Below are positions 1 to 64,000 of a stretch of DNA of 64,000 nt, piece after piece. Every line of letters starts with the position of its first letter. Position 1 is the stretch's first letter. Location: contig NZ_NFLN01000001.1 in NCBI RefSeq assembly GCF_002160955.1, positions 1 through 64,000 of the forward strand, read 5' to 3'. The notes beneath the pieces are model-generated. The model did not search any database and was not told the DNA's origin. It saw nothing but the letters and a program-made list of their open reading frames with translations. This stretch comes from Gemmiger sp. An120 (GTDB taxonomy: Bacteria; Bacillota; Clostridia; Oscillospirales; Ruminococcaceae). A program made the position numbers and the translations under genes.

Positions 1-1315
<1,315 letters not shown>

Positions 1316-1436
1316 ACAAAGGCTAAGAAGGTACTCCAGTTGCCAAGCAGAACTTGCTGTTCAGTTTTGAAGGCGCATCGCGCTTTCACCAAAAGAGAAT
1401 ATGTTAGGCCAGGCTGAACGAGGTTTAGCATATACG

Positions 1437-1552
1437 GCCGGTGCCGATGACGCAGAGGTCCCACCTGTTCCCATTCCGAACACAGTAGTTAAGCTCTGTC
1501 GTGCCGAAGATAGTTGGTTGGAGACGACCCGCAAAAATAGGTAGGCGCCGGC
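1437..1552 (+). rRNA. rrf: 5S ribosomal RNA
   Basis: 116 nt. The ends form a 9-bp helix (GCCGGTGCC with GGCGCCGGC, one G-U pair), and the interior contains the 5S core CCATTCCGAACACAGTAGTTAAG. It lies 121 nt after the 23S 3' end, the usual order of a bacterial rRNA operon. Confidence 0.96.
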
Positions 1553-1565
1553 TTTCTCTTTTAAA

Positions 1566-1589
1566 GCCGTACGGGTAACACCGTACGGC
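1566..1589 (+). other. Hairpin between 5S rRNA and tRNA-Glu
   Basis: A perfect 9-bp stem (GCCGTACGG / CCGTACGGC) with a 6-nt loop sits between the 5S gene and tRNA-Glu. No T-run follows, so it is more likely a processing structure than a terminator (inference). Confidence 0.6.
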
Positions 1590-1595
1590 ACATAT

Positions 1596-1670
1596 GGCCC
1601 GTTGGTCAAGCGGTCAAGACGGCGGCCTCTCACGCCGCAAACGGGAGTTCGATTCTCCCACGGGTCACCA
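1596..1670 (+). tRNA. tRNA-Glu (anticodon CTC)
   Basis: 75 nt including an encoded CCA. Acceptor stem GGCCCGT/ACGGGTC closes with one G-U pair, the anticodon loop is CTCTCAC flanked by a 5-bp stem, and the T-arm contains GTTCGATTC. Anticodon CTC reads GAG. It is probably co-transcribed with the upstream rRNA genes. Confidence 0.95.
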
Positions 1671-1673
1671 TAT

Positions 1674-1749
<76 letters not shown>

Positions 1750-1756
1750 AATAAAA

Positions 1757-1785
1757 AAGCCACCCAATTTGGGTGGCTTTTTTTG
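1757..1785 (+). terminator. Intrinsic terminator of the rRNA-tRNA operon
   Basis: Stem AAAGCCACCC / GGGTGGCTTT with a 5-nt loop, followed by a T-run. It begins 7 nt after the tRNA-Lys CCA. Confidence 0.92.
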
Positions 1786-2100
1786 TTTGGTGCTGCTTCC
1801 CCCACGGGAAACTGGTCGTTTCCCGTGGGGCGGACTCACGCTTCGCCTGTGGCTCGCGTTCGTCTCGCAGGGACTCTCGGCCTAACCGACCTTCCACCGG
1901 CAGGTCGGTCTTGACGGCCTCGTCTGGAAGCGCACCAGGCTTGCGGCGGACGGATGACGGGCGGCTTCACCGTTCGCGCTGCGCGCTCCGGTTCAGCTCG
2001 CAGGGACTCTCGGCCTAACCGACCTTCCACCGGAAGGTCGGTCTTAACGGCCTCGTCTGGAAGCGCACCAGGTTTGCGTCCGAGAGATGAATTACAGGCT
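1786..2100. repeat. Two-copy palindromic repeat carrying tRNA-Lys 3' ends
   Basis: No gene is visible here. Two nearly identical 82-bp copies lie at 1864-1945 and 1997-2078 (differing at only a few positions). Each contains an inverted repeat built on ACCGACCTTCC/GGAAGGTCGGT (11-bp perfect stem with a 3-nt loop in copy 2, one mismatch in copy 1). Each also carries CTGGAAGCGCACCA, the last 14 nt of the tRNA-Lys gene just upstream. A separate 13-bp perfect hairpin lies at 1800-1830. The pattern suggests a tRNA-associated repeat or remnants of integration or duplication at the tRNA 3' end. Confidence 0.8.
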
Positions 2101-2161
2101 TTTGAAGAGTTCTTTGGCCCGAATCTTTTTTAAGTATGATCCTGGCAATATAAACAAATCG

Positions 2162-2199
2162 ATTCATCGCTTTTTGGCAAGAAGCGATGAATTTTTTTT
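2162..2199 (+). terminator. Intrinsic terminator upstream of tetR
   Basis: Perfect 11-bp stem ATTCATCGCTT / AAGCGATGAAT with a 9-nt loop, then a run of T. No coding gene ends here; it would stop read-through from the repeat region or end a short untranslated RNA. It insulates the tetR promoter that starts 7 nt later. Confidence 0.85.
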
Positions 2200-2205
2200 G
2201 CCGGA

Positions 2206-2234
2206 TTGCAAGCTTGGTGGTGCCACAGTATAAT
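2206..2234 (+). promoter_or_regulatory. Sigma-A promoter of the tetR-galactoside operon
   Basis: -35 TTGCAA (2206-2211), 17-bp spacer, perfect -10 TATAAT (2229-2234). Just downstream are inverted repeats GAAACCA (2235-2241)/TGGTTTC (2265-2271) and GGAAAC/GTTTCC (2245-2250/2267-2272). They are placed where a TetR-family protein could block transcription (operator role is inference). Confidence 0.8.
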
Positions 2235-2306
2235 GAAACCAAATGGAAACTAAAAATTGAAATCTGGTTTCCTAAAGGGCGAAAACAGAAAGGAGGCCTG
2301 CGAAGC

Positions 2307-2870
2307 ATGGAACTTTATGAGCGTTGCCTGGAGAAAACGATGGAACTTGTCTCGGAGCAAGGTACGCACTTTACCATGAGTGAACTGGCCGCTTCCCTGG
2401 GTATCAGCAAAAAAACCGTGTATCAAATGTTTGAAAGTAAGGAAGAGCTTCTTTTAGCGGTGGCAGAGCATGGTTTTACCCAGATCAAGCAATGCGAGCA
2501 ACGAATTTTGCAGGATCCGGCCCTCTCATTGACTGAAAAGATCCGGCGGCTGATTATCGTATTGCCGGAGCAGTATCAGAAGGTGAACTGGTACCGGGTG
2601 GAGGTTGTAGCGGAGAAATATCCTGCTGTCTATCGCTGTATTCGCCGCCATCTGGAAACCGGTTGGGAGCCCACACTGGCTCTGCTGCAGCAGGGCATTG
2701 ACGAGGGTGAACTGGAACCGTTTTCTTTGCCGGTTTTTCAGGGAATGGTCATCGGCAGTATGGAATACTTCCTGACAGCTCCGGCGTTTCCAGAGAGCGG
2801 AATGAGCTATCAGCAGGCACTGGATGCCATGATGGATGTGCTGATGAAAGGAATTGAACGGAGGACCTGA
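2307..2870 (+). CDS. TetR/AcrR-family transcriptional regulator
   Basis: 187 aa. The N-terminal helix-turn-helix is clear at about residues 18-45 (FTMSELAASLGISKKTVYQMF), followed by the family's KEELLLAVAEHGF helix; the rest is a divergent helical ligand-binding domain. The ATG at 2307 is preceded by AGGAGG with 10 nt spacing and gives a normal TetR length. A longer in-frame start at 2187 lies before the promoter and is rejected. The gene leads an operon with GH2, GPH and GH36 genes, the next ORF starting 3 nt after its stop. Inference: it senses a galactoside or its breakdown product and controls its own operon. Confidence 0.9.
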   Translation: MELYERCLEKTMELVSEQGTHFTMSELAASLGISKKTVYQMFESKEELLLAVAEHGFTQIKQCEQRILQDPALSLTEKIRRLIIVLPEQYQKVNWYRVEVVAEKYPAVYRCIRRHLETGWEPTLALLQQGIDEGELEPFSLPVFQGMVIGSMEYFLTAPAFPESGMSYQQALDAMMDVLMKGIERRT

Positions 2871-2873
2871 CCT

Positions 2874-5276
2874 ATGCAGTATCCCATGAATGATAATTGG
2901 TTTTTTACCCCGTGCTATTCGGATGATTTGCGCCAGGCGAAACCCGGCTCGTTGCCGGATACACTGGAGGTTGTCCGTATTCCGCATACCACTACAATGT
3001 TGCAGGCGAACTACTCCCCGGAAGAGGACTACCAGCGGGAGAGTGCCTATCTGCACATTCTTACACCACCGGCTGCCTGGCGGGGGCGTCGGGTACAACT
3101 TCGTTTTGGCGCAGCAGCTCATCAGGCAGAGGTGTTCCTGAATGGCGTTTCCCTGTACACCCACTCCTGCGGATACACGGCGTTCACGGTAGACTTAACA
3201 GACCACCTTCGATTTGAAGAAGAGAACCTCATTCTGGTGCGGGTAGACAGCCGGGAAACACTGAACATTCCGCCTTTCGGCAAAGCAATCGACTATATGA
3301 CCTTCGGCGGCCTGTACCGAGAGGTAACGCTGGAGGTGCGCGGTCCTGCCATGCTGGAGAATGTGTTTGTGAATGGCAGTGCGGACGGTGTGTTTTCCGT
3401 GTCGTCCGAAGCAGTGGATGCGGATGGCTGTACGCTCCGGGTCCGGGTAACTGACGATCACGGCGCAGAACTCTGGAAAACGGAACAGCCCTTTGTTCCT
3501 TCCCTTACCACCTCCTTTCCAAACGTACCGCTCTGGAGCACGGATGCGCCGCGTCTGTGTACGGCCAGACTGGAACTGTGGCGCGACAATCGCCTGATGG
3601 ATGAGCAGACGGTGCGGTTTGGTTTCCGCACGGTGGATTTCCGGGCAGACGGCCTGTATCTCAATGGGAAGAAAATCAAACTGCGCGGCCTGGACCGTCA
3701 CCAAAGCTGGCCGTATATGGGCTATGCGGTACCGGATCGCGCGCAGGCGCTGGACGCAGAGATCCTGAAATATGAACTGGGCTGCAACGCCGTGCGTACC
3801 AGCCATTATCCGCAAAGCCATGCTTTTCTGGATCGGTGCGATGAGCTGGGGCTGCTGGTCTTTACAGAGATTCCAGGCTGGCAGTATATCGGGGACGAAG
3901 CCTGGAAAGATCAGGCAGTCGAGAATGTAAAAGAGATGGTGCTGCAGTATCGCAATCATCCCAGCATCTTTTTGTGGGGTGTCCGGATCAACGAAAGCGC
4001 CGATGACGATGCCTTTTATCAGCGTACCAACGCGATGGCCCATCAGCTGGATCCCACCCGTCCCACCGGCGGCGTGCGCAATTTTCCCAAAAGCCATCTG
4101 CTGGAGGATGTGTATACCTATAACGATTTTGTCCACAACGGCACAAACAGGGGCTGTGATCCAAAACGAAAGGTTACGCCGGATACAAGCAAAGGGTATC
4201 TGGTTTCGGAATACAACGGACACATGTTCCCCACCAAGAGCGGTGACTGGGAAGGCAAACGGCTGGAGCATGCCCTGCGCCACGCCCGTGTGCTGGATGC
4301 CGTAGCGGCACAGACGGATATTGCCGGGTGCTTTGGCTGGTGCATGTTTGACTATAACACGCACCAGGACTTCGGCAGCGGTGACCGGGTATGCTACCAT
4401 GGCGTTCTGGACATGTTCCGGAATCCGAAACCCGCCGCGGCGGTATACGCCGCAGAGGGGAGGAGGGATACCGTTCTGGAAATCAGCAGCACCATGGATA
4501 TCGGAGAACATCCGGCCGGGGATCTGGGAACCATATATGCGTTTACCAATGCGGATTCGATTCGCCTGTACAAGAACGGAGAATTTGTGCGGGAGTTCTT
4601 CCCCGGAAAAGAATACCCGCATATGGAGCATCCGCCCATCCCGATTGACGACCGGATCGGCAGCCTGCTGGAGGAAAAAGAAGGCTTTTCTCCCTCGGTG
4701 GCCAAGCAGCTTCGGCAGTGCTTGCTGGCGGCGGCCAAATATGGAACCGGCGCACTGCCGCCGCGGATTCTGCTGCTGGCAGCTAAACTCATGCTGATAA
4801 ACCGGCTTACCTATCAGCAGGCGGTGGACCTGTTTGGCAAATACGTGGCCGGCTGGGGCGAAATTGCTACCAGCTGGCGGTTTGAAGCAATCCGGAACGG
4901 CCAGCCGGTTGCACAGCAGGTGCGGGAACCGGTGCAGCGAATCAGGCTGGAAGTCCGCTCGGATACACAGATCCTGACCGAGCGAAATACCTGGGACATG
5001 GCCACCGTACGTATCCGGGCGGTGGATCAGAATGGCTGTCTGGCACCTTTTGCCAGCCGGGCCGTGACCCTGACGGTGGAGGGGGACGCGGAACTGATTG
5101 GCCCGTCGGCGCTTCCGCTGGAGGGCGGTATGACCGGAACCTATCTGCGCACGCTGGGCCGGGCGGGGCAGGCGACCCTGACCTTACAAGCTGCCGGGAT
5201 GGAGCCGGTAACCCTGAACTTTACGATTCAGAAAGAGGGGGATTGTGATGCAACACAAGATGCGGCAAACAATTAG
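2874..5276 (+). CDS. Glycoside hydrolase family 2 protein (beta-galactosidase/beta-glucuronidase type)
   Basis: 800 aa, no signal peptide, so probably cytoplasmic. Domain order fits GH2: N-terminal sugar-binding jelly roll (about 1-150), immunoglobulin-like domain (about 150-260), TIM barrel (about 265-540) and a long C-terminal extension. In the barrel, GWRINE-like motif WGVRINES gives the acid/base Glu374, and LVSEYNGH gives the nucleophile Glu446. The motif NAVRTSHYPQS also fits. The exact substrate cannot be read from sequence. The adjacent symporter and alpha-galactosidase argue for a galactose-containing oligosaccharide, with this enzyme acting on the beta-linked sugar. It overlaps the next gene by 29 nt. 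Confidence 0.88.
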   Translation: MQYPMNDNWFFTPCYSDDLRQAKPGSLPDTLEVVRIPHTTTMLQANYSPEEDYQRESAYLHILTPPAAWRGRRVQLRFGAAAHQAEVFLNGVSLYTHSCGYTAFTVDLTDHLRFEEENLILVRVDSRETLNIPPFGKAIDYMTFGGLYREVTLEVRGPAMLENVFVNGSADGVFSVSSEAVDADGCTLRVRVTDDHGAELWKTEQPFVPSLTTSFPNVPLWSTDAPRLCTARLELWRDNRLMDEQTVRFGFRTVDFRADGLYLNGKKIKLRGLDRHQSWPYMGYAVPDRAQALDAEILKYELGCNAVRTSHYPQSHAFLDRCDELGLLVFTEIPGWQYIGDEAWKDQAVENVKEMVLQYRNHPSIFLWGVRINESADDDAFYQRTNAMAHQLDPTRPTGGVRNFPKSHLLEDVYTYNDFVHNGTNRGCDPKRKVTPDTSKGYLVSEYNGHMFPTKSGDWEGKRLEHALRHARVLDAVAAQTDIAGCFGWCMFDYNTHQDFGSGDRVCYHGVLDMFRNPKPAAAVYAAEGRRDTVLEISSTMDIGEHPAGDLGTIYAFTNADSIRLYKNGEFVREFFPGKEYPHMEHPPIPIDDRIGSLLEEKEGFSPSVAKQLRQCLLAAAKYGTGALPPRILLLAAKLMLINRLTYQQAVDLFGKYVAGWGEIATSWRFEAIRNGQPVAQQVREPVQRIRLEVRSDTQILTERNTWDMATVRIRAVDQNGCLAPFASRAVTLTVEGDAELIGPSALPLEGGMTGTYLRTLGRAGQATLTLQAAGMEPVTLNFTIQKEGDCDATQDAANN

Positions 5277-6594
5277 TTTTGGAATCGGCGCTGTGGGCAA
5301 AGACATGGTCTACGCCCTGGTATCCGGGTTTATTCTGTACTATTACAACACAGTACTGGGGATCAGCGGTACCTTTACCGGTATCATGATGATGGCAGCA
5401 CGGGTATTTGACGCCTTCAATGATCCGCTGATGGGGGTCATCGTAGAAAAAACCAATACCCGCTTTGGCCGGTATCGTCCCTGGATCTTCACCGGTACGG
5501 TGACCAATGCACTGGTTTTGTACGGAATGTTTGCCATGCCGGAAAGCGTTACCGGAACCGGCGTGCTGGTCTACGCCTCGGTGGCCTATGTACTGTGGGG
5601 CGTGACCTATACCATGATGGACATCCCGTTCTGGAGCATGATCCCCGCGCTGACAAGCGCAGGCCGGGAACGGGAAAACCTGTCGGTCATCGGCCGTACC
5701 AGTGCCGCGGTCGGTTATGCGATACCCACCGTACTTACCATGCTGATTGTGGTGCGGATCGGCGGCAGCGAAAGACAGGGATTTGCACTGTTTGCTGCTG
5801 CTATCGCGGTACTGTTCGTGATTACAGAACTGATCTGCGTGCTGGGCATCCGGGAAAAAGCCATCCCGGCCGGCAAAGCGCCCACCATGCGGGAGATGTT
5901 CGGCGCCCTGCTTGCCAACGACCAGGCCATGGTGGTGGTTGTGGGGATTATCCTGTTCAACGCCTCCCTGTACCTGACCACCCAGCTGGCCCTGTATTTC
6001 TTCAAATATGATATCGGAAACAGTGACCTGTACAGCCTGTTCGGCACCATCGGCGGGGTGGGCCAGATTCTGAGCATGGTCAGCCTGCCGGTACTGCGCC
6101 GTCGCTGGAGCAGCAAGACGATTCTGACCGGCTCAATCGGAGTGACCATCTTCGGCTACGCGTTTTTGTTTGTGCTGGGCAGTTTGGGCTCTTCCAACGT
6201 TCCGCTGCTGGGGCTGGCCGCCTTTATCATCTACATCGGGTTTGGCCTGGCCACCGTGCTCACCACCGTATTTCTGGCGGATTCGGTGGACTACGGTGAG
6301 TGGAAGACAGGACGCCGCAACGAAAGCGTGATCTTCAGCATGCAGACCTTTGTGGTCAAGCTGGCCAGTGCGATCAGTGTGCTGGTGGCGGGCGTGGGCA
6401 TTGACCTGATCGGCCTGGATACCGAGGCCGCCGTTCAGACGGCGGGTACCCTGCTGGGGCTGCGGGTGCTGATGATTCTGGTGCCGATTGCCGGCCTGCT
6501 GGTTTCCATCTTCTATTTCCGCAAAAAATACGCCCTGACCGAGGAGATGAACCGCCGTATTGCGGCTGAACTGAAAGAGAGGCGGGAGCAATGA
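5248..6594 (+). CDS. GPH-family glycoside:cation symporter (MelB-like)
   Basis: 448 aa, about 12 membrane segments. The GPH signature is visible early (DAFNDPLMGVIVEKTNTRFG then RYRPW, residues about 50-80). This family (MelB, XynP, GusB) imports oligosaccharides or glycosides with Na+ or H+. The ATG at 5248 is chosen over the GTG at 5245 because GAGGGGG is better spaced from it. The start lies inside the GH2 gene, and the stop overlaps the alpha-galactosidase start as ATGA, so the three genes are translationally coupled. Likely role: uptake of the substrate cleaved by the flanking hydrolases, such as melibiose, raffinose-type or galacto-oligosaccharides. Confidence 0.9.
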   Translation: MQHKMRQTISFGIGAVGKDMVYALVSGFILYYYNTVLGISGTFTGIMMMAARVFDAFNDPLMGVIVEKTNTRFGRYRPWIFTGTVTNALVLYGMFAMPESVTGTGVLVYASVAYVLWGVTYTMMDIPFWSMIPALTSAGRERENLSVIGRTSAAVGYAIPTVLTMLIVVRIGGSERQGFALFAAAIAVLFVITELICVLGIREKAIPAGKAPTMREMFGALLANDQAMVVVVGIILFNASLYLTTQLALYFFKYDIGNSDLYSLFGTIGGVGQILSMVSLPVLRRRWSSKTILTGSIGVTIFGYAFLFVLGSLGSSNVPLLGLAAFIIYIGFGLATVLTTVFLADSVDYGEWKTGRRNESVIFSMQTFVVKLASAISVLVAGVGIDLIGLDTEAAVQTAGTLLGLRVLMILVPIAGLLVSIFYFRKKYALTEEMNRRIAAELKERREQ

Positions 6595-8954
6595 TCCGGC
6601 TTGACGGAGATCTGATCTGCCTGGAAACCGATCATACCGGGTATTACATGGCGCGCCGGGGTGCATTGCTGGAGACGCTGCATTATGGTACGAAGATCCA
6701 GCCGGATGTGCCGGCCCTGCGAGAAAAAACAGGCGCAGGGTATGGCACGGATGTGGTGGTGGCCGGTGCGGAACCGGACTCGCTGCTGCACCTTTGCCTG
6801 GAACTTACCCCGGATGGCCGTGGGGACTTCCGGATGGGCATGGTCAGCGCCCGGTTTGCCGATGGCAGCTCCGTCTGTGACTGGGCCTTTTGCGGGGCGG
6901 AACAGCGGGAAGAACCGCTGCCGCCCGCGGGATTGCCCGCCGCCTGGGGCGGTGCGGAGACCCTGGTGAGCACCTTTACCACCACAAAGGGCCTGGAAGC
7001 GCAGCTGATCTACACGTTGTACCCGGCCTGTGATGTAATTACCCGTCGGCTGCGGCTGCGCAACACCGGTGATGCCCCGGTAACCATTCTTCGGTGCCTG
7101 AGCAGCCAGCTGGATCTGCCCCGCAGGGAGTATACCCTTACCACCTTTACCGGCGCCTGGGCCCGGGAACGCCGTCCACAGGCTGCGCCGCTTACCGAAG
7201 GCGTGCGGGAGTTCGGCAGCCGCACCGGCAACTCTTCCCACTATTGCAATCCCTTTTTCCAGCTGGCAGAGCCGGGGGCAGGGGAGGATTCCGGCCGGGT
7301 TTACGGCTTTAACCTGATCTACAGCGGCAGCCATCTGGAACGGGTGGAGACCGGCCCCTATGGCAAGACCCGGGTGCTGTCCGGCATCCAGCCGGAGCAC
7401 TTCAGCTGGACGCTGGCCCCCGGCGAGATGCTGGATACCCCGGAAGCCGTCCTCACCTTTTCCCGGCAGGGAACCGGCGGCGTCAGCCGGAACCTGTACC
7501 GGTTCGTGCAGCGGCATATTGTGCGCGGCCCCTGGGCCGACAGGCCCCGTCCGGTTCTGCTCAATAACTGGGAGGCCACCTACTTTGACTTTAACGAGGG
7601 AAAACTGCTGCGCCTGGCCAGAGAGGCCAAAAAGCTGGGGATCGAGCTGTTTGTGCTGGATGACGGCTGGTTTGGCAAACGGGATTCGGACACCTGTTCC
7701 TTGGGCGATTATACGGTCAACAGCAAAAAGCTGCCCGGCGGACTGGCGGGTCTTGGCCGTAAACTGAACGATCTGGGGCTGGCGTTCGGCCTGTGGGTGG
7801 AGCCGGAGATGGTCAGCCCGGACAGCGAGCTCTACCGCAGCCATCCGGATTGGGCGGTGCAGACGCCGGGAATTTCGCCCGCTCTCAGCCGCCATCAGCT
7901 GGTGCTGGATCTGTGCCGCCCCGAAGTGCAGGACTACCTGATCGGCCAGCTGAATGCGCTGCTGGATTCCGCGCCTATCCGGTATATCAAATGGGACATG
8001 AACCGGCATATGACCGACTGCTACAGCCCGGTGCTGGCAGAACAGGGGCAGTTCAGTCTCTGCTGGATGCAGGGGTTGTACCGGGTGCTGGAACAGGTCA
8101 CCGGCAGCTATCCGGAGGTTCTGTTTGAAAGCTGTGCCAGCGGCGGCAACCGGTTTGATCTGGGAATGCTCTGCTATATGCCGCAAATCTGGACCAGCGA
8201 CGACACCGATGCCTGGGAACGGATGAAGATCCAGAGCGGCACCAGCGGCGGATATCCGCAAAGCGTTATGGGCTGCCACGTGGCCGCCTCACCCAACCAC
8301 CAGACCCTGCGCACCTCCCAGCTGGAGGCCCGCTTTGACGTGGCGGCATTCGGCATATTGGGGTATGAGCTGGACGTGACCCGCCTGTCCCCTGCCGAGA
8401 AAAGCGTGGTGGCGGCCCAGATCGCTTTCTACAAACAGCACCGGAAGCTGTTCCAGTTCGGTCAGCTTTACCGGCTGGCATCGCCCTTTGTGCCGGCGGC
8501 GGGCGGGGAGTCGTGCGCCTGGATGGTGGTGTCGGACGATAAAACCGAAGCACTGGTGCTGGACGCAGTGGGCCGGATCGAGCCCAACAGCGAAACGCCG
8601 CCGCTGCGGCTGGCGGGCCTGGACCCGAACCGGCGGTATCAGGTGGAGTCCCGCGCCCAGAAAATTGATATCCGGGATTTCGGTACCCTGCTCAATGCGG
8701 TGCTGCCGGTCAGCGTCAACACCAGTGGCCTGCTGGTTCACGCGGCGGCGGACCGGTATATGCTCGACACCGAAAAGGAGAGCTATACGGCCGCCGGGGA
8801 CCTTCTCATGGAGGCTGGCCTGCGGCGTAAAGCCCGGTTTGCCGGAACCGGATACAACGAGGAAGTGCGGGTCATGCCGGACTATTCCGCCCGCCTGTAT
8901 TATCTTACTGCATTGCCCGATGCGCTTCCCGCACCGGAACCGGGCTGGCCATAA
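6591..8954 (+). CDS. Alpha-galactosidase, GH36
   Basis: 787 aa with GH36 architecture: N-terminal beta-sandwich (to about 330), TIM barrel, C-terminal beta domain. Motifs are VLDDGWFG near residue 355, IKWDMNRHMTD with nucleophile Asp469, and WTSDDTDAWERMKIQ with the acid/base Asp at 537/538. Removes terminal alpha-1,6-galactose from melibiose, raffinose or galactomannan oligosaccharides. No signal peptide, so intracellular. Starts with a 4-nt overlap on the symporter gene and is the last gene of the operon, followed by a strong bidirectional terminator. Confidence 0.95.
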   Translation: MIRLDGDLICLETDHTGYYMARRGALLETLHYGTKIQPDVPALREKTGAGYGTDVVVAGAEPDSLLHLCLELTPDGRGDFRMGMVSARFADGSSVCDWAFCGAEQREEPLPPAGLPAAWGGAETLVSTFTTTKGLEAQLIYTLYPACDVITRRLRLRNTGDAPVTILRCLSSQLDLPRREYTLTTFTGAWARERRPQAAPLTEGVREFGSRTGNSSHYCNPFFQLAEPGAGEDSGRVYGFNLIYSGSHLERVETGPYGKTRVLSGIQPEHFSWTLAPGEMLDTPEAVLTFSRQGTGGVSRNLYRFVQRHIVRGPWADRPRPVLLNNWEATYFDFNEGKLLRLAREAKKLGIELFVLDDGWFGKRDSDTCSLGDYTVNSKKLPGGLAGLGRKLNDLGLAFGLWVEPEMVSPDSELYRSHPDWAVQTPGISPALSRHQLVLDLCRPEVQDYLIGQLNALLDSAPIRYIKWDMNRHMTDCYSPVLAEQGQFSLCWMQGLYRVLEQVTGSYPEVLFESCASGGNRFDLGMLCYMPQIWTSDDTDAWERMKIQSGTSGGYPQSVMGCHVAASPNHQTLRTSQLEARFDVAAFGILGYELDVTRLSPAEKSVVAAQIAFYKQHRKLFQFGQLYRLASPFVPAAGGESCAWMVVSDDKTEALVLDAVGRIEPNSETPPLRLAGLDPNRRYQVESRAQKIDIRDFGTLLNAVLPVSVNTSGLLVHAAADRYMLDTEKESYTAAGDLLMEAGLRRKARFAGTGYNEEVRVMPDYSARLYYLTALPDALPAPEPGWP

Positions 8955-8993
8955 AAAACGGGCCGCTGTCCTTTCCGACAGCGGCCCGTTTTT
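8954..8993. terminator. Bidirectional terminator between galactoside operon and exchanger
   Basis: Very stable stem: an A-run plus CGGGCCGCTGTC paired with GACAGCGGCCCG plus a T-run, loop CTTTCC. It serves the + operon and the convergent minus gene ending at 9000. Confidence 0.92.
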
Positions 8994-8999
8994 GACAGA

Positions 9000-9965
9000 T
9001 TAAATGCTGAACTGGATCGCGCAGAATACCGCGTAGATGGCCAGCAGAACGATTCCCTGTACCCGGCTCAGCTTGCCGCGCAACAGGGCGGGCACGGTGA
9101 GCAGCAGCATTACGGCGAACATCACCGGGATGTCCATGACCAGCGAGGCGTTATGGCCGGCAATCTGGGCCGTCTGGGGGATGCTGAAGGGGGCCAGTGC
9201 CACCGACACACCGCTTACCAGCACCAGATTGAACAGGTTCGCGCCGATGATGTTGCCCAGCGAGAGAGCGCTGTGCCCTTTAACAAGCGAGGTGATAGCG
9301 GTAACCAGTTCCGGCAGGGAAGTACCCAGCGCCACAAAGGTCAGCGCAATCACCGATTCCGGCACGCCCAGCGCCTGGGCAATCAGGGTGCCGTTGTCCA
9401 CCAGCAGATTGGCGCCGATGGCAATCAACACCGCGCCTACCACCAGCAAAATCAGTTCCCGGGAAAGCGGTTCCGTCTCAGCAGCCGGTTCCTCTGGTGC
9501 GGCAGCGGCCGGTTTGGCGGTCATCTGCCGCACGGTCATGACCATGTACACCACAAACAGTGCCAGCAGGATCAGGCCGGCTGCCCGGCTGAAATACCCG
9601 GTGGTGTAGGCGATCCCCGCGTAGAACAGCGCCGCCAGGAAGAAGAAGATCACCGGTGTGCGCAGGCTTTTGGGATCGACCTTGCCGGGCCGAACCGCAA
9701 TGGTGAGGGCGGCGATCAGGGCCGTGTTGCAGATAATCGAGCCGATGGCGTTGCCATAGGCGATCTCTCCGTGCCCGCCCAGCGCCGAGGTGGTGGAGAC
9801 CATAACCTCCGGCAGGGTGGTGCCGATGGAGACCACGGTGGCACCGATCAGCAGTTCGGGCAGATGAAAACGGCGGGCGATGCCGGTGGCACCGTCCACA
9901 AACCAGTCGCCGCCCTTGATCAGGCAGACCAGCCCTACGCAAAACAACAGAACAGGAACGATCAT
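9000..9965 (-). CDS. Calcium/sodium antiporter (CaCA superfamily, YrbG-like)
   Basis: 321 aa, about 10 membrane segments. The two inverted alpha-repeats of the CaCA superfamily are clear: GATVVSIGTTLPEV (about 41-54) and FVALGTSLPELVTAITS (about 195-212). An acidic, Ala/Pro-rich loop (APEEPAAETEP) separates the halves. Exchanges Ca2+ for Na+ or H+ across the plasma membrane. The start at 9965 is selected because AAAGGAG lies upstream with good spacing; the longer frame adds a Cys-rich, unsupported N-terminus. Transcribed alone. Confidence 0.92.
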   Translation of the reverse strand: MIVPVLLFCVGLVCLIKGGDWFVDGATGIARRFHLPELLIGATVVSIGTTLPEVMVSTTSALGGHGEIAYGNAIGSIICNTALIAALTIAVRPGKVDPKSLRTPVIFFFLAALFYAGIAYTTGYFSRAAGLILLALFVVYMVMTVRQMTAKPAAAAPEEPAAETEPLSRELILLVVGAVLIAIGANLLVDNGTLIAQALGVPESVIALTFVALGTSLPELVTAITSLVKGHSALSLGNIIGANLFNLVLVSGVSVALAPFSIPQTAQIAGHNASLVMDIPVMFAVMLLLTVPALLRGKLSRVQGIVLLAIYAVFCAIQFSI

Positions 9966-10033
9966 GAAGCATTCTCCTTTTTGGCAGCATGGGGCAGATC
10001 CCTGCAAAGAGTCTGGCTGCTGCGTGTTTCCCT

Positions 10034-10062
10034 ACTATAGCAAACCGGCGGCCGGATGTCGA
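10034..10062 (-). promoter_or_regulatory. Promoter of the exchanger gene
   Basis: On the minus strand: TCGACA (10057-10062), 17-bp spacer, TATAGT (10034-10039), about 70 nt upstream of the start codon. Confidence 0.6.
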
Positions 10063-10148
10063 GAGAAAAATCGTAAACGATTTATGGCCTTTTATAATGT
10101 TATGAAACTTTTCTCCGCCCTATTCCGTCCGCCCTGTAATCCGGCTGG

Positions 10149-10802
10149 TTACACCGGTTCACCGGCCGCAAAAATACCCTCCTGCCGGATCAGTTCCTGC
10201 AGTTCGTTGATGAAACGGCACAGATGGAATCCGTCGCATACGCCGTGGTGCACCTGTACAGACAGCGGCAGCCAGTACCGGTCTTCCTGCTGGTAAAACT
10301 TTCCCATGGTAAAGATCGGCAGCAGATACCCGGCCCCGTTGGGGAGATTCAGGTTGAAGCCGTCAAAGGTCGTCCAGGGGATCATCGAAACGGGAAAGCT
10401 GTTGGCCGGTGTGCCTGGCTTGGCTTCCAGCCCCGGATTCTGGCCATAGCACTGCAGGTCCTGCTGATACGCATGCAAAAACTCCGAAAAACGGGGATGG
10501 TACTCCGTCCAGATATTGGAAAAGGTCTCGGTATCCTTATGAAAAATAGTATAACAGGGCACCATGTCGGAGAATACTCCCACATTGCCTGCCTCATCCA
10601 GGGATGTGCGGAACTCGGCGTGGCGGTTCACCACCGTGCAGAGGGCGTACAGCATGGCCGGATACAGCTTTACGCCCTGCTAGCGGATCGGCGTGATATC
10701 CAGCTTGACCGTCATGCTGTAGGTACAGGGAACAGCGTGGAAGTAATGGTTGAAGCACGCATCCCGGGGCCAGCTGCGCCGGTCAATCCGTTGGAATTCC
10801 AT
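10149..10802 (-). pseudogene. Chloramphenicol acetyltransferase (CAT) family gene with an in-frame amber stop
   Basis: Read from the ATG at 10802 the frame gives 40 residues (begins MEFQRIDRRSW, contains CTYSMTVKLDIT), then TAG at 10682-10680, then continues as QGVKLYPAMLYAL to a normal CAT C-terminus. With the stop read through the protein is 217 aa, the usual CAT length. The active-site motif VQVHHGVCDGFH is intact (catalytic His186, Asp190). Trimeric CATs acetylate chloramphenicol or related acceptors with acetyl-CoA. The fragment starting at the internal ATG 10655 lacks the first 49 residues including conserved N-terminal core. One nonsense change, or a sequencing error, explains this; the function could revert easily. 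Confidence 0.88.
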
Positions 10803-10829
10803 AAAAACCGCCTTTCTTCCGGAAAATGT

Positions 10830-10860
10830 AAAATGCCCCGGTCACCGACCGGGGCATTTT
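10830..10860 (-). terminator. Terminator of tRNA-Ala
   Basis: AAAATGCCCCGGT / ACCGGGGCATTTT stem with a 5-nt loop, placed just after the tRNA-Ala 3' end on the minus strand and before the CAT start. The T-run is on the minus strand. Confidence 0.88.
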
Positions 10861-10862
10861 CA

Positions 10863-10938
10863 TGGTGGACCTGGAGGGATTCGAACCCTTGACCTCTGCG
10901 ATGCGAACGCAGCGCTCTCCCAACTGAGCTACAGGCCC
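10863..10938 (-). tRNA. tRNA-Ala (anticodon CGC)
   Basis: 76 nt with encoded CCA. Acceptor GGGCCTG/CAGGTCC (one G-U), D-arm GCTC/GAGC, anticodon stem CTGCG/CGCAG around loop TTCGCAT, T-arm AAGGGTTCGAATCCCTC. CGC reads GCG codons, common in this GC-rich genome. Confidence 0.95.
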
Positions 10939-10951
10939 ACGGCACTTGATG

Positions 10952-10980
10952 AGTATAAAGCATCCGGCAGAATTTGTCAA
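10952..10980 (-). promoter_or_regulatory. Promoter of tRNA-Ala
   Basis: Consensus-like on the minus strand: TTGACA (10975-10980), exactly 17 bp, TATACT (10952-10957). It lies 13 nt before the tRNA 5' end. Confidence 0.85.
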
Positions 10981-11119
10981 GGGGTTTCCAAAAAGAATTT
11001 TGCCTGTGCGGAAATTTCGCGGCAGGAACAGCCGCCCGGTACGCCTCTGATGCCGGCAGCAAAAGGGCGAAAGCGGTATGGCGCGGAAAGCGGTGACGAA
11101 AAAAGACGATTTTTTCTGC

Positions 11120-11148
11120 TTGCAGCCGGGCGGCGGCCGGGGTATCCT
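11120..11148 (+). promoter_or_regulatory. Possible promoter of the small-protein/regulator/kinase operon
   Basis: TTGCAG (11120-11125), 17-bp spacer, TATCCT (11143-11148), 52 nt before the first start codon. The -10 is weak; kept because the -35 matches the TTGCA type seen elsewhere in the window. Confidence 0.35.
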
Positions 11149-11200
11149 CAGAAGGGGAACCTTGCAAAGAAAATTCCATGTGAGGCAGGAGTTGTTTTGG

Positions 11201-11479
11201 ATGAAAGAAAAGGAGATTTGTCGGTTCGTGCGCTCATTTTCTTCGCTGGGGCACTTGCAGGCAGAGGGGAAAATGTTGTATGCTCTATGGCAGGAAGGAC
11301 CACAGAATTGGCGCATTTGTCTGGAGTACCGGCAGAAAACGGGCGTTCGCACGGATTCCTGCGTGCTCGGTCCGCTGAACAGGCTGGCCGCCGTACAGCT
11401 TCTTCAATGTCTGTATGAAAACGCCGTCCCGCTGGAGAACTGGCAGGACGTGCTGCACGAGCTGATGCAAAAATTCTGA
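11201..11479 (+). CDS. Small protein of unknown function upstream of a Spo0A-like regulator
   Basis: 92 aa, no membrane segment or signal. It has a basic, mixed N-terminal half and an acidic C-terminus ending in DVLHELMQKF. The ATG at 11201 is preceded by AGGAG with 10 nt spacing; an in-frame start at 11078 would add an unlikely Cys/Gly/Arg-rich tail. The layout (short beta-rich first half, then a helix and a final hydrophobic DVLxELM-type segment) loosely resembles small clostridial DUF6514-type proteins, but this is a weak impression. It is first in a tight cluster with the regulator (21 nt gap) and kinase, so a shared role is likely. Confidence 0.6.
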   Translation: MKEKEICRFVRSFSSLGHLQAEGKMLYALWQEGPQNWRICLEYRQKTGVRTDSCVLGPLNRLAAVQLLQCLYENAVPLENWQDVLHELMQKF

Positions 11480-11500
11480 TGGAAAGGCGGCGCGAAAGGA

Positions 11501-12244
11501 ATGGGCGGAACAGATTGCCGGTGGCCCGCACTTGACCTGTATCTCGCGGAAAACAACCTGCAGCAGCTGGGCCTGCTGGCAGATTACTTTTCCATGCGTC
11601 CCGAATTTGCGGTTCGGGGCACATTCACCGAGGGCAGTGTGCTGCTCAGCGCCCTGCGGGAGCGTCCGGTGGATCTGGTGATTACCTCGCTGGAACTGCG
11701 GGGCGATATGGATGCCCGGGAACTGCTGGTGGCGATGGGGCAGGCGGAACTGCTCTGCCCGCCCCGCGTGATCGTTGTGTTCGACGCGGAGCTGCCCGCG
11801 CTGCAGGCGCGGTGCCTGCAGGCCGGGGCGGACTACTATCTGGTCAAGCCCTACACCCTGCAGCGCCTGGCCAGCCGCGCGCTGGATGTATGCGAAAGCT
11901 TTGCGGCCGACGGGCAGGACCCGCTGGACGTCTGGCTCATACGGATGGGCCTGCGTCCCGGCGACAGCTTTTACAGCTGCTTCCGCTGCTGTCTGCAGGC
12001 GGCCATGGCCTGCGGCCCCGATTTCGCGCTGCTCAAAGAGGTCTACATACCCGCTGCCCAGGCTGGCAGCGTCAGTGTATCCGCGGTGGATACCAGCATG
12101 CGGCGGGCGCTGAAAATCCTGGAAACCCGGAATACGCCGCTGTATCGTCAGATGGCCGAACATTTCGGGCGGGAGCATCCCGGCAAACGGATGACCAGCA
12201 AAGCATTGCTGGAGCGTCTGGCCGGTCTGGCGCGGGGCGGGTGA
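11501..12244 (+). CDS. Spo0A-like response regulator with degenerate receiver domain
   Basis: 247 aa. Residues about 10-125 form a CheY-like receiver: the acidic pocket is reduced to LAENN, and the conserved Lys116 in DYYLVKPYT is present. The position of the phospho-acceptor Asp is Ser63 (in DLVITSLEL). Residues about 145-245 match the Spo0A C-terminal DNA-binding domain in pattern: a GLRPGDSFYSCF entry helix, DTSMRRALKI at the recognition-helix region (Spo0A has SRVERAIRHA), and KRMTSKALLERLAGLAR where Spo0A has KPTNSEFIAMVADKLR. It therefore probably binds DNA but cannot be phosphorylated normally. The start is uncertain: GAAAGGA directly abuts the ATG. The kinase gene follows 28 nt later. 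Confidence 0.8.
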   Translation: MGGTDCRWPALDLYLAENNLQQLGLLADYFSMRPEFAVRGTFTEGSVLLSALRERPVDLVITSLELRGDMDARELLVAMGQAELLCPPRVIVVFDAELPALQARCLQAGADYYLVKPYTLQRLASRALDVCESFAADGQDPLDVWLIRMGLRPGDSFYSCFRCCLQAAMACGPDFALLKEVYIPAAQAGSVSVSAVDTSMRRALKILETRNTPLYRQMAEHFGREHPGKRMTSKALLERLAGLARGG

Positions 12245-12272
12245 TACTGCGTATTTGCGGAGGAAATGAAGT

Positions 12273-13088
12273 ATGGACGACCCCAAAACCGTACAGGATC
12301 AGGACGCGCAGCGCCGGGAGCAGGCATTTTTAAGCGGGTTCTGTCAGGATATGGAAAGCCCGCTGAACGTAATCCTTACCGGCGCCGAATTTCTGGCCGA
12401 GGCCGCGCGCCGCAGCCCCGGCTGCTATACCCCCCAGCAGGAACACGCGCTGCAGAGCATTCAGGACAGCGCGGCGGTGCTGGGCCGTATGGCGGAAAAT
12501 ATTCTGGACGCCTACCAGTGCCTGAGCGCCGGCGCAGCGGTCCGTCCGCAGGCTGTGGAACTGGTCTCCCACCTGGAACGGCTGGCGCAGCTGGTAGCGC
12601 CCTGCGCGGCACGCCAGGGGGTGGCGCTTGCTTTCTCCGCCGGGACGCAGTCGCTGGCGGTCATGACGGACCGTATCCTGGCCGACCGGGTGGTGCTGAA
12701 CCTGCTTTCCAACGCGGTGTACCACGGCGGCGCCCGGGGCCATGTCTGGATGGAACTGGAACCCGGCGAAGACAAGCACCTTCTCCGGGTGCGGGACGAC
12801 GGGCCGGGCCTGCCCGCCGCGCTGGCTGACCGGCTGAACAGCGAACAGCCGTTTTCCCCGCCGTCTACCCGGGGCAGCGGTCTGGGGCTGTATCTCTGCC
12901 GGGAGTTCTGCAAGGCGCTGGGCTGGCATATGTATATTACCGGCAGCCCGCAGGGGACCAGCGCGGAACTGACGATTCCCTCCGGCTGGGATGCCGCCGG
13001 GGAGCTGCATTCCTCGCCGGTGTCCGCCATGCTGGAAGCGGACGATATGCGCCGGATGGTCCAGCGGGAGTTTGCACAGCAAAAATGA
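12273..13088 (+). CDS. Histidine-kinase-like protein lacking the phospho-acceptor histidine
   Basis: 271 aa, soluble, no membrane segment. The H-box region reads FCQDMESPLNVIL where kinases have SHELRTPLN, putting Gln25 at the His position. The ATPase half looks intact: N-box LNLLSNAVYHGG (about 146-157), G1 RDDGPGLP (about 177-184), G2 GSGLGLYLCREF (about 200-211). It should bind ATP but not autophosphorylate on the usual His. The C-terminal about 40 residues extend beyond the ATPase domain. GGAGG precedes the ATG. It is paired with the phosphorylation-dead regulator upstream, which suggests a signalling pair that works by binding rather than phosphotransfer (inference). Confidence 0.85.
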   Translation: MDDPKTVQDQDAQRREQAFLSGFCQDMESPLNVILTGAEFLAEAARRSPGCYTPQQEHALQSIQDSAAVLGRMAENILDAYQCLSAGAAVRPQAVELVSHLERLAQLVAPCAARQGVALAFSAGTQSLAVMTDRILADRVVLNLLSNAVYHGGARGHVWMELEPGEDKHLLRVRDDGPGLPAALADRLNSEQPFSPPSTRGSGLGLYLCREFCKALGWHMYITGSPQGTSAELTIPSGWDAAGELHSSPVSAMLEADDMRRMVQREFAQQK

Positions 13089-13095
13089 GCACCTT

Positions 13096-13132
13096 GAACG
13101 GGTGGGACGTTGCATCGTTCCCGCCCGTTTTT
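13096..13132 (+). terminator. Terminator after the kinase-like gene
   Basis: Imperfect stem AACGGGTGGGACG / CGTTCCCGCCCGTT with a 6-nt loop and T-run, between the kinase-like gene and the pyrH promoter. Confidence 0.8.
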
Positions 13133-13174
13133 TCTTTGCCTGGCATGCCGCGCCGTCCCGGTGCGGTTTTGGTG

Positions 13175-13203
13175 TTTACTTTGTCGTAGGTTTATTGTAA
13201 AAT
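13175..13203 (+). promoter_or_regulatory. Promoter of the pyrH-polC cluster
   Basis: TTTACT (13175-13180), 17 bp, TAAAAT (13198-13203), 39 nt before the pyrH start. Confidence 0.6.
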
Positions 13204-13242
13204 AAAAGAAATCAAATCCAAGGAAACGGTGGATGAACAAGT

Positions 13243-13950
13243 ATGGCGATACGATACAAACGGATTCTGCTCAAACTCAGCGGCGAAGCCCTGGCCGGCG
13301 ACAAGGGCGTCGGCTTTGACGAGCCCACCCTGGAAGCAATCTGCCGGGGCATCAAACAGGCCCGGGATCTGGGGGCCCAGATCGGCATTGTGGTAGGCGG
13401 CGGAAACTTCTGGCGCGGCCGTTCCAGCGGCAAGATGGAGCGTACCTGTGCCGACAAGATCGGGATGCTGGCCACCATCATGAACTGCCTGGCGGTGGCC
13501 GACGCGCTGGAGCAGCAGGGGATGGAAACCTGCGTGATGAGCTCGCTGGCGATGCCCCAGGTGGCCCAGCCCTTTACCCGCGGCGAGGCGGTGCGCAACC
13601 TGGAAGCCGGCCGCATCGTGCTGTTTGGCGGCGGCACCGGCAACCCGTTCTTCTCCACCGACAGTGCGTCTGCCTTGCGGGCCGCGGAGATCGGCGCCGA
13701 CGTGATGTTCAAGGCCACCATGGTGGACGGCGTTTACAACAAGGATCCGAAGAAATACCCGGATGCGGTGAAGTACGACACCCTTACCTTCAGCAAGGTG
13801 CTGGAGGAGAAGCTGGGCGTGATGGACGCCACCGCCGCGGCGCTGTGCCGGGATACCCATATGCCGGTGCTGGTGTTCGACATGCGCGACCCGGACAACA
13901 TTGCCCGTGCCGTGCAGGGCGATGAGATCGGCACCCTGGTGCAGGAATAA
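13243..13950 (+). CDS. pyrH: UMP kinase
   Basis: 235 aa, the usual length of this hexameric cytosolic enzyme that phosphorylates UMP to UDP with ATP. The amino-acid-kinase fold shows as KRILLKLSGEALAG (residues 5-18), VVGGGNFWRGR (about 51-61), and FKATMVDGVYNKDPKKYPDA near 155-175. The ribosome site before the ATG is weak (GGTGG). It opens the cluster pyrH-frr-uppS-cdsA-dxr-rseP-ispG-polC, a classic Firmicutes order, and is followed 82 nt later by frr. Confidence 0.97.
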   Translation: MAIRYKRILLKLSGEALAGDKGVGFDEPTLEAICRGIKQARDLGAQIGIVVGGGNFWRGRSSGKMERTCADKIGMLATIMNCLAVADALEQQGMETCVMSSLAMPQVAQPFTRGEAVRNLEAGRIVLFGGGTGNPFFSTDSASALRAAEIGADVMFKATMVDGVYNKDPKKYPDAVKYDTLTFSKVLEEKLGVMDATAAALCRDTHMPVLVFDMRDPDNIARAVQGDEIGTLVQE

Positions 13951-14032
13951 AAGACAAAACGGGCGCATCCGGCCGCCCTTGCTGTAAAACCGGAACCGCG
14001 CAACCGACTTTGATCACAAAAGGAGAATCAAC

Positions 14033-14587
14033 ATGAGCGAAATGACCAAGGTTTACGAGGAAAAAATGTCCCAGAGCATCCGCCATCTGGAAAAGGAGCT
14101 GGCCGCCGTGCGTGCCGGCCGCGCCAATCCCGCCGTGCTGGATAAGCTGACGGTGGACTACTACGGCACCCCCACCCCGGTGCAGCAGGTGGCGGCGGTG
14201 GCGGTAGCCGAAGCCCGCATCCTGACCATCACCCCCTGGGACGCCTCGCTGCTGCGCGCGATCGAGAAGGCGATCCAGACCAGCGACATCGGCATCAACC
14301 CCACCAACGACGGCCGTGTGATCCGTCTGGTGTTCCCCGCCCCCACCGAGGAGCGGCGCAAGCAGCTGGCCAAGGACGTGCAGAAGATGGGCGAAGAGGC
14401 CAAGGTGGCGGTGCGCAACGTGCGCCGCGACGCGCTGGATAAGTTCAAGGCTGCCAAGAAGGCGGGCGAAGTCACCGAGGACGACCTGAAGAAGCTGGAA
14501 GAACAGATGCAGAAGGCTACCGACAAGGCCGTCAAGGAGATTGACAAGGTCTGCGAGGAGAAGAACCGGGAGATCATGGAGATCTGA
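14033..14587 (+). CDS. frr: Ribosome recycling factor
   Basis: 184 aa. Typical RRF features: ELAAVRAGRANPAVLDKLTVDYYG (start of domain I into domain II; shown in parts, residues about 22-45), ITPWDASLLRAIEKAI near 64-79, and a C-terminal three-helix bundle rich in Lys and Glu. With EF-G it splits the post-termination ribosome. AAAGGAG is 8 nt before the ATG. Follows pyrH as in most bacteria. Confidence 0.97.
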   Translation: MSEMTKVYEEKMSQSIRHLEKELAAVRAGRANPAVLDKLTVDYYGTPTPVQQVAAVAVAEARILTITPWDASLLRAIEKAIQTSDIGINPTNDGRVIRLVFPAPTEERRKQLAKDVQKMGEEAKVAVRNVRRDALDKFKAAKKAGEVTEDDLKKLEEQMQKATDKAVKEIDKVCEEKNREIMEI

Positions 14588-14774
14588 CCGTTCCCGCTGA
14601 CGGACAGTACAAGGGCACGGTCTTTACGGCCGAGCATGGAGGAGGAAACCCGCCGGGGCGCTGCGGTACAAATTGCCCCGATACGGGGCGGTACGGCGCG
14701 CACAGAGGCGCTTTCCTGCTTTGTGCTCGGCGCTTTGTATGTGAAGCCGTCCCGCAACGAAAGGAGCTGGCAGC
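14588..14774 (+). other. Structured intergenic region between frr and uppS
   Basis: 187 nt with no convincing ORF. Contains a perfect hairpin GCCCCG-ATA-CGGGGC (14675-14689) and a possible longer pairing GCACA/TGTGC around 14700-14730. No T-run, so not a normal terminator. Function unknown; it could set the frr/uppS expression ratio. Confidence 0.4.
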
Positions 14775-15488
14775 ATGGAGCATGCGGCGGATTTTGCCCG
14801 GGGCTTAAGCATCGGCATTATTATGGACGGCAACGGCCGCTGGGCCAAAAAGCGGGGCCTGCCCCGCACCGCAGGCCACAAGCGGGGCGCGGAAGTGTTC
14901 CAGGATATCACCCGCTACTGCAACGAGCTGGGGGTGGCCTCGGTCTATTTCTATGCGTTCTCCACCGAGAACTGGCGCCGTCCCGCCGAGGAGGTGGGCG
15001 CGATCATGCGTCTGTTCGGGGATTACCTGATCAAGGCCTTTGACTACGAAAAAGAAAACAACCGGGTGGTCTTTCTCGGGGACCGCACCGCCCTGTCGGC
15101 GGAATACCAGCGCAAAATGAACGAGATCGAAACCCGAACCGCCCGCAACACCGGCATGGTGCTGAACGTGGCGGTGAACTATGGCGGGCGGCAGGAGATT
15201 GCCCGGGCGGCCCGCCTGCTGGCGGAAGAGGTGCGCCAGGGCACCCTGCAGCCGGAGCAGATCACCGAGCAGCTGCTCAGCGACCGGATGTATACCGCCG
15301 GTCAGAAAGACCCGGACTTCATCCTGCGTCCCAGCGGGGAAAAGCGCCTGTCCAACTTCATGCTGTGGCAGGCCGCCTATTCCGAACTGGTGGAGATGGA
15401 TGTGCTCTGGCCGGACTTTACCCGCCATGACCTGGATCTTGCCATTGAGGAGTTCAACCGGCGCTCCCGCCGGTTTGGCGGCATCTGA
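14775..15488 (+). CDS. uppS: Isoprenyl transferase (undecaprenyl diphosphate synthase)
   Basis: 237 aa cis-prenyltransferase. Motif IIMDGNGRWAKKRGLPRTAGH (Asp18 is the catalytic Asp; shown region residues 15-35), FYAFSTENWRRP, and near the end FILRPSGEKRLSNFMLWQAAYSE. Builds C55-PP from FPP and IPP, the lipid carrier for wall synthesis. AAAGGAG lies upstream of the ATG. Followed by cdsA after 40 nt. Confidence 0.96.
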   Translation: MEHAADFARGLSIGIIMDGNGRWAKKRGLPRTAGHKRGAEVFQDITRYCNELGVASVYFYAFSTENWRRPAEEVGAIMRLFGDYLIKAFDYEKENNRVVFLGDRTALSAEYQRKMNEIETRTARNTGMVLNVAVNYGGRQEIARAARLLAEEVRQGTLQPEQITEQLLSDRMYTAGQKDPDFILRPSGEKRLSNFMLWQAAYSELVEMDVLWPDFTRHDLDLAIEEFNRRSRRFGGI

Positions 15489-15528
15489 TGCGGGAAATAC
15501 TACCTATACCGAAAGTGGGGGAGCCTAT

Positions 15529-16401
15529 TTGAAAACGCGAATCATCACATCTGCTGTGGCGCTGGTTGTTCTGGCGCTGGTGCTGGTGTTGTTTGACAGC
15601 GTCCTGTTCAATCTGATCGTGGCCGCCGTGTGTCTGCTGGCCGAGTGGGAGATCTATCACGCCTTTGGCTTTGGCCGCCGTGAATGGATCGTGTTCGCAC
15701 CGTTGGTGCCCTATACCGTGCTGGTGATGGTGTCCACGATGCCGGCCGCCTGGGCCGTGCTGCTGCCCTGCTCGCTGCTGGTGGCATTGTATCTGTGCGT
15801 CTGCCTGCTCTGGCGGCATGCGGAACTGGATTTTGCCCGGATGAGCGGCGTGGTCTGCTTTTCGGGGCTGGTGATCCTGTGTTTCTATTCGCTGGTCTAC
15901 CTCAAGCATCTCCTTCCCATGGAACAGTACGGCAGCGACGCCATCTATTTTATCCTGCTGATCCTGGGTATGGCCTGGGGCGGCGATTCGGCGGCTTACT
16001 TTACCGGCCGTTTCCTGGGCAAGCATAAGCTGGCCCCGGTGGTCAGCCCCCACAAAACGGTGGAGGGCGCCATCGGCGGGGTGTTCGGCTCCATGCTGCT
16101 GGCGGTGGTGATCACCGTTATCTATGAGCAGATCGGCGGGCTGTACAGCCTGATGTTCAGCGGCGTGGGGATTACCTGGCGCACCTATCTGCTTATCGCG
16201 GTGATGGGCGCTATCGGTTCCGGCCTGGGTATCCTGGGCGATCTGTTCGCCTCAGTGGTCAAGCGCCAGCAGGGCATCAAGGACTACGGAAAAATTTTCC
16301 CCGGCCACGGCGGCATTTTGGACCGGTTCGACAGCGTAATGTTTATTGCTCCCTTTGTAACGCTGGCGGTCACGCTGCTGTTCTACCGGGTGGCACAGTG
16401 A
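15529..16401 (+). CDS. cdsA: Phosphatidate cytidylyltransferase
   Basis: 290 aa, about 7-8 membrane segments. The C-terminal CdsA signature is complete: SVVKRQQGIKDYGKIFPGHG followed by GILDRFDS. Makes CDP-diacylglycerol from phosphatidate and CTP at the plasma membrane. The start is a TTG at 15529, chosen because GGGGGAG sits 5-6 nt upstream and the protein then begins KTRIITSAVALVVLAL, typical for CdsA. The same frame stays open far upstream over uppS, but that part is an out-of-frame shadow. dxr begins 10 nt after its stop. Confidence 0.93.
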   Translation: MKTRIITSAVALVVLALVLVLFDSVLFNLIVAAVCLLAEWEIYHAFGFGRREWIVFAPLVPYTVLVMVSTMPAAWAVLLPCSLLVALYLCVCLLWRHAELDFARMSGVVCFSGLVILCFYSLVYLKHLLPMEQYGSDAIYFILLILGMAWGGDSAAYFTGRFLGKHKLAPVVSPHKTVEGAIGGVFGSMLLAVVITVIYEQIGGLYSLMFSGVGITWRTYLLIAVMGAIGSGLGILGDLFASVVKRQQGIKDYGKIFPGHGGILDRFDSVMFIAPFVTLAVTLLFYRVAQ

Positions 16402-16411
16402 GGTGCAGACA

Positions 16412-17560
16412 ATGAGCAAGACAATCACATTGCTGGGCTCCACCGGCTCCATCGGCACCCAGAGCCTGGACGTGATCCGGGCGCAGGGATACCGGGTACA
16501 TGGCCTGGCTGCCAATTCCCGGGTGGAGATGCTGGCGCAGCAGGTGCAGGAATTCCAGCCCGACTGGGTAGCGGTGGTGGACGAAGCTGCCGCCGATAAA
16601 ATGGAAAGCCTGCTGGCGGGGATGCCTTCGCCGCCCCGGTTGCTTCGCGGGCCGGAGGGCCTGATCGAACTGGCCCGCCATCCGGTGGACGCGGTGCTCA
16701 ACGCGGTGGTGGGCATTGCCGGCCTGGGCGCTACCCTGGCCGCCATCGAGAGCCACAACGACGTGGCCCTGGCCAATAAGGAAAGCCTGGTAACCGGCGG
16801 GCACCTGGTCACCGAGGCGGTGCGCCGGAACGGCGTGCACCTGCTGCCGGTGGACAGCGAGCACTCCGCCATTTTCCAGTGCCTGCAGGACGCCCACTCG
16901 GCCAAAACCCTAACCAAGATCCTGCTTACCGCCTCCGGCGGGCCGTTCTTCGGCATGAAGCGGGAGCAGTTGGCGGGCAAGACCCGGGCGGATGCCCTCA
17001 AGCACCCCAACTGGAACATGGGCGCCAAGATCACCATCGATTCGGCCAGCCTGATGAACAAGGGCCTGGAGCTGATCGAGGCGGTGTGGCTGTTCGGCCT
17101 GCCGCCGGAAAAAATCCAGATCGTGGTGCAGCGCCAAAGCATCATCCATTCCATGGTGCAGTTCAGCGACAATTCGGTGCTGGCCCAGCTGGGGGTACCG
17201 GATATGCGCATCCCCATCCAGTATGCCCTCACCTGGCCGGAGCGTGTGCCCGGCCCGGCCCCGGAACTGGACTTCACCACCCTCAAACAGCTCACCTTTG
17301 ACGTGGCGGATGAGGAAACCTTCCGCTGCCTGGCCGCCTGCAAAAAGGCCATCGCCAAGGGCGGCCTGGCCCCCTGCGCGGCCAACGGCGCCAACGAGGA
17401 GGCGGTGCGGCTGTTCCTGGAGGACAAGATCGGCTTTTTGGATATCGGCCGCCTGGTGGAAGCCGTGGTGGACAGCGAATCCTTTGGAGGAACCTATACC
17501 CTGCCGGACGTATACGAGTGCGACCGGATGGCCCGCAGCTTTGTGCTGGCCCATATTTGA
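16412..17560 (+). CDS. dxr: 1-deoxy-D-xylulose 5-phosphate reductoisomerase
   Basis: 382 aa. NADPH-binding GSTGSIGTQSLDVI at residues 9-22, LANKESLVTGG near 122-132, metal and substrate residues in PVDSEHSAIFQCL, and KITIDSASLMNKGLE near 208. Second step of the MEP isoprenoid pathway, giving 2-C-methyl-D-erythritol 4-phosphate. The ATG at 16412 is preferred over GTG 16403 because GAGGTG is 6 nt before it. Together with ispG downstream it shows use of the MEP route. Confidence 0.97.
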   Translation: MSKTITLLGSTGSIGTQSLDVIRAQGYRVHGLAANSRVEMLAQQVQEFQPDWVAVVDEAAADKMESLLAGMPSPPRLLRGPEGLIELARHPVDAVLNAVVGIAGLGATLAAIESHNDVALANKESLVTGGHLVTEAVRRNGVHLLPVDSEHSAIFQCLQDAHSAKTLTKILLTASGGPFFGMKREQLAGKTRADALKHPNWNMGAKITIDSASLMNKGLELIEAVWLFGLPPEKIQIVVQRQSIIHSMVQFSDNSVLAQLGVPDMRIPIQYALTWPERVPGPAPELDFTTLKQLTFDVADEETFRCLAACKKAIAKGGLAPCAANGANEEAVRLFLEDKIGFLDIGRLVEAVVDSESFGGTYTLPDVYECDRMARSFVLAHI

Positions 17561-17609
17561 CAGAACACCCGGCATTGCGGCTCCGGGGCTGGGAAAGTGA
17601 GAGTATGCC

Positions 17610-18683
17610 ATGTCCGCATTGATAACCCTGATCGCCGCCGTGGTGGTATTCGGTTTGGTGATCGCTTTTCATGAATTCGGCCATTTCATTACCGCCAAAT
17701 GGTGCGGGATTCAGGTCAACGAGTTTTCCATCGGGATGGGCCCGGCGATCTTCTCCCGTATCCGGGGCGGTACCCGGTACAGCATCCGGGCGCTGCCCAT
17801 CGGCGGCTACGTGAGCATGGAGGGGGAATTCAGCGATGAGGAAGACCCCCTTGCCGACGATGTGCCCGCCGAGCTGAAAACCGGCAAACCCTTTGACCGG
17901 GTCAGCATTCCCCGCCGGGCGCTGGTGATGGCCGCCGGCGCCATCATGAACTTTATCCTGGGCTTTCTGGTGCTGGTGGTGCTGCTGAGCGGCCAGGACT
18001 ATCTGGTCACCCGGCAGGTGGCCCAAATCACCGAGAACTCCGGCGCCCAGATCGCCGGGCTGCAGCTGGGGGATGAGATCTATTCCATCAACGGTCGCCG
18101 CTGCTTTGTGGCTTCGGATATCGTCTATGAACTGGAGCGCGCCAGCGGCGGTTCCGCCGATTTCGTCGTCATCCGGGACGGCAAAAAGGTCAGCCTGCCT
18201 GGCGTGACCCTGACCACCGTCACCGCTGAGGACGGCAGCACCTACCTGGATATGGGCTTCAAGGTGCTGGCCACCGAAAAAACGGTGGGCGGGGTGCTGT
18301 ACCAGTCGGTGCAGTATACCGCCTATTACGGACGGTTGGTGTTCCGCAGCCTGGTGGACCTGTTCACCGGCAATGCCAGCGTCAACGACCTGTCCGGCCC
18401 GGTGGGCATCGTCAGTGCCATCGGCCAGGCAGCCGCCATGGGCCTGACCGAACTGCTCAGCCTGCTGGCCCTCATCACCATCAACCTGGGCATCATGAAC
18501 CTGCTGCCCATCCCGGCGCTGGACGGCGGCCGGCTGCTGTTTCTGCTGGTGGAAGCGGTTATCCGCCGGCCCATTCCGGCCAGGTTCCAGATGTGGGTCA
18601 ACCTGGCGGGGATGGCCTGCCTGCTTCTGCTGATCGCCTTTGCAACCTATAACGATATTGGCCGCCTGCTGTTTTCAGCCTGA
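17610..18683 (+). CDS. rseP: Site-2 (intramembrane) zinc metalloprotease, RseP/RasP family
   Basis: 357 aa. Active-site HEFGH (residues 25-29) lies in the first membrane helix. A single PDZ domain occupies about 125-205, and the third metal ligand lies in NLLPIPALDGGRLLF near 293-307. It cleaves membrane-bound anti-sigma factors and signal-peptide remnants; in Bacillus the homologue releases ECF sigma factors. An ECF sigma gene lies elsewhere in this window (55987), but no anti-sigma partner is visible. Confidence 0.94.
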   Translation: MSALITLIAAVVVFGLVIAFHEFGHFITAKWCGIQVNEFSIGMGPAIFSRIRGGTRYSIRALPIGGYVSMEGEFSDEEDPLADDVPAELKTGKPFDRVSIPRRALVMAAGAIMNFILGFLVLVVLLSGQDYLVTRQVAQITENSGAQIAGLQLGDEIYSINGRRCFVASDIVYELERASGGSADFVVIRDGKKVSLPGVTLTTVTAEDGSTYLDMGFKVLATEKTVGGVLYQSVQYTAYYGRLVFRSLVDLFTGNASVNDLSGPVGIVSAIGQAAAMGLTELLSLLALITINLGIMNLLPIPALDGGRLLFLLVEAVIRRPIPARFQMWVNLAGMACLLLLIAFATYNDIGRLLFSA

Positions 18684-18705
18684 CCGGCCGGGGAGGTAAA
18701 ACACT

Positions 18706-19752
18706 ATGGAGCGCGTTCGTAAACGGGAAGTACAGATCGGCAAGGTGCGCATCGGCGGGGACAATCCCATCGCCGTGCAGACCATGCTCAACGTGCCGGT
18801 GGCCGACATCGCGGGCAACGTGGCCCAGGCCAGGCGGGTAGCCGAAGCGGGCTGCCAGATCCTGCGGGCCAGCGTGCCCACCCTGGAGGATGTGCGGATC
18901 GTGGACGCGGTCAAGAACGCCGTGGACATCCCCTTTGTGGCCGACATCCATTTTGACTACCGCATCGCCCTGGCCTGCGTGGACGCGGGCGCGGATAAAA
19001 TCCGCATCAATCCGGGCAACATCGGCGCGGACGACCGGGTCAAGGCGGTGGCAAACGCCTGCAACGCCAAAAACATCCCCATCCGCATCGGTGTGAACGC
19101 CGGCAGCCTGGAAAAGGAGATCCTGGCCAGGTACGGCGCGCCCACCCCCCAGGCGCTGGTGGAAAGCGCCCTGTACCATGTACGCCTGCTGGAAAAACAC
19201 GATTTCAACAACATTGTTATCTCTATCAAGTCCAGCAATGTGCCCACCATGATGGAGGCCTACCGTCTGCTCAGCGAAGCCTGTGACTACCCGCTGCACG
19301 TGGGGGTTACCGAGGCGGGTACCTACCGGATGGGCCTGATCAAATCCGGCATGGGCATTGGCGGGCTGCTGCTGCAGGGCATCGGCGATACCCTGCGGGT
19401 CTCCCTGACCGACGAGCCGGAAAAGGAGGTCCAGGCAGGCTACGACATCCTGCGGGCCGCGGGCTATCCCGTGGCCGGGCCGGAGATTATCAGCTGCCCC
19501 ACCTGCGGGCGCACCAACATCCCGGTGGCCAAGATCGCCCAGGAAGTGGAAGAACGCCTGCGCGGCTATCACAAGCCGGTCAAGGTAGCCGTAATGGGCT
19601 GCGTGGTCAACGGCCCGGGCGAGGCCCGGGAGGCGGACATCGGCATTGCCGGCGGCAAGGACGAGGCGCTGCTCTTTATCCGGGGCGAAAAGATCCGGAT
19701 GCTGCGGGGCGACATCGTGGGCCAGCTGGTGGACGAGGTCTATAAACTGTAA
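18706..19752 (+). CDS. ispG: 4-hydroxy-3-methylbut-2-enyl diphosphate synthase
   Basis: 348 aa, the bacterial two-domain type. N-terminal TIM barrel with NPIAVQTMLNVP, then the [4Fe-4S] domain with CPTCGRTNIPVAK near 265-277 and GCVVNGPGEAREADIGIAGG near 299-318. Penultimate step of the MEP pathway: MEcPP to HMBPP, oxygen-sensitive. GGGAGG lies 9 nt before the ATG. Confidence 0.97.
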   Translation: MERVRKREVQIGKVRIGGDNPIAVQTMLNVPVADIAGNVAQARRVAEAGCQILRASVPTLEDVRIVDAVKNAVDIPFVADIHFDYRIALACVDAGADKIRINPGNIGADDRVKAVANACNAKNIPIRIGVNAGSLEKEILARYGAPTPQALVESALYHVRLLEKHDFNNIVISIKSSNVPTMMEAYRLLSEACDYPLHVGVTEAGTYRMGLIKSGMGIGGLLLQGIGDTLRVSLTDEPEKEVQAGYDILRAAGYPVAGPEIISCPTCGRTNIPVAKIAQEVEERLRGYHKPVKVAVMGCVVNGPGEAREADIGIAGGKDEALLFIRGEKIRMLRGDIVGQLVDEVYKL

Positions 19753-19827
19753 GCAAGCGGTGCGCCGGGCATTGCCTTTCGCGGGCAGGCCGGGCGCACT
19801 TTTGACCAAACGAAAGGGGAGGGAAGA

Positions 19828-22800
19828 ATGGAACGTCTGGTGTCGGAGCTCTGGCCCCAGTTTACCTCCGACGAGGAGTTCTCCCGCAGTTTTGCGGGGG
19901 TGGCGGTGCAGTCGGTGGAGCTGTTCCGCCCGCTGAACCGGGCGGTGGTGGGGCTGCACAGCGCGGCCCCGGTGGACCGGTCGCTCTGTGCCCGCCTGGG
20001 CGCGTCGCTGCAGCCGCTGTTTGCCGGGATGGAGGTGGAATGCTGCTGCCATTTTCCCTTTGAAGCCATCACCCCGGCCGAGATCTGGGGCATGGTAGAG
20101 GATCTGAAACGTCAGGACCTGCCCCTCAACGGCTTTCTGGACAAGGCCCAGATCTCCTGGGAAAACGGGGCGATCCTGTTCAAGATTCCCACCGGCACCC
20201 TGTTTCTGGAATCCATTCAGTTCCCGAAACGCCTGGCCGAGCTGATCGAAAAGCGCACCGGCTACCTGCCGGAGGTGCGTCTCGAGGGCGGGGCCTCTGT
20301 GTCGGAAAAACAGTGGGAGGAGCATATCCGCCAGAAGATGCCCGAGCCCACCTTCAAAGAGGACAAGAAGAAGCTGCCCCGCATCCCCGGCCTGGATCTT
20401 ACCGACAAGCCGGTGCGCATCTTCCATGGCAAGGAGTTCAAGCCTGCCCAGCTTACCCCGCTGATCCAGCTGGGCGGCGAGGGCGGCAAGACCATGGTCT
20501 GGGGCGATGTGTTTGCCACCGAGGTCAAGGGCAGCTTCCGCAAAATTTATATCGTATCCATCACCGACTATACCGGCTCCATCAATCTGAAGATCCGCGC
20601 CCAGGAAGGGGAGGACTGCAGCAAGTGGGAGGAGCTGAAAAAGGGCACCACCCTGGTCATCAAGGGCGACTGCAGCTACGACAAGTACGAGCGCGACTAT
20701 GTGCTGATTCCCTATGATGTGATGGTGGTGGAGCGCCGCAAACGGGAGGATCATGCCCCCCAGAAACGGGTGGAGCTGCATCTGCATACCAAGCTCAGCA
20801 GCATGGACGGCTTCTGCGACCCGGGCGAGATCGTGCGCACCGCCCACCGGATGGGCCACAAGGCCATCGCCATCACCGACCACGGCGTGGTGCAGGGCTA
20901 CCCGGAGGCCATGCTGGCCGCCGATGCCATTCGGAAAAACGACCCGGACTTCAAGCTGATCTACGGCCTGGAAGCCTACTATGTAAACGACATGGTGCCG
21001 GTGGTCTACGGCGCCCAGGCGGCGGGCAGCCTGGACGGCAGCTTTGTGGTGTTCGACGTGGAGACCACCGGTCTGAACCCGGCGCAGGAACAGCTTACCG
21101 AGATCGGCGCGGTGCTGGTGGAAAACGGCCAGGTCACCGGCCAGTTCGGCACCTTTGTCAACCCGGGCAAGCCCATTCCGCCCCGGGTGGTGGAGCTCAC
21201 CGGCATCACCGATTCCATGGTGGCCGACGCCCCCACCCCGGTGGAGTCCATCAAGCAGTTTGCCGAGTTTGCCGGCGACCGGATTCTGGTGGCCCACAAC
21301 GGCCACCGGTTCGATATGCTGTACATGCGCAAAACCGCCCAGGAGGCGGGCTTTGAGCTGGAAAACGCCTACATCGACACCCTGCCCATGGCCCAGGCAC
21401 TGTACCCCGGCCTGCACAACTACAAGCTGGACACGGTGAACAAGTATCTGGAAATCGAGCCCTTCAACCACCACCGGGCGGTGGACGACGCGGCCGCGCT
21501 GGCCCGCATCTTCTGCCGCATGCTGGCGGATATGAAGGAAAAGGGCATCTCCGACGTGCGCCAGATCAACACCGAACTGGGCGGCAACGGGGACGTGCTC
21601 AAGAAGAAATACAACCACCTGATCCTGCTGGTGCAGACCTCCCAGGGCTTGCGTAACCTGTACAAGATCATCAGCGAAGCCCATGTAAAATACTTCTTCA
21701 AGCGGCCCCGGGTGCCCCGCAGCCTGATCAACCGCTACCGGGAGGGCCTGCTGGTGGGCTCCGCCTGTGAAGCGGGCGAACTCTACCGCGCCGTGGTGGA
21801 GGGCCAGAGCTTTGAAGAACTGTGCAACATCGCGGAGTTCTACGATTTTCTGGAAATCCAGCCTCTGGGCAACAACGAGTATATGCTGCGGGAGCATATG
21901 GTGGACTCCATCGAAAAAATCCAGGAGTTCAACAAGACCATCATCCGGGTGGGCGAAGCGCTGCACAAACCGGTGATCGCCACCGGCGACGTACATTTCC
22001 AGGACCCGGAGGACGCCACCTACCGGGCCATCCTGCAGGCGGGCAACGGTTTTAAGGACGCGGACAATCAGGCGCCCTTGTTCTACCGCACCACCGAGGA
22101 TATGCTGGACCAGTTCTCCTATCTGCCCCGGAAAAAGGCGTTTGAGATCGTGGTCACCAACCCGAACAAGATCGCCGACAGCATCGACGGCAGCATCCGG
22201 GCCATCCCCAAAGGCACCTATCCGCCCTCCATCGAGGGCGCGGAGGAGCAGCTGCGCAGCGCCACCTGGACCCACGCCAAGGAAAAATACGGCGACCCGC
22301 TGCCCGAACTGGTGGAAAAGCGGCTGCAGAAAGAGCTGGACTCCATCTGCGGCCACGGCTACGCGGTGCTGTATGTGATCGCGGTCAAACTGGTGGCCTA
22401 CTCCAACGAGCACGGCTACCAGGTGGGCAGCCGTGGTTCGGTGGGCTCCTCCGCCGTGGCCCACTTCTCCGGCATCTCGGAGGTCAACAGCCTGCCGCCC
22501 CATTACCTGTGCCCCAAGTGCAAGCACAGCGAGTTCGTCACCGACGGCAGCGTGGCCGACGGCTTTGACCTGCCGGACAAAAATTGCCCCGTCTGCGGCG
22601 CCCCCATGGAGGTGGACGGCCACGACATCCCGTTTGAAACCTTCCTGGGTTTCTACGGCGACAAGGAACCGGATATCGACCTGAACTTCTCCGGCGAATA
22701 CCAGAGCCATGTGCACCGGTATACCGAGGAACTGTTCGGCAAGGAGTTCGTGTTCAAGGCGGGCACCGTGTCCGGCCTGCAGGATAAAACCGCCTACGGC

Positions 22801-24108
22801 TATGTGCGCAAATACCTGGAAGAACGGGGCCGCATCGTGAACCACGCGGAGGAAAACCGCCTGACCCAGGGCTGCACCGGGGTCAAGCGCACCACCGGCC
22901 AGCACCCTGGCGGCATGGTGGTCGTGCCCTCCAACTATGAAATCTACGATTTCTGCCCCATCCAGCACCCGGCGGACGACAAGGAAAAGGGCGTTCTTAC
23001 CACCCACTTTGAATTCAAATACCTGCACGACACCCTGCTCAAGCTGGACGAGCTGGGCCATGATGTGCCCACCATGTACAAGTATTTCGAGGACATGACC
23101 GGCATCACCATGGACAAGGTGCCCATGAACGATCCCCGGGTTATCAGCCTGCTTACCTCCACCGAGGCGCTGGGTGTTACCCCGGAGCAGATCGACAGCC
23201 AGACCGGCACCTTCGGCATCCCGGAACTGGGCACGCCTTTTGTGCGCCAGATGCTGCTGGAGGCCCAGCCCAAGAACTTCAGCGACCTGATCCAGATCTC
23301 CGGCCTGTCCCACGGTACCGACGTGTGGAACGGCAACGCCCAGGACCTGATCAAAAACGGCGTGTGCACCATTTCCGACGTTATCGGCTGCCGTGACAGC
23401 ATCATGACCTACCTGCTCCATAAAGGCCTGGAACCCAAACTGGCCTTCAATATCATGGAGCTTACCCGTAAGGGCAAGGTGGCAAAGAACGGCTTCCCGG
23501 AGGGCGCGGAGGAAAAGATGAAGGAGTGCGGCGTGCCGGACTGGTACATGGACTCCTGCCGCAAGATCCAGTATATGTTCCCCAAGGCCCACGCAGTGGC
23601 CTACCTGATCGCGGCCATCCGGCTGATGTGGTTCAAGGTGTACCACCCGGCGGCGTTCTACGCGGTGTACTTCACCGTCCGGGGCGACGACATCGACTAT
23701 GAGGCGGCCATCGGCGGCCAGAAGGTGGCCTGGCAGCACCTGCAGCAGGTCAATGCCCGGCTTAAAGAGGAAAAGAAAGCCAAGGACGAAGACATCCAGG
23801 TTTCGCTGCAGCTGGTCAACGAGATGCTGGCCCGGGGCTGTGAGTTCCTGCCCATCCAGCTGGGCAAGAGCCGTGCCAAGCTGTATACCCTGGAGGACGG
23901 CAAGGTCCGCCTGCCCTTCATGGCCCTGAAAGGCGTGGGCGAGTCGGCGGCCATGGCGCTGGAGAATGCCACCATCCACGGGGAGGAGTACGTCTCCGCC
24001 CAGGAGCTGCAGCAGGCCTGCGGCGTATCCACCGCGGTGATGGAATCCCTGAAATCGGTGGGCGCCTTGGGCGATCTGCCGGATACCAACCAGCTCAGCT
24101 TTTTGTAA
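19828..24108 (+). CDS. polC: DNA polymerase III alpha subunit, PolC type
   Basis: 1426 aa, full PolC length. Order: N-terminal domain, OB fold (about 190-310), PHP domain with ELHLHTKLSSMDG (His318/His320) and AIAITDHGVVQGYPEA, and an inserted DEDDh 3'-5' exonuclease (VFDVETTG, Asp410/Glu412; HNGHRFDMLYMRK; HHRAVDD). The PHP then resumes, and the polymerase core has PDIDLNFS (Asp949/Asp951). A zinc-finger-like CPKCKH...CPVCG lies near 893-932. Main replicative polymerase of low-GC Gram-positives. Last gene of the pyrH cluster; GGGGAGGGAAG precedes the ATG. Confidence 0.98.
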   Translation: MERLVSELWPQFTSDEEFSRSFAGVAVQSVELFRPLNRAVVGLHSAAPVDRSLCARLGASLQPLFAGMEVECCCHFPFEAITPAEIWGMVEDLKRQDLPLNGFLDKAQISWENGAILFKIPTGTLFLESIQFPKRLAELIEKRTGYLPEVRLEGGASVSEKQWEEHIRQKMPEPTFKEDKKKLPRIPGLDLTDKPVRIFHGKEFKPAQLTPLIQLGGEGGKTMVWGDVFATEVKGSFRKIYIVSITDYTGSINLKIRAQEGEDCSKWEELKKGTTLVIKGDCSYDKYERDYVLIPYDVMVVERRKREDHAPQKRVELHLHTKLSSMDGFCDPGEIVRTAHRMGHKAIAITDHGVVQGYPEAMLAADAIRKNDPDFKLIYGLEAYYVNDMVPVVYGAQAAGSLDGSFVVFDVETTGLNPAQEQLTEIGAVLVENGQVTGQFGTFVNPGKPIPPRVVELTGITDSMVADAPTPVESIKQFAEFAGDRILVAHNGHRFDMLYMRKTAQEAGFELENAYIDTLPMAQALYPGLHNYKLDTVNKYLEIEPFNHHRAVDDAAALARIFCRMLADMKEKGISDVRQINTELGGNGDVLKKKYNHLILLVQTSQGLRNLYKIISEAHVKYFFKRPRVPRSLINRYREGLLVGSACEAGELYRAVVEGQSFEELCNIAEFYDFLEIQPLGNNEYMLREHMVDSIEKIQEFNKTIIRVGEALHKPVIATGDVHFQDPEDATYRAILQAGNGFKDADNQAPLFYRTTEDMLDQFSYLPRKKAFEIVVTNPNKIADSIDGSIRAIPKGTYPPSIEGAEEQLRSATWTHAKEKYGDPLPELVEKRLQKELDSICGHGYAVLYVIAVKLVAYSNEHGYQVGSRGSVGSSAVAHFSGISEVNSLPPHYLCPKCKHSEFVTDGSVADGFDLPDKNCPVCGAPMEVDGHDIPFETFLGFYGDKEPDIDLNFSGEYQSHVHRYTEELFGKEFVFKAGTVSGLQDKTAYGYVRKYLEERGRIVNHAEENRLTQGCTGVKRTTGQHPGGMVVVPSNYEIYDFCPIQHPADDKEKGVLTTHFEFKYLHDTLLKLDELGHDVPTMYKYFEDMTGITMDKVPMNDPRVISLLTSTEALGVTPEQIDSQTGTFGIPELGTPFVRQMLLEAQPKNFSDLIQISGLSHGTDVWNGNAQDLIKNGVCTISDVIGCRDSIMTYLLHKGLEPKLAFNIMELTRKGKVAKNGFPEGAEEKMKECGVPDWYMDSCRKIQYMFPKAHAVAYLIAAIRLMWFKVYHPAAFYAVYFTVRGDDIDYEAAIGGQKVAWQHLQQVNARLKEEKKAKDEDIQVSLQLVNEMLARGCEFLPIQLGKSRAKLYTLEDGKVRLPFMALKGVGESAAMALENATIHGEEYVSAQELQQACGVSTAVMESLKSVGALGDLPDTNQLSFL

Positions 24109-24118
24109 GACAAAGAAT

Positions 24119-24148
24119 AAGGCCCGGACGGAAACCGTCCGGGCCTTG
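24119..24148. terminator. Terminator between polC and the MscS gene
   Basis: GGCCCGGACGG / CCGTCCGGGCC stem with an AAA loop; short T-rich tail on the + side and A-rich flank serving the convergent gene. Confidence 0.8.
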
Positions 24149-24151
24149 CCT

Positions 24152-25231
24152 TTATTCCTGTTTCATATACACCGTCTGCGAGGGGAACGCAAACTCCGCG
24201 CCCTGCCGCTGCATGATGTCCAGAATTTCCAGATTGATCTGCTCCTGCGTGGCCAGGAACACGGCCAGATCCGGTGTTTTCACCGCGCACTGCACCAGAA
24301 TGTCGATGCTGCTGGCGGAAAACCCGGTCAACCGTACCCGCACGGTGCTGCTGTCCACATCCTCCCGGGCGGACAGCATGGTCCGCAATTCCTCCATCAG
24401 GCTTTCAATGGTGGCGCGGGGGGTGTCGTAGGTGACCCCCAGCGTAAACCGCAGCATCCGCAGGGTGCGCTGGGTGGCGTTTACAATGTTGTCGGCGCAC
24501 AGCTGGCTGTTGGGCACCGTTACCAGCGAGCCGTCCAGTGTGCGCACCCGGGTAGAGCGGAACCCGATATCCTCCACCGAACCCTCTACCGTGCCGGTCT
24601 GGATCCAGTCCCCCAGCGAAAAGGGCTTTTCGGTGATCAGGATCAGCCCGCTGAACAGGTTGGTGGCGCTTTCCTTGGCGGCCAGCGAAACGGTCAGGCC
24701 AGCCAGACCGAAGCCGGCCAGCAGACCGTTCACGTCAAAGTTCATCTCGCCCAGCACCATCACCACGGCAAAGCAGATCACCACGATCTTGAGAATCTTA
24801 TTGATGAAGGCGGCGGCGGTTTTGTCCACCTCCACGTCCAGCTTGCCCTGCACATTCTGCACCATCATCGGCGCAATATCGCTGGAACCGATCAGCCCCC
24901 AGGCCAGCAGACCGATCAGGGCAATGCGCAGCAGCCGCAGCGCCCAGCGCAGCAGTTCGTCCAGCCAGGCATCCGGCAAAGGAAGAAAGAACAGCGCCGC
25001 ATACAGCCCCAGCACCCAGATCAGCACCGGAAGCGGCTTGGAAAAGCCCTTCAGCAGGATACCGGGCAGCCGGTTCTTGCGCCGGTCCACCCGCTTCTGT
25101 GCCCAGGGCAGCAGCTTGTGCCGCACCAGGCGGCTGATCAGATAGACGACGGCGAACAATACGACCGCGCCGCCCAGCCGCAGCAGCGAGCCCGGATTTT
25201 CTGTCCAATAGGTCCGTAATGTGTCGAACAA
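24152..25231 (-). CDS. MscS-family mechanosensitive ion channel
   Basis: 359 aa from the TTG at 25231. Four to five membrane helices are followed by the MscS pore helix and beta domain: NVNGLLAGFGLAGLTVSL-like segment (GLLAGFGLAGLTVSLAAKES), FSLGDWIQTGTVEGSVEDIG and TVPNSQL. Opens under membrane tension on osmotic downshock. The frame can start at a GTG at 25270, but the promoter -10 lies at 25272-25277, so that codon would be at or before the transcription start. AGGTG with 6 nt spacing supports TTG 25231; GTG 25240 is an alternative. Confidence 0.88.
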   Translation of the reverse strand: MFDTLRTYWTENPGSLLRLGGAVVLFAVVYLISRLVRHKLLPWAQKRVDRRKNRLPGILLKGFSKPLPVLIWVLGLYAALFFLPLPDAWLDELLRWALRLLRIALIGLLAWGLIGSSDIAPMMVQNVQGKLDVEVDKTAAAFINKILKIVVICFAVVMVLGEMNFDVNGLLAGFGLAGLTVSLAAKESATNLFSGLILITEKPFSLGDWIQTGTVEGSVEDIGFRSTRVRTLDGSLVTVPNSQLCADNIVNATQRTLRMLRFTLGVTYDTPRATIESLMEELRTMLSAREDVDSSTVRVRLTGFSASSIDILVQCAVKTPDLAVFLATQEQINLEILDIMQRQGAEFAFPSQTVYMKQE

Positions 25232-25271
25232 ACGAAACACCTGCCTTGCCGATTCGGAGTATTCTTCCACG

Positions 25272-25300
25272 ATTATACCAGACCTTTCCGCTTATTGCAA
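25272..25300 (-). promoter_or_regulatory. Promoter of the MscS gene
   Basis: Minus strand TTGCAA (25295-25300), 17 bp, TATAAT (25272-25277). Its -35 lies 8 bp from the -35 of the divergent ribU promoter, which has the same hexamers. Confidence 0.85.
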
Positions 25301-25308
25301 AATTGTTG

Positions 25309-25337
25309 TTGCAATTTCTATGCAAAGCGCATATAAT
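25309..25337 (+). promoter_or_regulatory. Promoter of the FMN riboswitch-ribU unit
   Basis: TTGCAA (25309-25314), 17 bp, TATAAT (25332-25337). The expected start, about 25344, is just ahead of the riboswitch. Confidence 0.85.
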
Positions 25338-25353
25338 ACTATGCAGAAAGTCT

Positions 25354-25464
25354 GTTTCAGGGCGGGGTGCAATTCCCCACCGGCGGTACAGCCCGCGAAC
25401 ATCCTGTATGGATGCCGATCTGGTGAGATTCCAGAGCCGACGGTATAGTCCGGATGAAAGAAAC
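25354..25464 (+). promoter_or_regulatory. FMN riboswitch (RFN element)
   Basis: All conserved RFN blocks are visible: GGGCGGGGTGCAATTCCCCA, CCGGCGGTACAGCCCGCGA, a variable hairpin, GAGCCGACGGTATAGTCCGG and ATGAAAGA. P1 closes as GTTTC (25354-25358) with GAAAC (25460-25464). Binds FMN and, with the terminator that follows, stops transcription of the riboflavin transporter when flavin is plentiful. Confidence 0.96.
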
Positions 25465-25486
25465 GGCAGGGTATCTGTACATTTGC

Positions 25487-25526
25487 CGCGCCCTTTTGCA
25501 ATGCTTTGCAGAAGGGCGCGTTTTTT
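25487..25526 (+). terminator. Riboswitch-controlled terminator
   Basis: Long stem CGCGCCCTT.TTGCAA / TTTGCAGAAGGGCGCG followed by six T, between the RFN element and ribU; the expression platform of the FMN riboswitch. Confidence 0.88.
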
Positions 25527-25605
25527 GTTTCCTCCCTGTCCACACGTTGGGGCAGCCTTTCGCAAAAATCAAACAGGGCGAAACTGCCCGGGAGGAGTAC
25601 CTATC

Positions 25606-26202
25606 ATGACTACCCATTCTGCAAGAGTCCACAAGACCGTTGTTACCGCCATGCTGGCGGCCATTGCCACCGTGCTGATGTTCCTGGACTTCAGTCTGCC
25701 CATCATCCCGTCCTTTGTCAAGATGGACGTGTCCGAACTGCCCGCCCTGCTGGCTTCTTTCAGCCTGGGGCCTGTCTCCGGCATTGTGGTCTGCCTGCTC
25801 AAGAACCTGTTTAATCTGCTGTTCCGCGGCAGCACCGGCGGCATCGGCGAAGTGTGCAACTTCCTGCTGGGCGCGTCCTTTGTGGGCGTTGCCGGTCTGA
25901 TCTACAAATACAAAAAGACCCGTATGGGCGCGGTGATCGGCGCTCTGGTGGGCGCGGCGGTTATGGCTGTAATCTCCATCCCGGTCAACTACTTCATCAG
26001 CTACCCGGTGTACGCTGCCATGTTCGGCGGCATGGACAAGATCCTGGCCGCCTACAACGCCATCCGTCCCGGCTCCGATGGCCTGCTGGAATGCCTGCTG
26101 GTCTTCAACGCACCGTTCACCCTGGTCAAGGGCCTGATCGACGCGGCGCTGACCTTCCTGATCTACAAGCCGCTGAGCCCGGTTCTCCACGGCCGTCACT
26201 AA
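25606..26202 (+). CDS. ribU: Riboflavin ECF transporter S component
   Basis: 198 aa, about 6 membrane helices. RibU features: ARVHKTVVTAMLAAIATVLM at the N-terminus (A-x3-A-type helix 1 motif), VKMDVSELPALLASFSLGP, and a final long helix ending FLIYKPLSP. Binds riboflavin and works with a shared ECF energising module, not encoded here. The ATG at 25606 has GGAGGAG 8 nt upstream. Preceded by its own FMN riboswitch, which confirms the substrate. Confidence 0.96.
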   Translation: MTTHSARVHKTVVTAMLAAIATVLMFLDFSLPIIPSFVKMDVSELPALLASFSLGPVSGIVVCLLKNLFNLLFRGSTGGIGEVCNFLLGASFVGVAGLIYKYKKTRMGAVIGALVGAAVMAVISIPVNYFISYPVYAAMFGGMDKILAAYNAIRPGSDGLLECLLVFNAPFTLVKGLIDAALTFLIYKPLSPVLHGRH

Positions 26203-26207
26203 ACAAT

Positions 26208-26241
26208 AAAACGGGCGCCCCGCAGCGGGCGCCCGTTTTTT
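26208..26241. terminator. Bidirectional terminator between ribU and the HTH-SOR gene
   Basis: AAACGGGCGCCC / GGGCGCCCGTTTTT stem with a short loop, convergent gene ends on both sides. Confidence 0.9.
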
Positions 26242-26247
26242 ATGCGG

Positions 26248-26832
26248 TCACACTTTCTGGCGCATCAGGCCGTGGTGGTTGCAGTACAGGTACAGATACC
26301 CGGATTTCTGCAGCCGCAGGCGGCATTCCGCGTTTCCTTCCGGGTACAGCTTCACCAGCTGGAACCGGTCGGCCGTCACATATGCCAGAAACGAGATGCG
26401 GTGGTTTTTGGTCATCGGATGCGGTACCGACAGGAACGCTTCATCCTCCACCGGCTCCACCAGGATGCGGTGATCCTCATCGGTATCCTCCGGCTCCAGC
26501 GCCGGCAGGGTCACACCGCAGCAGCTTACCACCGCCTCTCCGGCTGCGTGGATCACATTGCCGCAAAGAGGACATACGTAAAACCGTGCCCGCAGCATGT
26601 TGCCGGCCCGGTTCCGGTTTACCACTGTCTGGCCGGAAAGCAGTTCCATCACCGAAACACCCAGCGCCGCTGCCAGCGGTTCGATCAGCGAAATGTCCGG
26701 CAATCCTTTGGCGGTCTCCCATTTGGAAACAGCCTTGGCGCTCACGTCGATCGTTTCGGCAAGCTGCGCCTGGGTAAGCCCCTTTTCCTCCCGCAGCCGC
26801 CGGATGGTGCTGCCTGTCACATAGGTGTCCAT
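26248..26832 (-). CDS. XRE-family HTH regulator fused to a desulfoferrodoxin-like module
   Basis: 194 aa. Residues about 8-62 are a Cro/CI-type HTH (IRRLREEKGLTQAQLAETID, VSAKAVSKWETAKG, PDISLIEPLAAALGVSVMEL). After a linker, residues 84-110 match desulforedoxin: CPLCG (Cys87, Cys90) and CCG (Cys104, Cys105), a likely Fe(Cys)4 or zinc site. Residues 115-190 match the superoxide-reductase domain: His121, HPMTKNH (His138, His144) and CNHHG (Cys184, His187), i.e. the four His and one Cys that hold the catalytic iron. The start has GGAGGAG 7 nt upstream. Probably an iron- or superoxide-responsive regulator; enzymatic activity is possible but untested. Divergent from secG. Confidence 0.88.
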   Translation of the reverse strand: MDTYVTGSTIRRLREEKGLTQAQLAETIDVSAKAVSKWETAKGLPDISLIEPLAAALGVSVMELLSGQTVVNRNRAGNMLRARFYVCPLCGNVIHAAGEAVVSCCGVTLPALEPEDTDEDHRILVEPVEDEAFLSVPHPMTKNHRISFLAYVTADRFQLVKLYPEGNAECRLRLQKSGYLYLYCNHHGLMRQKV

Positions 26833-26869
26833 ATCGTTCTCCTCCCGTTTCGGGTTGTTGTCTGCCGTA

Positions 26870-26899
26870 ATCATAACAGGTCGGGCGGCCCCGGCACAA
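26870..26899 (-). promoter_or_regulatory. Possible promoter of the HTH-SOR gene
   Basis: Minus strand TTGTGC (26894-26899), 18 bp, TATGAT (26870-26875), 37 nt before the start codon. Moderate match. Confidence 0.45.
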
Positions 26900-26959
26900 C
26901 CTACGCTTCGTGGAGTGGAGGCAAAACCGGGCTTTTTTTGCGGTTTTTTCGTTTTTAGG

Positions 26960-26988
26960 TTGCAATTATCCGCCGGATATGCTACATT
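26960..26988 (+). promoter_or_regulatory. Promoter of secG
   Basis: TTGCAA (26960-26965), 17 bp, TACATT (26983-26988), 44 nt before secG. Confidence 0.65.
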
Positions 26989-27032
26989 AAGTCTTGTATC
27001 AAACTGCGTATTCGTAAAAGGAGCGTCCATTC

Positions 27033-27284
27033 ATGAGTATTCTTGAGATCATCAGCGGCGTTGTTCTGATCATCGCCGCCGTTGCCATCATCGTGTTCAC
27101 CATGATGCAGGAGCCCAAGGGCCGCGGCCTGTCCGGCGTCATCATGGGCGGTGACAGCCAGGCCGAAGCCGGCCGCAGCCGTGGCCGCGACGCCAACCTG
27201 GCCAAGGCCACCAAGATCGCCGGTGCGGTGTTCATCGTGGTCACCATCCTGGTCGGCGTGCTGAGCGCTCACCTGGGTGCTTGA
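27033..27284 (+). CDS. secG: Protein translocase subunit SecG
   Basis: 83 aa with two membrane helices (about 5-24 and 61-79) joined by the typical loop TMMQEPKGRGLSGVIMGGDS. Accessory subunit of the SecYEG channel. AAAAGGAG lies 9 nt before the ATG. Followed by a weak terminator and then rnr, the same secG-rnr order as in many Firmicutes. Confidence 0.95.
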   Translation: MSILEIISGVVLIIAAVAIIVFTMMQEPKGRGLSGVIMGGDSQAEAGRSRGRDANLAKATKIAGAVFIVVTILVGVLSAHLGA

Positions 27285-27308
27285 TCTGTACAGGTAAAAA
27301 AGAATGGA

Positions 27309-27335
27309 AGGGTCCGCCGTTCGCGGGCCCTTTTG
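27309..27335 (+). terminator. Weak terminator/attenuator between secG and rnr
   Basis: AAGGGTCCGC / GCGGGCCCTT stem (one T-G pair) with a 4-nt loop and four T. Probably partial, letting some transcription continue into rnr. Confidence 0.65.
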
Positions 27336-27392
27336 TTCGTGCCGGGCGGCAGGGGCCGTCCGACAGGGAAGAATGAGAAAGGGTAAAATTAT

Positions 27393-29495
27393 ATGTCACT
27401 GCAAACCAAGATTCTGAAAGAGATCGAAAAACGGCCCTGCCGCCTGAAAGAACTAAAAAAGCGGCTGGGCAACGATAAAAAGGTTCAGCGCACCGTGGAG
27501 GAACTGGTGTGGCGCGGAATGCTGCGCGAAAAGGACGGCGCCTATTTCCTGACCCGCACCGGCGATGCGGACAAGGCGTTCCCCTGCCGGCTGGTCAAGC
27601 TGGGCCGCCGGTTCGGTTTCGCCTCCCGCCTGGACGGGGAAGGGGATATCTTCATCCCCGGCCGCAGCCTGCTGGGCGCCATGCCCGGCGACCAGGTGCT
27701 GGTGCGTCTGTTTGACCATCCCCGGGTGGCCGGTTCTCAGGAAGGGGAGGTCGTCTCCATTCTGGAACCCCACAACACCTTTGTGGGTGAGATCGTGGAG
27801 GCGGAGGGCCGCCTGGCCCTGAAGCCGGACGTGAGCCCGGACAACCTGCTGTATATCAAAAAGAGCGCCGACGGCGGCGCCCGCCCCGGCGAAAAGGCCG
27901 CGGTGGAAATCCTGGAACGGGGCGACCATCACGCCGACCACCGGGCCGGTGTGGCCATGCGGTTCGGCAGTGCCGAACAGGCCGGCCACTGCATTGAGGC
28001 GCTTCTCTACGCCGCCGGGCTGAACCGGCGCTTCCCGGAAAAGGTCAAGGCCGAAGCCCGGACGCTGGAGAATGCCACCGTGCAGCCCGCCCAGATCCGG
28101 GGCCGTCTGGATCTGCGGGATACGCCCATTTTTACGATTGACTCTGCCTCCACCAAGGATATCGACGACGCGGTGAGCATCGAGCGTACCGCTGCCGGTT
28201 ACCGGCTGGGCGTGCACATCGCGGATGTGAGCGAGTATGTCAAGCCCGGTACCGCCCTGGACGGCGAGGCCTTCCAGCGGGGCACCTCGGTGTATTTCGG
28301 CGAGAGCGTGCTGCCCATGCTGCCCCGGCAGCTGTCCAACGGTATCTGCAGCCTGAACCCCCAGGAGGAGCGCCTGGCCTTCTCCTGCATGATGGAGCTG
28401 GATGCCCGGGGCGAGATCGTGCGCTATGCCTTTGCCAAAACGGTTATCCGCAGCCGGGTCAAGGGTGTGTACGACGAGATCAATGCCCTGCTGGCCGGGC
28501 AGGGCAACGCCGAGCTGGCGGATAAATATGCGCAGGTGGCGCTGCAGCTGCCGGTTCTGGATGAGCTGTACCGTCTGCGGGCGGCCCGCCGCAAGGAGCG
28601 GGGCGGCCTGGAGATCGAGAGCGACGAGGCCAAGATCGTGCTGGACGCCAACGGCCGCTGCGTGGACGTGGTCTGCCGGGAGCGGGGCCGCAGCGAGATG
28701 ATCATTGAGGAGTGCATGCTGCTGGCCAACCAGTGCGCTGCCAAAGCGGCCCGCAAGGCCAAGGCGCCCTTTGTCTACCGGGTGCACGAGAAGCCCGATG
28801 CCGAGCGACTGGAGCGTCTGCAGACCCTGCTCACCGCCTGCAATGTGAATGTGAAATTCCCGCCGGAGGGCCCTGCCCCCCGCGACTTTGCCCAGCTGCT
28901 GGACGCTACCCGCGGCCAGCCGCTGGAGCGGGCCATCCACACCGGCGTACTGCGCTGCATGTCCAAGGCCTGCTACGAGACCGCGCCCAAGGGGCATTTC
29001 GGCCTGGCGCTGGAGGACTATGCCCACTTTACCAGCCCCATCCGCCGGTACCCCGACCTGGCCATCCACCGGATCCTGAGCGATCTGATCGCCGGCGCAA
29101 GTGAGAATACCCTGAAAGAGCGGTATCAGGACTTTGCCCAGGCCGCGGCCGACCAGTCCAGCGCCCGGGAGGTGCTGGCCATGCAGACCGAGCGCAGCGC
29201 CACCAGCTGCTACAAGGCCGAGTATATGCAGGCCCGTCTGGGGCAGGAGTTCGAGGGTGTGGTCAGCGGCGTGGCCGCCCACGGCGTCTATGTGGAACTG
29301 CCCAATACCGTGGAGGGCATGCTGCGCACCGTCGAAATCTGCCAGGGTGAGCCGGTGCTCACCGACGGGGTGCGTGTCTCCGACCCCATTTCCGGCAAAA
29401 GCTGGGCGCTGGGCGATACCGTCCGGGTCAAGGTTACCCGCGTGGACATCGCGCTGGGCAATGTGGACTTTGCCCTGGCGGACGCTGCGGAATAA
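27393..29495 (+). CDS. rnr: Ribonuclease R
   Basis: 700 aa. N-terminal winged-helix region (1-60), cold-shock domains (about 65-230), RNB catalytic domain with IDSASTKDIDDAVSIE (metal-binding Asp cluster, about 250-265) and YAHFTSPIRRYPDLAIHR, then an S1 domain (about 610-695; GQEFEGVVSGVAAHGVYVEL). Processive 3'-5' exonuclease that degrades structured RNA. No tmRNA or smpB gene follows within the window, unlike many relatives. Confidence 0.96.
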   Translation: MSLQTKILKEIEKRPCRLKELKKRLGNDKKVQRTVEELVWRGMLREKDGAYFLTRTGDADKAFPCRLVKLGRRFGFASRLDGEGDIFIPGRSLLGAMPGDQVLVRLFDHPRVAGSQEGEVVSILEPHNTFVGEIVEAEGRLALKPDVSPDNLLYIKKSADGGARPGEKAAVEILERGDHHADHRAGVAMRFGSAEQAGHCIEALLYAAGLNRRFPEKVKAEARTLENATVQPAQIRGRLDLRDTPIFTIDSASTKDIDDAVSIERTAAGYRLGVHIADVSEYVKPGTALDGEAFQRGTSVYFGESVLPMLPRQLSNGICSLNPQEERLAFSCMMELDARGEIVRYAFAKTVIRSRVKGVYDEINALLAGQGNAELADKYAQVALQLPVLDELYRLRAARRKERGGLEIESDEAKIVLDANGRCVDVVCRERGRSEMIIEECMLLANQCAAKAARKAKAPFVYRVHEKPDAERLERLQTLLTACNVNVKFPPEGPAPRDFAQLLDATRGQPLERAIHTGVLRCMSKACYETAPKGHFGLALEDYAHFTSPIRRYPDLAIHRILSDLIAGASENTLKERYQDFAQAAADQSSAREVLAMQTERSATSCYKAEYMQARLGQEFEGVVSGVAAHGVYVELPNTVEGMLRTVEICQGEPVLTDGVRVSDPISGKSWALGDTVRVKVTRVDIALGNVDFALADAAE

Positions 29496-29514
29496 CCTTT
29501 TATCCCAAAACAAG

Positions 29515-29555
29515 AAAACGCCTGTGCGGTGCTATGCACCGCACAGGCGTTTTTT
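29515..29555. terminator. Bidirectional terminator after rnr
   Basis: Perfect 18-bp stem AAAACGCCTGTGCGGTGC / GCACCGCACAGGCGTTTT, loop TAT, T-run. Convergent with the minus-strand gene. Confidence 0.95.
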
Positions 29556-31449
29556 ACGGTTCTGTGATCTGGTAAATGCTGTACCCGTCTGCCTCGTACC
29601 ATACCGGGTACCGGCTGCGGTAAAAGTTCTCGTCCAGGGCGGCGTAATCGCTGCGTTCCCAGGGGCCGATCATCACAAAATCCACCCCCAGCCGGGCCAG
29701 AAGTTCCTCGCTGGGTTCCTCATACAGCTGGCGCACCAGCTCTGCCTGACCGTAATAATCCTTGCCGTGGTAGTACACATACAGCGACGAGCCGCACACG
29801 ATCTGCCGCCCGGCCAGGCTGGCCACCGGGTTCTGGTGCTGGGTGCCGGTCAGGAACACCGCGTCGGCCGGGGCGTTCTCATCCACATAGCTGCCCACCG
29901 CGGCCTCTGCCGCGCCGAACTGCTGGTATTCGCTCACCCACTCCCGGCCTATCGTGAGCACACTGCCCACGCAGCCCAGCAGAACCACCACGCTTACCAG
30001 CAGTACCCGGGCGGGCTTCTTGGGCAGCTTTGCGGCCAGCCCACAGATCAGTCCCGCCGCCAGCAGGCAGCTCAGCAGATGCCAGAAGTAGAGCAGCTTG
30101 TTGTTGTCATAGGGGTTGGGCTGGAACAGCATCACCTCTGCCAGCAGCAGGATGGCCAGCCCGCCGGCATACAGTTCCCGCAGTTTGCGCCCCGCCCACA
30201 GAAAACCGGGCACAATCAGCAGATACACCAGGCCGATGTTCTTGATATAGAACCAGAAATAGTTGTCTCCCTCGTTGGCCCAGTTCCAGTGCCATTGAAA
30301 AAAACTGCCCCCGGTCTGCCCGCCGGTCATCAGCTGGGTGAACACCAGCGGGATCCACACCACCGCCTGCGCCCCGGCCCAGGCCAGCCAGGGCAGCACC
30401 GCCGCTTTGGTGCGGGGGCCGCGGACCAGCGCAAACACAAACCCGGCCCCGGCCAGGATTACCAGCACCAGCGCCGCATGGGCCTGCAGCAGCGGCAGCG
30501 GCGCGGCCAGCAGCCACAGCCAGCCCCACAGCCGACGCTCTTGCTGCCAGGCAAACCGCCACAGCAGATACAAACAGGCAAAACCCACCGCCCAGCCGAA
30601 CAGGGTGGCCCGCTGGGGCACCAGCAGGTCGGCAATGGGATTCACCCAGCGGATGTTCTCCTCCACATAGTTGGTAGGGGTCTCATAGTAGGCGGTAAAG
30701 ATGCGGGTAAAGTTTTCCCATCCGCCGCCGAGAAAATACACAAACCCGAATCCGCTGCCCATGAAAAACAGCCAGTAGGCCAGGCTGGCCGCGCCGCGCC
30801 CGCCCAGCACCGACCGGCCCAGCGCCCACAGGCTGCCGAACACCGACACCAGCGCCGGGATACAGGGCAGAATATAGGCTGCTTTCAGGGAGGCACCGGT
30901 CAGCAGGAAAACGCTGCTCACCGTCTCGCTCAAATAGGGGTAGCCGAAAGCCTCGCTGCCGCTGAGCAGGGGATAGATGGGCGGAAACTGCCCCCGCACC
31001 GCAATGCTTTTGATAAAGGCCAGGTGCATGGGCAGATCGCCGTAGGTGCTCTGGCCGCACCAGTAGGCGCCGTCCCGGCCCAGCAGCACATGGGTGTGCA
31101 GCAGCCACAGGGTCACCGCCAGCAGCGGCAGCACACAGGCCAGCAGCGCCGCCAGATCCTTGCCCGGCCGGGGCAGGGCGGGTTGTTTGCCGCTTAATGT
31201 CGCCCACAGCCCCAGCCCCAGCGCCGCGGCCCCCGCCGCCAGCACCGCCGGCAGCGTAAAGCCAAGCCCCAGCGCAAACACGGCGGGCAGTCCTGCCAGC
31301 AGGGCCGTGCAGAATGCTCCGCTCAGCGGTAGCAGCACTTCCGCCCCATCCCCGGGCAGCGCCCGCCGGGCCAGCGCCCAGCCGCACCACCAGAACAGCG
31401 CCAGATAGCCAAGGCTGGCCACTGCGCCCACAAAACTCATGGTGTTCAT
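29554..31449 (-). CDS. Polytopic membrane protein, GT-C glycosyltransferase-like
   Basis: 631 aa, about 12-13 membrane helices, then a soluble C-terminal domain (about 515-631). A short acidic/aromatic motif in the first external loop, QSTYGDLPMHLAFIK (about 133-147), and WENFTRIF/NPIADLLVPQR further on resemble lipid-phosphate-sugar-using GT-C enzymes, where an Asp in the first loop is catalytic. No closer identity can be supported. The start overlaps the stop of the upstream radical SAM gene by 4 nt (ATGA), so the two are co-translated. Function unknown; extracellular glycosylation is an inference. Confidence 0.65.
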   Translation of the reverse strand: MNTMSFVGAVASLGYLALFWWCGWALARRALPGDGAEVLLPLSGAFCTALLAGLPAVFALGLGFTLPAVLAAGAAALGLGLWATLSGKQPALPRPGKDLAALLACVLPLLAVTLWLLHTHVLLGRDGAYWCGQSTYGDLPMHLAFIKSIAVRGQFPPIYPLLSGSEAFGYPYLSETVSSVFLLTGASLKAAYILPCIPALVSVFGSLWALGRSVLGGRGAASLAYWLFFMGSGFGFVYFLGGGWENFTRIFTAYYETPTNYVEENIRWVNPIADLLVPQRATLFGWAVGFACLYLLWRFAWQQERRLWGWLWLLAAPLPLLQAHAALVLVILAGAGFVFALVRGPRTKAAVLPWLAWAGAQAVVWIPLVFTQLMTGGQTGGSFFQWHWNWANEGDNYFWFYIKNIGLVYLLIVPGFLWAGRKLRELYAGGLAILLLAEVMLFQPNPYDNNKLLYFWHLLSCLLAAGLICGLAAKLPKKPARVLLVSVVVLLGCVGSVLTIGREWVSEYQQFGAAEAAVGSYVDENAPADAVFLTGTQHQNPVASLAGRQIVCGSSLYVYYHGKDYYGQAELVRQLYEEPSEELLARLGVDFVMIGPWERSDYAALDENFYRSRYPVWYEADGYSIYQITEP

Positions 31450-32327
31450 ACGCCCTCCAGATCAAACGGCGGGGTGTACTCCTCCCGCGCGCTGCTTTTT
31501 TCCTGCATATAGCCCTCGGTCAGCCCCAGATCCACCGCCCGGTCGATTACCTGGCGGTATTCCCAGGTGCTGATGCGCCGCCGCAGGTTTTTGTGCTCCG
31601 CCGCCTTGTAAAAAGGGGTGTACTGGCTCATCAGGCTGGGGATAAAACTGCCCTTCGGCAGAGCGGCCATCCAGTCCAGCACCGCCTTGGAATCCTCCAG
31701 GCAGCCCGGCAGGGCCAGGTGACGCAGAATCACGCCCCTTTGCAGGATGCCTTCCCCGTCGTACACCGGCGCGCCGGTAAGTTCCAGCATCCGGGTCACT
31801 GCTTGCTCACATACGGCAAAGTAATCCGCCGCGCCGGAATATTCCCGCGAAAGCGCCGGCGACACATACTTCACATCCGCCAGCCAGATATCCACGTAGG
31901 AGGTCAGCCGCTCCACCGTTTCCAGCGTTTCGTACCCGCCGGTGTTGTATACCACCGGCAAGGTGCAGCCCCGCCGCCGGGCCTCGTCCAGGGCGGGCAG
32001 AATCCACTCCAGCCAGGGGGTGGCGGTCACCAGATTCAGGTTATGGGCCCCCTTGGCCTGCAGTTCCAGAAAAATTTCGGTCAGCCTTTCAAGGGCAATC
32101 TCCTTGCCGAATCCCTCAGCGCTGATCTTCCAGTTCTGGCAGTAGCAGCATTTCAGCGGGCAGCCGCTGAAAAACACCGTGCCGCTGCCCCGGGCGCCGC
32201 TGATGCAGGGCTCTTCCCAGAAATGCAGCGCGGCCCGGGCCACCCGCAGGGCGCTGCCCGCCCCGCAGTACCCGGCCTGCCTTGTACGGTCGGCCCCGCA
32301 GCGGCGGGGGCAAAGTTCACATCGCAA
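31446..32327 (-). CDS. Radical SAM protein, pyruvate formate-lyase activase-like
   Basis: 293 aa. The radical SAM cluster motif CPLKCCYC supplies Cys56, Cys60 and Cys63. Before it are four more Cys (3, 6, 10, 21; CELCPRRC then GYCG), a zinc or iron-sulfur site seen in this PflA-related subgroup. The rest fits a partial TIM barrel (NLNLVTATPWLEWI, YVDIWLADVKY, GVILRHLALPG). No glycyl-radical enzyme is nearby, so the target is unknown. It forms a two-gene operon with the GT-C-like gene. Confidence 0.85.
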   Translation of the reverse strand: MRCELCPRRCGADRTRQAGYCGAGSALRVARAALHFWEEPCISGARGSGTVFFSGCPLKCCYCQNWKISAEGFGKEIALERLTEIFLELQAKGAHNLNLVTATPWLEWILPALDEARRRGCTLPVVYNTGGYETLETVERLTSYVDIWLADVKYVSPALSREYSGAADYFAVCEQAVTRMLELTGAPVYDGEGILQRGVILRHLALPGCLEDSKAVLDWMAALPKGSFIPSLMSQYTPFYKAAEHKNLRRRISTWEYRQVIDRAVDLGLTEGYMQEKSSAREEYTPPFDLEGV

Positions 32328-32362
32328 AACCGATCCCTCCCGGACAGTTTCAAATCCCTATT

Positions 32363-32391
32363 ACTATACCATATCCGGCTTTGCAGCGCAA
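32363..32391 (-). promoter_or_regulatory. Promoter of the radical SAM/GT-C operon
   Basis: Minus strand TTGCGC (32386-32391), 17 bp, TATAGT (32363-32368), 36 nt before the start codon at 32327. Confidence 0.6.
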
Positions 32392-32396
32392 AAGGC

Positions 32397-32425
32397 TTGA
32401 CAAAACCGTCCGGCGGCGGTAAACT
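32397..32425 (+). promoter_or_regulatory. Promoter of the T-box-tyrS unit
   Basis: TTGACA (32397-32402), 17 bp, TAAACT (32420-32425). One of only two consensus TTGACA -35 boxes found in the window. Confidence 0.7.
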
Positions 32426-32431
32426 TTGACT

Positions 32432-32697
32432 ATTAAATGCGGGGAAGGGAACCAGTACCTCGCCATCCACGCGGTACAGAGAAGCTCTGGCTGGTGAAAA
32501 GAGCGGCGCGCGGGCGGGGGAATACATCCCGGAGCAGCAGGCTGAACCAACAGTAGGCCGGGCCGTGTGCGCACGTTACAGCGCTAGGGTGTTGTTTGCA
32601 CCCGTGAGGCCGTCGCCGTGAGGCGCCGGTGAACAGAGGTGGTACCGCGGAACTGTCCGCCCTCTGCCAATTCACATTGGCAGAGGGCGTTTTTTTG
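32432..32697 (+). promoter_or_regulatory. Tyr T-box riboswitch with terminator
   Basis: Leader with T-box hallmarks: AGAGAAGCTCTGGCTGGTGAAA in the upper stem I (32479-32500), candidate specifier codon TAC (Tyr) at 32523-32525, and the T-box AGGTGGTACCGCGG at 32637-32650, whose TGGT pairs with uncharged tRNA ACCA. The terminator is CGCCCTCTGCCAAT / ATTGGCAGAGGGCG plus T-run (32658-32697). Uncharged tRNA-Tyr should favour the antiterminator and raise tyrS expression. Confidence 0.93.
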
Positions 32698-32730
32698 CGC
32701 CGTTTGCCGCAAAAAACAGGAGGGTAAACC

Positions 32731-33963
32731 ATGAGAACCTACGACAATGTATTCGACATGCTCAAAGACCGTGGCCTGGTGGCCCAGTGCACCGACGAAG
32801 AAGCGGTGCGCAAGCTGCTGGGCAGCGAGAAGGTCACCTTCTACATCGGCTTTGACGCCACCGCCGACAGCCTGCATGTGGGCCATTTCCTGCAGCTGGT
32901 TGTCATGAAGCATATGCAGGACTACGGCCACCGGCCCATCGCCCTGCTGGGCGGCGGCACCACCATGGTGGGCGATCCCACCGGCAAGACCGATATGCGC
33001 AAGATGCTCACCCGGGAGGACATCCAGCACAACGCGGACTGCTTCCGCCGCCAGATGAGCAAGTTCGTGGATTTCAGCGACGGCAAGGCCCTGATGATGG
33101 ACAACGCCGACTGGCTGCTGAACCTGAACTACATCGATTTCCTGCGGGAGATCGGCGTGCACTTCTCGGTGAACAAGATGCTCACCGCCGAGTGCTTCCG
33201 CACCCGTCTGGAGCGCGGGCTCTCTTTCATTGAGTTCAACTACATGCTGATGCAGAGCTACGACTTCCTGAAGCTGGCCCGCGAGACCGGCTGCAAGATG
33301 GAGTTCGGCGGCAACGACCAGTGGAGCAACATCATCGGCGGCGTGGAACTGAACCGCCGCTGCGACCAGCGGGAGGTCTACGGCCTGACCTTCACCCTGC
33401 TCACCACCAAGGAGGGCAAGAAGATGGGCAAGACCGAAAAGGGCGCTGTGTGGCTCGATCCCGAGAAAACCAGCCCCTACGAGTTCTTCCAGTACTGGCG
33501 CAACATCGACGACGCCGAGGTTCAGAACTGCCTGCGCCTGCTGACCAGCGTGGATCTGGACGAGATCGAGGCCATCGATGTGCACGACGGCAAGGCCATT
33601 AACGCCGCCAAGGAAAAACTGGCCTACGAGCTGACCAGCCTGGTGCACAGCAAGGAAGAGGCCGACAAGGCGCTGGCCACTGCCCGCAGCCTGTTCAGCG
33701 GCGCGGCCGACGCGGATCACATGCCCTCCACCACCCTGACCGCTGACCAGCTGACCGACGGCAAGATCGGCGTGCTGGATCTGCTGCTGGCGGCGGGCCT
33801 GGTGCCCAGCAAGCGGGAAGCCCGTCAGCTGATTGCCCAGGGCGGCATCCTGCTGGACGGCGAGAAGGTCACCGACCCGACCCTGACCGTTGCGGAGGAA
33901 GCTCTGCGCGGCGGCGTGGTGGTCAAGAAAGGCAAGAAGGTCTACCACAAGGTTCAGCTGTAA
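32731..33963 (+). CDS. tyrS: Tyrosyl-tRNA synthetase
   Basis: 410 aa class I synthetase. HIGH-type motif HVGHF (about 49-53) after [17 protein letters not shown]-type [11 protein letters not shown] (about 231), and a C-terminal S4 RNA-binding domain ([20 protein letters not shown]). AGGAGG is 7 nt before the ATG. Under Tyr T-box control. Confidence 0.97.
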
Positions 33964-33968
33964 AAACC

Positions 33969-34001
33969 GGCACCCGGAGAGCGCTTCTCCGGGTGCTTTT
34001 C
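33969..34001 (+). terminator. Terminator after tyrS
   Basis: GGCACCCGGAGA / TCTCCGGGTGC stem with four T, 8 nt after the tyrS stop. Confidence 0.78.
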
Positions 34002-34017
34002 AAAAGGGGGAAGAGGG

Positions 34018-34713
34018 ATGAAGCAGGAACTGCGCTATGCGCTGCGCCGCACCCTGCCGGTACTCTGCGGCTATGTGTTCCTGGGCGTGGCGTTCGGGGT
34101 GCTGCTCAGCCAGGCGGGCTACGGCTGGCCCTGGGCGCTGCTGATCAGCGGGATCGTCTACGCGGGTTCGATGCAGTTCGCGCTGGTGGGTCTGATCACC
34201 GGCGGGGCCGGGGTGCTGACCACCGCGCTGATGACCCTGGCGGTCAATGGCCGCCACCTGTTTTACGGGGTCACCTTTCTGGAACGGTTCCGCGCCATGG
34301 GCAAAGCCTGCCCCTATATGGTTTTCTCTCTGACTGACGAGACCTATTCGCTGCTGTGCAGCGAGCAGACCCCGCCGGGCCTGAACCCGGACCGCACCCT
34401 GCTGCTGATCAGCGCGCTGGACCAGCTGTACTGGGTAGCCGGCTCGGTGCTGGGCGGAATACTGGGGGCCAGCCTGCCTTTTGATGCCACCGGCATCGAC
34501 TTTGCCATGACCGCTTTGTTTCTGGTGATATTTGCCGAACAGTGGCTGGCCGCCCGCCGGCACCGGCCCGCTCTGATCGGGCTGGCGGCGGGGCTTGTCT
34601 GTCTGCTGGTGCTGGGGCAGGACCGGTTTATCATCCCGGCCATGCTGGTGGCGGCGGCGCTGCTGATCCCCGGCGGCCAGCCGGCGGGGGAGGAGGCACA
34701 CCATGCGTCCTGA
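34018..34713 (+). CDS. azlC: AzlC-family branched-chain amino acid exporter, large subunit
   Basis: 231 aa, about 6-7 membrane helices. AzlC features are PVLCGYVFLGVAFGVLLSQAG near the start, VYAGSMQFALVGL, NGRHLFYGVTFLERF and SLTDETYSL. Works with the small AzlD subunit to export branched-chain amino acids or analogues. GAAGAGGG lies just before the ATG. Overlaps azlD by 11 nt. Confidence 0.92.
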   Translation: MKQELRYALRRTLPVLCGYVFLGVAFGVLLSQAGYGWPWALLISGIVYAGSMQFALVGLITGGAGVLTTALMTLAVNGRHLFYGVTFLERFRAMGKACPYMVFSLTDETYSLLCSEQTPPGLNPDRTLLLISALDQLYWVAGSVLGGILGASLPFDATGIDFAMTALFLVIFAEQWLAARRHRPALIGLAAGLVCLLVLGQDRFIIPAMLVAAALLIPGGQPAGEEAHHAS

Positions 34714-35029
34714 ACTTCATACGCTGCTGCTGATCCTGGTCTGCGCCGGGGTGACCATTGCTCTGCGGGCGCTGCCGTTTCTGGCGCTGGGCCGGGGCGG
34801 GCAGCCTCCCGCCCTGGTGCGCCGCCTGGGCGAGCGCCTGCCGCCAGCGGTCATGGCCATCCTGGTGGTCTACTGTTTGCGAAGCACCTCCTTTGCCGCT
34901 TTGTCCGGCTGGGTCCCGGCGCTGGCGGCGGGGGCGGCCACGGTGGCGCTGCATGTATGGCGGCGAAACACCCTGCTCAGCATCGCCGGCGGTACGCTGC
35001 TCTATATGCTGCTGATCCGCTGTTTGTAG
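34703..35029 (+). CDS. azlD: AzlD-family small subunit of branched-chain amino acid exporter
   Basis: 108 aa, about 4 membrane helices. Contains TIALRALPFLALG and ERLPPAVMAILVVYCLRSTSF, the usual AzlD pattern. Start is inside the end of azlC, preceded by GGGGGAGGAGG within that gene, so translation is coupled. Confidence 0.92.
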   Translation: MRPELHTLLLILVCAGVTIALRALPFLALGRGGQPPALVRRLGERLPPAVMAILVVYCLRSTSFAALSGWVPALAAGAATVALHVWRRNTLLSIAGGTLLYMLLIRCL

Positions 35030-35041
35030 TTTGTTGTAAAA

Positions 35042-35077
35042 AAAGCGCGGCAAGGGTCTTGCATCCGGCCGCGCTTT
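35042..35077 (+). terminator. Terminator after azlCD
   Basis: AAAGCGCGGC / GCCGCGCTTT stem with a 16-nt loop; short T-tail. It overlaps the following promoter region. Confidence 0.6.
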
Positions 35078-35087
35078 CTGGTATGAT
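35059..35087 (+). promoter_or_regulatory. Promoter of the uraA leader
   Basis: TTGCAT (35059-35064), 17 bp, TATGAT (35082-35087). Predicted transcription start about 35094, giving a leader of about 205 nt. Confidence 0.7.
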
Positions 35088-35119
35088 GGTTAAGATTTGA
35101 GCGGAAGGGGGCGCGCGCC

Positions 35120-35197
35120 ATGCAGAAAAAATCCGGGATGCGCCTGTTCCGTTTTTTGGCCGCCCGGGGCGGCTTTCTTTCCGTTTTCCTTATTTAG
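35120..35197 (+). CDS. Putative leader peptide of the uracil permease gene
   Basis: 25 codons: MQKKSGMRLF then RFLAARGGFL then SVFLI and TAG. Preceded by GGAAGGGGG 9 nt before the ATG. The stop lies 9 nt before a terminator hairpin. Inside the ORF is a perfect 6-bp hairpin GCCGCC-CGG-GGCGGC (35159-35173) followed by a pyrimidine-rich run of 22 nt. This layout (leader ORF, pause hairpin, U-rich tract, terminator) is that of the enterobacterial pyrBI/pyrE leaders, where low UTP makes RNA polymerase pause and a following ribosome prevents termination. Translation of the peptide is not proven. Confidence 0.45.
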   Translation: MQKKSGMRLFRFLAARGGFLSVFLI

Positions 35198-35206
35198 TCA
35201 GCATAC

Positions 35207-35237
35207 GGCATCGCCTCTTTCGGGGCGGTGCCTTTTT
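35207..35237 (+). terminator. Attenuator terminator before uraA
   Basis: GGCATCGCC / GGGCGGTGCC-type stem (G-U pairs) and six T, ending 61 nt before the uraA start. Placed right after the leader ORF stop. Confidence 0.82.
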
Positions 35238-35298
35238 TATGGCGTATCTGCCTTTGGGGCAGCTGCGATAGAGATGTGAAGAGGAGAGGAGAACTTCC

Positions 35299-36639
35299 AT
35301 GCAGAAACAAAATGAGATGACCGCCATTTACAATGTGCGGGAACTGGGCGCGGGCAAAACGCTGGTGCTGGGTGCGCAGCACACCTTCGCCATGTTCGGC
35401 GCCACCGTGCTGGTGCCGCTGCTCACCGGCCTGAACGTTTCCACCACCCTGCTGTGTGCGGGTCTGGGCACGCTGCTGTTCCACTTTATCACCGGCGGCA
35501 AGGTGCCCGCGTTCCTGGGCTCGTCCTTTGCGTTCCTGGGCGGCTTCGGCATTGTGGCCCCCATGCTGGCGGATGAAAGCGGCAACCTGACCGTTCCCAA
35601 CACCGAGATGCTTCCCTACGCCTGCGGCGGCGTGGTGGCGGCCGGTCTGCTGTATCTGGTCATGAGCGGCCTGATTACCGCTTTCGGTGTGCGCCGGATC
35701 ATGCGGTTCTTCCCGCCGGTGGTCACCGGTCCCATCATCATCGCCATCGGCCTGATCCTGGCCCCCTCCGCCATCAACAACTGCTCGTCCGACTGGGTGC
35801 TGGCCCTGATCGCCCTGGGCACCGTGGTGGTCTGCAACATCTGGGGCAAGGGCATGGTCAAGATCCTGCCCATCCTGATCGGTGTGGTGGTCTCCTATGT
35901 GGCGGCCCTGATCATGGGTCGGGTGGACTTCGCCGCCATCGCTTCTGCCGACTGGTTCGGTATTCCCCTCAGCACCAGCGCTATGGCCAAGTTTGACATC
36001 TCCGCCATCCTGACCATCATGCCCATCGCCCTGGCCACCATGATGGAGCATATCGGCGACATCGCCGCCATCAGTGCCACCACCGGCAAGAACTACATCC
36101 GTGCCCCGGGCCTGAACCGCACCCTGCTGGGCGACGGTCTGGCCACCAGCCTGGCCGGCTTCCTGGGCGGCCCTGCCAACACCACCTACGGCGAGAACAC
36201 CGGCGTGCTGGCCCTGACCCGCATCTACGATCCGCTGGTCATGCGGATTGCCGCCTGCTTTGCCATCCTGATGAGCTTCTGCCCCAAGCTGGGCGCTGCC
36301 ATCAACACCATCCCCGCTGCCATCGTGGGCGGTATCTCCTTCATCCTGTACGGCATGATCTCCGCCATCGGTGTGCGCAACGTGGTGGAGAATAAGGTGG
36401 ACTTCACCAACAGCCGTAACCTGATCATCGCGGCGGTGATTCTGGTCAGCGCGCTGGGCTTCAACAGCGCCTATCCCAACGGCCTGCCCCTGTACCAGAG
36501 CGCCGAGCTGACCATCAGCCTGTCCGGCCTGGCCATTGCCGCTATCCTGGGCATCGTGATGAACGCGGTGCTGCCCGGCAACGATTATGAATTTGACAAC
36601 ACCGAAAAGGGTGAGCAGGGCCTGAACATGAAGGTCTGA
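35299..36639 (+). CDS. uraA: Uracil permease (NCS2 family)
   Basis: 446 aa, 14-helix NCS2 fold. UraA-type substrate motifs: LGAQHTFAMFGATVLVP near residues 24-40, LATMMEHIGDI with the key Glu near 251, and NTTYGENTGVLALTR with the second Glu near 300. Imports uracil with H+. GAGGAGAGGAG lies 7-8 nt upstream. The leader contains a terminator and a possible leader peptide, so expression probably answers to pyrimidine supply. Confidence 0.93.
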   Translation: MQKQNEMTAIYNVRELGAGKTLVLGAQHTFAMFGATVLVPLLTGLNVSTTLLCAGLGTLLFHFITGGKVPAFLGSSFAFLGGFGIVAPMLADESGNLTVPNTEMLPYACGGVVAAGLLYLVMSGLITAFGVRRIMRFFPPVVTGPIIIAIGLILAPSAINNCSSDWVLALIALGTVVVCNIWGKGMVKILPILIGVVVSYVAALIMGRVDFAAIASADWFGIPLSTSAMAKFDISAILTIMPIALATMMEHIGDIAAISATTGKNYIRAPGLNRTLLGDGLATSLAGFLGGPANTTYGENTGVLALTRIYDPLVMRIAACFAILMSFCPKLGAAINTIPAAIVGGISFILYGMISAIGVRNVVENKVDFTNSRNLIIAAVILVSALGFNSAYPNGLPLYQSAELTISLSGLAIAAILGIVMNAVLPGNDYEFDNTEKGEQGLNMKV

Positions 36640-36654
36640 TCCTGCAAAATGTCT

Positions 36655-36695
36655 TCGACCCCCGCGGCAAACAACGGCCGCGGGGGTCGATTTTG
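36655..36695 (+). terminator. Terminator after uraA
   Basis: CGACCCCCGCGGC / GCCGCGGGGGTCG stem, 8-nt loop, four T. Confidence 0.88.
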
Positions 36696-36716
36696 CAAAA
36701 AAGGCGGCATAAACGC

Positions 36717-36745
36717 TTGTTTCCAACCGGGAATTGTACTATAAT
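36717..36745 (+). promoter_or_regulatory. Promoter of the aminotransferase-secDF unit
   Basis: TTGTTT (36717-36722), 17 bp, TATAAT (36740-36745), about 85 nt before the start. Confidence 0.75.
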
Positions 36746-36830
36746 AAGCGGGTACGCCCGGCCGCGGGCCAAAACGCGGACGGGCGTGCGCGCATAGAGT
36801 GGGAAAAGAATCTGATTGTAGAAGGGAAAG

Positions 36831-38111
36831 ATGATCATGGCGGATTACTTTGCAATGGATCGCGCTCAGCTGGAAGCGGAACATGCCCGGCTGATGGGTG
36901 AGTACGACTGCTACAAGGCACAGGGCCTCAAGCTGGATATGTCCCGCGGCAAGCCCTGCCCCGAGCAGCTGGACCTGTCCAAGGAAATGCTGCACATGGA
37001 CAACTACATCGGCGAGGACGGTGTGGACGCCCGCAACTACGGCCTGCTGGCCGGTATGCCTGAGGCCCGGCGTTTCTTTGCCGACCTGCTGGGGGTCAGC
37101 CCGGAGGAGGTCATCGTCTGCGGCAACTCTTCCCTGGCCATGATGTACTACCTGATCGACCTGGGCTGGCGCGCCGGCTTTGTGGACAGCATCCGGCCCT
37201 GGCGTTTCTTCAACAGCATCAAGTTTTTGTGCCCCACCCCGGGCTATGACCGGCATTTCCGGGTGACCGAATACTTCGGCTTCCAGATGCTGTCGGTTCC
37301 CATGCGGGAAGACGGCCCGGATATGGACATGGTGGAGCAGCTGGTCCGTGAGGACGAAACCATCAAGGGTATCTGGTGCGTGCCGGTCTACTCCAACCCG
37401 GACGGGTATGTGTACAGCAGCGAGACGGTGGCCCGGCTGGCCCGGATGCGCACCGCCGCCCCGGACTTCAAGATCATCTGGGACGACGCCTACTGTGTCC
37501 ATCACCTGACCGACGAGCAGATCGAGATCCCCAACATTCTGGAGGCCTGCAAGCGGGCGGGCAATCCCCAGCGTCCGCTGCTGTTCTGCTCCACCAGCAA
37601 GATCACCTACCCGGGCGCGGGCGTGGCGGCGGTGGCGGCCAGCGATATCAACATCCGGCACATCACCTCCAACATGGTGCCCATGATCATCAGCTACGAC
37701 AAGATGAACCAGCTGCGCCATGTGCAGTTCCTCAAGAACCGCCAGGGCGTGCTGGAGCACATGAAGAAGCACCGTGCCATCCTGGAGCCCAAGTTCAACC
37801 TGGTCAAGCAGACCTTTGCCGAGCAGCTGTCCAGCTGCGGCAAGATCGCCCGCTGGACCGACCCCAAGGGCGGCTACTTCATCAGCCTGTACCTGCAGGA
37901 GGGCTGCGCCAAGCGCACCGTGCAGCTGTGCAAGGAAGCGGGCGTGGTGCTCACCGGTGCGGGTGCGGCGTTCCCCTACGGCATTGACCCGAAGGACAAC
38001 CACCTGCGCATCGCCCCCACCTATCCGCAGCTGGACGAGCTGCGCACCGCTTCGCAGCTGCTGTGCATCTGCGTGCGTCTGGCCACAGTGGAAAAACTGC
38101 TGGCCGAGTAA
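36831..38111 (+). CDS. Fold-type I PLP-dependent aminotransferase, aspartate aminotransferase-like
   Basis: 426 aa. Features: LDMSRGKPCPEQLDLS near the N-terminus, CGNSSLAMMYYL, CVPVYSNPDGYVYS, WDDAYCVHHL, and the PLP-binding Lys257 in CSTSKITYPGAG. This is the atypical aspartate aminotransferase subgroup found in actinobacteria and clostridia; the amino donor is likely aspartate. An alternative ATG at 36837 is 10 nt from GAAGGG, while 36831 is 4 nt away, so the true start is uncertain by two codons. secDF follows after 45 nt. Confidence 0.9.
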   Translation: MIMADYFAMDRAQLEAEHARLMGEYDCYKAQGLKLDMSRGKPCPEQLDLSKEMLHMDNYIGEDGVDARNYGLLAGMPEARRFFADLLGVSPEEVIVCGNSSLAMMYYLIDLGWRAGFVDSIRPWRFFNSIKFLCPTPGYDRHFRVTEYFGFQMLSVPMREDGPDMDMVEQLVREDETIKGIWCVPVYSNPDGYVYSSETVARLARMRTAAPDFKIIWDDAYCVHHLTDEQIEIPNILEACKRAGNPQRPLLFCSTSKITYPGAGVAAVAASDINIRHITSNMVPMIISYDKMNQLRHVQFLKNRQGVLEHMKKHRAILEPKFNLVKQTFAEQLSSCGKIARWTDPKGGYFISLYLQEGCAKRTVQLCKEAGVVLTGAGAAFPYGIDPKDNHLRIAPTYPQLDELRTASQLLCICVRLATVEKLLAE

Positions 38112-38156
38112 TCCGGCACTTCCGGGCCGCGGGCCCGAAAATATAGGGAGGTTCCC

Positions 38157-40493
38157 ATGAAGAGAAAAGGCAAATCCTGGCATTTCTTCGCGGTAGCGGT
38201 CCTGATCCTGATCTTCGCCTGGACGGCGTTTTTCGGGGTCAGCTACCAGTACGGAGACACAGCCACCACCTACATCAAAGGCGCGCAGGACATCCGCTTC
38301 GGCATTGACATCCGGGGCGGCGTGGACGTGACCTTTATGCCGGCGAATGATCTGGATGCCACCCCCGAACAGCTGGAAGCCGCCAAGTCGGTTATCGAGC
38401 AGCGTCTGCTGGCGCTGAACATCACCGACAGCGAAATCTATCTGGACGAGGGCAACGACCGTATCATTGTCCGTTTCCCCTGGAAAGAGGGCGACACCGA
38501 GTTTGACCCGCAGGCGGCCATCGACGAGATCGGCACCACCGCGCATATGGTCTTCCGCAAGGGGGATACCGCCGACGGCGAGATCATCCTGGAAGGCAGC
38601 GAGGTGGAGTCCGCTTCCGCCGGCTACCAGCAGGTAAACAGCACTACGCCGGAGTATCTGGTGCAGCTGACCTTCAGCGATGAGGGCAAGTCGGCGTTTG
38701 CCGCTGCCACCACCGAGCTGGCCGGCACCGGTACCCCCATCAGCATCTGGCTGGATGACGAGTGCATCAGTGTAGCCAACGTGGAGACGGCCATCACCGA
38801 TGGCCGCGCCGTGATCACCGGTAACTTCACCCAGGACGAGGTCGTTACCCTGGCCCGGCAGATCAATTCCGGCGCGCTGCCCTTCGCCCTCTCGGCGGAG
38901 AGCTACAGCACCCTGAGCCCGGTTCTGGGCGCAGGCAGCCTGGATGCGATGGTGCTGGCGGGCGTGATTGCCTTTGTGCTGATCTTCCTGTTCATGACCC
39001 TGGTTTACCGCCTGCCTGGCTTCATCGCCAGCATCGCGCTGCTGGGCCAGGTTGCCGCCACCCTGGCGGCCGTGTCCGGCTACTTCGGGGTGTTCAACAG
39101 CTTCACCCTGACCCTGCCCGGCATCGCCGGTATCATCCTGGCCATCGGCATGGGCGTTGACGCCAACGTCATCACCGCCGAGCGCATCAAGGAAGAACTG
39201 CGCGCCGGCAAGACCCTGGACGGCGCGCTGAACGCCGGCTTCAGCCGCGGTCTGGCCCCCATCGTGGACGGCAACATCACCGTGATGATCGTGGCCGTGA
39301 TCCTGATGGGCTCCTTCGGCCCCACCGACAGCTTCCTGGCCAAGCTGCTGAGCCCGCTGTTCTTTGCCTTCGGGCCTTCCACCGCCGGTACGGTGTACTC
39401 CTTCGGTTACACCCTGCTGGTGGGCGTGATCCTGAACTTCTTCTTCGGCATTCTGTGCAGCCGCGTCATGCTGCGGGGTATCTCCCGCATCAAGGCCCTG
39501 CGCGACCCCTGGCTGTATGGCGCTTCCAAGAAGAACGCCGAGCCCCGTACCTGGAACTTTGTGGGCCACCGCAAGATCTTCTTCTCCATCTCCGGCGCGC
39601 TGATCGCCCTGGTGCTGGTCTGCAGCGTGGTGCTGGGCGTGGATATGGACATCCAGTTCAAGGGCGGTGCCATCCTGACCTACGGCTATGAGGGCACCAT
39701 CGATCTGAACGAGGTGCGTTCCGAGGCTGAGAACGTGCTGGGCAGCGGCCTGAGCATCCAGACCGGCAGCAACGCCGCTACCGGCGACAACACCGTGATC
39801 ATCACCATGCCCGGTGCTTCCAACATCAGCACCGAGCAGCTGGCTCAGCTGGACGATGCTTTGGCCGGCGCCTTTGCCGACAACAACTTCGAGCAGCTGA
39901 CCGTCCGCAATGTGGATAAGGTCATCGGCAACGAGTTCCTGCAGAAGAGCCTGGTGGCCGTGGCTGCCGCTGTGGTGCTGATCCTGCTGTACATCATGGT
40001 GCGTTTCCGCAACATCGGCGGTCTGCCCGCCGGCGTGATGGCGGTCATCGCCCTGCTGATCGACCTGTGCATGGTCTACGGCGTGTTTGTGATCGGCCGT
40101 ATCCCGCTGAACGCCAACTTCATTGCGGCCATGCTTACCATCCTGGGCTACTCCATCAACGACACGGTGGTCATATACGACCGTATCCGCGAGAACCGTA
40201 CCCTGTATGGCAACAAGCTGGGCTTTGACGAGCTGGTCAACACCAGCATCAGCCAGAGCCTGCGCCGTTCCCTGAATACCACCATCACCACCTGCCTGGC
40301 GCTGGGTGTTGTCTGCGTGGTGTCCATCGTGTTCGGCCTGGACAGCATCTACACCTTTGCCGTGCCTCTGATGGCCGGTATGATCTCCGGTGTGTACACT
40401 TCTCTGTGCATCACCACCTCGCTGTGGGCCTTCTGGGAGCACCGCAAATCCCGCAATCCGGGCAAAGCGGCCCCCCGCGCCAAGAAAGCCTGA
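38157..40493 (+). CDS. secDF: SecDF fusion protein, protein translocase accessory subunit
   Basis: 778 aa; SecD and SecF are joined in one chain, as in Bacillus. SecD half: first membrane helix, IDIRGGVDVTFMP, periplasmic domain, and GIILAIGMGVDANVITAERI near 322-341. SecF half begins near 450: NFVGHRKIFFSISG, IQFKGGAILTYGY and LGYSINDTVVIYDRIREN near 662-679. It uses proton flow to pull proteins out of the SecYEG channel. AGGGAGG lies 6 nt before the ATG. Confidence 0.95.
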   Translation: MKRKGKSWHFFAVAVLILIFAWTAFFGVSYQYGDTATTYIKGAQDIRFGIDIRGGVDVTFMPANDLDATPEQLEAAKSVIEQRLLALNITDSEIYLDEGNDRIIVRFPWKEGDTEFDPQAAIDEIGTTAHMVFRKGDTADGEIILEGSEVESASAGYQQVNSTTPEYLVQLTFSDEGKSAFAAATTELAGTGTPISIWLDDECISVANVETAITDGRAVITGNFTQDEVVTLARQINSGALPFALSAESYSTLSPVLGAGSLDAMVLAGVIAFVLIFLFMTLVYRLPGFIASIALLGQVAATLAAVSGYFGVFNSFTLTLPGIAGIILAIGMGVDANVITAERIKEELRAGKTLDGALNAGFSRGLAPIVDGNITVMIVAVILMGSFGPTDSFLAKLLSPLFFAFGPSTAGTVYSFGYTLLVGVILNFFFGILCSRVMLRGISRIKALRDPWLYGASKKNAEPRTWNFVGHRKIFFSISGALIALVLVCSVVLGVDMDIQFKGGAILTYGYEGTIDLNEVRSEAENVLGSGLSIQTGSNAATGDNTVIITMPGASNISTEQLAQLDDALAGAFADNNFEQLTVRNVDKVIGNEFLQKSLVAVAAAVVLILLYIMVRFRNIGGLPAGVMAVIALLIDLCMVYGVFVIGRIPLNANFIAAMLTILGYSINDTVVIYDRIRENRTLYGNKLGFDELVNTSISQSLRRSLNTTITTCLALGVVCVVSIVFGLDSIYTFAVPLMAGMISGVYTSLCITTSLWAFWEHRKSRNPGKAAPRAKKA

Positions 40494-40512
40494 TACCGCC
40501 AAGTAAAAAGGA

Positions 40513-40546
40513 TAAGCCGGACGATACGCCCGGCTTGTTCTTTTTT
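40513..40546 (+). terminator. Terminator after secDF
   Basis: AAGCCGG / CCGGCTT stem with a 9-nt loop and a T-rich tail. Confidence 0.75.
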
Positions 40547-40557
40547 ACCCGCCTGTA

Positions 40558-40586
40558 TGGACAAAGCAGGCCAAATCATGTACAAT
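40558..40586 (+). promoter_or_regulatory. Promoter of nrdR
   Basis: TGGACA (40558-40563), 17 bp, TACAAT (40581-40586), 79 nt upstream of nrdR. No NrdR boxes were recognised here. Confidence 0.7.
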
Positions 40587-40665
40587 AGTACCAAACAACG
40601 CCCCGGTATTGCGGGGCCAGACCCCGCCCGGCACGGCCGGGCCCGATACGGGAGGATAACACCGG

Positions 40666-41172
40666 ATGAGATGTCCCTATTGCGGAGCGCCGGATTCCAA
40701 GGTGATCGATTCGCGCCCCACGGATGACGGCAGCAAGATCCGCCGCCGCCGCGCCTGCCTGGTCTGCGGCAAGCGGTTTACCACCCATGAAACGGTGGAA
40801 ATCGTGCCCCTGATGGTTATCAAAAAAGACAATTCCCGCCAGGCGTTCGACCGGCAGAAACTGCTGATGGGCATGCTGCGCGCCTGCGAAAAGCGCCCGG
40901 TCAGCTACCAGATGCTGGAGGACGCGGTGGCCAATATCGAGCAGGAACTGCTGCGCTCCTGCGAGAAGGAGGTAACCTCCATCCAGGTGGGTACCCTGGC
41001 CATGAAGGAGCTGAAAAAGATCGACGAGGTGGCCTACGTGCGGTTTGCCTCGGTCTATCGCCAGTTCAGCGACGTGCAGAGCTTCTGGGAAGAGGTCCGC
41101 GGCCTGATGAACGGCCGGGAAGAAAAGCCCGATGAGGAGCCTGCCCCGCCCACAGAAGAAAAAGAAACCTGA
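40666..41172 (+). CDS. nrdR: Transcriptional repressor NrdR
   Basis: 168 aa. Zinc ribbon with Cys3, Cys6, Cys31 and Cys34 (MRCPYCG and [11 protein letters not shown]), then an ATP-cone domain (about 49-139; [14 protein letters not shown]). Senses dATP/ATP and represses ribonucleotide reductase genes, none of which are in this window. The C-terminal tail is acidic ([11 protein letters not shown]). GGGAGG lies upstream of the ATG. Confidence 0.96.
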
Positions 41173-41179
41173 TATAAGC

Positions 41180-41218
41180 AAAGAACCGCCCGGCCGCCAA
41201 AGGCCGGGCGGTTCTTTT
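41180..41218. terminator. Bidirectional terminator after nrdR
   Basis: AAGAACCGCCCGGCC / GGCCGGGCGGTTCTT stem, 6-nt loop, T-run; convergent with the DUF4363 gene. Confidence 0.92.
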
Positions 41219-41220
41219 GC

Positions 41221-41589
41221 CTAAAACACCTGCCGGTACAGATGCAGTACCGCCCGCAGCTGCTCCTGTGCCCGCAGAAGTTCCAGCTTGCCGTCCGCCC
41301 AGTAATCGGCTGCCAGATAGGGCTGGATGCCTGCCAGGGCGGTGCGGGCCTGCCCCAGCTGATCCCGCCGCACGATCAGGGCCAGCCAGGGCTCACAGCG
41401 TTTGAGATAGTCCTGCAATTCCCCCAGAAGTGCCTGTGCTTCCGCAAACTGTCCTTCATCGCCGGCGGTCAGAATTTGCTCAAATCCGGCGTCGGCCGTC
41501 TGGGCAAACCGGTCCAGAAACACGGTGCCTGCCAGTACCGCCGCCGCGATAAACAGCAGAATCACCAGCGCCACCGAAATTCGCTGCAT
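41221..41589 (-). CDS. DUF4363-family protein
   Basis: 122 aa. One N-terminal membrane helix (about 5-24) followed by a helical extracellular domain rich in Gln, Glu and Leu (AQALLGELQDYLKRCEPWLALI). The family is typical of spore-forming clostridia and is often next to DUF421 genes; its function is unknown. AAAGGAG lies before the ATG, and it starts 19 nt after the DUF421 gene stop, so the two form an operon. Confidence 0.82.
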   Translation of the reverse strand: MQRISVALVILLFIAAAVLAGTVFLDRFAQTADAGFEQILTAGDEGQFAEAQALLGELQDYLKRCEPWLALIVRRDQLGQARTALAGIQPYLAADYWADGKLELLRAQEQLRAVLHLYRQVF

Positions 41590-41608
41590 TGTCTGCGTCT
41601 CCTTTCGC

Positions 41609-42250
41609 TTATTGCGTTTCGCGTGGAATCAGGATTACCCGCTGGGCCCCATCGGTAAGCACCAGCAGCACCTGGCCGGGCTGCAGCCCTTTTTTGTCCA
41701 GCTGCCGGGCCAGCCAGGCTTCATCCTTGCCGCAAAGCCGCAGGTTCTCCGGGCAGGGCAGACCGTCTTCCAGCACCGGCAGCAGCGGCGGGGCGTCCGG
41801 CTGCGGCTGGGGCGGGGGATAAACGCTCAAAGTGCCGCTCGTCTCCACCGCCGCGTAGTCAATCCGGGTGGGATCAAAGGCCTGCCGGTCCCGCAGTGCC
41901 TCCATCAGGTCGCTGGCGGTAAAGCGCAGCCGCCGCAGGGCTGCCTGATCAATCACCCCCTTGCGGATCACAATGACCGGGCTGCCCGCCATGATGCGCC
42001 CCAGCCGGGGCCGGCAGAACACCAGTGCGCTGCTGAAAAGTTCCAGCACCGCGATCAGCAGCACCGGCACAATGCTGGCGGAAAGCGGCAGTTCGGTGGA
42101 TTCGATAGAAATCGAGGCCAGGTTGGAGATCAGAATGGTGGACACCAGTTCCGAGGGCTGCAATTCCCCCAGCTGGCGTTTGCCCATCAGCCGCATAGTG
42201 CCGATCACCAGCACATAGATGAGGGCGGTGCGCACAACGGCGGTCAGCAT
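41609..42250 (-). CDS. DUF421-family membrane protein (YetF-like)
   Basis: 213 aa. Three N-terminal membrane helices (about 5-75; YVLVIGTMRLMGKRQLGELQ, ELVSTILISNLASI), then the C-terminal DUF421 domain with PVIVIRKGVIDQAALRRLR and DLMEALR. Some DUF421 proteins, such as YetF and 2Duf of Bacillus, sit in the spore inner membrane and affect resistance. AAGGAGG is upstream of the chosen ATG at 42250; a longer frame would run into the divergent ger gene. Divergent location from the ger operon fits a spore role (inference). Confidence 0.88.
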   Translation of the reverse strand: MLTAVVRTALIYVLVIGTMRLMGKRQLGELQPSELVSTILISNLASISIESTELPLSASIVPVLLIAVLELFSSALVFCRPRLGRIMAGSPVIVIRKGVIDQAALRRLRFTASDLMEALRDRQAFDPTRIDYAAVETSGTLSVYPPPQPQPDAPPLLPVLEDGLPCPENLRLCGKDEAWLARQLDKKGLQPGQVLLVLTDGAQRVILIPRETQ

Positions 42251-42266
42251 AACACATTCCTCCTTG

Positions 42267-42297
42267 TGAGTAATCCGGCGGTGCGGGCGGCATACTA
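42267..42297 (+). promoter_or_regulatory. Possible sigma-G-type promoter of the ger operon
   Basis: TGAGTA (42267-42272), 18 bp, CATACTA (42291-42297), close to the forespore sigma-G pattern, which controls gerA operons in Bacillus. No good sigma-A promoter is seen. The predicted start (about 42304) leaves a very short leader, cutting into the GGGAGGTG ribosome site, which is a concern. Confidence 0.5.
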
Positions 42298-42315
42298 AAC
42301 CGGGAGGTGACGCCC

Positions 42316-43779
42316 GTGTCTTTGGAAAAACTGTCCGGCAGCCTGCAGAAGGATCTTCCGGTACTGAAACAGATGTTTGGCGATTCCATGGATCTGTATG
42401 CAAAAAATCTGCGGATCCGGGGTGTGGAGTGCGCCGCCTGCATGTTTGACGGCTTGTCCAGTACCGAAAAACTCTGGGTGATCCTGCTGGATCTGCTCAG
42501 TCGGGAGGGCCCGCCCATGCCGGACGGTGCGGCCCTGACCAACTATATCCTGCATGCCAGCGACCTGCCGGTGGAGGCCACGCCGGTGGAGACGTTCGAC
42601 GACCTGGTTGCCCGCATGACCGCCGGCATGACCGTCCTGCTGGTGGATGGCAGCCCGGTGGCGGTGGCGCTTTCCAGCCAGCTGCTGGCCTATCGGTCGG
42701 TATCTGAACCCTCGGGGGAGGGCAATATCCGCGGTTCCCGGGAGGGCTTCTGCGATTTGCTGCGGGTCAATATCAGCCTGCTGCGCCGACTGATCCGCAC
42801 CCCCGACCTGGTGATCGAGATGCACACCGCCGGAGACCTGACCGGCACCGAGGTGGCCCTGTGCTACAACCGCCGCCTGGCCCCGCCCGAACTGGTGGAA
42901 AAGGTGCGCCGACGGCTGCAGAACACCAAAATCCCGCTGCTGCTGGATTCCAGCTACCTGGCCCCTTTCCTGCAAAAGGGGCCGTTCAGCTTCTTTCAGC
43001 AGGCCGGCTATACCGAGCGCTCCGCCGCGGCCTGCGCCAAAATCTGCGAGGGCAAGCTGGTGCTGTTGGTCAATGGCAGCCCCTTTGCCATGATCCTGCC
43101 CCATTTCTTTATTGAGAACTTTCAAAGCCTGGACGACTACGCTGCCAAGGCCTATTTCGCCAGCCTGCTGCGGGCCCTGAAATTCCTGGCCTTTCTGCTG
43201 GCGGTGATGCTGCCTGGGGTGTATGTGGCCATTGCCCAGTTTTCTCCGGAATTGTTCCCGCCCCAGCTGTTGTATAAGGTGGCGGCGGCGGAACGGGCCA
43301 CCCCGCTGCCGCTGTTTCTGGAGATGATCTTTGTGCTCATCCTGCTGGAGATCGTGCGGGAGGCGGGCCTGCGCCTGCCCAAACCCATCGGCCACACGGT
43401 CAGCCTGGTGAGCGCGCTGATCGTGGGCGACGCGGCCATCAATGCAGGCATCCTGAGCACGCCGGTGGTGATCGTGGCCGCCTTTACTTCCATCAGCATG
43501 TTTGTGATCCCGGCCCTCTATGAGCCCGCCACCGCTCTGCGGCTGCTGTTTACCCTGGCGGGCGGGGTGGCCGGCCTGCTGGGGGTGGCCTGCATGTTTG
43601 CGGTGATGGCGGTCTCCGCCTGCAACACCGATTTTCTCGGGATGCCCTATACCGCCCCGCTGGTTCCGGCCCGGCCCGGGATGCTGCGGGACGGGATGTT
43701 CCGCTTTTCCTGGCGGGTGCTGGCCCGCCGCCCCTATACCATACGGGAAGAGGTGCCGCCCCATGAAACCGAGGATTAG
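42316..43779 (+). CDS. GerA-family spore germination protein, A subunit
   Basis: 487 aa from the GTG at 42316, with GGGAGGTG 6 nt upstream. Soluble N-terminal domain (to about 270) with VLLVDGSPVAVALSSQLL and YRSVSEPSGEGNIRGSREGF, then about 5 membrane helices including SPELFPPQLLYKVAAAER, RLPKPIGHTVSLVSALIVGD and a short C-terminal tail. GerA/SpoVAF-type proteins form the germinant-gated channel of the spore inner membrane. It overlaps the B subunit gene by 17 nt. Confidence 0.93.
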   Translation: MSLEKLSGSLQKDLPVLKQMFGDSMDLYAKNLRIRGVECAACMFDGLSSTEKLWVILLDLLSREGPPMPDGAALTNYILHASDLPVEATPVETFDDLVARMTAGMTVLLVDGSPVAVALSSQLLAYRSVSEPSGEGNIRGSREGFCDLLRVNISLLRRLIRTPDLVIEMHTAGDLTGTEVALCYNRRLAPPELVEKVRRRLQNTKIPLLLDSSYLAPFLQKGPFSFFQQAGYTERSAAACAKICEGKLVLLVNGSPFAMILPHFFIENFQSLDDYAAKAYFASLLRALKFLAFLLAVMLPGVYVAIAQFSPELFPPQLLYKVAAAERATPLPLFLEMIFVLILLEIVREAGLRLPKPIGHTVSLVSALIVGDAAINAGILSTPVVIVAAFTSISMFVIPALYEPATALRLLFTLAGGVAGLLGVACMFAVMAVSACNTDFLGMPYTAPLVPARPGMLRDGMFRFSWRVLARRPYTIREEVPPHETED

Positions 43780-44737
43780 CCTGCGCCAGCAGGGGCTGGT
43801 GGTGTTTACCGCCCTGCTGGCCCCGCTGCTTCTGCAGACCCGTCCCACCGGCGCCGGGGCACAGGTCACGGTGCTGGCCTGTGCGCTGGCGGTGCCGGTG
43901 CTCTGGATTCTGCTGCTGCCCGCGGGCCGGGGTCTGGCGCCCGACGGGCCGGTGCTCTGCCGGGGGGCCTTTGCCGCGGCGCTGGCGGTATCGGTGGCCT
44001 GTCAGCTTTACCAGGCCCAGCGCTTTTACAGCGATACAACTGAAACGGAACTCTCCCTGTTCTGGTACACGGCGGTGGTGGCTGCGGCGGTGCTGTACGG
44101 GGTGCATGCGGGGCTGGGCGGCATCACCCGCACCGCCAATGTGTTCCTGTGGGCCTGCGGCGGCGGCGCGGTTCTTCTGTTACTGTCGGTGTTGGGGCAG
44201 CTGCGGGTCAGCAGCCTGCAGGTGGTGGCCTCGCCGCAGACCCAGCTGTGGCAGGCGCTGCCCGCCCGGCTGTTGCTTGTACCGGAATTCCTGCTGCCCG
44301 CCTGGCTGGCGCCCACGCCCCGCCAGGGCCAGCGGGTCACGGCGGCGGTGCTGGCAGGCTGGGCGGTGGTGGCCGCCGCGCTGGCAGTGCTGGGAGAGGC
44401 GGTGCTGGGCGCGGGCTATGCCGACCAGAGCCACCCGGTCTACACGGTGGCCCGGCTGGGCGGCGTGTCGGTGTTCCGGCGGCTGGACGCGGTGCATGTC
44501 GCCATCTGGATGCTGCTGGCACTGCTGCGGCTGATGCTCAGTACCTGGGCGCTGCTTCGTCTGCTGCAGGGGCTGCTGCCCACCGCCCGCTCCCGCTGGC
44601 TGCTGATTCCGGGCGGTGCCGCCCTGGCCGTGCTGCTGGGAACATGCACCGCGCAGCAGATGGAATGGGTGTGCGGCGGTTTGCTGGCTCTGGCGCTGGC
44701 GGCCGCCCTGCTGCCCAAAAGGAGGAAAAAACCATGA
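43763..44737 (+). CDS. GerB-family spore germination protein, B subunit
   Basis: 324 aa, about 10 membrane helices, shorter than usual for GerAB (about 360). Begins KPRISLRQQGLVVFTALL; contains LLVPEFLLPAWLAP and VSVFRRLDAVHVAIWMLLAL (helix 8 region of GerAB, which has a similar RLD-type motif). GerB subunits belong to the APC transporter superfamily and bind germinants. Very Ala/Leu-rich, typical of this genome. The start lies inside the A subunit gene and the stop overlaps the C subunit start (ATGA). Confidence 0.82.
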   Translation: MKPRISLRQQGLVVFTALLAPLLLQTRPTGAGAQVTVLACALAVPVLWILLLPAGRGLAPDGPVLCRGAFAAALAVSVACQLYQAQRFYSDTTETELSLFWYTAVVAAAVLYGVHAGLGGITRTANVFLWACGGGAVLLLLSVLGQLRVSSLQVVASPQTQLWQALPARLLLVPEFLLPAWLAPTPRQGQRVTAAVLAGWAVVAAALAVLGEAVLGAGYADQSHPVYTVARLGGVSVFRRLDAVHVAIWMLLALLRLMLSTWALLRLLQGLLPTARSRWLLIPGGAALAVLLGTCTAQQMEWVCGGLLALALAAALLPKRRKKP

Positions 44738-45768
44738 AGCATGCCAAACTGCTGCTGGCGGTTCTGCTTTTGCTGCTGACCTCCGGCTGTGCCGGGGAAC
44801 CGCTCAGCGGCCGGGCGGTGGTCAACACCCTGTATCTGGATTGGAATACAACCGGCTGGCGGGCGGTGCTGGTGTATGTAACCAGCAGCGCCAGCGCCGA
44901 CGCAGGCCAGGCAAAACCCGAGGCACTGGTGCTTTCCGGGCAGGGGGCCACGGTGGCGGATGCGCTGCAGGATGCCCAGTCTGCCAGCCCGCTCACTGCC
45001 TTTTACGGCCAGAACGAACTGCTCCTGCTGGGGCCGGGCGCGCAGGGTAAGGCTATGTACGAGGCCTGTGTCTATCTGTCCAACGACAGCGCGGGCCGCC
45101 CCAATATGGCGGTGTTCGGCGTACAGACACTGGCCGAAGACTGGCAGCCCGCATCCGGCGAGGATCGGTATGCCCTGCTGCGGCAGCTGGAGCAGGCGGA
45201 AGGGGAGAGCCTGTATACCCAGCGTCTCTATCGCCTGGCCGGGGCCGAAGCCGGGATTCTGCCCTGTTTGGAGGTAGACTGCCGCGCCGGTACCGCCGTG
45301 CCGGGGGATACCCGGCTTTTCCTGGGCGGTCAGTGCACCGCTGTGTGGGACCGGGAGGCCACTGCCCTGGCTGCCCTGATCGAGGGGCAGGTGCGCAGCG
45401 TTTCGCTGGAAGCGTCCACCGGCCGCGGCCCGGTACGGTATACGCTGGAACTGCCGCTGCTGGGCTGGGAGCCTTCCCTGGATACCCTGACCCTGAACGC
45501 CCGCCTGAGCGGCTATCTGAAAAATCTGACCGACTCCGGCGGGCTGATCCACACCGGCAAACAGGAACTGGCGGACGAAATCGCCGCACAGCTGGAAGAA
45601 ACCGCCCGCCGCATTACCCGGCAGACCTTCGGGCAGGGCCAGGATCTGCTGCGGATGGGATTCTGGCTGCGCAGCCGGGACGCGGCAGCCTGTGCCGAAC
45701 TGGAACGCGCGGGCCGCTGGTACGACCCTGACCGGATCGAATGGGAAGTTCGGCTGCGCGCACTGTAA
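44734..45768 (+). CDS. GerC-family spore germination lipoprotein, C subunit
   Basis: 344 aa lipoprotein: signal peptide with lipobox LTSGC, Cys19 the lipidation site. Body carries GerAC-like traits (DWNTTGWRAVLVYVT, QGATVADALQDAQSAS, FYGQNELLLLG), and a C-terminal domain with TRQTFGQGQDLLRMGFWLR near 310-328. AGGAGG precedes the ATG 6-7 nt away. Completes a full A-B-C germinant receptor operon. Confidence 0.88.
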   Translation: MKHAKLLLAVLLLLLTSGCAGEPLSGRAVVNTLYLDWNTTGWRAVLVYVTSSASADAGQAKPEALVLSGQGATVADALQDAQSASPLTAFYGQNELLLLGPGAQGKAMYEACVYLSNDSAGRPNMAVFGVQTLAEDWQPASGEDRYALLRQLEQAEGESLYTQRLYRLAGAEAGILPCLEVDCRAGTAVPGDTRLFLGGQCTAVWDREATALAALIEGQVRSVSLEASTGRGPVRYTLELPLLGWEPSLDTLTLNARLSGYLKNLTDSGGLIHTGKQELADEIAAQLEETARRITRQTFGQGQDLLRMGFWLRSRDAAACAELERAGRWYDPDRIEWEVRLRAL

Positions 45769-45783
45769 AGACGAAAAAGGAAA

Positions 45784-45812
45784 TTGCCAATCGGGGTAAA
45801 TTCATATATAAT
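45784..45812 (+). promoter_or_regulatory. Promoter of the hprK cluster
   Basis: TTGCCA (45784-45789), 17 bp, TATAAT (45807-45812), 90 nt before hprK. Confidence 0.78.
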
Positions 45813-45902
45813 AGAAGATGTAATTCCGTACAGCCCGGCGGCCAGGCCGGCCGCCGGGAAGCGGGAAAAACTTCCATGCAAAAAATGGGAAAGGGTGTTG
45901 GT

Positions 45903-46823
45903 ATGCCGCAATTTTCTGTGCCTCTGAGTTACCTGGTTGAACATATGAATCTGGAAGTCGCCTATGCCCCCCGGGATCTGAAAGACATCCCGGTCTGTTC
46001 GGCGGACGTGCACCGGCCCGGTCTGGTTCTGGCCGGCTATTACCAGTACTTCGATTCGCTGCGCATCCAGATCTGCGGTATGGCGGAAATGTCCTTTTTG
46101 CAGGAGGTCACGCCGGAACAGCGTGCCATCCATGTGGACAAGCTGTTCTCCATGCACCCGCCTGCCCTGATCGTCAGCCGCGGCATTGAACCGCTGGCGG
46201 AAATGTACGAGTGTGCCAAGAAGTATGAGGTAGCGCTGCTGCGTTCCACCGAGAGTACCTCCACCATGATGAGCGGCCTGATCAGCATTCTGAATGTGGA
46301 ACTGGCCCCCCGTGTTACCCGGCACGGCGTTCTGGTTGAGGTCTACGGCGAGGGAATACTGATCCTGGGCGACAGCGGCGTGGGCAAAAGCGAAACCGCC
46401 GTGGAGCTGGTCAAGCGCGGCCACCGTCTGATTGCCGACGACGCGGTGGATCTGCGCCGGGTGTCCAACCGGTCGATCGTGGGCCGCGCGCCGGAAAATA
46501 TCCGCCACTTTATCGAACTGCGGGGCATTGGCATCGTGAACGTGGCCCGGATGTTCGGTATCGGCGCGGTCAAGGTCAGCGAAAAGGTAGACCTGGTGGT
46601 GGAACTGGAGCCCTGGGACAAGACCAAGAACTACAGCCGCACCGGCCTGGAGACCGAGACCTACGATATTCTGGGGGTCAAGATCCCCAGCACCGTGATC
46701 CCGGTCATGCCCGGACGTAACCTGGCGGTTATTCTGGAAACGGCGGCCATCAACAACCGCCAGAAAAAGATGGGCTACAACGCGGCCCAGGAACTGCTGA
46801 ACCGATTGGGCCTGCAGGAGTAA
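45903..46823 (+). CDS. hprK: HPr kinase/phosphorylase
   Basis: 306 aa, normal length. P-loop GDSGVGKSE with Lys162, DDAVDLRRV, and the HprK signature ELRGIGIVNV near 204-213. Phosphorylates HPr on Ser46 to drive carbon catabolite repression, and removes it when Pi is high. ATG 45903 is preferred because the protein then begins PQFSVPLSYLVEHMNLEV as in the family; ATG 45876 would add 9 residues. Heads a run hprK-glcK-murB-rapZ-whiA-dnaE-pfkA. Confidence 0.95.
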   Translation: MPQFSVPLSYLVEHMNLEVAYAPRDLKDIPVCSADVHRPGLVLAGYYQYFDSLRIQICGMAEMSFLQEVTPEQRAIHVDKLFSMHPPALIVSRGIEPLAEMYECAKKYEVALLRSTESTSTMMSGLISILNVELAPRVTRHGVLVEVYGEGILILGDSGVGKSETAVELVKRGHRLIADDAVDLRRVSNRSIVGRAPENIRHFIELRGIGIVNVARMFGIGAVKVSEKVDLVVELEPWDKTKNYSRTGLETETYDILGVKIPSTVIPVMPGRNLAVILETAAINNRQKKMGYNAAQELLNRLGLQE

Positions 46824-46864
46824 CAGGGGATTGCGTTAGGAATACATTGTAAGGAGTGTTTCAT

Positions 46865-47830
46865 ATGACATACTATACCATTGGCGTAGATCTGGGCGGT
46901 ACCACCATTACCGCGGGCCTTGTGAATGAGGAATCCCACATCGTCTATAAGAAAACCTGCGACACCAATCTGCCCCGTCCGGCGCAGGAGGTGGAACAGG
47001 CCATCGCCGATCTGTGCCGCCAGGTGGTGGAAGAAGCGGGCGTTTCCTGGGAAGCCATCCGCTGGGTGGGCATCGGTACCCCCGGCAGCGTGAACGCCGA
47101 GAGCGGCATTGTGGAATTCAACGCCAACTTCGGTTACAACAACTGGGCCCTGCGTGCCAACATCCAGGCGCTGCTGGGCTGTGACGTGTACATTGAGAAC
47201 GATGCCAACGCCGCTGCCTACGGCGAGTACATTGCCGGCGCGGCCAAGGGCGCCAAGTATGCTGTGGTCATCACCCTGGGCACCGGTATCGGCGGCGGCA
47301 TCATCATCGACGGCAAGATCTTCTCCGGCTTCAACTACGCCGGTGCCGAGCTGGGCCACACCGTGATCCAGATGGACGGCCGTCCCTGCATGTGCGGGCG
47401 AAAGGGCTGCTGGGAGAAGTACGCCTCTGCCCGTGCTCTTACTGAGGACACCCGTATCGCCATGCAGTCCAATCCCCAGAACATGATGTGGACCCTGGTG
47501 GACGGGGACATCAACAAGGTAAACGCCAAAACCGCCTTTGACGGCATGCGTGCCGGCGACCCGCTGGCTACCCAGGTGGTCAAGGACTTTGTCAAGTACG
47601 TGGCCTGCGGCCTGACCAACATCATCAACATCTTCCAGCCGGAGATCATCTGCATCGGCGGCGGCGTGTCCAAGGAGGGCGAGACCCTGCTGGCCCCGGT
47701 ACGGGCGCTGGTGGACCTGGAAGAGTACGCCCGCAACGGCGAGCGCCGGGTGACCATCAAGGCCGCCGAACTGCGCAACGACGCAGGTGTTGTGGGCGCG
47801 GCCAGCCTGGGAAATCAGAACAGAAAGTGA
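46865..47830 (+). CDS. glcK: ROK-family glucokinase
   Basis: 321 aa. ATP site GVDLGGTTITAGLV at residues 6-19, ENDANAAAYGEYIAGAAKG, TLGTGIGGG, and the ROK zinc-binding motif CMCGRKGCWEKYASA near 179. Phosphorylates glucose to glucose 6-phosphate. ATG 46865 is 8 nt from AAGGAG; an in-frame GTG at 46856 is inside the ribosome site. Lies between hprK and murB, linking sugar entry to catabolite control. Confidence 0.93.
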   Translation: MTYYTIGVDLGGTTITAGLVNEESHIVYKKTCDTNLPRPAQEVEQAIADLCRQVVEEAGVSWEAIRWVGIGTPGSVNAESGIVEFNANFGYNNWALRANIQALLGCDVYIENDANAAAYGEYIAGAAKGAKYAVVITLGTGIGGGIIIDGKIFSGFNYAGAELGHTVIQMDGRPCMCGRKGCWEKYASARALTEDTRIAMQSNPQNMMWTLVDGDINKVNAKTAFDGMRAGDPLATQVVKDFVKYVACGLTNIINIFQPEIICIGGGVSKEGETLLAPVRALVDLEEYARNGERRVTIKAAELRNDAGVVGAASLGNQNRK

Positions 47831-47840
47831 GGCCCCTTTT

Positions 47841-48758
47841 GTGACCGATTCTGAGCAGTCTCTTTCCGCTTTGCAGCAGTTTGCCGCAGAGCGGGGCATT
47901 TCCGCCCGGCCCGGTGTGCCGCTGGCGGGCTATACTACCTTCCGTATCGGTGGCCCGGCCGGCTTGCTGTGCGAGCCGGAAGACGAAGCTTCGCTGCTTG
48001 CCCTGATGGGGGAGGCACACCGGCTGGGTGTGCGATACTATCTGCTGGGCAACGGTTCCAACGTGCTGTTTGCAGACGAGGGCTTCGGCGGCGCGGTGAT
48101 CCGCACCTCCCGGGCGCTGAGCAGCGTCTGCGCCGAGGGGGACTCTATCACGGCGGGGGCGGGCGTGCTGCTGACGCGGGTCTGCACCGTCGCCCGGGAC
48201 GCTGGCCTGACCGGCCTGGAATTTGCCTATGGTATCCCCGGCACGGTGGGCGGCGCGGTGTATATGAATGCGGGCGCTTACGGTGGGGAAATGCGGGATG
48301 TGCTGGCTTCGGTACGTTTCCTGGATGAGGAAGGCCAGGTAAAGGAACTGCCCGCGGATCAGCTGGCTCTGGGCTACCGCACCAGCATTTTTGAATCCCG
48401 GCCCTGGTGCGTACTCAGCGCCCGGTTCGGTCTGCGTGCCGGCAATGTGCAGGAGATCGGCGCGGCCATGGAAGATTACATGTCCCGCCGCAAGTCCAAA
48501 CAGCCGCTGGAACTGCCCAGCGCAGGCAGTACCTTCAAACGCCCGGTGGGGGCGTATGCCGGTGCCCTGATCGACCAGTGCGGCCTGCGGGGATTCCGGA
48601 TCGGGGATGCCGCCATCAGTGAAAAGCATTGCGGCTTTGTGGTAAACCTGGGGCAGGCTACCTGCCAGGATGTACTGCGGCTGACCGACGAGGTCTGCCG
48701 GATTGTAAAGGAAAAGACCGGATTTACCCTGGAAAAGGAGATCCGGGTAGTGCGCTGA
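47841..48758 (+). CDS. murB: UDP-N-acetylenolpyruvoylglucosamine reductase
   Basis: 305 aa, type II MurB. FAD-binding YTTFRIGGPAGLLCEPE, LLGNGSNVLFADEG, GLTGLEFAYGIPGTVGGAVYMN, then SAGSTFKRP (catalytic Ser) and the C-terminal Glu in LEKEIRVV. Second step of UDP-MurNAc synthesis. The start is a GTG at 47841, 10 nt after glcK; the frame is open further upstream but that part lies in glcK. Confidence 0.94.
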   Translation: MTDSEQSLSALQQFAAERGISARPGVPLAGYTTFRIGGPAGLLCEPEDEASLLALMGEAHRLGVRYYLLGNGSNVLFADEGFGGAVIRTSRALSSVCAEGDSITAGAGVLLTRVCTVARDAGLTGLEFAYGIPGTVGGAVYMNAGAYGGEMRDVLASVRFLDEEGQVKELPADQLALGYRTSIFESRPWCVLSARFGLRAGNVQEIGAAMEDYMSRRKSKQPLELPSAGSTFKRPVGAYAGALIDQCGLRGFRIGDAAISEKHCGFVVNLGQATCQDVLRLTDEVCRIVKEKTGFTLEKEIRVVR

Positions 48759-48791
48759 GCGGCAGCCCGGCGCAGGGGAGGGAACAAGGAA

Positions 48792-49655
48792 GTGGAATTG
48801 CTGATCGTGACCGGGCTTTCCGGTGCGGGCAAGTCGGTGGCGATGCACGCGCTGGAGGACATCGGCTATTTCTGTATTGACAATATCCCCGCGGGACTTT
48901 TGTCCCGCCTGGTGGACTTTGCCCAGCAGAGCGAAACTCTGCTGCAGAAGGTGGCGGTGGGCCTGGACGTGCGCAGCGCCCGCTCCAGCCGGGAACTGAT
49001 TCAGGCGCTCGGCGAGCTGGACCGCCAGCAGGCCGAGTTTCAGGTGCTGTTTCTGGACGCGTCGGACGAGGTGCTGCAGCGCCGCTACAAGGAAACCCGC
49101 CGCCGCCATCCCATGAGCATCAGCGAGGGATTGTCCACCACCGAGGCCCTGGCCCGGGAGCGGCAGATCCTGCGTCCGCTGTATGAGCACGCCAACTATA
49201 TTCTGGATACCTCGCTGCTTTCCCCGGCGCAGAATAAGCAGCGGATCTGTGCGCTGTTCCTGAACAGCCGGCAGCACTCCATGGCGCTGACCGTGCTGTC
49301 CTTCGGCTTCAAGTACGGTACGCCCAAAGAGGCGGACATTATCTGGGATGTGCGCTGCCTGCCCAATCCCTATTACGTGCCTGAACTGAAAGAAAAGACC
49401 GGCCTGGACCAGGAAGTGGTGGATTATGTGATGGCCAGCGAGGCCTCGCAGCAGCTGCTGACCAAGCTGCAGGAACTGCTGGCGCTGACCCTGCCTCTCT
49501 ATGTAAAGGAGGGCAAAAGCCAGCTTACCATTGCCATCGGCTGCACCGGCGGCAAACATCGGTCCATTACCTTTGCCCGCCTGCTGGCGGACTATTGCGA
49601 AAAGCTGGGGTATGCCCCGGTCGTACAGCACCGGGATGCAAACCGTACCAGCTGA
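48792..49655 (+). CDS. rapZ: RNase adapter/nucleotide-binding protein RapZ (YvcJ)
   Basis: 287 aa. Walker A GLSGAGKS at residues 8-15, GYFCIDNIPAGLL, and the C-terminal IGCTGGKHRSITFARLLADY typical of RapZ. P-loop ATPase/GTPase; in E. coli it binds GlmZ sRNA and RNase E, in Bacillus it affects competence. The start is a GTG with AAGGA nearby. In most Firmicutes rapZ, yvcK and whiA are neighbours; here yvcK is missing between rapZ and whiA. Confidence 0.95.
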   Translation: MELLIVTGLSGAGKSVAMHALEDIGYFCIDNIPAGLLSRLVDFAQQSETLLQKVAVGLDVRSARSSRELIQALGELDRQQAEFQVLFLDASDEVLQRRYKETRRRHPMSISEGLSTTEALARERQILRPLYEHANYILDTSLLSPAQNKQRICALFLNSRQHSMALTVLSFGFKYGTPKEADIIWDVRCLPNPYYVPELKEKTGLDQEVVDYVMASEASQQLLTKLQELLALTLPLYVKEGKSQLTIAIGCTGGKHRSITFARLLADYCEKLGYAPVVQHRDANRTS

Positions 49656-49740
49656 ACCGGCTTTTTATCAGAAGTATCAGGCGCCGCGCGATGCCCGGGT
49701 AGGGTGTCGGGCGGCGCTGCTTAAAAGGAGATTTCACGCC

Positions 49741-50655
49741 TTGAGTTTTGCCCAGGATGTTAAACAGGAGATCGCAGCCCGCAAGATCACGCGGCCCTGC
49801 TGCAGTCTCGCGGCCTGCTATGGATTTGCCTGCTTCGGCCGCTATTTTGACCAGAACGGCACGGTGCTGCAGACCGAATCCCTGCCGGTGGCTCAGCTGG
49901 CCCGCCGGATGTTTGCCCTGAATGGGATTCAGGGGGAGCTGGTGGAAAAGAACCGCCCCAGCGGCAGCATCTGGGAGTTTGCCGTCAAGGAGCCCACGCA
50001 GGTGGCTCATCTGCTGCAGCTGCTGGGCCATACCGGCCAGGAGGCCAGCCTGCGGATCAATCCCCGGCTGTTCCGCTGCCCCCAGTGCGCCAGCGCCTAT
50101 GTGGGGGCGGCGTTTCTGTGCTGCGGCACCGTCACCGACCCGCAGAAGGAATATCATCTGGAGTTCATGACCGGCCGGCTCAACCTGGCAAAGGACTTCG
50201 AGGCTCTGTTGGCGGAGCATGAATTCCGCCCCCACCGCACCCGCCGCAAGGGGATGAATGTGGTCTACCTGAAAGCCAGCGAACCCATTGAGGACATTCT
50301 TACCTTTATGGGGGCCACCGGCGGCGCGATGGAGATGATGAACCGCAAGGTATACAAGGAACTGCGCAACAAAACAAACCGGCTCAACAACTGCGATACC
50401 GCCAATATGGACAAGACTGCCACCGCCAATGTGCAGGCGCTGCGGGCCATTGCGTTCCTGGAAGAAAACGACGCCCTGGATGCGCTGCCCGATACGCTGC
50501 GGCAGGCAGCCGCCATGCGCCGGCAATACCCGGATCTTCCGCTGGCAGCTCTGGCAGCCCGGTTTGATCCGCCCATCAGCAAATCCGGCCTGTCTCACCG
50601 GTTCAAAAAACTGGAAAGCATCGCCGCCCAGATGCAGGAGAAGCAAAAACCATGA
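49741..50655 (+). CDS. whiA: WhiA-type DNA-binding protein
   Basis: 304 aa. N-terminal LAGLIDADG-homing-endonuclease-like domain without nuclease residues, and a C-terminal HTH domain (LPDTLRQAAAMRRQYPDLPL, PISKSGLSHRFKKLESIA). Conserved linker NRLNNCDTANMDKTATANVQ. In Firmicutes WhiA affects cell division and chromosome segregation. The TTG at 49741 is chosen because AAAAGGAG lies 12 nt upstream and the protein begins SFAQDVKQEI, as in the family. Ends overlapping dnaE by 4 nt. Confidence 0.94.
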   Translation: MSFAQDVKQEIAARKITRPCCSLAACYGFACFGRYFDQNGTVLQTESLPVAQLARRMFALNGIQGELVEKNRPSGSIWEFAVKEPTQVAHLLQLLGHTGQEASLRINPRLFRCPQCASAYVGAAFLCCGTVTDPQKEYHLEFMTGRLNLAKDFEALLAEHEFRPHRTRRKGMNVVYLKASEPIEDILTFMGATGGAMEMMNRKVYKELRNKTNRLNNCDTANMDKTATANVQALRAIAFLEENDALDALPDTLRQAAAMRRQYPDLPLAALAARFDPPISKSGLSHRFKKLESIAAQMQEKQKP

Positions 50656-53600
50656 GCGATAAACAATTTACCCATCTGCATGTGCATACCGAATACAGCC
50701 TGCTGGACGGCGCCTGCCGGATCGACCGGCTGTTCGACCGGGTCAAGGAGCTGGGCCAGACTGCCATCGCCATCACCGATCACGGGGCCATGTACGGCTG
50801 TGTGGATTTTTATAAGGCGGCCAAAAAGGCGGGGATCAAGCCTATCATCGGCTGCGAGGTATACGTGGCCAACCGTACCCGGTTCGATAAGGTCAGCCGG
50901 GTGGACGGCAGCCACCACCTGGTGCTGCTGTGCAAAAATGCCCAGGGCTATAAAAACCTGATCAAGATGGTTTCCGCCGGCTTTATTGAGGGCTTTTACT
51001 CCAAGCCCCGCATCGACCGGGAACTGCTGGAACAGTACCACGAGGGGCTGATCTGCCTGTCCGCCTGCCTGGCGGGCGAGGTGCCGCAGGCGCTGCTCTC
51101 CGGCGATTATGACCGGGCCCGCAGTATAGCCGAATACTACAACAACCTGTTCGGGCCGGGAAACTATTTCATCGAGATCCAGGATCACGGCCTGGCGGAA
51201 CAGCAGCAGATCCTGCCCCAGCTGATCCGCCTGAGCCGGGAAACCGGGATCCCGCTGGTGGCCACCAACGACGCCCACTATCTGCGCAAAGAGGACGCCC
51301 GGATGCAGAGTATCCTGATCTGTATCCAGACCGGCAAAACCATCAAGGACCCGGACAAGATGGAGTTCGAGACCGACGAATTCTATCTCAAGAGCACCGA
51401 GGAGATGTACGACCTGTTCGCCATCGCGCCCGAGGCCTGCGAAAACACAAACCGCATTGCCGAGATATGCCAGTTCGACTTTGAGTTCGGCGTCACCAAA
51501 CTGCCCTACTACGAAGCGCCGGACGGAATGGGCAACCAGGAGTATTTTGAAAAGATGTGCTGGGAGGGCCTGGCCCGCCGGTATGGCGATGGGGTGAACG
51601 CCGCGCTGGAGGAGCGCCTGCGCTACGAGATCGACGTGATCCGCCGCATGGGCTATACCAACTACTACCTGATCGTTTACGATTTTATCCGCTATGCCAA
51701 AAGCCAGGGCATCCCGGTGGGGCCGGGGCGCGGCTCCGGCGCGGGCAGCCTGGCGGCCTACTGCGTGGGCATCACCAACATCGATCCCATCCGGTACAAC
51801 CTGCTGTTTGAACGTTTCCTGAACCCGGAACGTGTCAGCATGCCGGACTTTGATGTGGACTTCTGCTACGAGCGCCGGCAGGAGGTCATCGACTACGTAA
51901 ACCGGAAATACGGCAGCGATCACGTGGCCCAGATCATCACCTTCGGTACCATGGCCGCCCGCAACGCCCTGCGGGACGTGGGCCGGGTGCTGGACATCGG
52001 GTATCAGAAGGTGGACGCCATTGCCAAACTGGTTCCCATGGAGCTGAAGATGACCCTGGCCCGGGCGCTTACCGTCTCGCCGGAGCTGAAAGCCCAGTAC
52101 GACGCGGACCCGGTGGTCAAGGAGCTGGTGGATACCGCTGAAAAGATCGAGGGCATGCCCCGGCACGCCTCCACCCACGCGGCAGGCGTGGTGATTACCC
52201 CGGAGGCCACCGACGTGTATGTGCCGCTGGCTTCCAACGACGGGGTGCCGGTGACCCAGTTCACCATGACCACCATCGAGGAGCTGGGCCTGCTGAAGAT
52301 GGACTTTCTGGGCCTGCGCACCCTGACGGTGCTGCACGACGCGGAAGAGATGATCCGGGAGATGGAGCCTTCTTTCACGCTGGATGCCATCTCCTATGAG
52401 GATGCGGATACCTACGCCATGCTGGGCCGCGGCGAAACCGAGGGCGTGTTCCAGCTGGAATCCACCGGCATGAAACAGGTGCTCATGGGCCTGCATCCCC
52501 GCAGCCTGGAGGATGTCATCGCTCTGATCTCCCTGTACCGGCCGGGCCCCATGGACTCCATCCCCACCTACCTGCGCAACCGGCATGACCCGGACAAGAT
52601 CCGGTACAAGACCCCGCAGCTGGCCCATATTCTGGACGTGACCAACGGCTGTATCGTTTACCAGGAGCAGGTCATGCAGATCTGCCGGGAACTGGCGGGC
52701 TTCTCCTACGGCCAGGCCGACCTGGTGCGCCGCGCCATGAGCAAGAAAAAGCACGACGTCATGGAGAAGGAGCGCCAGCACTTTGTCTACGGCAATACCG
52801 AGCCGGGCCACGAGTGCAAGGGCTGCGTGGCCAACGGCATTCCCGCCCAGGTGGCGAACGAGATCTTTGACGATATGTCCAGCTTCGCCTCCTATGCGTT
52901 CAACAAATCCCACGCGGCGGCTTATGCCTATGTGGCGTACCAGACCGCCTATCTCAAGTGCCACTATCCCGGCCAGTTCATGGCCGCGCTTATGACCAGC
53001 GTGCTGGACAACACCGATAAGGTGATCGAGTATTCCGGCGAGTGTCAGCGTCTGGGTATCCGGGTGCTGCCGCCGGACATCAACATCAGCCAGGGCGGCT
53101 TTACGGTGGACGGGGCGGATATCCGCTTCGGGCTGAACGCGGTCAAGAACGTGGGCCGCAACCTGATCGCCAACGTGGTGCGCCAGCGCAAGGAAAAGCC
53201 GTTCCGTTCCCTGTACGATTTCTGCGAGCGGATGCAGGGCAGTGAACTGAACCGCCGGGCGGTGGAGTGCCTGATCAAGAGCGGCGCGTTCGACAGCTTC
53301 GGCTGGTCCCGCCGGGCGCTGAACCAGAACCTGGAGGGCATCCTGAAAAGCGTGGAGGGCGACCGCCGCCGCAACCTGGAGGGGCAGCTGGACCTGTTTT
53401 CCCAGCTGTCCGGCGGGCAGGAGAGTTCGCAGGACTACGCCATGCAGGACGCGCCCGAATACCCCAAAACCGAGCTGCTGCAGATGGAGCGGGAGGTCAG
53501 CGGGCTGTACCTTTCCGGCCATCCGCTGGACGCGTACCGGGAAAACATCAAAAATATATCAGGCTGCAAGATAAATGAATTGACAGGCGAGCAGGCAAAA

Positions 53601-54146
53601 GATTATGATTCTAAGGTAGTGAGGATTGTCTGCGCCGTGGTCAAAACCCGCATGATGACCACCCGTTCCAACACCATGATGGCTTTCACCACGGTGGAAG
53701 ACCTGACCGGCAGTATGGAGCTGCTGCTGTTCCCCCGCGTGCTGGCGGAATGCCGCCCGGTGCTGGTGGACAACAGCGTGGTGGTGGTCACCGGCCGCGT
53801 TTCGGTCAAGGAAGACGAGGCAGCCAAACTGATCGTGGAGCAGATCGTGCCCATTGAGGAGTATCAGCCCGCCGGTGCGGCACGGCCACGTCAGAGCGAA
53901 GCGCCGATGGCCCTGTACCTGAAGCTTCCCTCGCGGGAATGCCCGCAGATGCGCAAGGTGCAGAACCTGCTCAGCATCTTCGACGGCGGAATGCAGGTGT
54001 ATATGTATTTCGCCGATGTGCGGCAGCTCACACTGGCGCCCCGCACCATGTGGGCACTGGATCATCCGCTGCTCCGCAAAGAGCTGGAACGGATCCTTGG
54101 CCAGGGAAACGTGGCGGTGCAGGCCGCCCGTGCGCAGAAAAAGTAA
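50652..54146 (+). CDS. dnaE: DNA polymerase III alpha subunit, DnaE type
   Basis: 1164 aa. PHP domain at the N-terminus (FTHLHVHTEYSLLDG, AIAITDHGAMYG), catalytic PDFDVDFCYERR with Asp401 and Asp403, FVYQEQVMQICR-like region IVYQEQVMQ, helix-hairpin region, and a C-terminal OB fold (about 985-1075). In species with PolC it extends RNA primers before PolC takes over, and bypasses lesions. ATGA overlap with whiA. A short AT-rich patch at 53540-53620 inside the gene stands out from the GC-rich surroundings. Confidence 0.97.
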   Translation: MSDKQFTHLHVHTEYSLLDGACRIDRLFDRVKELGQTAIAITDHGAMYGCVDFYKAAKKAGIKPIIGCEVYVANRTRFDKVSRVDGSHHLVLLCKNAQGYKNLIKMVSAGFIEGFYSKPRIDRELLEQYHEGLICLSACLAGEVPQALLSGDYDRARSIAEYYNNLFGPGNYFIEIQDHGLAEQQQILPQLIRLSRETGIPLVATNDAHYLRKEDARMQSILICIQTGKTIKDPDKMEFETDEFYLKSTEEMYDLFAIAPEACENTNRIAEICQFDFEFGVTKLPYYEAPDGMGNQEYFEKMCWEGLARRYGDGVNAALEERLRYEIDVIRRMGYTNYYLIVYDFIRYAKSQGIPVGPGRGSGAGSLAAYCVGITNIDPIRYNLLFERFLNPERVSMPDFDVDFCYERRQEVIDYVNRKYGSDHVAQIITFGTMAARNALRDVGRVLDIGYQKVDAIAKLVPMELKMTLARALTVSPELKAQYDADPVVKELVDTAEKIEGMPRHASTHAAGVVITPEATDVYVPLASNDGVPVTQFTMTTIEELGLLKMDFLGLRTLTVLHDAEEMIREMEPSFTLDAISYEDADTYAMLGRGETEGVFQLESTGMKQVLMGLHPRSLEDVIALISLYRPGPMDSIPTYLRNRHDPDKIRYKTPQLAHILDVTNGCIVYQEQVMQICRELAGFSYGQADLVRRAMSKKKHDVMEKERQHFVYGNTEPGHECKGCVANGIPAQVANEIFDDMSSFASYAFNKSHAAAYAYVAYQTAYLKCHYPGQFMAALMTSVLDNTDKVIEYSGECQRLGIRVLPPDINISQGGFTVDGADIRFGLNAVKNVGRNLIANVVRQRKEKPFRSLYDFCERMQGSELNRRAVECLIKSGAFDSFGWSRRALNQNLEGILKSVEGDRRRNLEGQLDLFSQLSGGQESSQDYAMQDAPEYPKTELLQMEREVSGLYLSGHPLDAYRENIKNISGCKINELTGEQAKDYDSKVVRIVCAVVKTRMMTTRSNTMMAFTTVEDLTGSMELLLFPRVLAECRPVLVDNSVVVVTGRVSVKEDEAAKLIVEQIVPIEEYQPAGAARPRQSEAPMALYLKLPSRECPQMRKVQNLLSIFDGGMQVYMYFADVRQLTLAPRTMWALDHPLLRKELERILGQGNVAVQAARAQKK

Positions 54147-54195
54147 GATCAATCCAAAACACAATGGCAGAAAGAGTATTTGGGAGGCAGCAGTT

Positions 54196-55170
54196 ATGTT
54201 GAAGGAAATCAAAACAATCGGTGTATTGACCAGCGGCGGCGACGCGCCTGGCATGAATGCTGCCGTACGCGCCGTGGTTCGTACCGGCCTGAGCAAGGGC
54301 TTCCGCATGATGGGTATCGAGCGCGGCTATAACGGCCTGCTGAACGGCGAAGTGCGGGAGATGGACCTGCGCAGCGTGTCTGAGATCATCCACCGCGGCG
54401 GCACCATTCTGTACACCGCCCGTTGCCTGGAGTTCAAGACCAAGGAAGGCCAGCAGAAGGCGGCCGACCGCTGCCGTGAACTGGGCATCGACGCGCTGGT
54501 CGTGATCGGCGGCGACGGTTCTTTCCGCGGCGCCAAGGATATGGCTGCGCTGGGCATTCCCTGCATCGGCATCCCCGGCACCATTGACAACGATATCGCC
54601 TGCAGCGAGTACACCATCGGCTACGACACCGCCATGAACACCGCGGTGGAGATGGTCGACAAGCTGCGCGACACCACCCAGAGCCATGACCGCTGCAGCG
54701 TGGTGGAGGTTATGGGCCGCAACGCCGGCTACATCGCCCTGAATGTGGGCATTGCCTGCGGCGCCGTGGCCACCCTGATTCCGGAGCGTCCCTACGATCT
54801 GGAACGGGACATCCTGAGCCGGATGAAGTTTACCCAGAAGACCGGCAAGAAGCACTTTATCGTGATCGTGGCCGAGGGCGTGGGCCATGCCCAGGATATC
54901 GCCAACGAGATCCAGGCGGCCACCGGCATTGATTCCCGTGCCACCGTTCTGGGCCATGTGCAGCGCGGCGGTTCTCCCACCCTGCGGGACCGCGTCACCG
55001 CTTCCACCATGGGCTACCACGCTGTGGCCCTGCTGGAGCGCGGCATCTACAACCGCGTTGTGGCTGTCTCCGCCGACAAGATCGTCGACTTTGACATCAA
55101 CGTGGCTCTGTCCATGCACAAGACCATCGACACCTTCCTGCTGGATGTGTCCAATACCATCTCCATCTGA
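54196..55170 (+). CDS. pfkA: ATP-dependent 6-phosphofructokinase
   Basis: 324 aa. LTSGGDAPGMNAAVR near residues 11-25, GGDGSFRGA (a Gly after GGD fits the ATP-using rather than PPi-using type), and PGTIDNDI with the catalytic Asp near 132. Commits fructose 6-phosphate to glycolysis. GGGAGG is 8 nt before ATG 54196; an upstream in-frame start would lie within dnaE. Downstream of dnaE, as in Bacillus, though accA/accD and pyk are absent. Confidence 0.96.
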   Translation: MLKEIKTIGVLTSGGDAPGMNAAVRAVVRTGLSKGFRMMGIERGYNGLLNGEVREMDLRSVSEIIHRGGTILYTARCLEFKTKEGQQKAADRCRELGIDALVVIGGDGSFRGAKDMAALGIPCIGIPGTIDNDIACSEYTIGYDTAMNTAVEMVDKLRDTTQSHDRCSVVEVMGRNAGYIALNVGIACGAVATLIPERPYDLERDILSRMKFTQKTGKKHFIVIVAEGVGHAQDIANEIQAATGIDSRATVLGHVQRGGSPTLRDRVTASTMGYHAVALLERGIYNRVVAVSADKIVDFDINVALSMHKTIDTFLLDVSNTISI

Positions 55171-55182
55171 GAAACAGTCTTG

Positions 55183-55223
55183 AATCCCCGTTCCGTCCCT
55201 CGTGGCGGAGCGGGGATTTTTTT
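55183..55223 (+). terminator. Terminator after pfkA
   Basis: AATCCCCG.TCCG / CGGAGCGGGGATT stem with a 10-nt loop and seven T. Confidence 0.88.
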
Positions 55224-55231
55224 ATTGTGTT

Positions 55232-55268
55232 TTGTCCCTTTTTCACCTTTTGCGGCGAACTCTATAGT
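55232..55268 (+). promoter_or_regulatory. Shared motif (copy 1) and promoter region of the YbjN gene
   Basis: TTGTCCCTTT (55232-55241), 11 nt, CGGCGAA (55253-55259); the same two blocks at the same spacing lie before the ECF sigma gene. A TATAGT at 55263-55268 with a weak -35 could be a sigma-A promoter. Candidate ECF-dependent promoter or operator. Confidence 0.5.
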
Positions 55269-55315
55269 AAAGGCGGGACCGCACTGCGGCCCCAAGAAAA
55301 AGGAGGCAATATCCA

Positions 55316-55807
55316 ATGGCAACTACCATGCGGCAGGCAATCGCCTGCGTGCGGAACGTTCTGGACCGAAAAGGCTACAACTATCGCTTTGATGCGGACA
55401 AAAACAAGTTTACGATGGGGTTCAATCTGAACCGCACCAAACTCAAATCCTGCGACATTGTAGTCTATGTGCGGCCCATCAGCGGGGAGGAGAACTACTG
55501 CCGGGCCCTGCTGGCCTACGGCAACATCGCCATCAGCGCCGACAAGAGCAGTATGGCGCAGGTCTGTGAATACCTGACCCGGGCCAACTATGGCCTGACG
55601 GTGGGCAATTTCGAACTGGACCACCGGGACGGCGAGATCCGTTACAAGGTAAGCATCAACGTGCGGGACGATCTGCCCGGCGACGACGCGGTGGATGATC
55701 TGTGGGCGATTCCCGTGGGGATGTTCAACAAATACGGCGATGGCCTGCTGGCGGTAAACATGGGCTTCAGCGACGCGGAAGACGCGATCCGTATGGCCGA
55801 GCAGTAA
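55316..55807 (+). CDS. YbjN-domain protein
   Basis: 163 aa, soluble. The fold pattern fits the YbjN/type-III-secretion-chaperone-like family: helix, then strands (KFTMGFNLNRTKLKSCDIVVYVRP), ISADKSSMAQVCEYLTRANYGLTVGNFELDHRDGEIRYKV, and a C-terminal helix region (shown in pieces; residues about 27-110). YbjN proteins are small regulators or chaperone-like adapters with poorly known roles. AAAAAGGAGG is 9 nt before the ATG. It stands alone between two terminators and shares an upstream motif with the ECF sigma gene. Confidence 0.75.
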   Translation: MATTMRQAIACVRNVLDRKGYNYRFDADKNKFTMGFNLNRTKLKSCDIVVYVRPISGEENYCRALLAYGNIAISADKSSMAQVCEYLTRANYGLTVGNFELDHRDGEIRYKVSINVRDDLPGDDAVDDLWAIPVGMFNKYGDGLLAVNMGFSDAEDAIRMAEQ

Positions 55808-55831
55808 GCCGTACAGCAAATCATGGCAAGG

Positions 55832-55872
55832 TAAAACAGGGCGGGGACATATGTCCCCGCCCTGTTTTTTTC
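55832..55872 (+). terminator. Terminator after the YbjN gene
   Basis: Perfect palindrome AAAACAGGGCGGGGACAT / ATGTCCCCGCCCTGTTTT followed by more T. Confidence 0.93.
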
Positions 55873-55931
55873 TGGCAAGGACAGTCCAAAACAACCGTTT
55901 GCGCAGCCGTTTATAAAAAAATAGAACAGCG

Positions 55932-55959
55932 TTGTCCCTTTCTGCCGAAAACCGGCGAA
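55932..55959 (+). promoter_or_regulatory. Shared motif (copy 2) upstream of the ECF sigma gene
   Basis: TTGTCCCTTT (55932-55941), 11 nt, CGGCGAA (55953-55959), 27 nt before the sigma start. Seventeen bases match copy 1 at identical spacing. Consistent with autoregulation by the ECF factor (inference). Confidence 0.5.
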
Positions 55960-55986
55960 ATCATTTCCAGAAAGGGGCACGCGTAG

Positions 55987-56517
55987 ATGGAAGAAAAGGA
56001 AATTTTGCGGATTCTGGGCATAGACCGGGAAGCCGGCTGCGCAGCTGTGATCGAACAATATCAGCACATGCTGTGGGGAATTTGCGCCCGCCGTCTGGAT
56101 GACCCGGAAGACATCCGGGAATGTGTGCTGGCGGCGCTGGGGGATTTTTGTCTGCGGTGGGAGCGCTTTGACCCTGAATCCGGCAGCCTGAAAAGCTATC
56201 TGGCGGCCATTGCCGACCGGAAAGCGCTGGACAAATTCCGCCAGAACTGCCGCTGGGAACGGGCCTGCCAGGCGGCGGCACAGCTGTTCAAGGAGAGAAG
56301 CATCCGGGTGCGCAGTACCGATTTTGTGCGGGCGCTGGAGATGCTGGACCCGGAAGACGCCCGTATTCTGCGCATGCGCTACTGGAAAGGAATGCGCTAT
56401 ACCGAGATAGCCCGAAGCCTGCAGCTGCCCTATGAGACGGTGAAAAAGCGTGGCCAGCGCGGCCTGCAGAAATTGCGCCGCTGCCTGGAAAACAGCGGAC
56501 AGGGAACAGAGCCGTAG
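55987..56517 (+). CDS. ECF-type RNA polymerase sigma factor
   Basis: 176 aa. Sigma region 2 at about 22-90 (VIEQYQHMLWGICARRLDD, WERFDPESGSLKSYLAAIADRKAL) and region 4 at about 115-165 (LEMLDPEDARILRMRYWKG, YTEIARSLQLPYETVKKRGQ, RGLQKLRR). No region 1 or 3. AAAGGGG lies about 10 nt before the ATG. No recognisable membrane anti-sigma factor follows; the next ORF is a 51-residue acidic protein 305 nt downstream. Confidence 0.88.
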   Translation: MEEKEILRILGIDREAGCAAVIEQYQHMLWGICARRLDDPEDIRECVLAALGDFCLRWERFDPESGSLKSYLAAIADRKALDKFRQNCRWERACQAAAQLFKERSIRVRSTDFVRALEMLDPEDARILRMRYWKGMRYTEIARSLQLPYETVKKRGQRGLQKLRRCLENSGQGTEP

Positions 56518-56822
56518 AGGGAACATTTCCCGGGCAAGCCGCATAGGCTGGAGAACACGGCACTGTTTACGATTTTGAAACAGAACGTTGAAGATTTAGC
56601 CGGGAAATCTGCGGTATACTTGGTACATACAGAAGAAAAACCGCACTAAATCGAAAAAGAAGAAAAAATCTGCAAAATTTGTAATCGAATTGAAATAAAG
56701 AGCCGTATAACTTCGTATTAAGGGCAGAGAGCAAACAAAAACCGCTGCGGGTCCCGCAAGCTTACCCACGGCGCGCGGTTTGCCATTTCAGATACAAAAC
56801 CTGATAGAAAGGGGAAGGCAGT
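56518..56822 (+). other. AT-rich intergenic region between sigma factor and small acidic ORF
   Basis: 305 nt, clearly more AT-rich than its surroundings (56580-56720). Contains an inverted repeat CTGTTT/AAACAG (56563-56583), a TATACT at 56615-56620 without a good -35, and a longer imperfect hairpin AAAACCGC...GCGGTTT (56739-56781) just before the next ORF. No tRNA, known riboswitch or clear promoter recognised. It may be a leader region of the small ORF. Confidence 0.4.
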
Positions 56823-56978
56823 ATGTTGAAACAGTTTTGGGCTTCGATCCGGGAGGCCATGGCGCTGGATGAATGCCGCTATGCCGGCGAGGAATTTGAC
56901 GACGCAAGCGATGAATTTGAAGACCTCCCCCTGCAGCGGCGTGTGCAGCTGTGTGGAGAAGATTCCCTCATAGCCTGA
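56823..56978 (+). CDS. Small acidic protein of unknown function
   Basis: 51 aa: begins MLKQFWASIREAMALDECRY, then a very acidic middle (EEFDDASDEFEDLP) and a short tail. Two Cys (18 and 44). AAAGGGGAAGG lies 6 nt before the ATG, a good ribosome site, which is the main support. The amphipathic helix plus acidic segment would suit a small binding protein. It lies downstream of the ECF sigma gene, so a link to it is possible but unproven. Confidence 0.5.
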   Translation: MLKQFWASIREAMALDECRYAGEEFDDASDEFEDLPLQRRVQLCGEDSLIA

Positions 56979-57038
56979 TGTCCCGGCGGCCGGCAGCCGC
57001 CAAACCTGATTAAGCGATTCCCGTATATTCGGTCCACA

Positions 57039-57084
57039 GAAAACAGGCGCAGCCCCCGGCATCCGGCGGGCAGCGCCTGTTTTC
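57039..57084. terminator. Bidirectional terminator between the small ORF and AraC gene
   Basis: GAAAACAGGCGCTG-type stem pairing GAAAACAGGCGC with GCGCCTGTTTTC, with an inner CCCCGGC/GCGGG hairpin. Confidence 0.82.
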
Positions 57085-57101
57085 CTGTATAAGAACCGCG
57101 C

Positions 57102-57968
57102 TCAGCGGCTGCGTTTGCGGTAGGCGGCGGGGGAAATGCCGTACTGGTTGTGGAACATCCGGCTGAACGCACTGGCCGAGGAAAACCCATTCTGCTCAGC
57201 AATCTGCTGGATGCTCAGGTTTTCCTGCCGCAGCTGCATCTCAATCTGCGGCATCCGGTACCGCCGGATAAACTCCCGGGTGGACATGCCGGTCATCTGG
57301 TCGAAGCACTTGTACAGATAACTCTGGGATACGTTGGCGGCTTTGCACAGATCCTGCACCTGTACATTTTCCCGCATGTGCTCGTCCAGATATTCCACGC
57401 ACTCCTGCACCACCCGCTCGCCGTTGGATACCTGGGCAGCCCGGCGGGGGGCAGGCAGGCCGTCGCTGCGCTGGCGCATCACCAGCATCAGCCGGGTCAG
57501 CAGAAGCTGCAGCGACAAAAACTGTCCGGGCGTACCCCGCTGGTACAGATCCAGGTTCTGTTCCAGCATGATCCGCAGTGCCGGGTCGATCAGGCCGGGA
57601 TAAAGCGCCGCGTCGGTGCATTGGAACAGCTGGCTGAACGCCGGCAGGCTGGAGGCCGGGGTTACTTCAAAGTACAGATAGAACATGTCCAGCCCGTCCT
57701 CCGGGTCCATGCGCACCTCATAGGGGATAAACGGCGCCATTAACACCACGTCGCCTCTGTGCAGCACATGGGTGCCGGATGAGCAGGAAAACCGGGCCGT
57801 ACCCTCCGCCACCAGCGTGAGCTTGTAATGCTGGGACAGGCTGCGCCGGGCATCCGGAATGCCCGGCCCCTGCTTCCAGCGGCCGAATGCCAGCGGGTAG
57901 AATACAAACTGTTCCATAGCCTGGCTCAGGCTGTCTTTCCGGATCGATGCCAACTGGGAAAAATCCAT
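57102..57968 (-). CDS. AraC-family transcriptional regulator
   Basis: 288 aa. N-terminal cupin-like sensor (about 10-150; SQHYKLTLVAEGTARFSCSS, LHRGDVVLMAPFIPYEV), then two C-terminal HTH motifs (about 190-285; VQVQDLCKAANVSQSYLYKC and LSIQQIAEQNGFSSASAFSR, MFHNQYGISPAAYRK). The cupin part suggests it senses a sugar or similar small ligand. ATG 57968 gives the family length; a longer frame adds an Arg-rich N-terminus. Divergent from the CcdA-TlpA gene, so it may control it, but AraC regulators with cupins more often serve sugar operons. Confidence 0.88.
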   Translation of the reverse strand: MDFSQLASIRKDSLSQAMEQFVFYPLAFGRWKQGPGIPDARRSLSQHYKLTLVAEGTARFSCSSGTHVLHRGDVVLMAPFIPYEVRMDPEDGLDMFYLYFEVTPASSLPAFSQLFQCTDAALYPGLIDPALRIMLEQNLDLYQRGTPGQFLSLQLLLTRLMLVMRQRSDGLPAPRRAAQVSNGERVVQECVEYLDEHMRENVQVQDLCKAANVSQSYLYKCFDQMTGMSTREFIRRYRMPQIEMQLRQENLSIQQIAEQNGFSSASAFSRMFHNQYGISPAAYRKRSR

Positions 57969-58014
57969 ACCCCACACCCTTTCCCGGCGCCGGCGCGCCG
58001 GAGTTTCTCTTTCT

Positions 58015-58043
58015 ATTGTACACGGCCGCCGGCCGGAATGCAA
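58015..58043 (-). promoter_or_regulatory. Promoter of the AraC gene
   Basis: Minus strand TTGCAT (58038-58043), 17 bp, TACAAT (58015-58020), 47 nt before the start. Confidence 0.72.
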
Positions 58044-58163
58044 ACCGATGTGATTCTGTCACACACAAGCCGGAAAAAATATGGTATACTGATACCCAGC
58101 TTCCGCTCTGCCAAAAAGGGCGGGCCAGTTTCCCGGGCGTTCAGCCCACCGAAAGGAGTTACT

Positions 58164-59492
58164 ATGGGATTTGATCTGCAAACCAGCGTTTCCGCGCTTA
58201 CCGTGTTTTTTCAGGGGCTTTTGAGCTTCTTTTCGCCCTGCGTGCTGCCGCTTGTGCCGCTTTATCTGAGTTATCTGGCCGGCGGTGCGCCGGAAGCCGC
58301 GCTGGACAAGGCCGCCCGCCGGCGTACCCTGCTCAACACCTTTTTCTTTGTGCTGGGCATCAGCTTTGCGTTCTTCCTGCTGGGGATGGGCTTTACCGCC
58401 CTGGGGCAGTTCTTCAGCCGGTACCGCACCGCGTTCACGGTGGCGGGCGGCATTGTGGTGCTGCTGATGGGCGTGTGGCAGCTGTTCTTCGGCGGCATCT
58501 CCACCAAGGAGCTGCGGCTGCCCTTCCGGCTGGATAAATGGGCAATGGGCCCCATCCCCGCGCTGGTCATGGGCTTTACCTTCAGCTTTGCCTGGACCCC
58601 CTGCGTGGGCCCCACCCTGACCAGCGTGCTGCTGCTGGCCGGTTCCTCCGACAGCCGGGTGCTGGGTTTTGTGCTGATCGGGGTGTATACGCTGGGTTTT
58701 GTGCTGCCTTTCCTGCTGGTGGGCCTGTTTACCGGCCAGATGCTGCGGTTCTTCCGCAGCCACATGAACTGGCTGAAATACACAGCCAAAGCGGGCGGCG
58801 CCCTGCTGATCCTGCTGGGCGTGCTCATGATCTCCGGCAAGATGAGCAGCTTTACCGGTTATCTGGCCGGGCTGGGCAGCGGCGGTACGAGCAGCACTTC
58901 CTCGTCGGTGGTGCAGCAGGAAGAAAGTTCTTCCCAGGCGGAACCGGACACAAGCGAACCGGCCTCTTCGCCGGACAGCGCGTCCTCGTCTTCCGCAGCG
59001 TCGGACAGCCAGCCGGAAGAACAGACCGTTCCGGCCATAGATTTTTCCCTCCAGGATCAGTTCGGCAATACCCATACCCTGGCCGATTACGAGGGCAAAA
59101 CCATCCTGCTGAACTTCTGGGCCACCTGGTGCGGCCCCTGCCAGCAGGAAATGCCCGATCTGCAGGCCCTGTATGAGGAATGGGGCGAGAATGAGGGCGA
59201 CCTGGTGGTGCTGGGGGTAGCCGCTCCCAAAGCGGAGGACAGCCTGTATCCGGCGGATAACAAGTCCGCGGAAGAGATCGCTGCCTGGCTGGATGAGCAG
59301 GGCTATACCTATCCGGTTCTCATGGATACCACTGGCGAACTGTTCCTGAGTTATGGGGTGTATTCTTTCCCCACCACATTCATGATCGATACCGACGGCA
59401 ACGTGTTCGGCTATCTGAGCGGCAGCATGACCCGGGAGATCATGGACAGCATTGTGGAGCAGACCATGACCGGTGAACGTGTAGCCGGCTGA
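58164..59492 (+). CDS. CcdA-TlpA fusion: thiol-disulfide membrane reductase plus thioredoxin-like domain
   Basis: 442 aa. Residues 1-235 are CcdA-like with six membrane helices and two redox Cys: FFSPCVLPLVPLYLSYLAGG and FAWTPCVGPTLTS. A Ser/Glu/Ala-rich linker (about 240-290; SSVVQQEESSSQAEPDTSEP) leads to an extracytoplasmic TlpA/ResA-type thioredoxin domain with NFWATWCGPCQQEMPDLQAL. It would carry electrons from cytoplasmic thioredoxin outward to reduce extracellular disulfides, for example in cytochrome or cell-surface protein maturation or in oxidative defence. AAAGGAG lies 7 nt before the ATG. Confidence 0.93.
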   Translation: MGFDLQTSVSALTVFFQGLLSFFSPCVLPLVPLYLSYLAGGAPEAALDKAARRRTLLNTFFFVLGISFAFFLLGMGFTALGQFFSRYRTAFTVAGGIVVLLMGVWQLFFGGISTKELRLPFRLDKWAMGPIPALVMGFTFSFAWTPCVGPTLTSVLLLAGSSDSRVLGFVLIGVYTLGFVLPFLLVGLFTGQMLRFFRSHMNWLKYTAKAGGALLILLGVLMISGKMSSFTGYLAGLGSGGTSSTSSSVVQQEESSSQAEPDTSEPASSPDSASSSSAASDSQPEEQTVPAIDFSLQDQFGNTHTLADYEGKTILLNFWATWCGPCQQEMPDLQALYEEWGENEGDLVVLGVAAPKAEDSLYPADNKSAEEIAAWLDEQGYTYPVLMDTTGELFLSYGVYSFPTTFMIDTDGNVFGYLSGSMTREIMDSIVEQTMTGERVAG

Positions 59493-59499
59493 TTGTAAC

Positions 59500-59536
59500 A
59501 AAAAATGTCCCGCACAAACTGTGCGGGACATTTTTT
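59500..59536. terminator. Bidirectional terminator after the CcdA-TlpA gene
   Basis: AAAAAATGTCCCGCACA / TGTGCGGGACATTTTTT stem with an AAC loop. Confidence 0.95.
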
Positions 59537-59542
59537 GTATGT

Positions 59543-60037
59543 TTACAGTTCCACAACCGGGCGGCAGCTGCCCTCTACATCCACATAGTAGCAGCGGGGA
59601 TTGGCCGGATCCCGGTAGACAGCTACATACTCATTGTTCAGTTCCGGGTATTCCCACAGCCGGTCGCTGCGGAACCGGTACACGGTGCCGCCCTCTTCCA
59701 GTTCGCAGATCACACGCCAGGCGTACTGCCGGTTGACGCGCACGGAGTAATCCCGCTTTACCTCTACAATATGTGCCAGCACGGGAACGCCCTCCGCCAT
59801 CAGACGGGCTTTTTTCCTGGCTCCCCGGGCCCGGGCGGACAAAGCACCCAGCCCGACCCCGCCAAAGATCCCGCCGTGAAGCAGCAGAAAGAGAAACACC
59901 GGCACCGGAGGCAGGGGCCCGCCCTGCACCAGGCAAACCACGCAGGCAACCAGCAGGCCGCCGTATTCCAGAATACCAATGGCGGAGAAGGTGATGCCCA
60001 GGATCAGAAGCGCAAGATTTCCCCTTGTACGTCCCAC
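59543..60037 (-). CDS. DUF3592-like membrane protein
   Basis: 164 aa. Two N-terminal membrane helices (about 8-30 and 42-64), then a cytosolic or external beta domain (about 80-160) with VPVLAHIVEVKRDYSVRVN, VICELEEGGTVYRFRSDRLW, and VAVYRDPANPRCYYVD, the usual DUF3592 ending where a DPxNP segment precedes Y-V-D. The family has no known function. The start is a GTG at 60037 because AAAGGAGG is 8 nt upstream; it lies 25 nt after the GNAT gene stop. Confidence 0.75.
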   Translation of the reverse strand: MGRTRGNLALLILGITFSAIGILEYGGLLVACVVCLVQGGPLPPVPVFLFLLLHGGIFGGVGLGALSARARGARKKARLMAEGVPVLAHIVEVKRDYSVRVNRQYAWRVICELEEGGTVYRFRSDRLWEYPELNNEYVAVYRDPANPRCYYVDVEGSCRPVVEL

Positions 60038-60062
60038 AGCAGATTCCTCCTTTGACGGGCTG

Positions 60063-61070
60063 TCAGTCGGCCGGCAGGTTGGGCCGGTCCTGATCACCGT
60101 CCGCCCGGAACAGCACAAACCCTTCCGGCCGGTTGGTGAAATAGTAGTATTCGGTGTTTTCCTGCACAGGTGGGTCCAGATAATTGGGGATAACCGTCCC
60201 GTCGCCCTCCTGCCGCTGGCTCAAACCGGCAGCCGCCATCGTTTCGGCCGGGATGCCGGCACAGTAGCAGTCCAGATATTCCGCGCCGCTCTCCGCCAGC
60301 ATACGGTCCAGCGTCGTACCCAGCCGGGCCAGTACCGCATCCTCGCCGATAAAGTCCACCATCCGCAGCACCTTTACCTGGCTGCCGTCGCTCAGGGTCA
60401 CCTCGGCGGTGCGGGTCACCAGATAGGCCAGCAGTTTTCCGCGTTCGGTGGCGCACCATACGTCATACCGGTAGTGATCAAAATCAAAATACCGGCGGGT
60501 CATGTACCAGATGTCCTTGACAGGCGTATGGGAGCTGGGCGGCATCCCCATTCCCTGCAGCCGGGTCACACTGTGCACCGGCTCCAGCGCCAGGTCTCCG
60601 GCGGCGGGCAGCCGCCCGGCGTTCGGCCCGGGCACGGCCAGGCGGTATTCCGCCCGGTCAGCCAGCCGGAAAAAGTGCCCGACCCGGTCGGCTTCCCAGC
60701 CCAGGAACCGGTAAAACGCCATGGTCTTGGGCCGGATGTTGTTGCAGGCTACCACACGGGCGCCGGTCAGCCGGGGCAGGGCGTCCATCAGCTCCAGTCC
60801 CACCCCGTTGTGACCTTTGCGGGCCACCCAGACCGATACCCAGATATCCGGGGCAGGGGAGCGGTTGGCCCGTATGTAACCGGCTGCGGCCAGCCATTCG
60901 CCGTTTTCCTCCGCCACCGCGAACTGCAGCCCGTCGCCGCTTTCGTAATAGAAGCGGAACCACTCCGGGCGGTTCACCAGCGGAAGCCGCCAGTCAAAAT
61001 TGGCGTTGACAAAATCCAGAACGCGCTGCTTTTCCTCCGGGCGCGCCAGCCGGAACTCCACCGCGCTCAA
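60063..61070 (-). CDS. GNAT-type acetyltransferase, two-domain
   Basis: 335 aa. N-terminal GNAT domain (about 4-135): VSVWVARKGHNGVGLELMDAL is a relaxed acetyl-CoA loop motif, and NNIRPKTMAFYRFLGWE is the usual C-terminal signature. Residues about 170-330 look like a second, degenerate GNAT-fold half (LAYLVTRTAEVTL; YYYFTNRPEGFVLFRADGD at the end). The start is TTG, overlapping the SDR stop (TTGA), with GGAGGGAG 7-8 nt upstream. It could transfer an acyl group made by the upstream ACP system (inference). Confidence 0.8.
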   Translation of the reverse strand: MSAVEFRLARPEEKQRVLDFVNANFDWRLPLVNRPEWFRFYYESGDGLQFAVAEENGEWLAAAGYIRANRSPAPDIWVSVWVARKGHNGVGLELMDALPRLTGARVVACNNIRPKTMAFYRFLGWEADRVGHFFRLADRAEYRLAVPGPNAGRLPAAGDLALEPVHSVTRLQGMGMPPSSHTPVKDIWYMTRRYFDFDHYRYDVWCATERGKLLAYLVTRTAEVTLSDGSQVKVLRMVDFIGEDAVLARLGTTLDRMLAESGAEYLDCYCAGIPAETMAAAGLSQRQEGDGTVIPNYLDPPVQENTEYYYFTNRPEGFVLFRADGDQDRPNLPAD

Positions 61071-61804
61071 AATGCACTCCCTCCGGTAATGGGCAGGGTC
61101 ACGCCGGTGATAAAGCCGGCTTCGTCACCCAGCAGAAACTCCATGGCGGGAACCACATCCTCCACCCGGGCGTTGCGGCCCATGGGATTGGCTTCGGCGC
61201 TGGCCTGTACGATCAGATCGCTGGTGTCGGCCAGAAAACGGGTCTCCATCATGCTGGGGGCCACGCAGTTTACCGTTACGCCAAAGGGCGCGTAATCGGC
61301 GGCCAGGCTTTTGGCCAGCCCGCCCAGGGCACTCTTGGCCATGATGTAGGCGGCGGTGTTCTTGGGCGGCACACCGATCAGATAGCTGGTCAGCATAAAC
61401 AGCACCCGGCCCCGTTTGGCCTTGGCCATAAGGGGCACAAAGGTCTTGCACAGCTTCACCGCGCTGCGTACCTGCACCGACAGATCCAGTTCAAACCGTT
61501 CCTCGTCGAACTTCTTGAACTTGGTGTTGATCACCCGCAGCGCAGGCAGATGCACCAGATGGGTGGGGGCGGGGCAGCTGGCCTGCACATCGGCAATAAA
61601 GGCGTTCAGCGCGTTCTCGTCGGTCAGGTCCACATCGTAGGTGCGGATCCGGCCGGGAAACTCCCGGCACAGTTCGGCCAGGCGGTTCAGATCGCCGGCA
61701 CCCTGGGCCACAATCAGTGCCTGGCTGTCGTGATCTGCCAGACGGCGGATCAGCGCGCAGCCCACATCGCTGGAAGCGCCGGTGATGAGGTAGACGTTCT
61801 GCAT
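61067..61804 (-). CDS. Short-chain dehydrogenase/reductase
   Basis: 245 aa. NAD(P)-binding TGASSDVGCALIRRLA at residues 8-23, catalytic Ser in FMLTSYLIG and the YxxxK pair in AYIMAKSALGGLAKSLAAD near 156-160, and the C-terminal ITGVTLPITGGSAF. Resembles FabG-type 3-oxoacyl-ACP reductases. Downstream of ACP and a MaoC-like gene, it would reduce an ACP-bound ketone. 4-nt overlap with the GNAT gene. Confidence 0.88.
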   Translation of the reverse strand: MQNVYLITGASSDVGCALIRRLADHDSQALIVAQGAGDLNRLAELCREFPGRIRTYDVDLTDENALNAFIADVQASCPAPTHLVHLPALRVINTKFKKFDEERFELDLSVQVRSAVKLCKTFVPLMAKAKRGRVLFMLTSYLIGVPPKNTAAYIMAKSALGGLAKSLAADYAPFGVTVNCVAPSMMETRFLADTSDLIVQASAEANPMGRNARVEDVVPAMEFLLGDEAGFITGVTLPITGGSAF

Positions 61805-61824
61805 AGATTGCTCCTTCCTCTTGC

Positions 61825-62241
61825 TCAGCGGGCCACGCCGGCCTTGATCAGGCCGCGGGTGACCTTCTTCCCATCCTGATTGGTCAGGCTGGCCCGGATG
61901 GTGATCTCCCCGAACACCGGGTTCACCTCGGTCACCTCGCCCCGTACCGTCAGGGTATCCCCGATAAAAACGGGCTTGGCAAACTTGGTCTCCACACTGT
62001 GCAGCAGACAGTGTTCACCCGGCAGATAGACCCCCGCCAGGGTGGAGAAAAAGGCCGCGCCCAGCATGCCGTACACCACCCGGCCGGGATACCCCCGCCC
62101 GGCCGCGTATTCCGCATCCATATGGATGGGGCTCACATCGCCGCTCATAGCGCAGAACTGCGCCATCATTTCTTCGGTCACGGTCACAGTGAATTCCTCG
62201 GCCATGCCGGGCTGCAGCTGTTCCATGGTATAGTGGTTCAT
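61825..62241 (-). CDS. MaoC-like hydratase/dehydratase
   Basis: 138 aa hot-dog-fold protein. Catalytic-type motif SGDVSPIHMDAEYAAGRGYPG (residues about 33-53; Asp and His conserved as in R-hydratases) followed by RVVYGMLGAAFFSTLAG. Hydrates or dehydrates acyl-thioesters. ATG 62241 has GGAGGAA 7 nt upstream; an ATG five codons earlier lacks a ribosome site. Sits between the ACP and SDR genes. Confidence 0.87.
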   Translation of the reverse strand: MNHYTMEQLQPGMAEEFTVTVTEEMMAQFCAMSGDVSPIHMDAEYAAGRGYPGRVVYGMLGAAFFSTLAGVYLPGEHCLLHSVETKFAKPVFIGDTLTVRGEVTEVNPVFGEITIRASLTNQDGKKVTRGLIKAGVAR

Positions 62242-62263
62242 AACAGTTCCTCCCACAGAGAAA

Positions 62264-62312
62264 GGGCCGGGCGCATACGCCGGGCATTTACGCCCGGCCG
62301 GCGTCCGGCCCG
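62264..62312 (-). other. GC-rich nested palindrome between ACP and MaoC-like genes
   Basis: Outer pairing GGGCCGG/CCGGCCC and inner pairing GCCGGGC/GCCCGGC. No T-run, so probably an mRNA processing or stabilising hairpin inside the operon. Confidence 0.5.
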
Positions 62313-62322
62313 GAGATTGGAT

Positions 62323-62565
62323 TCAGGCGGTCAGCCGCTGCACCAGATCCAGCAGGTCGCCCACGTTCTGCAGCCCGCGCACATCCTCCAGCTTGAACTT
62401 GATGCCGAAGCGGCGTTCAATGGCGGTGAGCAGATTGATCTGCTCCAGGCTGTCCCAGTCCTCGATGTCGTCGGCGCAGGTGGCCGGCCCGATCACCAGG
62501 CTGTCGTCGTCAAAGTTGTCCCGGAAGATCTCCTGCACTTCGGCCAAAATCGCGTCACGCTCCAT
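62323..62565 (-). CDS. Acyl carrier protein
   Basis: 80 aa. Phosphopantetheine site DWDSLEQINLL with Ser39. It is acidic, four-helix, and differs from housekeeping AcpP in having a Trp before DSLEQ and a distinct N-terminus. Such stand-alone ACPs go with FkbH-like proteins in dedicated acyl pathways. Follows the FkbH-like gene by 15 nt and has a GGAGA-type site upstream. Confidence 0.94.
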   Translation of the reverse strand: MERDAILAEVQEIFRDNFDDDSLVIGPATCADDIEDWDSLEQINLLTAIERRFGIKFKLEDVRGLQNVGDLLDLVQRLTA

Positions 62566-62580
62566 AATTCATATCTCTCC

Positions 62581-64000
62581 TTATACCCGTTTGATTTCCA
62601 TTACGCCGCACTGGGGCTGATACCCCTCGAATCCGGTAAACACAAAGGTGCGGTTCCCGGCTTCATCCTCGGCGGTTTGCTCAAAGCCGATTGTAGCATA
62701 AAAGTCCCGTACAAGCAAGTTCTTTGCGGTGGGATAGTAATGCCCTACGATCCGCTTGATGCCCTTCTCCCGGGCCAGCCGCACCAGCTCGTCAAACATG
62801 GCATGCTCCAGCCGGCGCTTGAAGGTGCGGCAGCTCATGATCCACAGTTCCATGTCCAGGGTGTCGCCCTCGCATTTGCCGATCAGGGCGGTCACGATGC
62901 CGTTGTCGCCAAACTTGTCCACCAGGCGGCCGTACAAGGTGATGTGGCCCTCGTCGCCGATCAGGCTCTCCACCTCGGCGGGGGTGTAGCGGCGGGTGGT
63001 CAGGTTGAACTGGTTGGTTTTGTTGATCAGCTGACAGATACGCTCGGCGTGCTCGTTGTCAAACGCACCGAACTCACCGGTCATGTCCAGGCTGCGCAGA
63101 TAGTCGTTGTAATCGGTAAAACTCTGCTCCGCGGCCGCCCGCTGGGCGTTCTGCTTGTACATCTCCACCCGCTTGCGGTCATCTGCCGACAGGGTAGTCA
63201 CTTCAAAGTATCCGCTCCGGTCGATAGCGGCGATGTACTCCTCGGGGCAGGTCAGTTCCGGCACCGCCACGCCGGGCAACTGGGTGCGCACGATCTCCCG
63301 CTCCGCCGGGTTGTCATCCACAAATACAAAACTTTCCGGCAGCAGGTTCAGCTCCTTGGCCATGGAGGCCAGATTCTCGTGCTTGGGGTCCCAGTTGGCC
63401 TTGAAGCTGACAAAATCCTCCCGCCGCAGTACGCTGTCGCCCCGGGCCAGGCCGGCCAGAGCGTTGGCCTCTTCGTTTTTGCTGCACACGTTCAGCAGCA
63501 CACCGGTCTGGGACAACTCCTTTAAATAGGTCTGGAATTCGCTGTAGGCCATGCCGGCGGGGCTTTCGCTGCCCAGGGTCAGGCCCTCGGGCCCGTCGTC
63601 GCCCACAATGCCGCCCCAGAGGGTGTTGTCCAGATCCAGCGCCAGCGCTTTCTTGTTGCGGCCCAGCAAGCTTTTGATGATGTTGGCCACGCTCTGGCAC
63701 AGATAGGGAATACACTCGATGGCGCAGCAATATTTGTAGGCGTACCAGGCGGTCTGGTCGCTGAACCGCTCCATGCCCAGCTGAGCCTGCAGGTAGGCCA
63801 GATCGTTCAGATACAAATTGGGGGTGGCGTCCACCAGAGCGGCCAGCTTTTCATTCAGGCGCCGGGCAAACCGTACCCGGCCGCGCGGATCGCTGCCCTC
63901 CCGGTTGCCCATCACCCGGTACACCGGCAGATCAAAGTTGTTCAGAATGACCGGGCAGCCCAGTTTCAGGGCCGCTTTCGCCGCCGCTTCAAACCGGCTG
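62581..64000 (-). CDS. HAD-IIIC/FkbH-like phosphatase-domain protein (partial, runs off the right edge)
   Basis: At least 473 codons, the N-terminus lies beyond the window. HAD motif I is LALDLDNTLWGGIVGDDG, motif with VFVDDNPAEREIVR is the late acidic motif, and the C-terminal GNAT-like domain includes NKTNQFNLTTRRYTPAEV. FkbH-type proteins take 1,3-bisphosphoglycerate and load a glyceryl unit onto ACP. The ACP gene follows after 15 nt, so this is likely the loader of that ACP. The last visible codons at 63925-64000 continue the same frame. Confidence 0.9.
   Translation of the reverse strand, partial: SRFEAAAKAALKLGCPVILNNFDLPVYRVMGNREGSDPRGRVRFARRLNEKLAALVDATPNLYLNDLAYLQAQLGMERFSDQTAWYAYKYCCAIECIPYLCQSVANIIKSLLGRNKKALALDLDNTLWGGIVGDDGPEGLTLGSESPAGMAYSEFQTYLKELSQTGVLLNVCSKNEEANALAGLARGDSVLRREDFVSFKANWDPKHENLASMAKELNLLPESFVFVDDNPAEREIVRTQLPGVAVPELTCPEEYIAAIDRSGYFEVTTLSADDRKRVEMYKQNAQRAAAEQSFTDYNDYLRSLDMTGEFGAFDNEHAERICQLINKTNQFNLTTRRYTPAEVESLIGDEGHITLYGRLVDKFGDNGIVTALIGKCEGDTLDMELWIMSCRTFKRRLEHAMFDELVRLAREKGIKRIVGHYYPTAKNLLVRDFYATIGFEQTAEDEAGNRTFVFTGFEGYQPQCGVMEIKRV

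Follow-up and report, generated by a model that had tools for sequence, protein, structure and literature searches.

The uraA locus of Gemmiger sp. An120 raises the question of how uracil uptake is regulated in a Firmicutes genome that appears to lack PyrR. The locus lies within a 64,000-nucleotide stretch of DNA (hereafter, the window; contig NZ_NFLN01000001.1, positions 1 to 64,000), and a preliminary description had read its leader as a pyrBI-like translation-coupled attenuator. Our results support that reading: those of its refuting conditions that sequence analysis can address turned out in its favor, and the same device also stands on the genome's own pyr operon and on the pyrBI and pyrC operons of relatives. 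We consider it likely that transcription through the leader is attenuated in a pyrBI-type manner that responds to UTP and depends on translation, and the best explanation of the data as a whole is that an attenuator of this type took the place of PyrR in Oscillospirales.

Anatomy of the uraA leader

The features of the leader and its gene, in window coordinates, are as follows.

35059–35087, + strand: promoter of the uraA leader, with −35 TTGCAT (35059–35064), a 17-nt spacer and −10 TATGAT (35082–35087), from sequence
35094–35099, + strand: initially transcribed GATTTG, similar to the AATTTG of the E. coli pyrBI start; start site inferred from the −10
35098–35119, + strand: predicted 5' arm of a helix closing the ribosome-binding site (RBS), pairing with 35165–35187 (−26.8 kcal/mol)
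35103–35111, + strand: Shine-Dalgarno (SD) sequence of the leader ORF, GGAAGGGGG (anti-SD duplex −12.6 kcal/mol)
35120–35197, + strand: leader ORF of 25 codons, MQKKSGMRLFRFLAARGGFLSVFLI, with ATG at 35120 and TAG at 35195–35197, from sequence
35159–35173, + strand: 6-bp GC hairpin, GCCGCC-CGG-GGCGGC, followed by a U/C tract; possible pause hairpin, from sequence
35165–35187, + strand: predicted 3' arm of the RBS-closing helix, pairing with 35098–35119 and overlapping the pyrimidine tract
35174–35196, + strand: pyrimidine-rich tract within the leader ORF, from sequence; proposed UTP-sensitive slow zone
35207–35238, + strand: intrinsic terminator with an 11-bp stem (35207–35232) and T6 extending to 35238
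35299–36639, + strand: uraA, NCS2 uracil permease (PDB and NCBIfam matches)

When the sequence was re-read, the promoter, SD, 25-codon ORF, hairpin, pyrimidine run and terminator were all found where the preliminary description had placed them, with 9 nt separating the stop of the leader ORF from the terminator. Its identification of the downstream gene as a uracil permease also holds: in the PDB the product is matched best by a bacterial uracil permease (E=2e-71), and its best NCBIfam match, to the uracil permease model, falls under the curated cut-off. The product is 95% identical to a permease of an uncultured Gemmiger. On the 5' side of uraA lie azlC and a small ORF that is azlD-like by position.

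Conservation of the leader among relatives

Upstream regions of relatives were scanned for an intrinsic terminator together with an SD-preceded ORF ending at or in that terminator, and expectations were taken from dinucleotide shuffles. Among non-redundant uraA leaders with a terminator, 24 of 49 carried an SD-ATG ORF of this kind (0.5 expected). The same was true of 6/9 pyrC leaders (0.14 expected), or 8/9 when any start codon was allowed (0.5 expected). Genera with this arrangement include Gemmiger, Fournierella, Faecalibacterium and Pseudoflavonifractor. In a set of 37 leaders, the stop codon of the ORF fell between −9 and +26 nt relative to the terminator start, and at 9 nt or less in 27 of them, while T content climbed to 41–51% over the final 20 nt before the terminator. 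The SD and start codon mostly lay ~21–26 nt past the inferred transcription start of the leaders compared. The promoter of the uraA leader is unchanged among four species of the genus, and a −35 of the TTGCAA/TTGCAT type occurs upstream of uraA in further genera too.

Aligning the leader across relatives, as the preliminary description had suggested, thus showed that the ORF, the U-rich tract and the terminator are kept and the peptide is not. Within the genus the leader ORF stays open; the peptide, its length and its stop codon vary, and substitutions are mostly amino-acid-changing. In L005, L006 and L092, for instance, the ORF is in frame with an altered peptide and a shifted stop. A conserved functional leader peptide was considered and ruled out, the peptides of different genera being unrelated.

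A short ORF with its own SD and terminator could also be an independent small-protein or sRNA gene unrelated to uraA. We regard this as very improbable: the peptide is unconserved, the identical order of elements recurs upstream of uraA, pyrC and pyrB, and no promoter-like site was found in the interval between the terminator and uraA.

Three Gemmiger-type regions upstream of uraA (L020, L030 and L098) look different: the terminator lies at most ~50 nt from the promoter, and a leader ORF is not evident; these are possibly a different, shorter attenuator. At L124:9859-10033, Rfam Thr_leader matches were obtained below threshold on both strands, which probably reflects a palindromic hairpin.

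The device within the pyrimidine regulon

In the same genome, the pyrC-F-K-D-E-carA operon is preceded by an SD, a 26-codon ORF with a TTG start, a U-rich tract and a stop touching the terminator. The pyrC operons of relatives share this leader type, with UGA or UAA directly against a CUUUUCC arm, and in relatives whose operon begins with pyrB (pyrBI) the device precedes pyrB. We scanned 1.65 Mb, equal to 49% of the 3.39-Mb assembly (99.87% complete), for leader-type terminators, defined as those lying 15–220 nt upstream of a gene. The 163 terminators obtained gave 7 loose matches, and a strong SD together with a U-rich ORF was found only at uraA and pyrC. Under stricter settings applied to 864 kb, uraA and pyrC were the sole matches. 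Judged by the 1.65-Mb scan and by the pyrB and pyrC genes of relatives, the device is specific to pyrimidine genes. Because it precedes both uraA and pyrC-F-K-D-E-carA, pyrimidine uptake and synthesis would share one signal without PyrR.

Not every pyrimidine gene of the genome carries the device: the upstream region of upp has no leader of the pyrBI kind, and pyrB has no attenuator and sits behind a GntR-like gene. The pyrG gene was located in the genome. The GntR-family-like gene (G000:C34:91900-92800, L119; named by reading the sequence) has its own promoter and is followed by pyrB, making it a candidate for regulating pyrimidine genes where PyrR is missing.

Absence of PyrR and of its RNA site

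With regard to PyrR, the preliminary description had noted no binding site in the leader and had proposed a search of the genome for pyrR. Both points were borne out: no pyrR gene above cut-off is present in the assembly, and the PyrR RNA site (RF00515) has no match in the uraA leader even at E=10. More generally, none of the Rfam covariance models for riboswitch, T-box and leader families matches at the uraA leader. PyrR is the usual mode of control in Firmicutes and is carried by 55/118 genomes of the family, which would favor a PyrR-type RNA attenuation that was overlooked. Against this, the genome is nearly complete, and RF00515 sites were detected elsewhere: upstream of pyrR-pyrC in three PyrR-bearing relatives (G020, G033 and G080), upstream of uraA in a fourth (G082), and in L041, all of which served as positive controls. 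The G033 match alone reached the Rfam gathering score, with two of the other three relatives' matches and one further match somewhat below it. On the sequence evidence this alternative appears largely refuted, and we give it almost no credence.

Among genomes with a leader of this type on the pyr operon, PyrR was absent in 13/13 sampled, a simple count in which kinship is ignored. This exclusion does not hold strictly at uraA, because two genomes (G055 and G091) combine PyrR with a uraA leader ORF (L117 and L111).

Nucleotides rather than codons

If the leader were an amino-acid attenuator of the trp, his or phe kind, ribosomes would be expected to stall at Phe, Leu or Arg codons and thereby to shift an antiterminator. 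The leader peptides are indeed rich in Phe (14%), but the Phe share is the same in all three frames (14.4, 14.6 and 15.0%; 37 leaders). The U-run is blind to frame and therefore appears to be selected as nucleotides, so that the RNA matters and not the codons. One point counts against the pyrBI-type reading: the other two frames are frequently open as well (24/37 and 26/37 leaders), because U/C-rich DNA contains few stops. Pairing between the 5' arm of the terminator and the ORF, as expected of an antiterminator, showed no excess in the 37 leaders (z = 0.04 ± 0.16), and neither a single-frame run of cognate codons nor an antiterminator, the signature of amino-acid attenuators, was seen in the leaders. 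The ORF end also adjoins or enters the terminator, whereas the leader ORFs of amino-acid attenuators are described as staying over 20 bp away from it (PMC4824070), and pyrimidine genes are what the leaders control. We therefore judge amino-acid attenuation very unlikely.

An antiterminator formed by an arm of the GC hairpin and the terminator arm, seen by eye within the genus, proved no better than chance in the 37 leaders. The pause-type hairpin of the preliminary description stands in part: it is present at 35159–35173, but its invariance is limited to the four species of the genus, and the body of the ORF shows no general excess of structure across leaders (z = −0.17).

A model of UTP-responsive attenuation

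In E. coli pyrBI, the polymerase is slowed at low UTP, which lets the ribosome catch up and keeps the terminator from folding (PMC5021804, citing Roland et al. 1988). By analogy, we infer for uraA that UTP is the signal and that pausing, ribosome action and translation of the ORF are all involved. At high UTP, RNA polymerase would cross the U-rich tract fast with no ribosome close behind, the terminator at 35207–35238 would fold, and transcription would halt before uraA. At low UTP, the polymerase would slow in the tract while a ribosome translates the leader ORF to its stop region (35195–35197); the ribosome would then mask the 5' arm of the terminator and the polymerase would continue into uraA. 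A ribosome at a stop codon is reported to repress such terminators in E. coli (PMC4824070).

The closeness of stop and terminator needs to be interpreted with caution. Gene-end terminators in the 1.65 Mb scanned also lie near stop codons (median 16 nt), so that closeness by itself is little proof. The same closeness has been read in Bacillus subtilis as a sign of polymerase outrunning ribosomes (PMC7858274), and runaway transcription would work against coupling in the pyrBI-type reading. Genes in this genome show a weak purine bias (51%, vs 54% in B. subtilis), and thus two published proxies for runaway transcription, the terminator-stop median of 16 nt and the purine share of 51%, disagree in this genome.

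Predicted pairing of the tract with the ribosome-binding site

The earlier picture needs one addition, based on modelled pairing: the tract is predicted to pair with the leader's own ribosome site too. It is possible that this pairing acts as a timer, with the U-rich tract doubling as the anti-SD of the leader ORF. At high UTP, the tract would emerge quickly and shut the ribosome site before loading; at low UTP, the polymerase would dwell before or in the tract, a ribosome would load and it would later prevent termination. In such a timer, ribosome loading would compete with transcription for time, and tight coupling would therefore not be needed.

Swapped, reversed and locally shuffled tracts as well as ordinary starts were used as controls, a reading of the fold alone being unconvincing. 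Cognate pairing between SD and ORF was −18.8 kcal/mol vs −15.6 kcal/mol for swapped partners (0/20,000 permutations as low), and it exceeded that of locally shuffled tracts (z = −0.95 ± 0.17, p = 4e-6) and of reversed tracts (p = 6e-4); ordinary permease starts showed no excess (z = +0.34 ± 0.28). Predicted SD accessibility fell from 0.60 to 0.15 across 31 leaders, and from 0.88 to 0.01 in the window leader when the RNA reaches 35188. However, a purine-rich SD and a pyrimidine tract will pair through composition, and the window leader's own pairing is not above its locally shuffled controls (z = −0.1). Accessibility in full folds differs weakly from shuffles (z = −0.42, p = 0.011), and no excess is seen for pyrL of E. 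coli (z = +0.4). We hold the timer as a tentative alternative, less probable than not. It is with the same reserve that we suggest that a PyrR-free Oscillospirales regulon may read UTP via ribosome loading and antitermination, even where polymerase normally outruns ribosomes.

Possible control at initiation

Because the start region resembles that of E. coli pyrBI, UTP may by analogy also act at initiation, as a second layer of control. An RTTT motif near the inferred +1 was found in 14/33 leaders, vs 0.8 expected from shuffled 5'UTRs, and GATTTG in the window is close to the AATTTG of E. coli. UTP-dependent reiterative transcription at this start could even be the main control, with the leader ORF secondary. 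This is improbable in our view: the motif is absent in 19/33 leaders, including L005 and L006 of the same genus, which retain ORF and terminator, and the terminator would be left unexplained. The starts are themselves deduced from the promoter sequences, and starts rich in A/T may be a common trait of promoters of this kind.

Comparison with known systems

The pyrBI-type attenuator favored here shares with E. coli pyrBI (pyrL) a RATTTG-start promoter, an SD, a leader ORF, a U/C-rich tract and an intrinsic terminator in or adjoining the ORF, ahead of a pyrimidine gene. When applied to E. coli pyrL, the same script returned the order SD, ORF, U-rich tract and terminator in the ORF. The two differ in phylum, and their leader peptides are without homology; the terminator usually starts at the ORF stop here but mid-ORF in E. 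coli, and here the device is also found on a permease and on a pyrC-led operon. Pairing of RBS and tract is above chance in the leader group here and not in E. coli pyrL. At rph-pyrE of E. coli, a terminator likewise comes close behind an ORF and ahead of a pyrimidine gene, but that ORF is a complete gene, rph. PyrR-dependent attenuation of pyr mRNA (RF00515) also places Firmicutes pyr genes and uracil permease under transcription attenuation, whereas here there is a translated ORF instead of PyrR and its RNA site. The leader-peptide attenuators of amino-acid genes (trp, his, thr; the His leader of bacilli) also combine a leader ORF and a terminator, but here the ORF abuts the terminator, with no cognate codon run and no antiterminator.

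Pyrimidine control has been described as PyrR-based in Gram-positives and, in Gram-negatives, as working through premature termination or at the start site (PMC13328217). Leader-peptide systems were thought limited to Proteobacteria and Actinobacteria, bar a predicted His leader in bacilli (PMC2965389). In the open literature, partly consulted and with subscription journals mostly outside its scope, we found no pyrBI-type attenuator in Firmicutes, which is weak evidence of absence. A PyrR-less lineage of gut Firmicutes appears to have arrived at the pyrBI solution, both for uptake and for synthesis. Because the device would depend on the position of the ribosome relative to the polymerase, these leaders lend themselves naturally to testing whether transcription and translation are coupled in Firmicutes, a group in which runaway transcription is under debate.

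Other elements in the window

An imperfect inverted repeat, AAAGCGCGGC...GGCCGCGCTTT (35044–35078), flanks the −35 of the uraA promoter, and both of its arms co-vary in L092; the repeat might serve either as an operator or to terminate transcription of the azlCD-like genes. Between the leader terminator and uraA itself, a 41-nt block (35258–35298), GGCAGCTGCGATAGAGATGTGAAGAGGAGAGGAGAACTTCC, is nearly invariant in the four species of the genus. The block exceeds the length needed for an SD, and an ATAGAG motif recurs in Fournierella and in G018; it is possibly a second promoter or an RNA element. Ordinary regulatory elements occur elsewhere in the window, namely an FMN riboswitch (25349–25469) and a T-box leader before tyrS (32433–32667).
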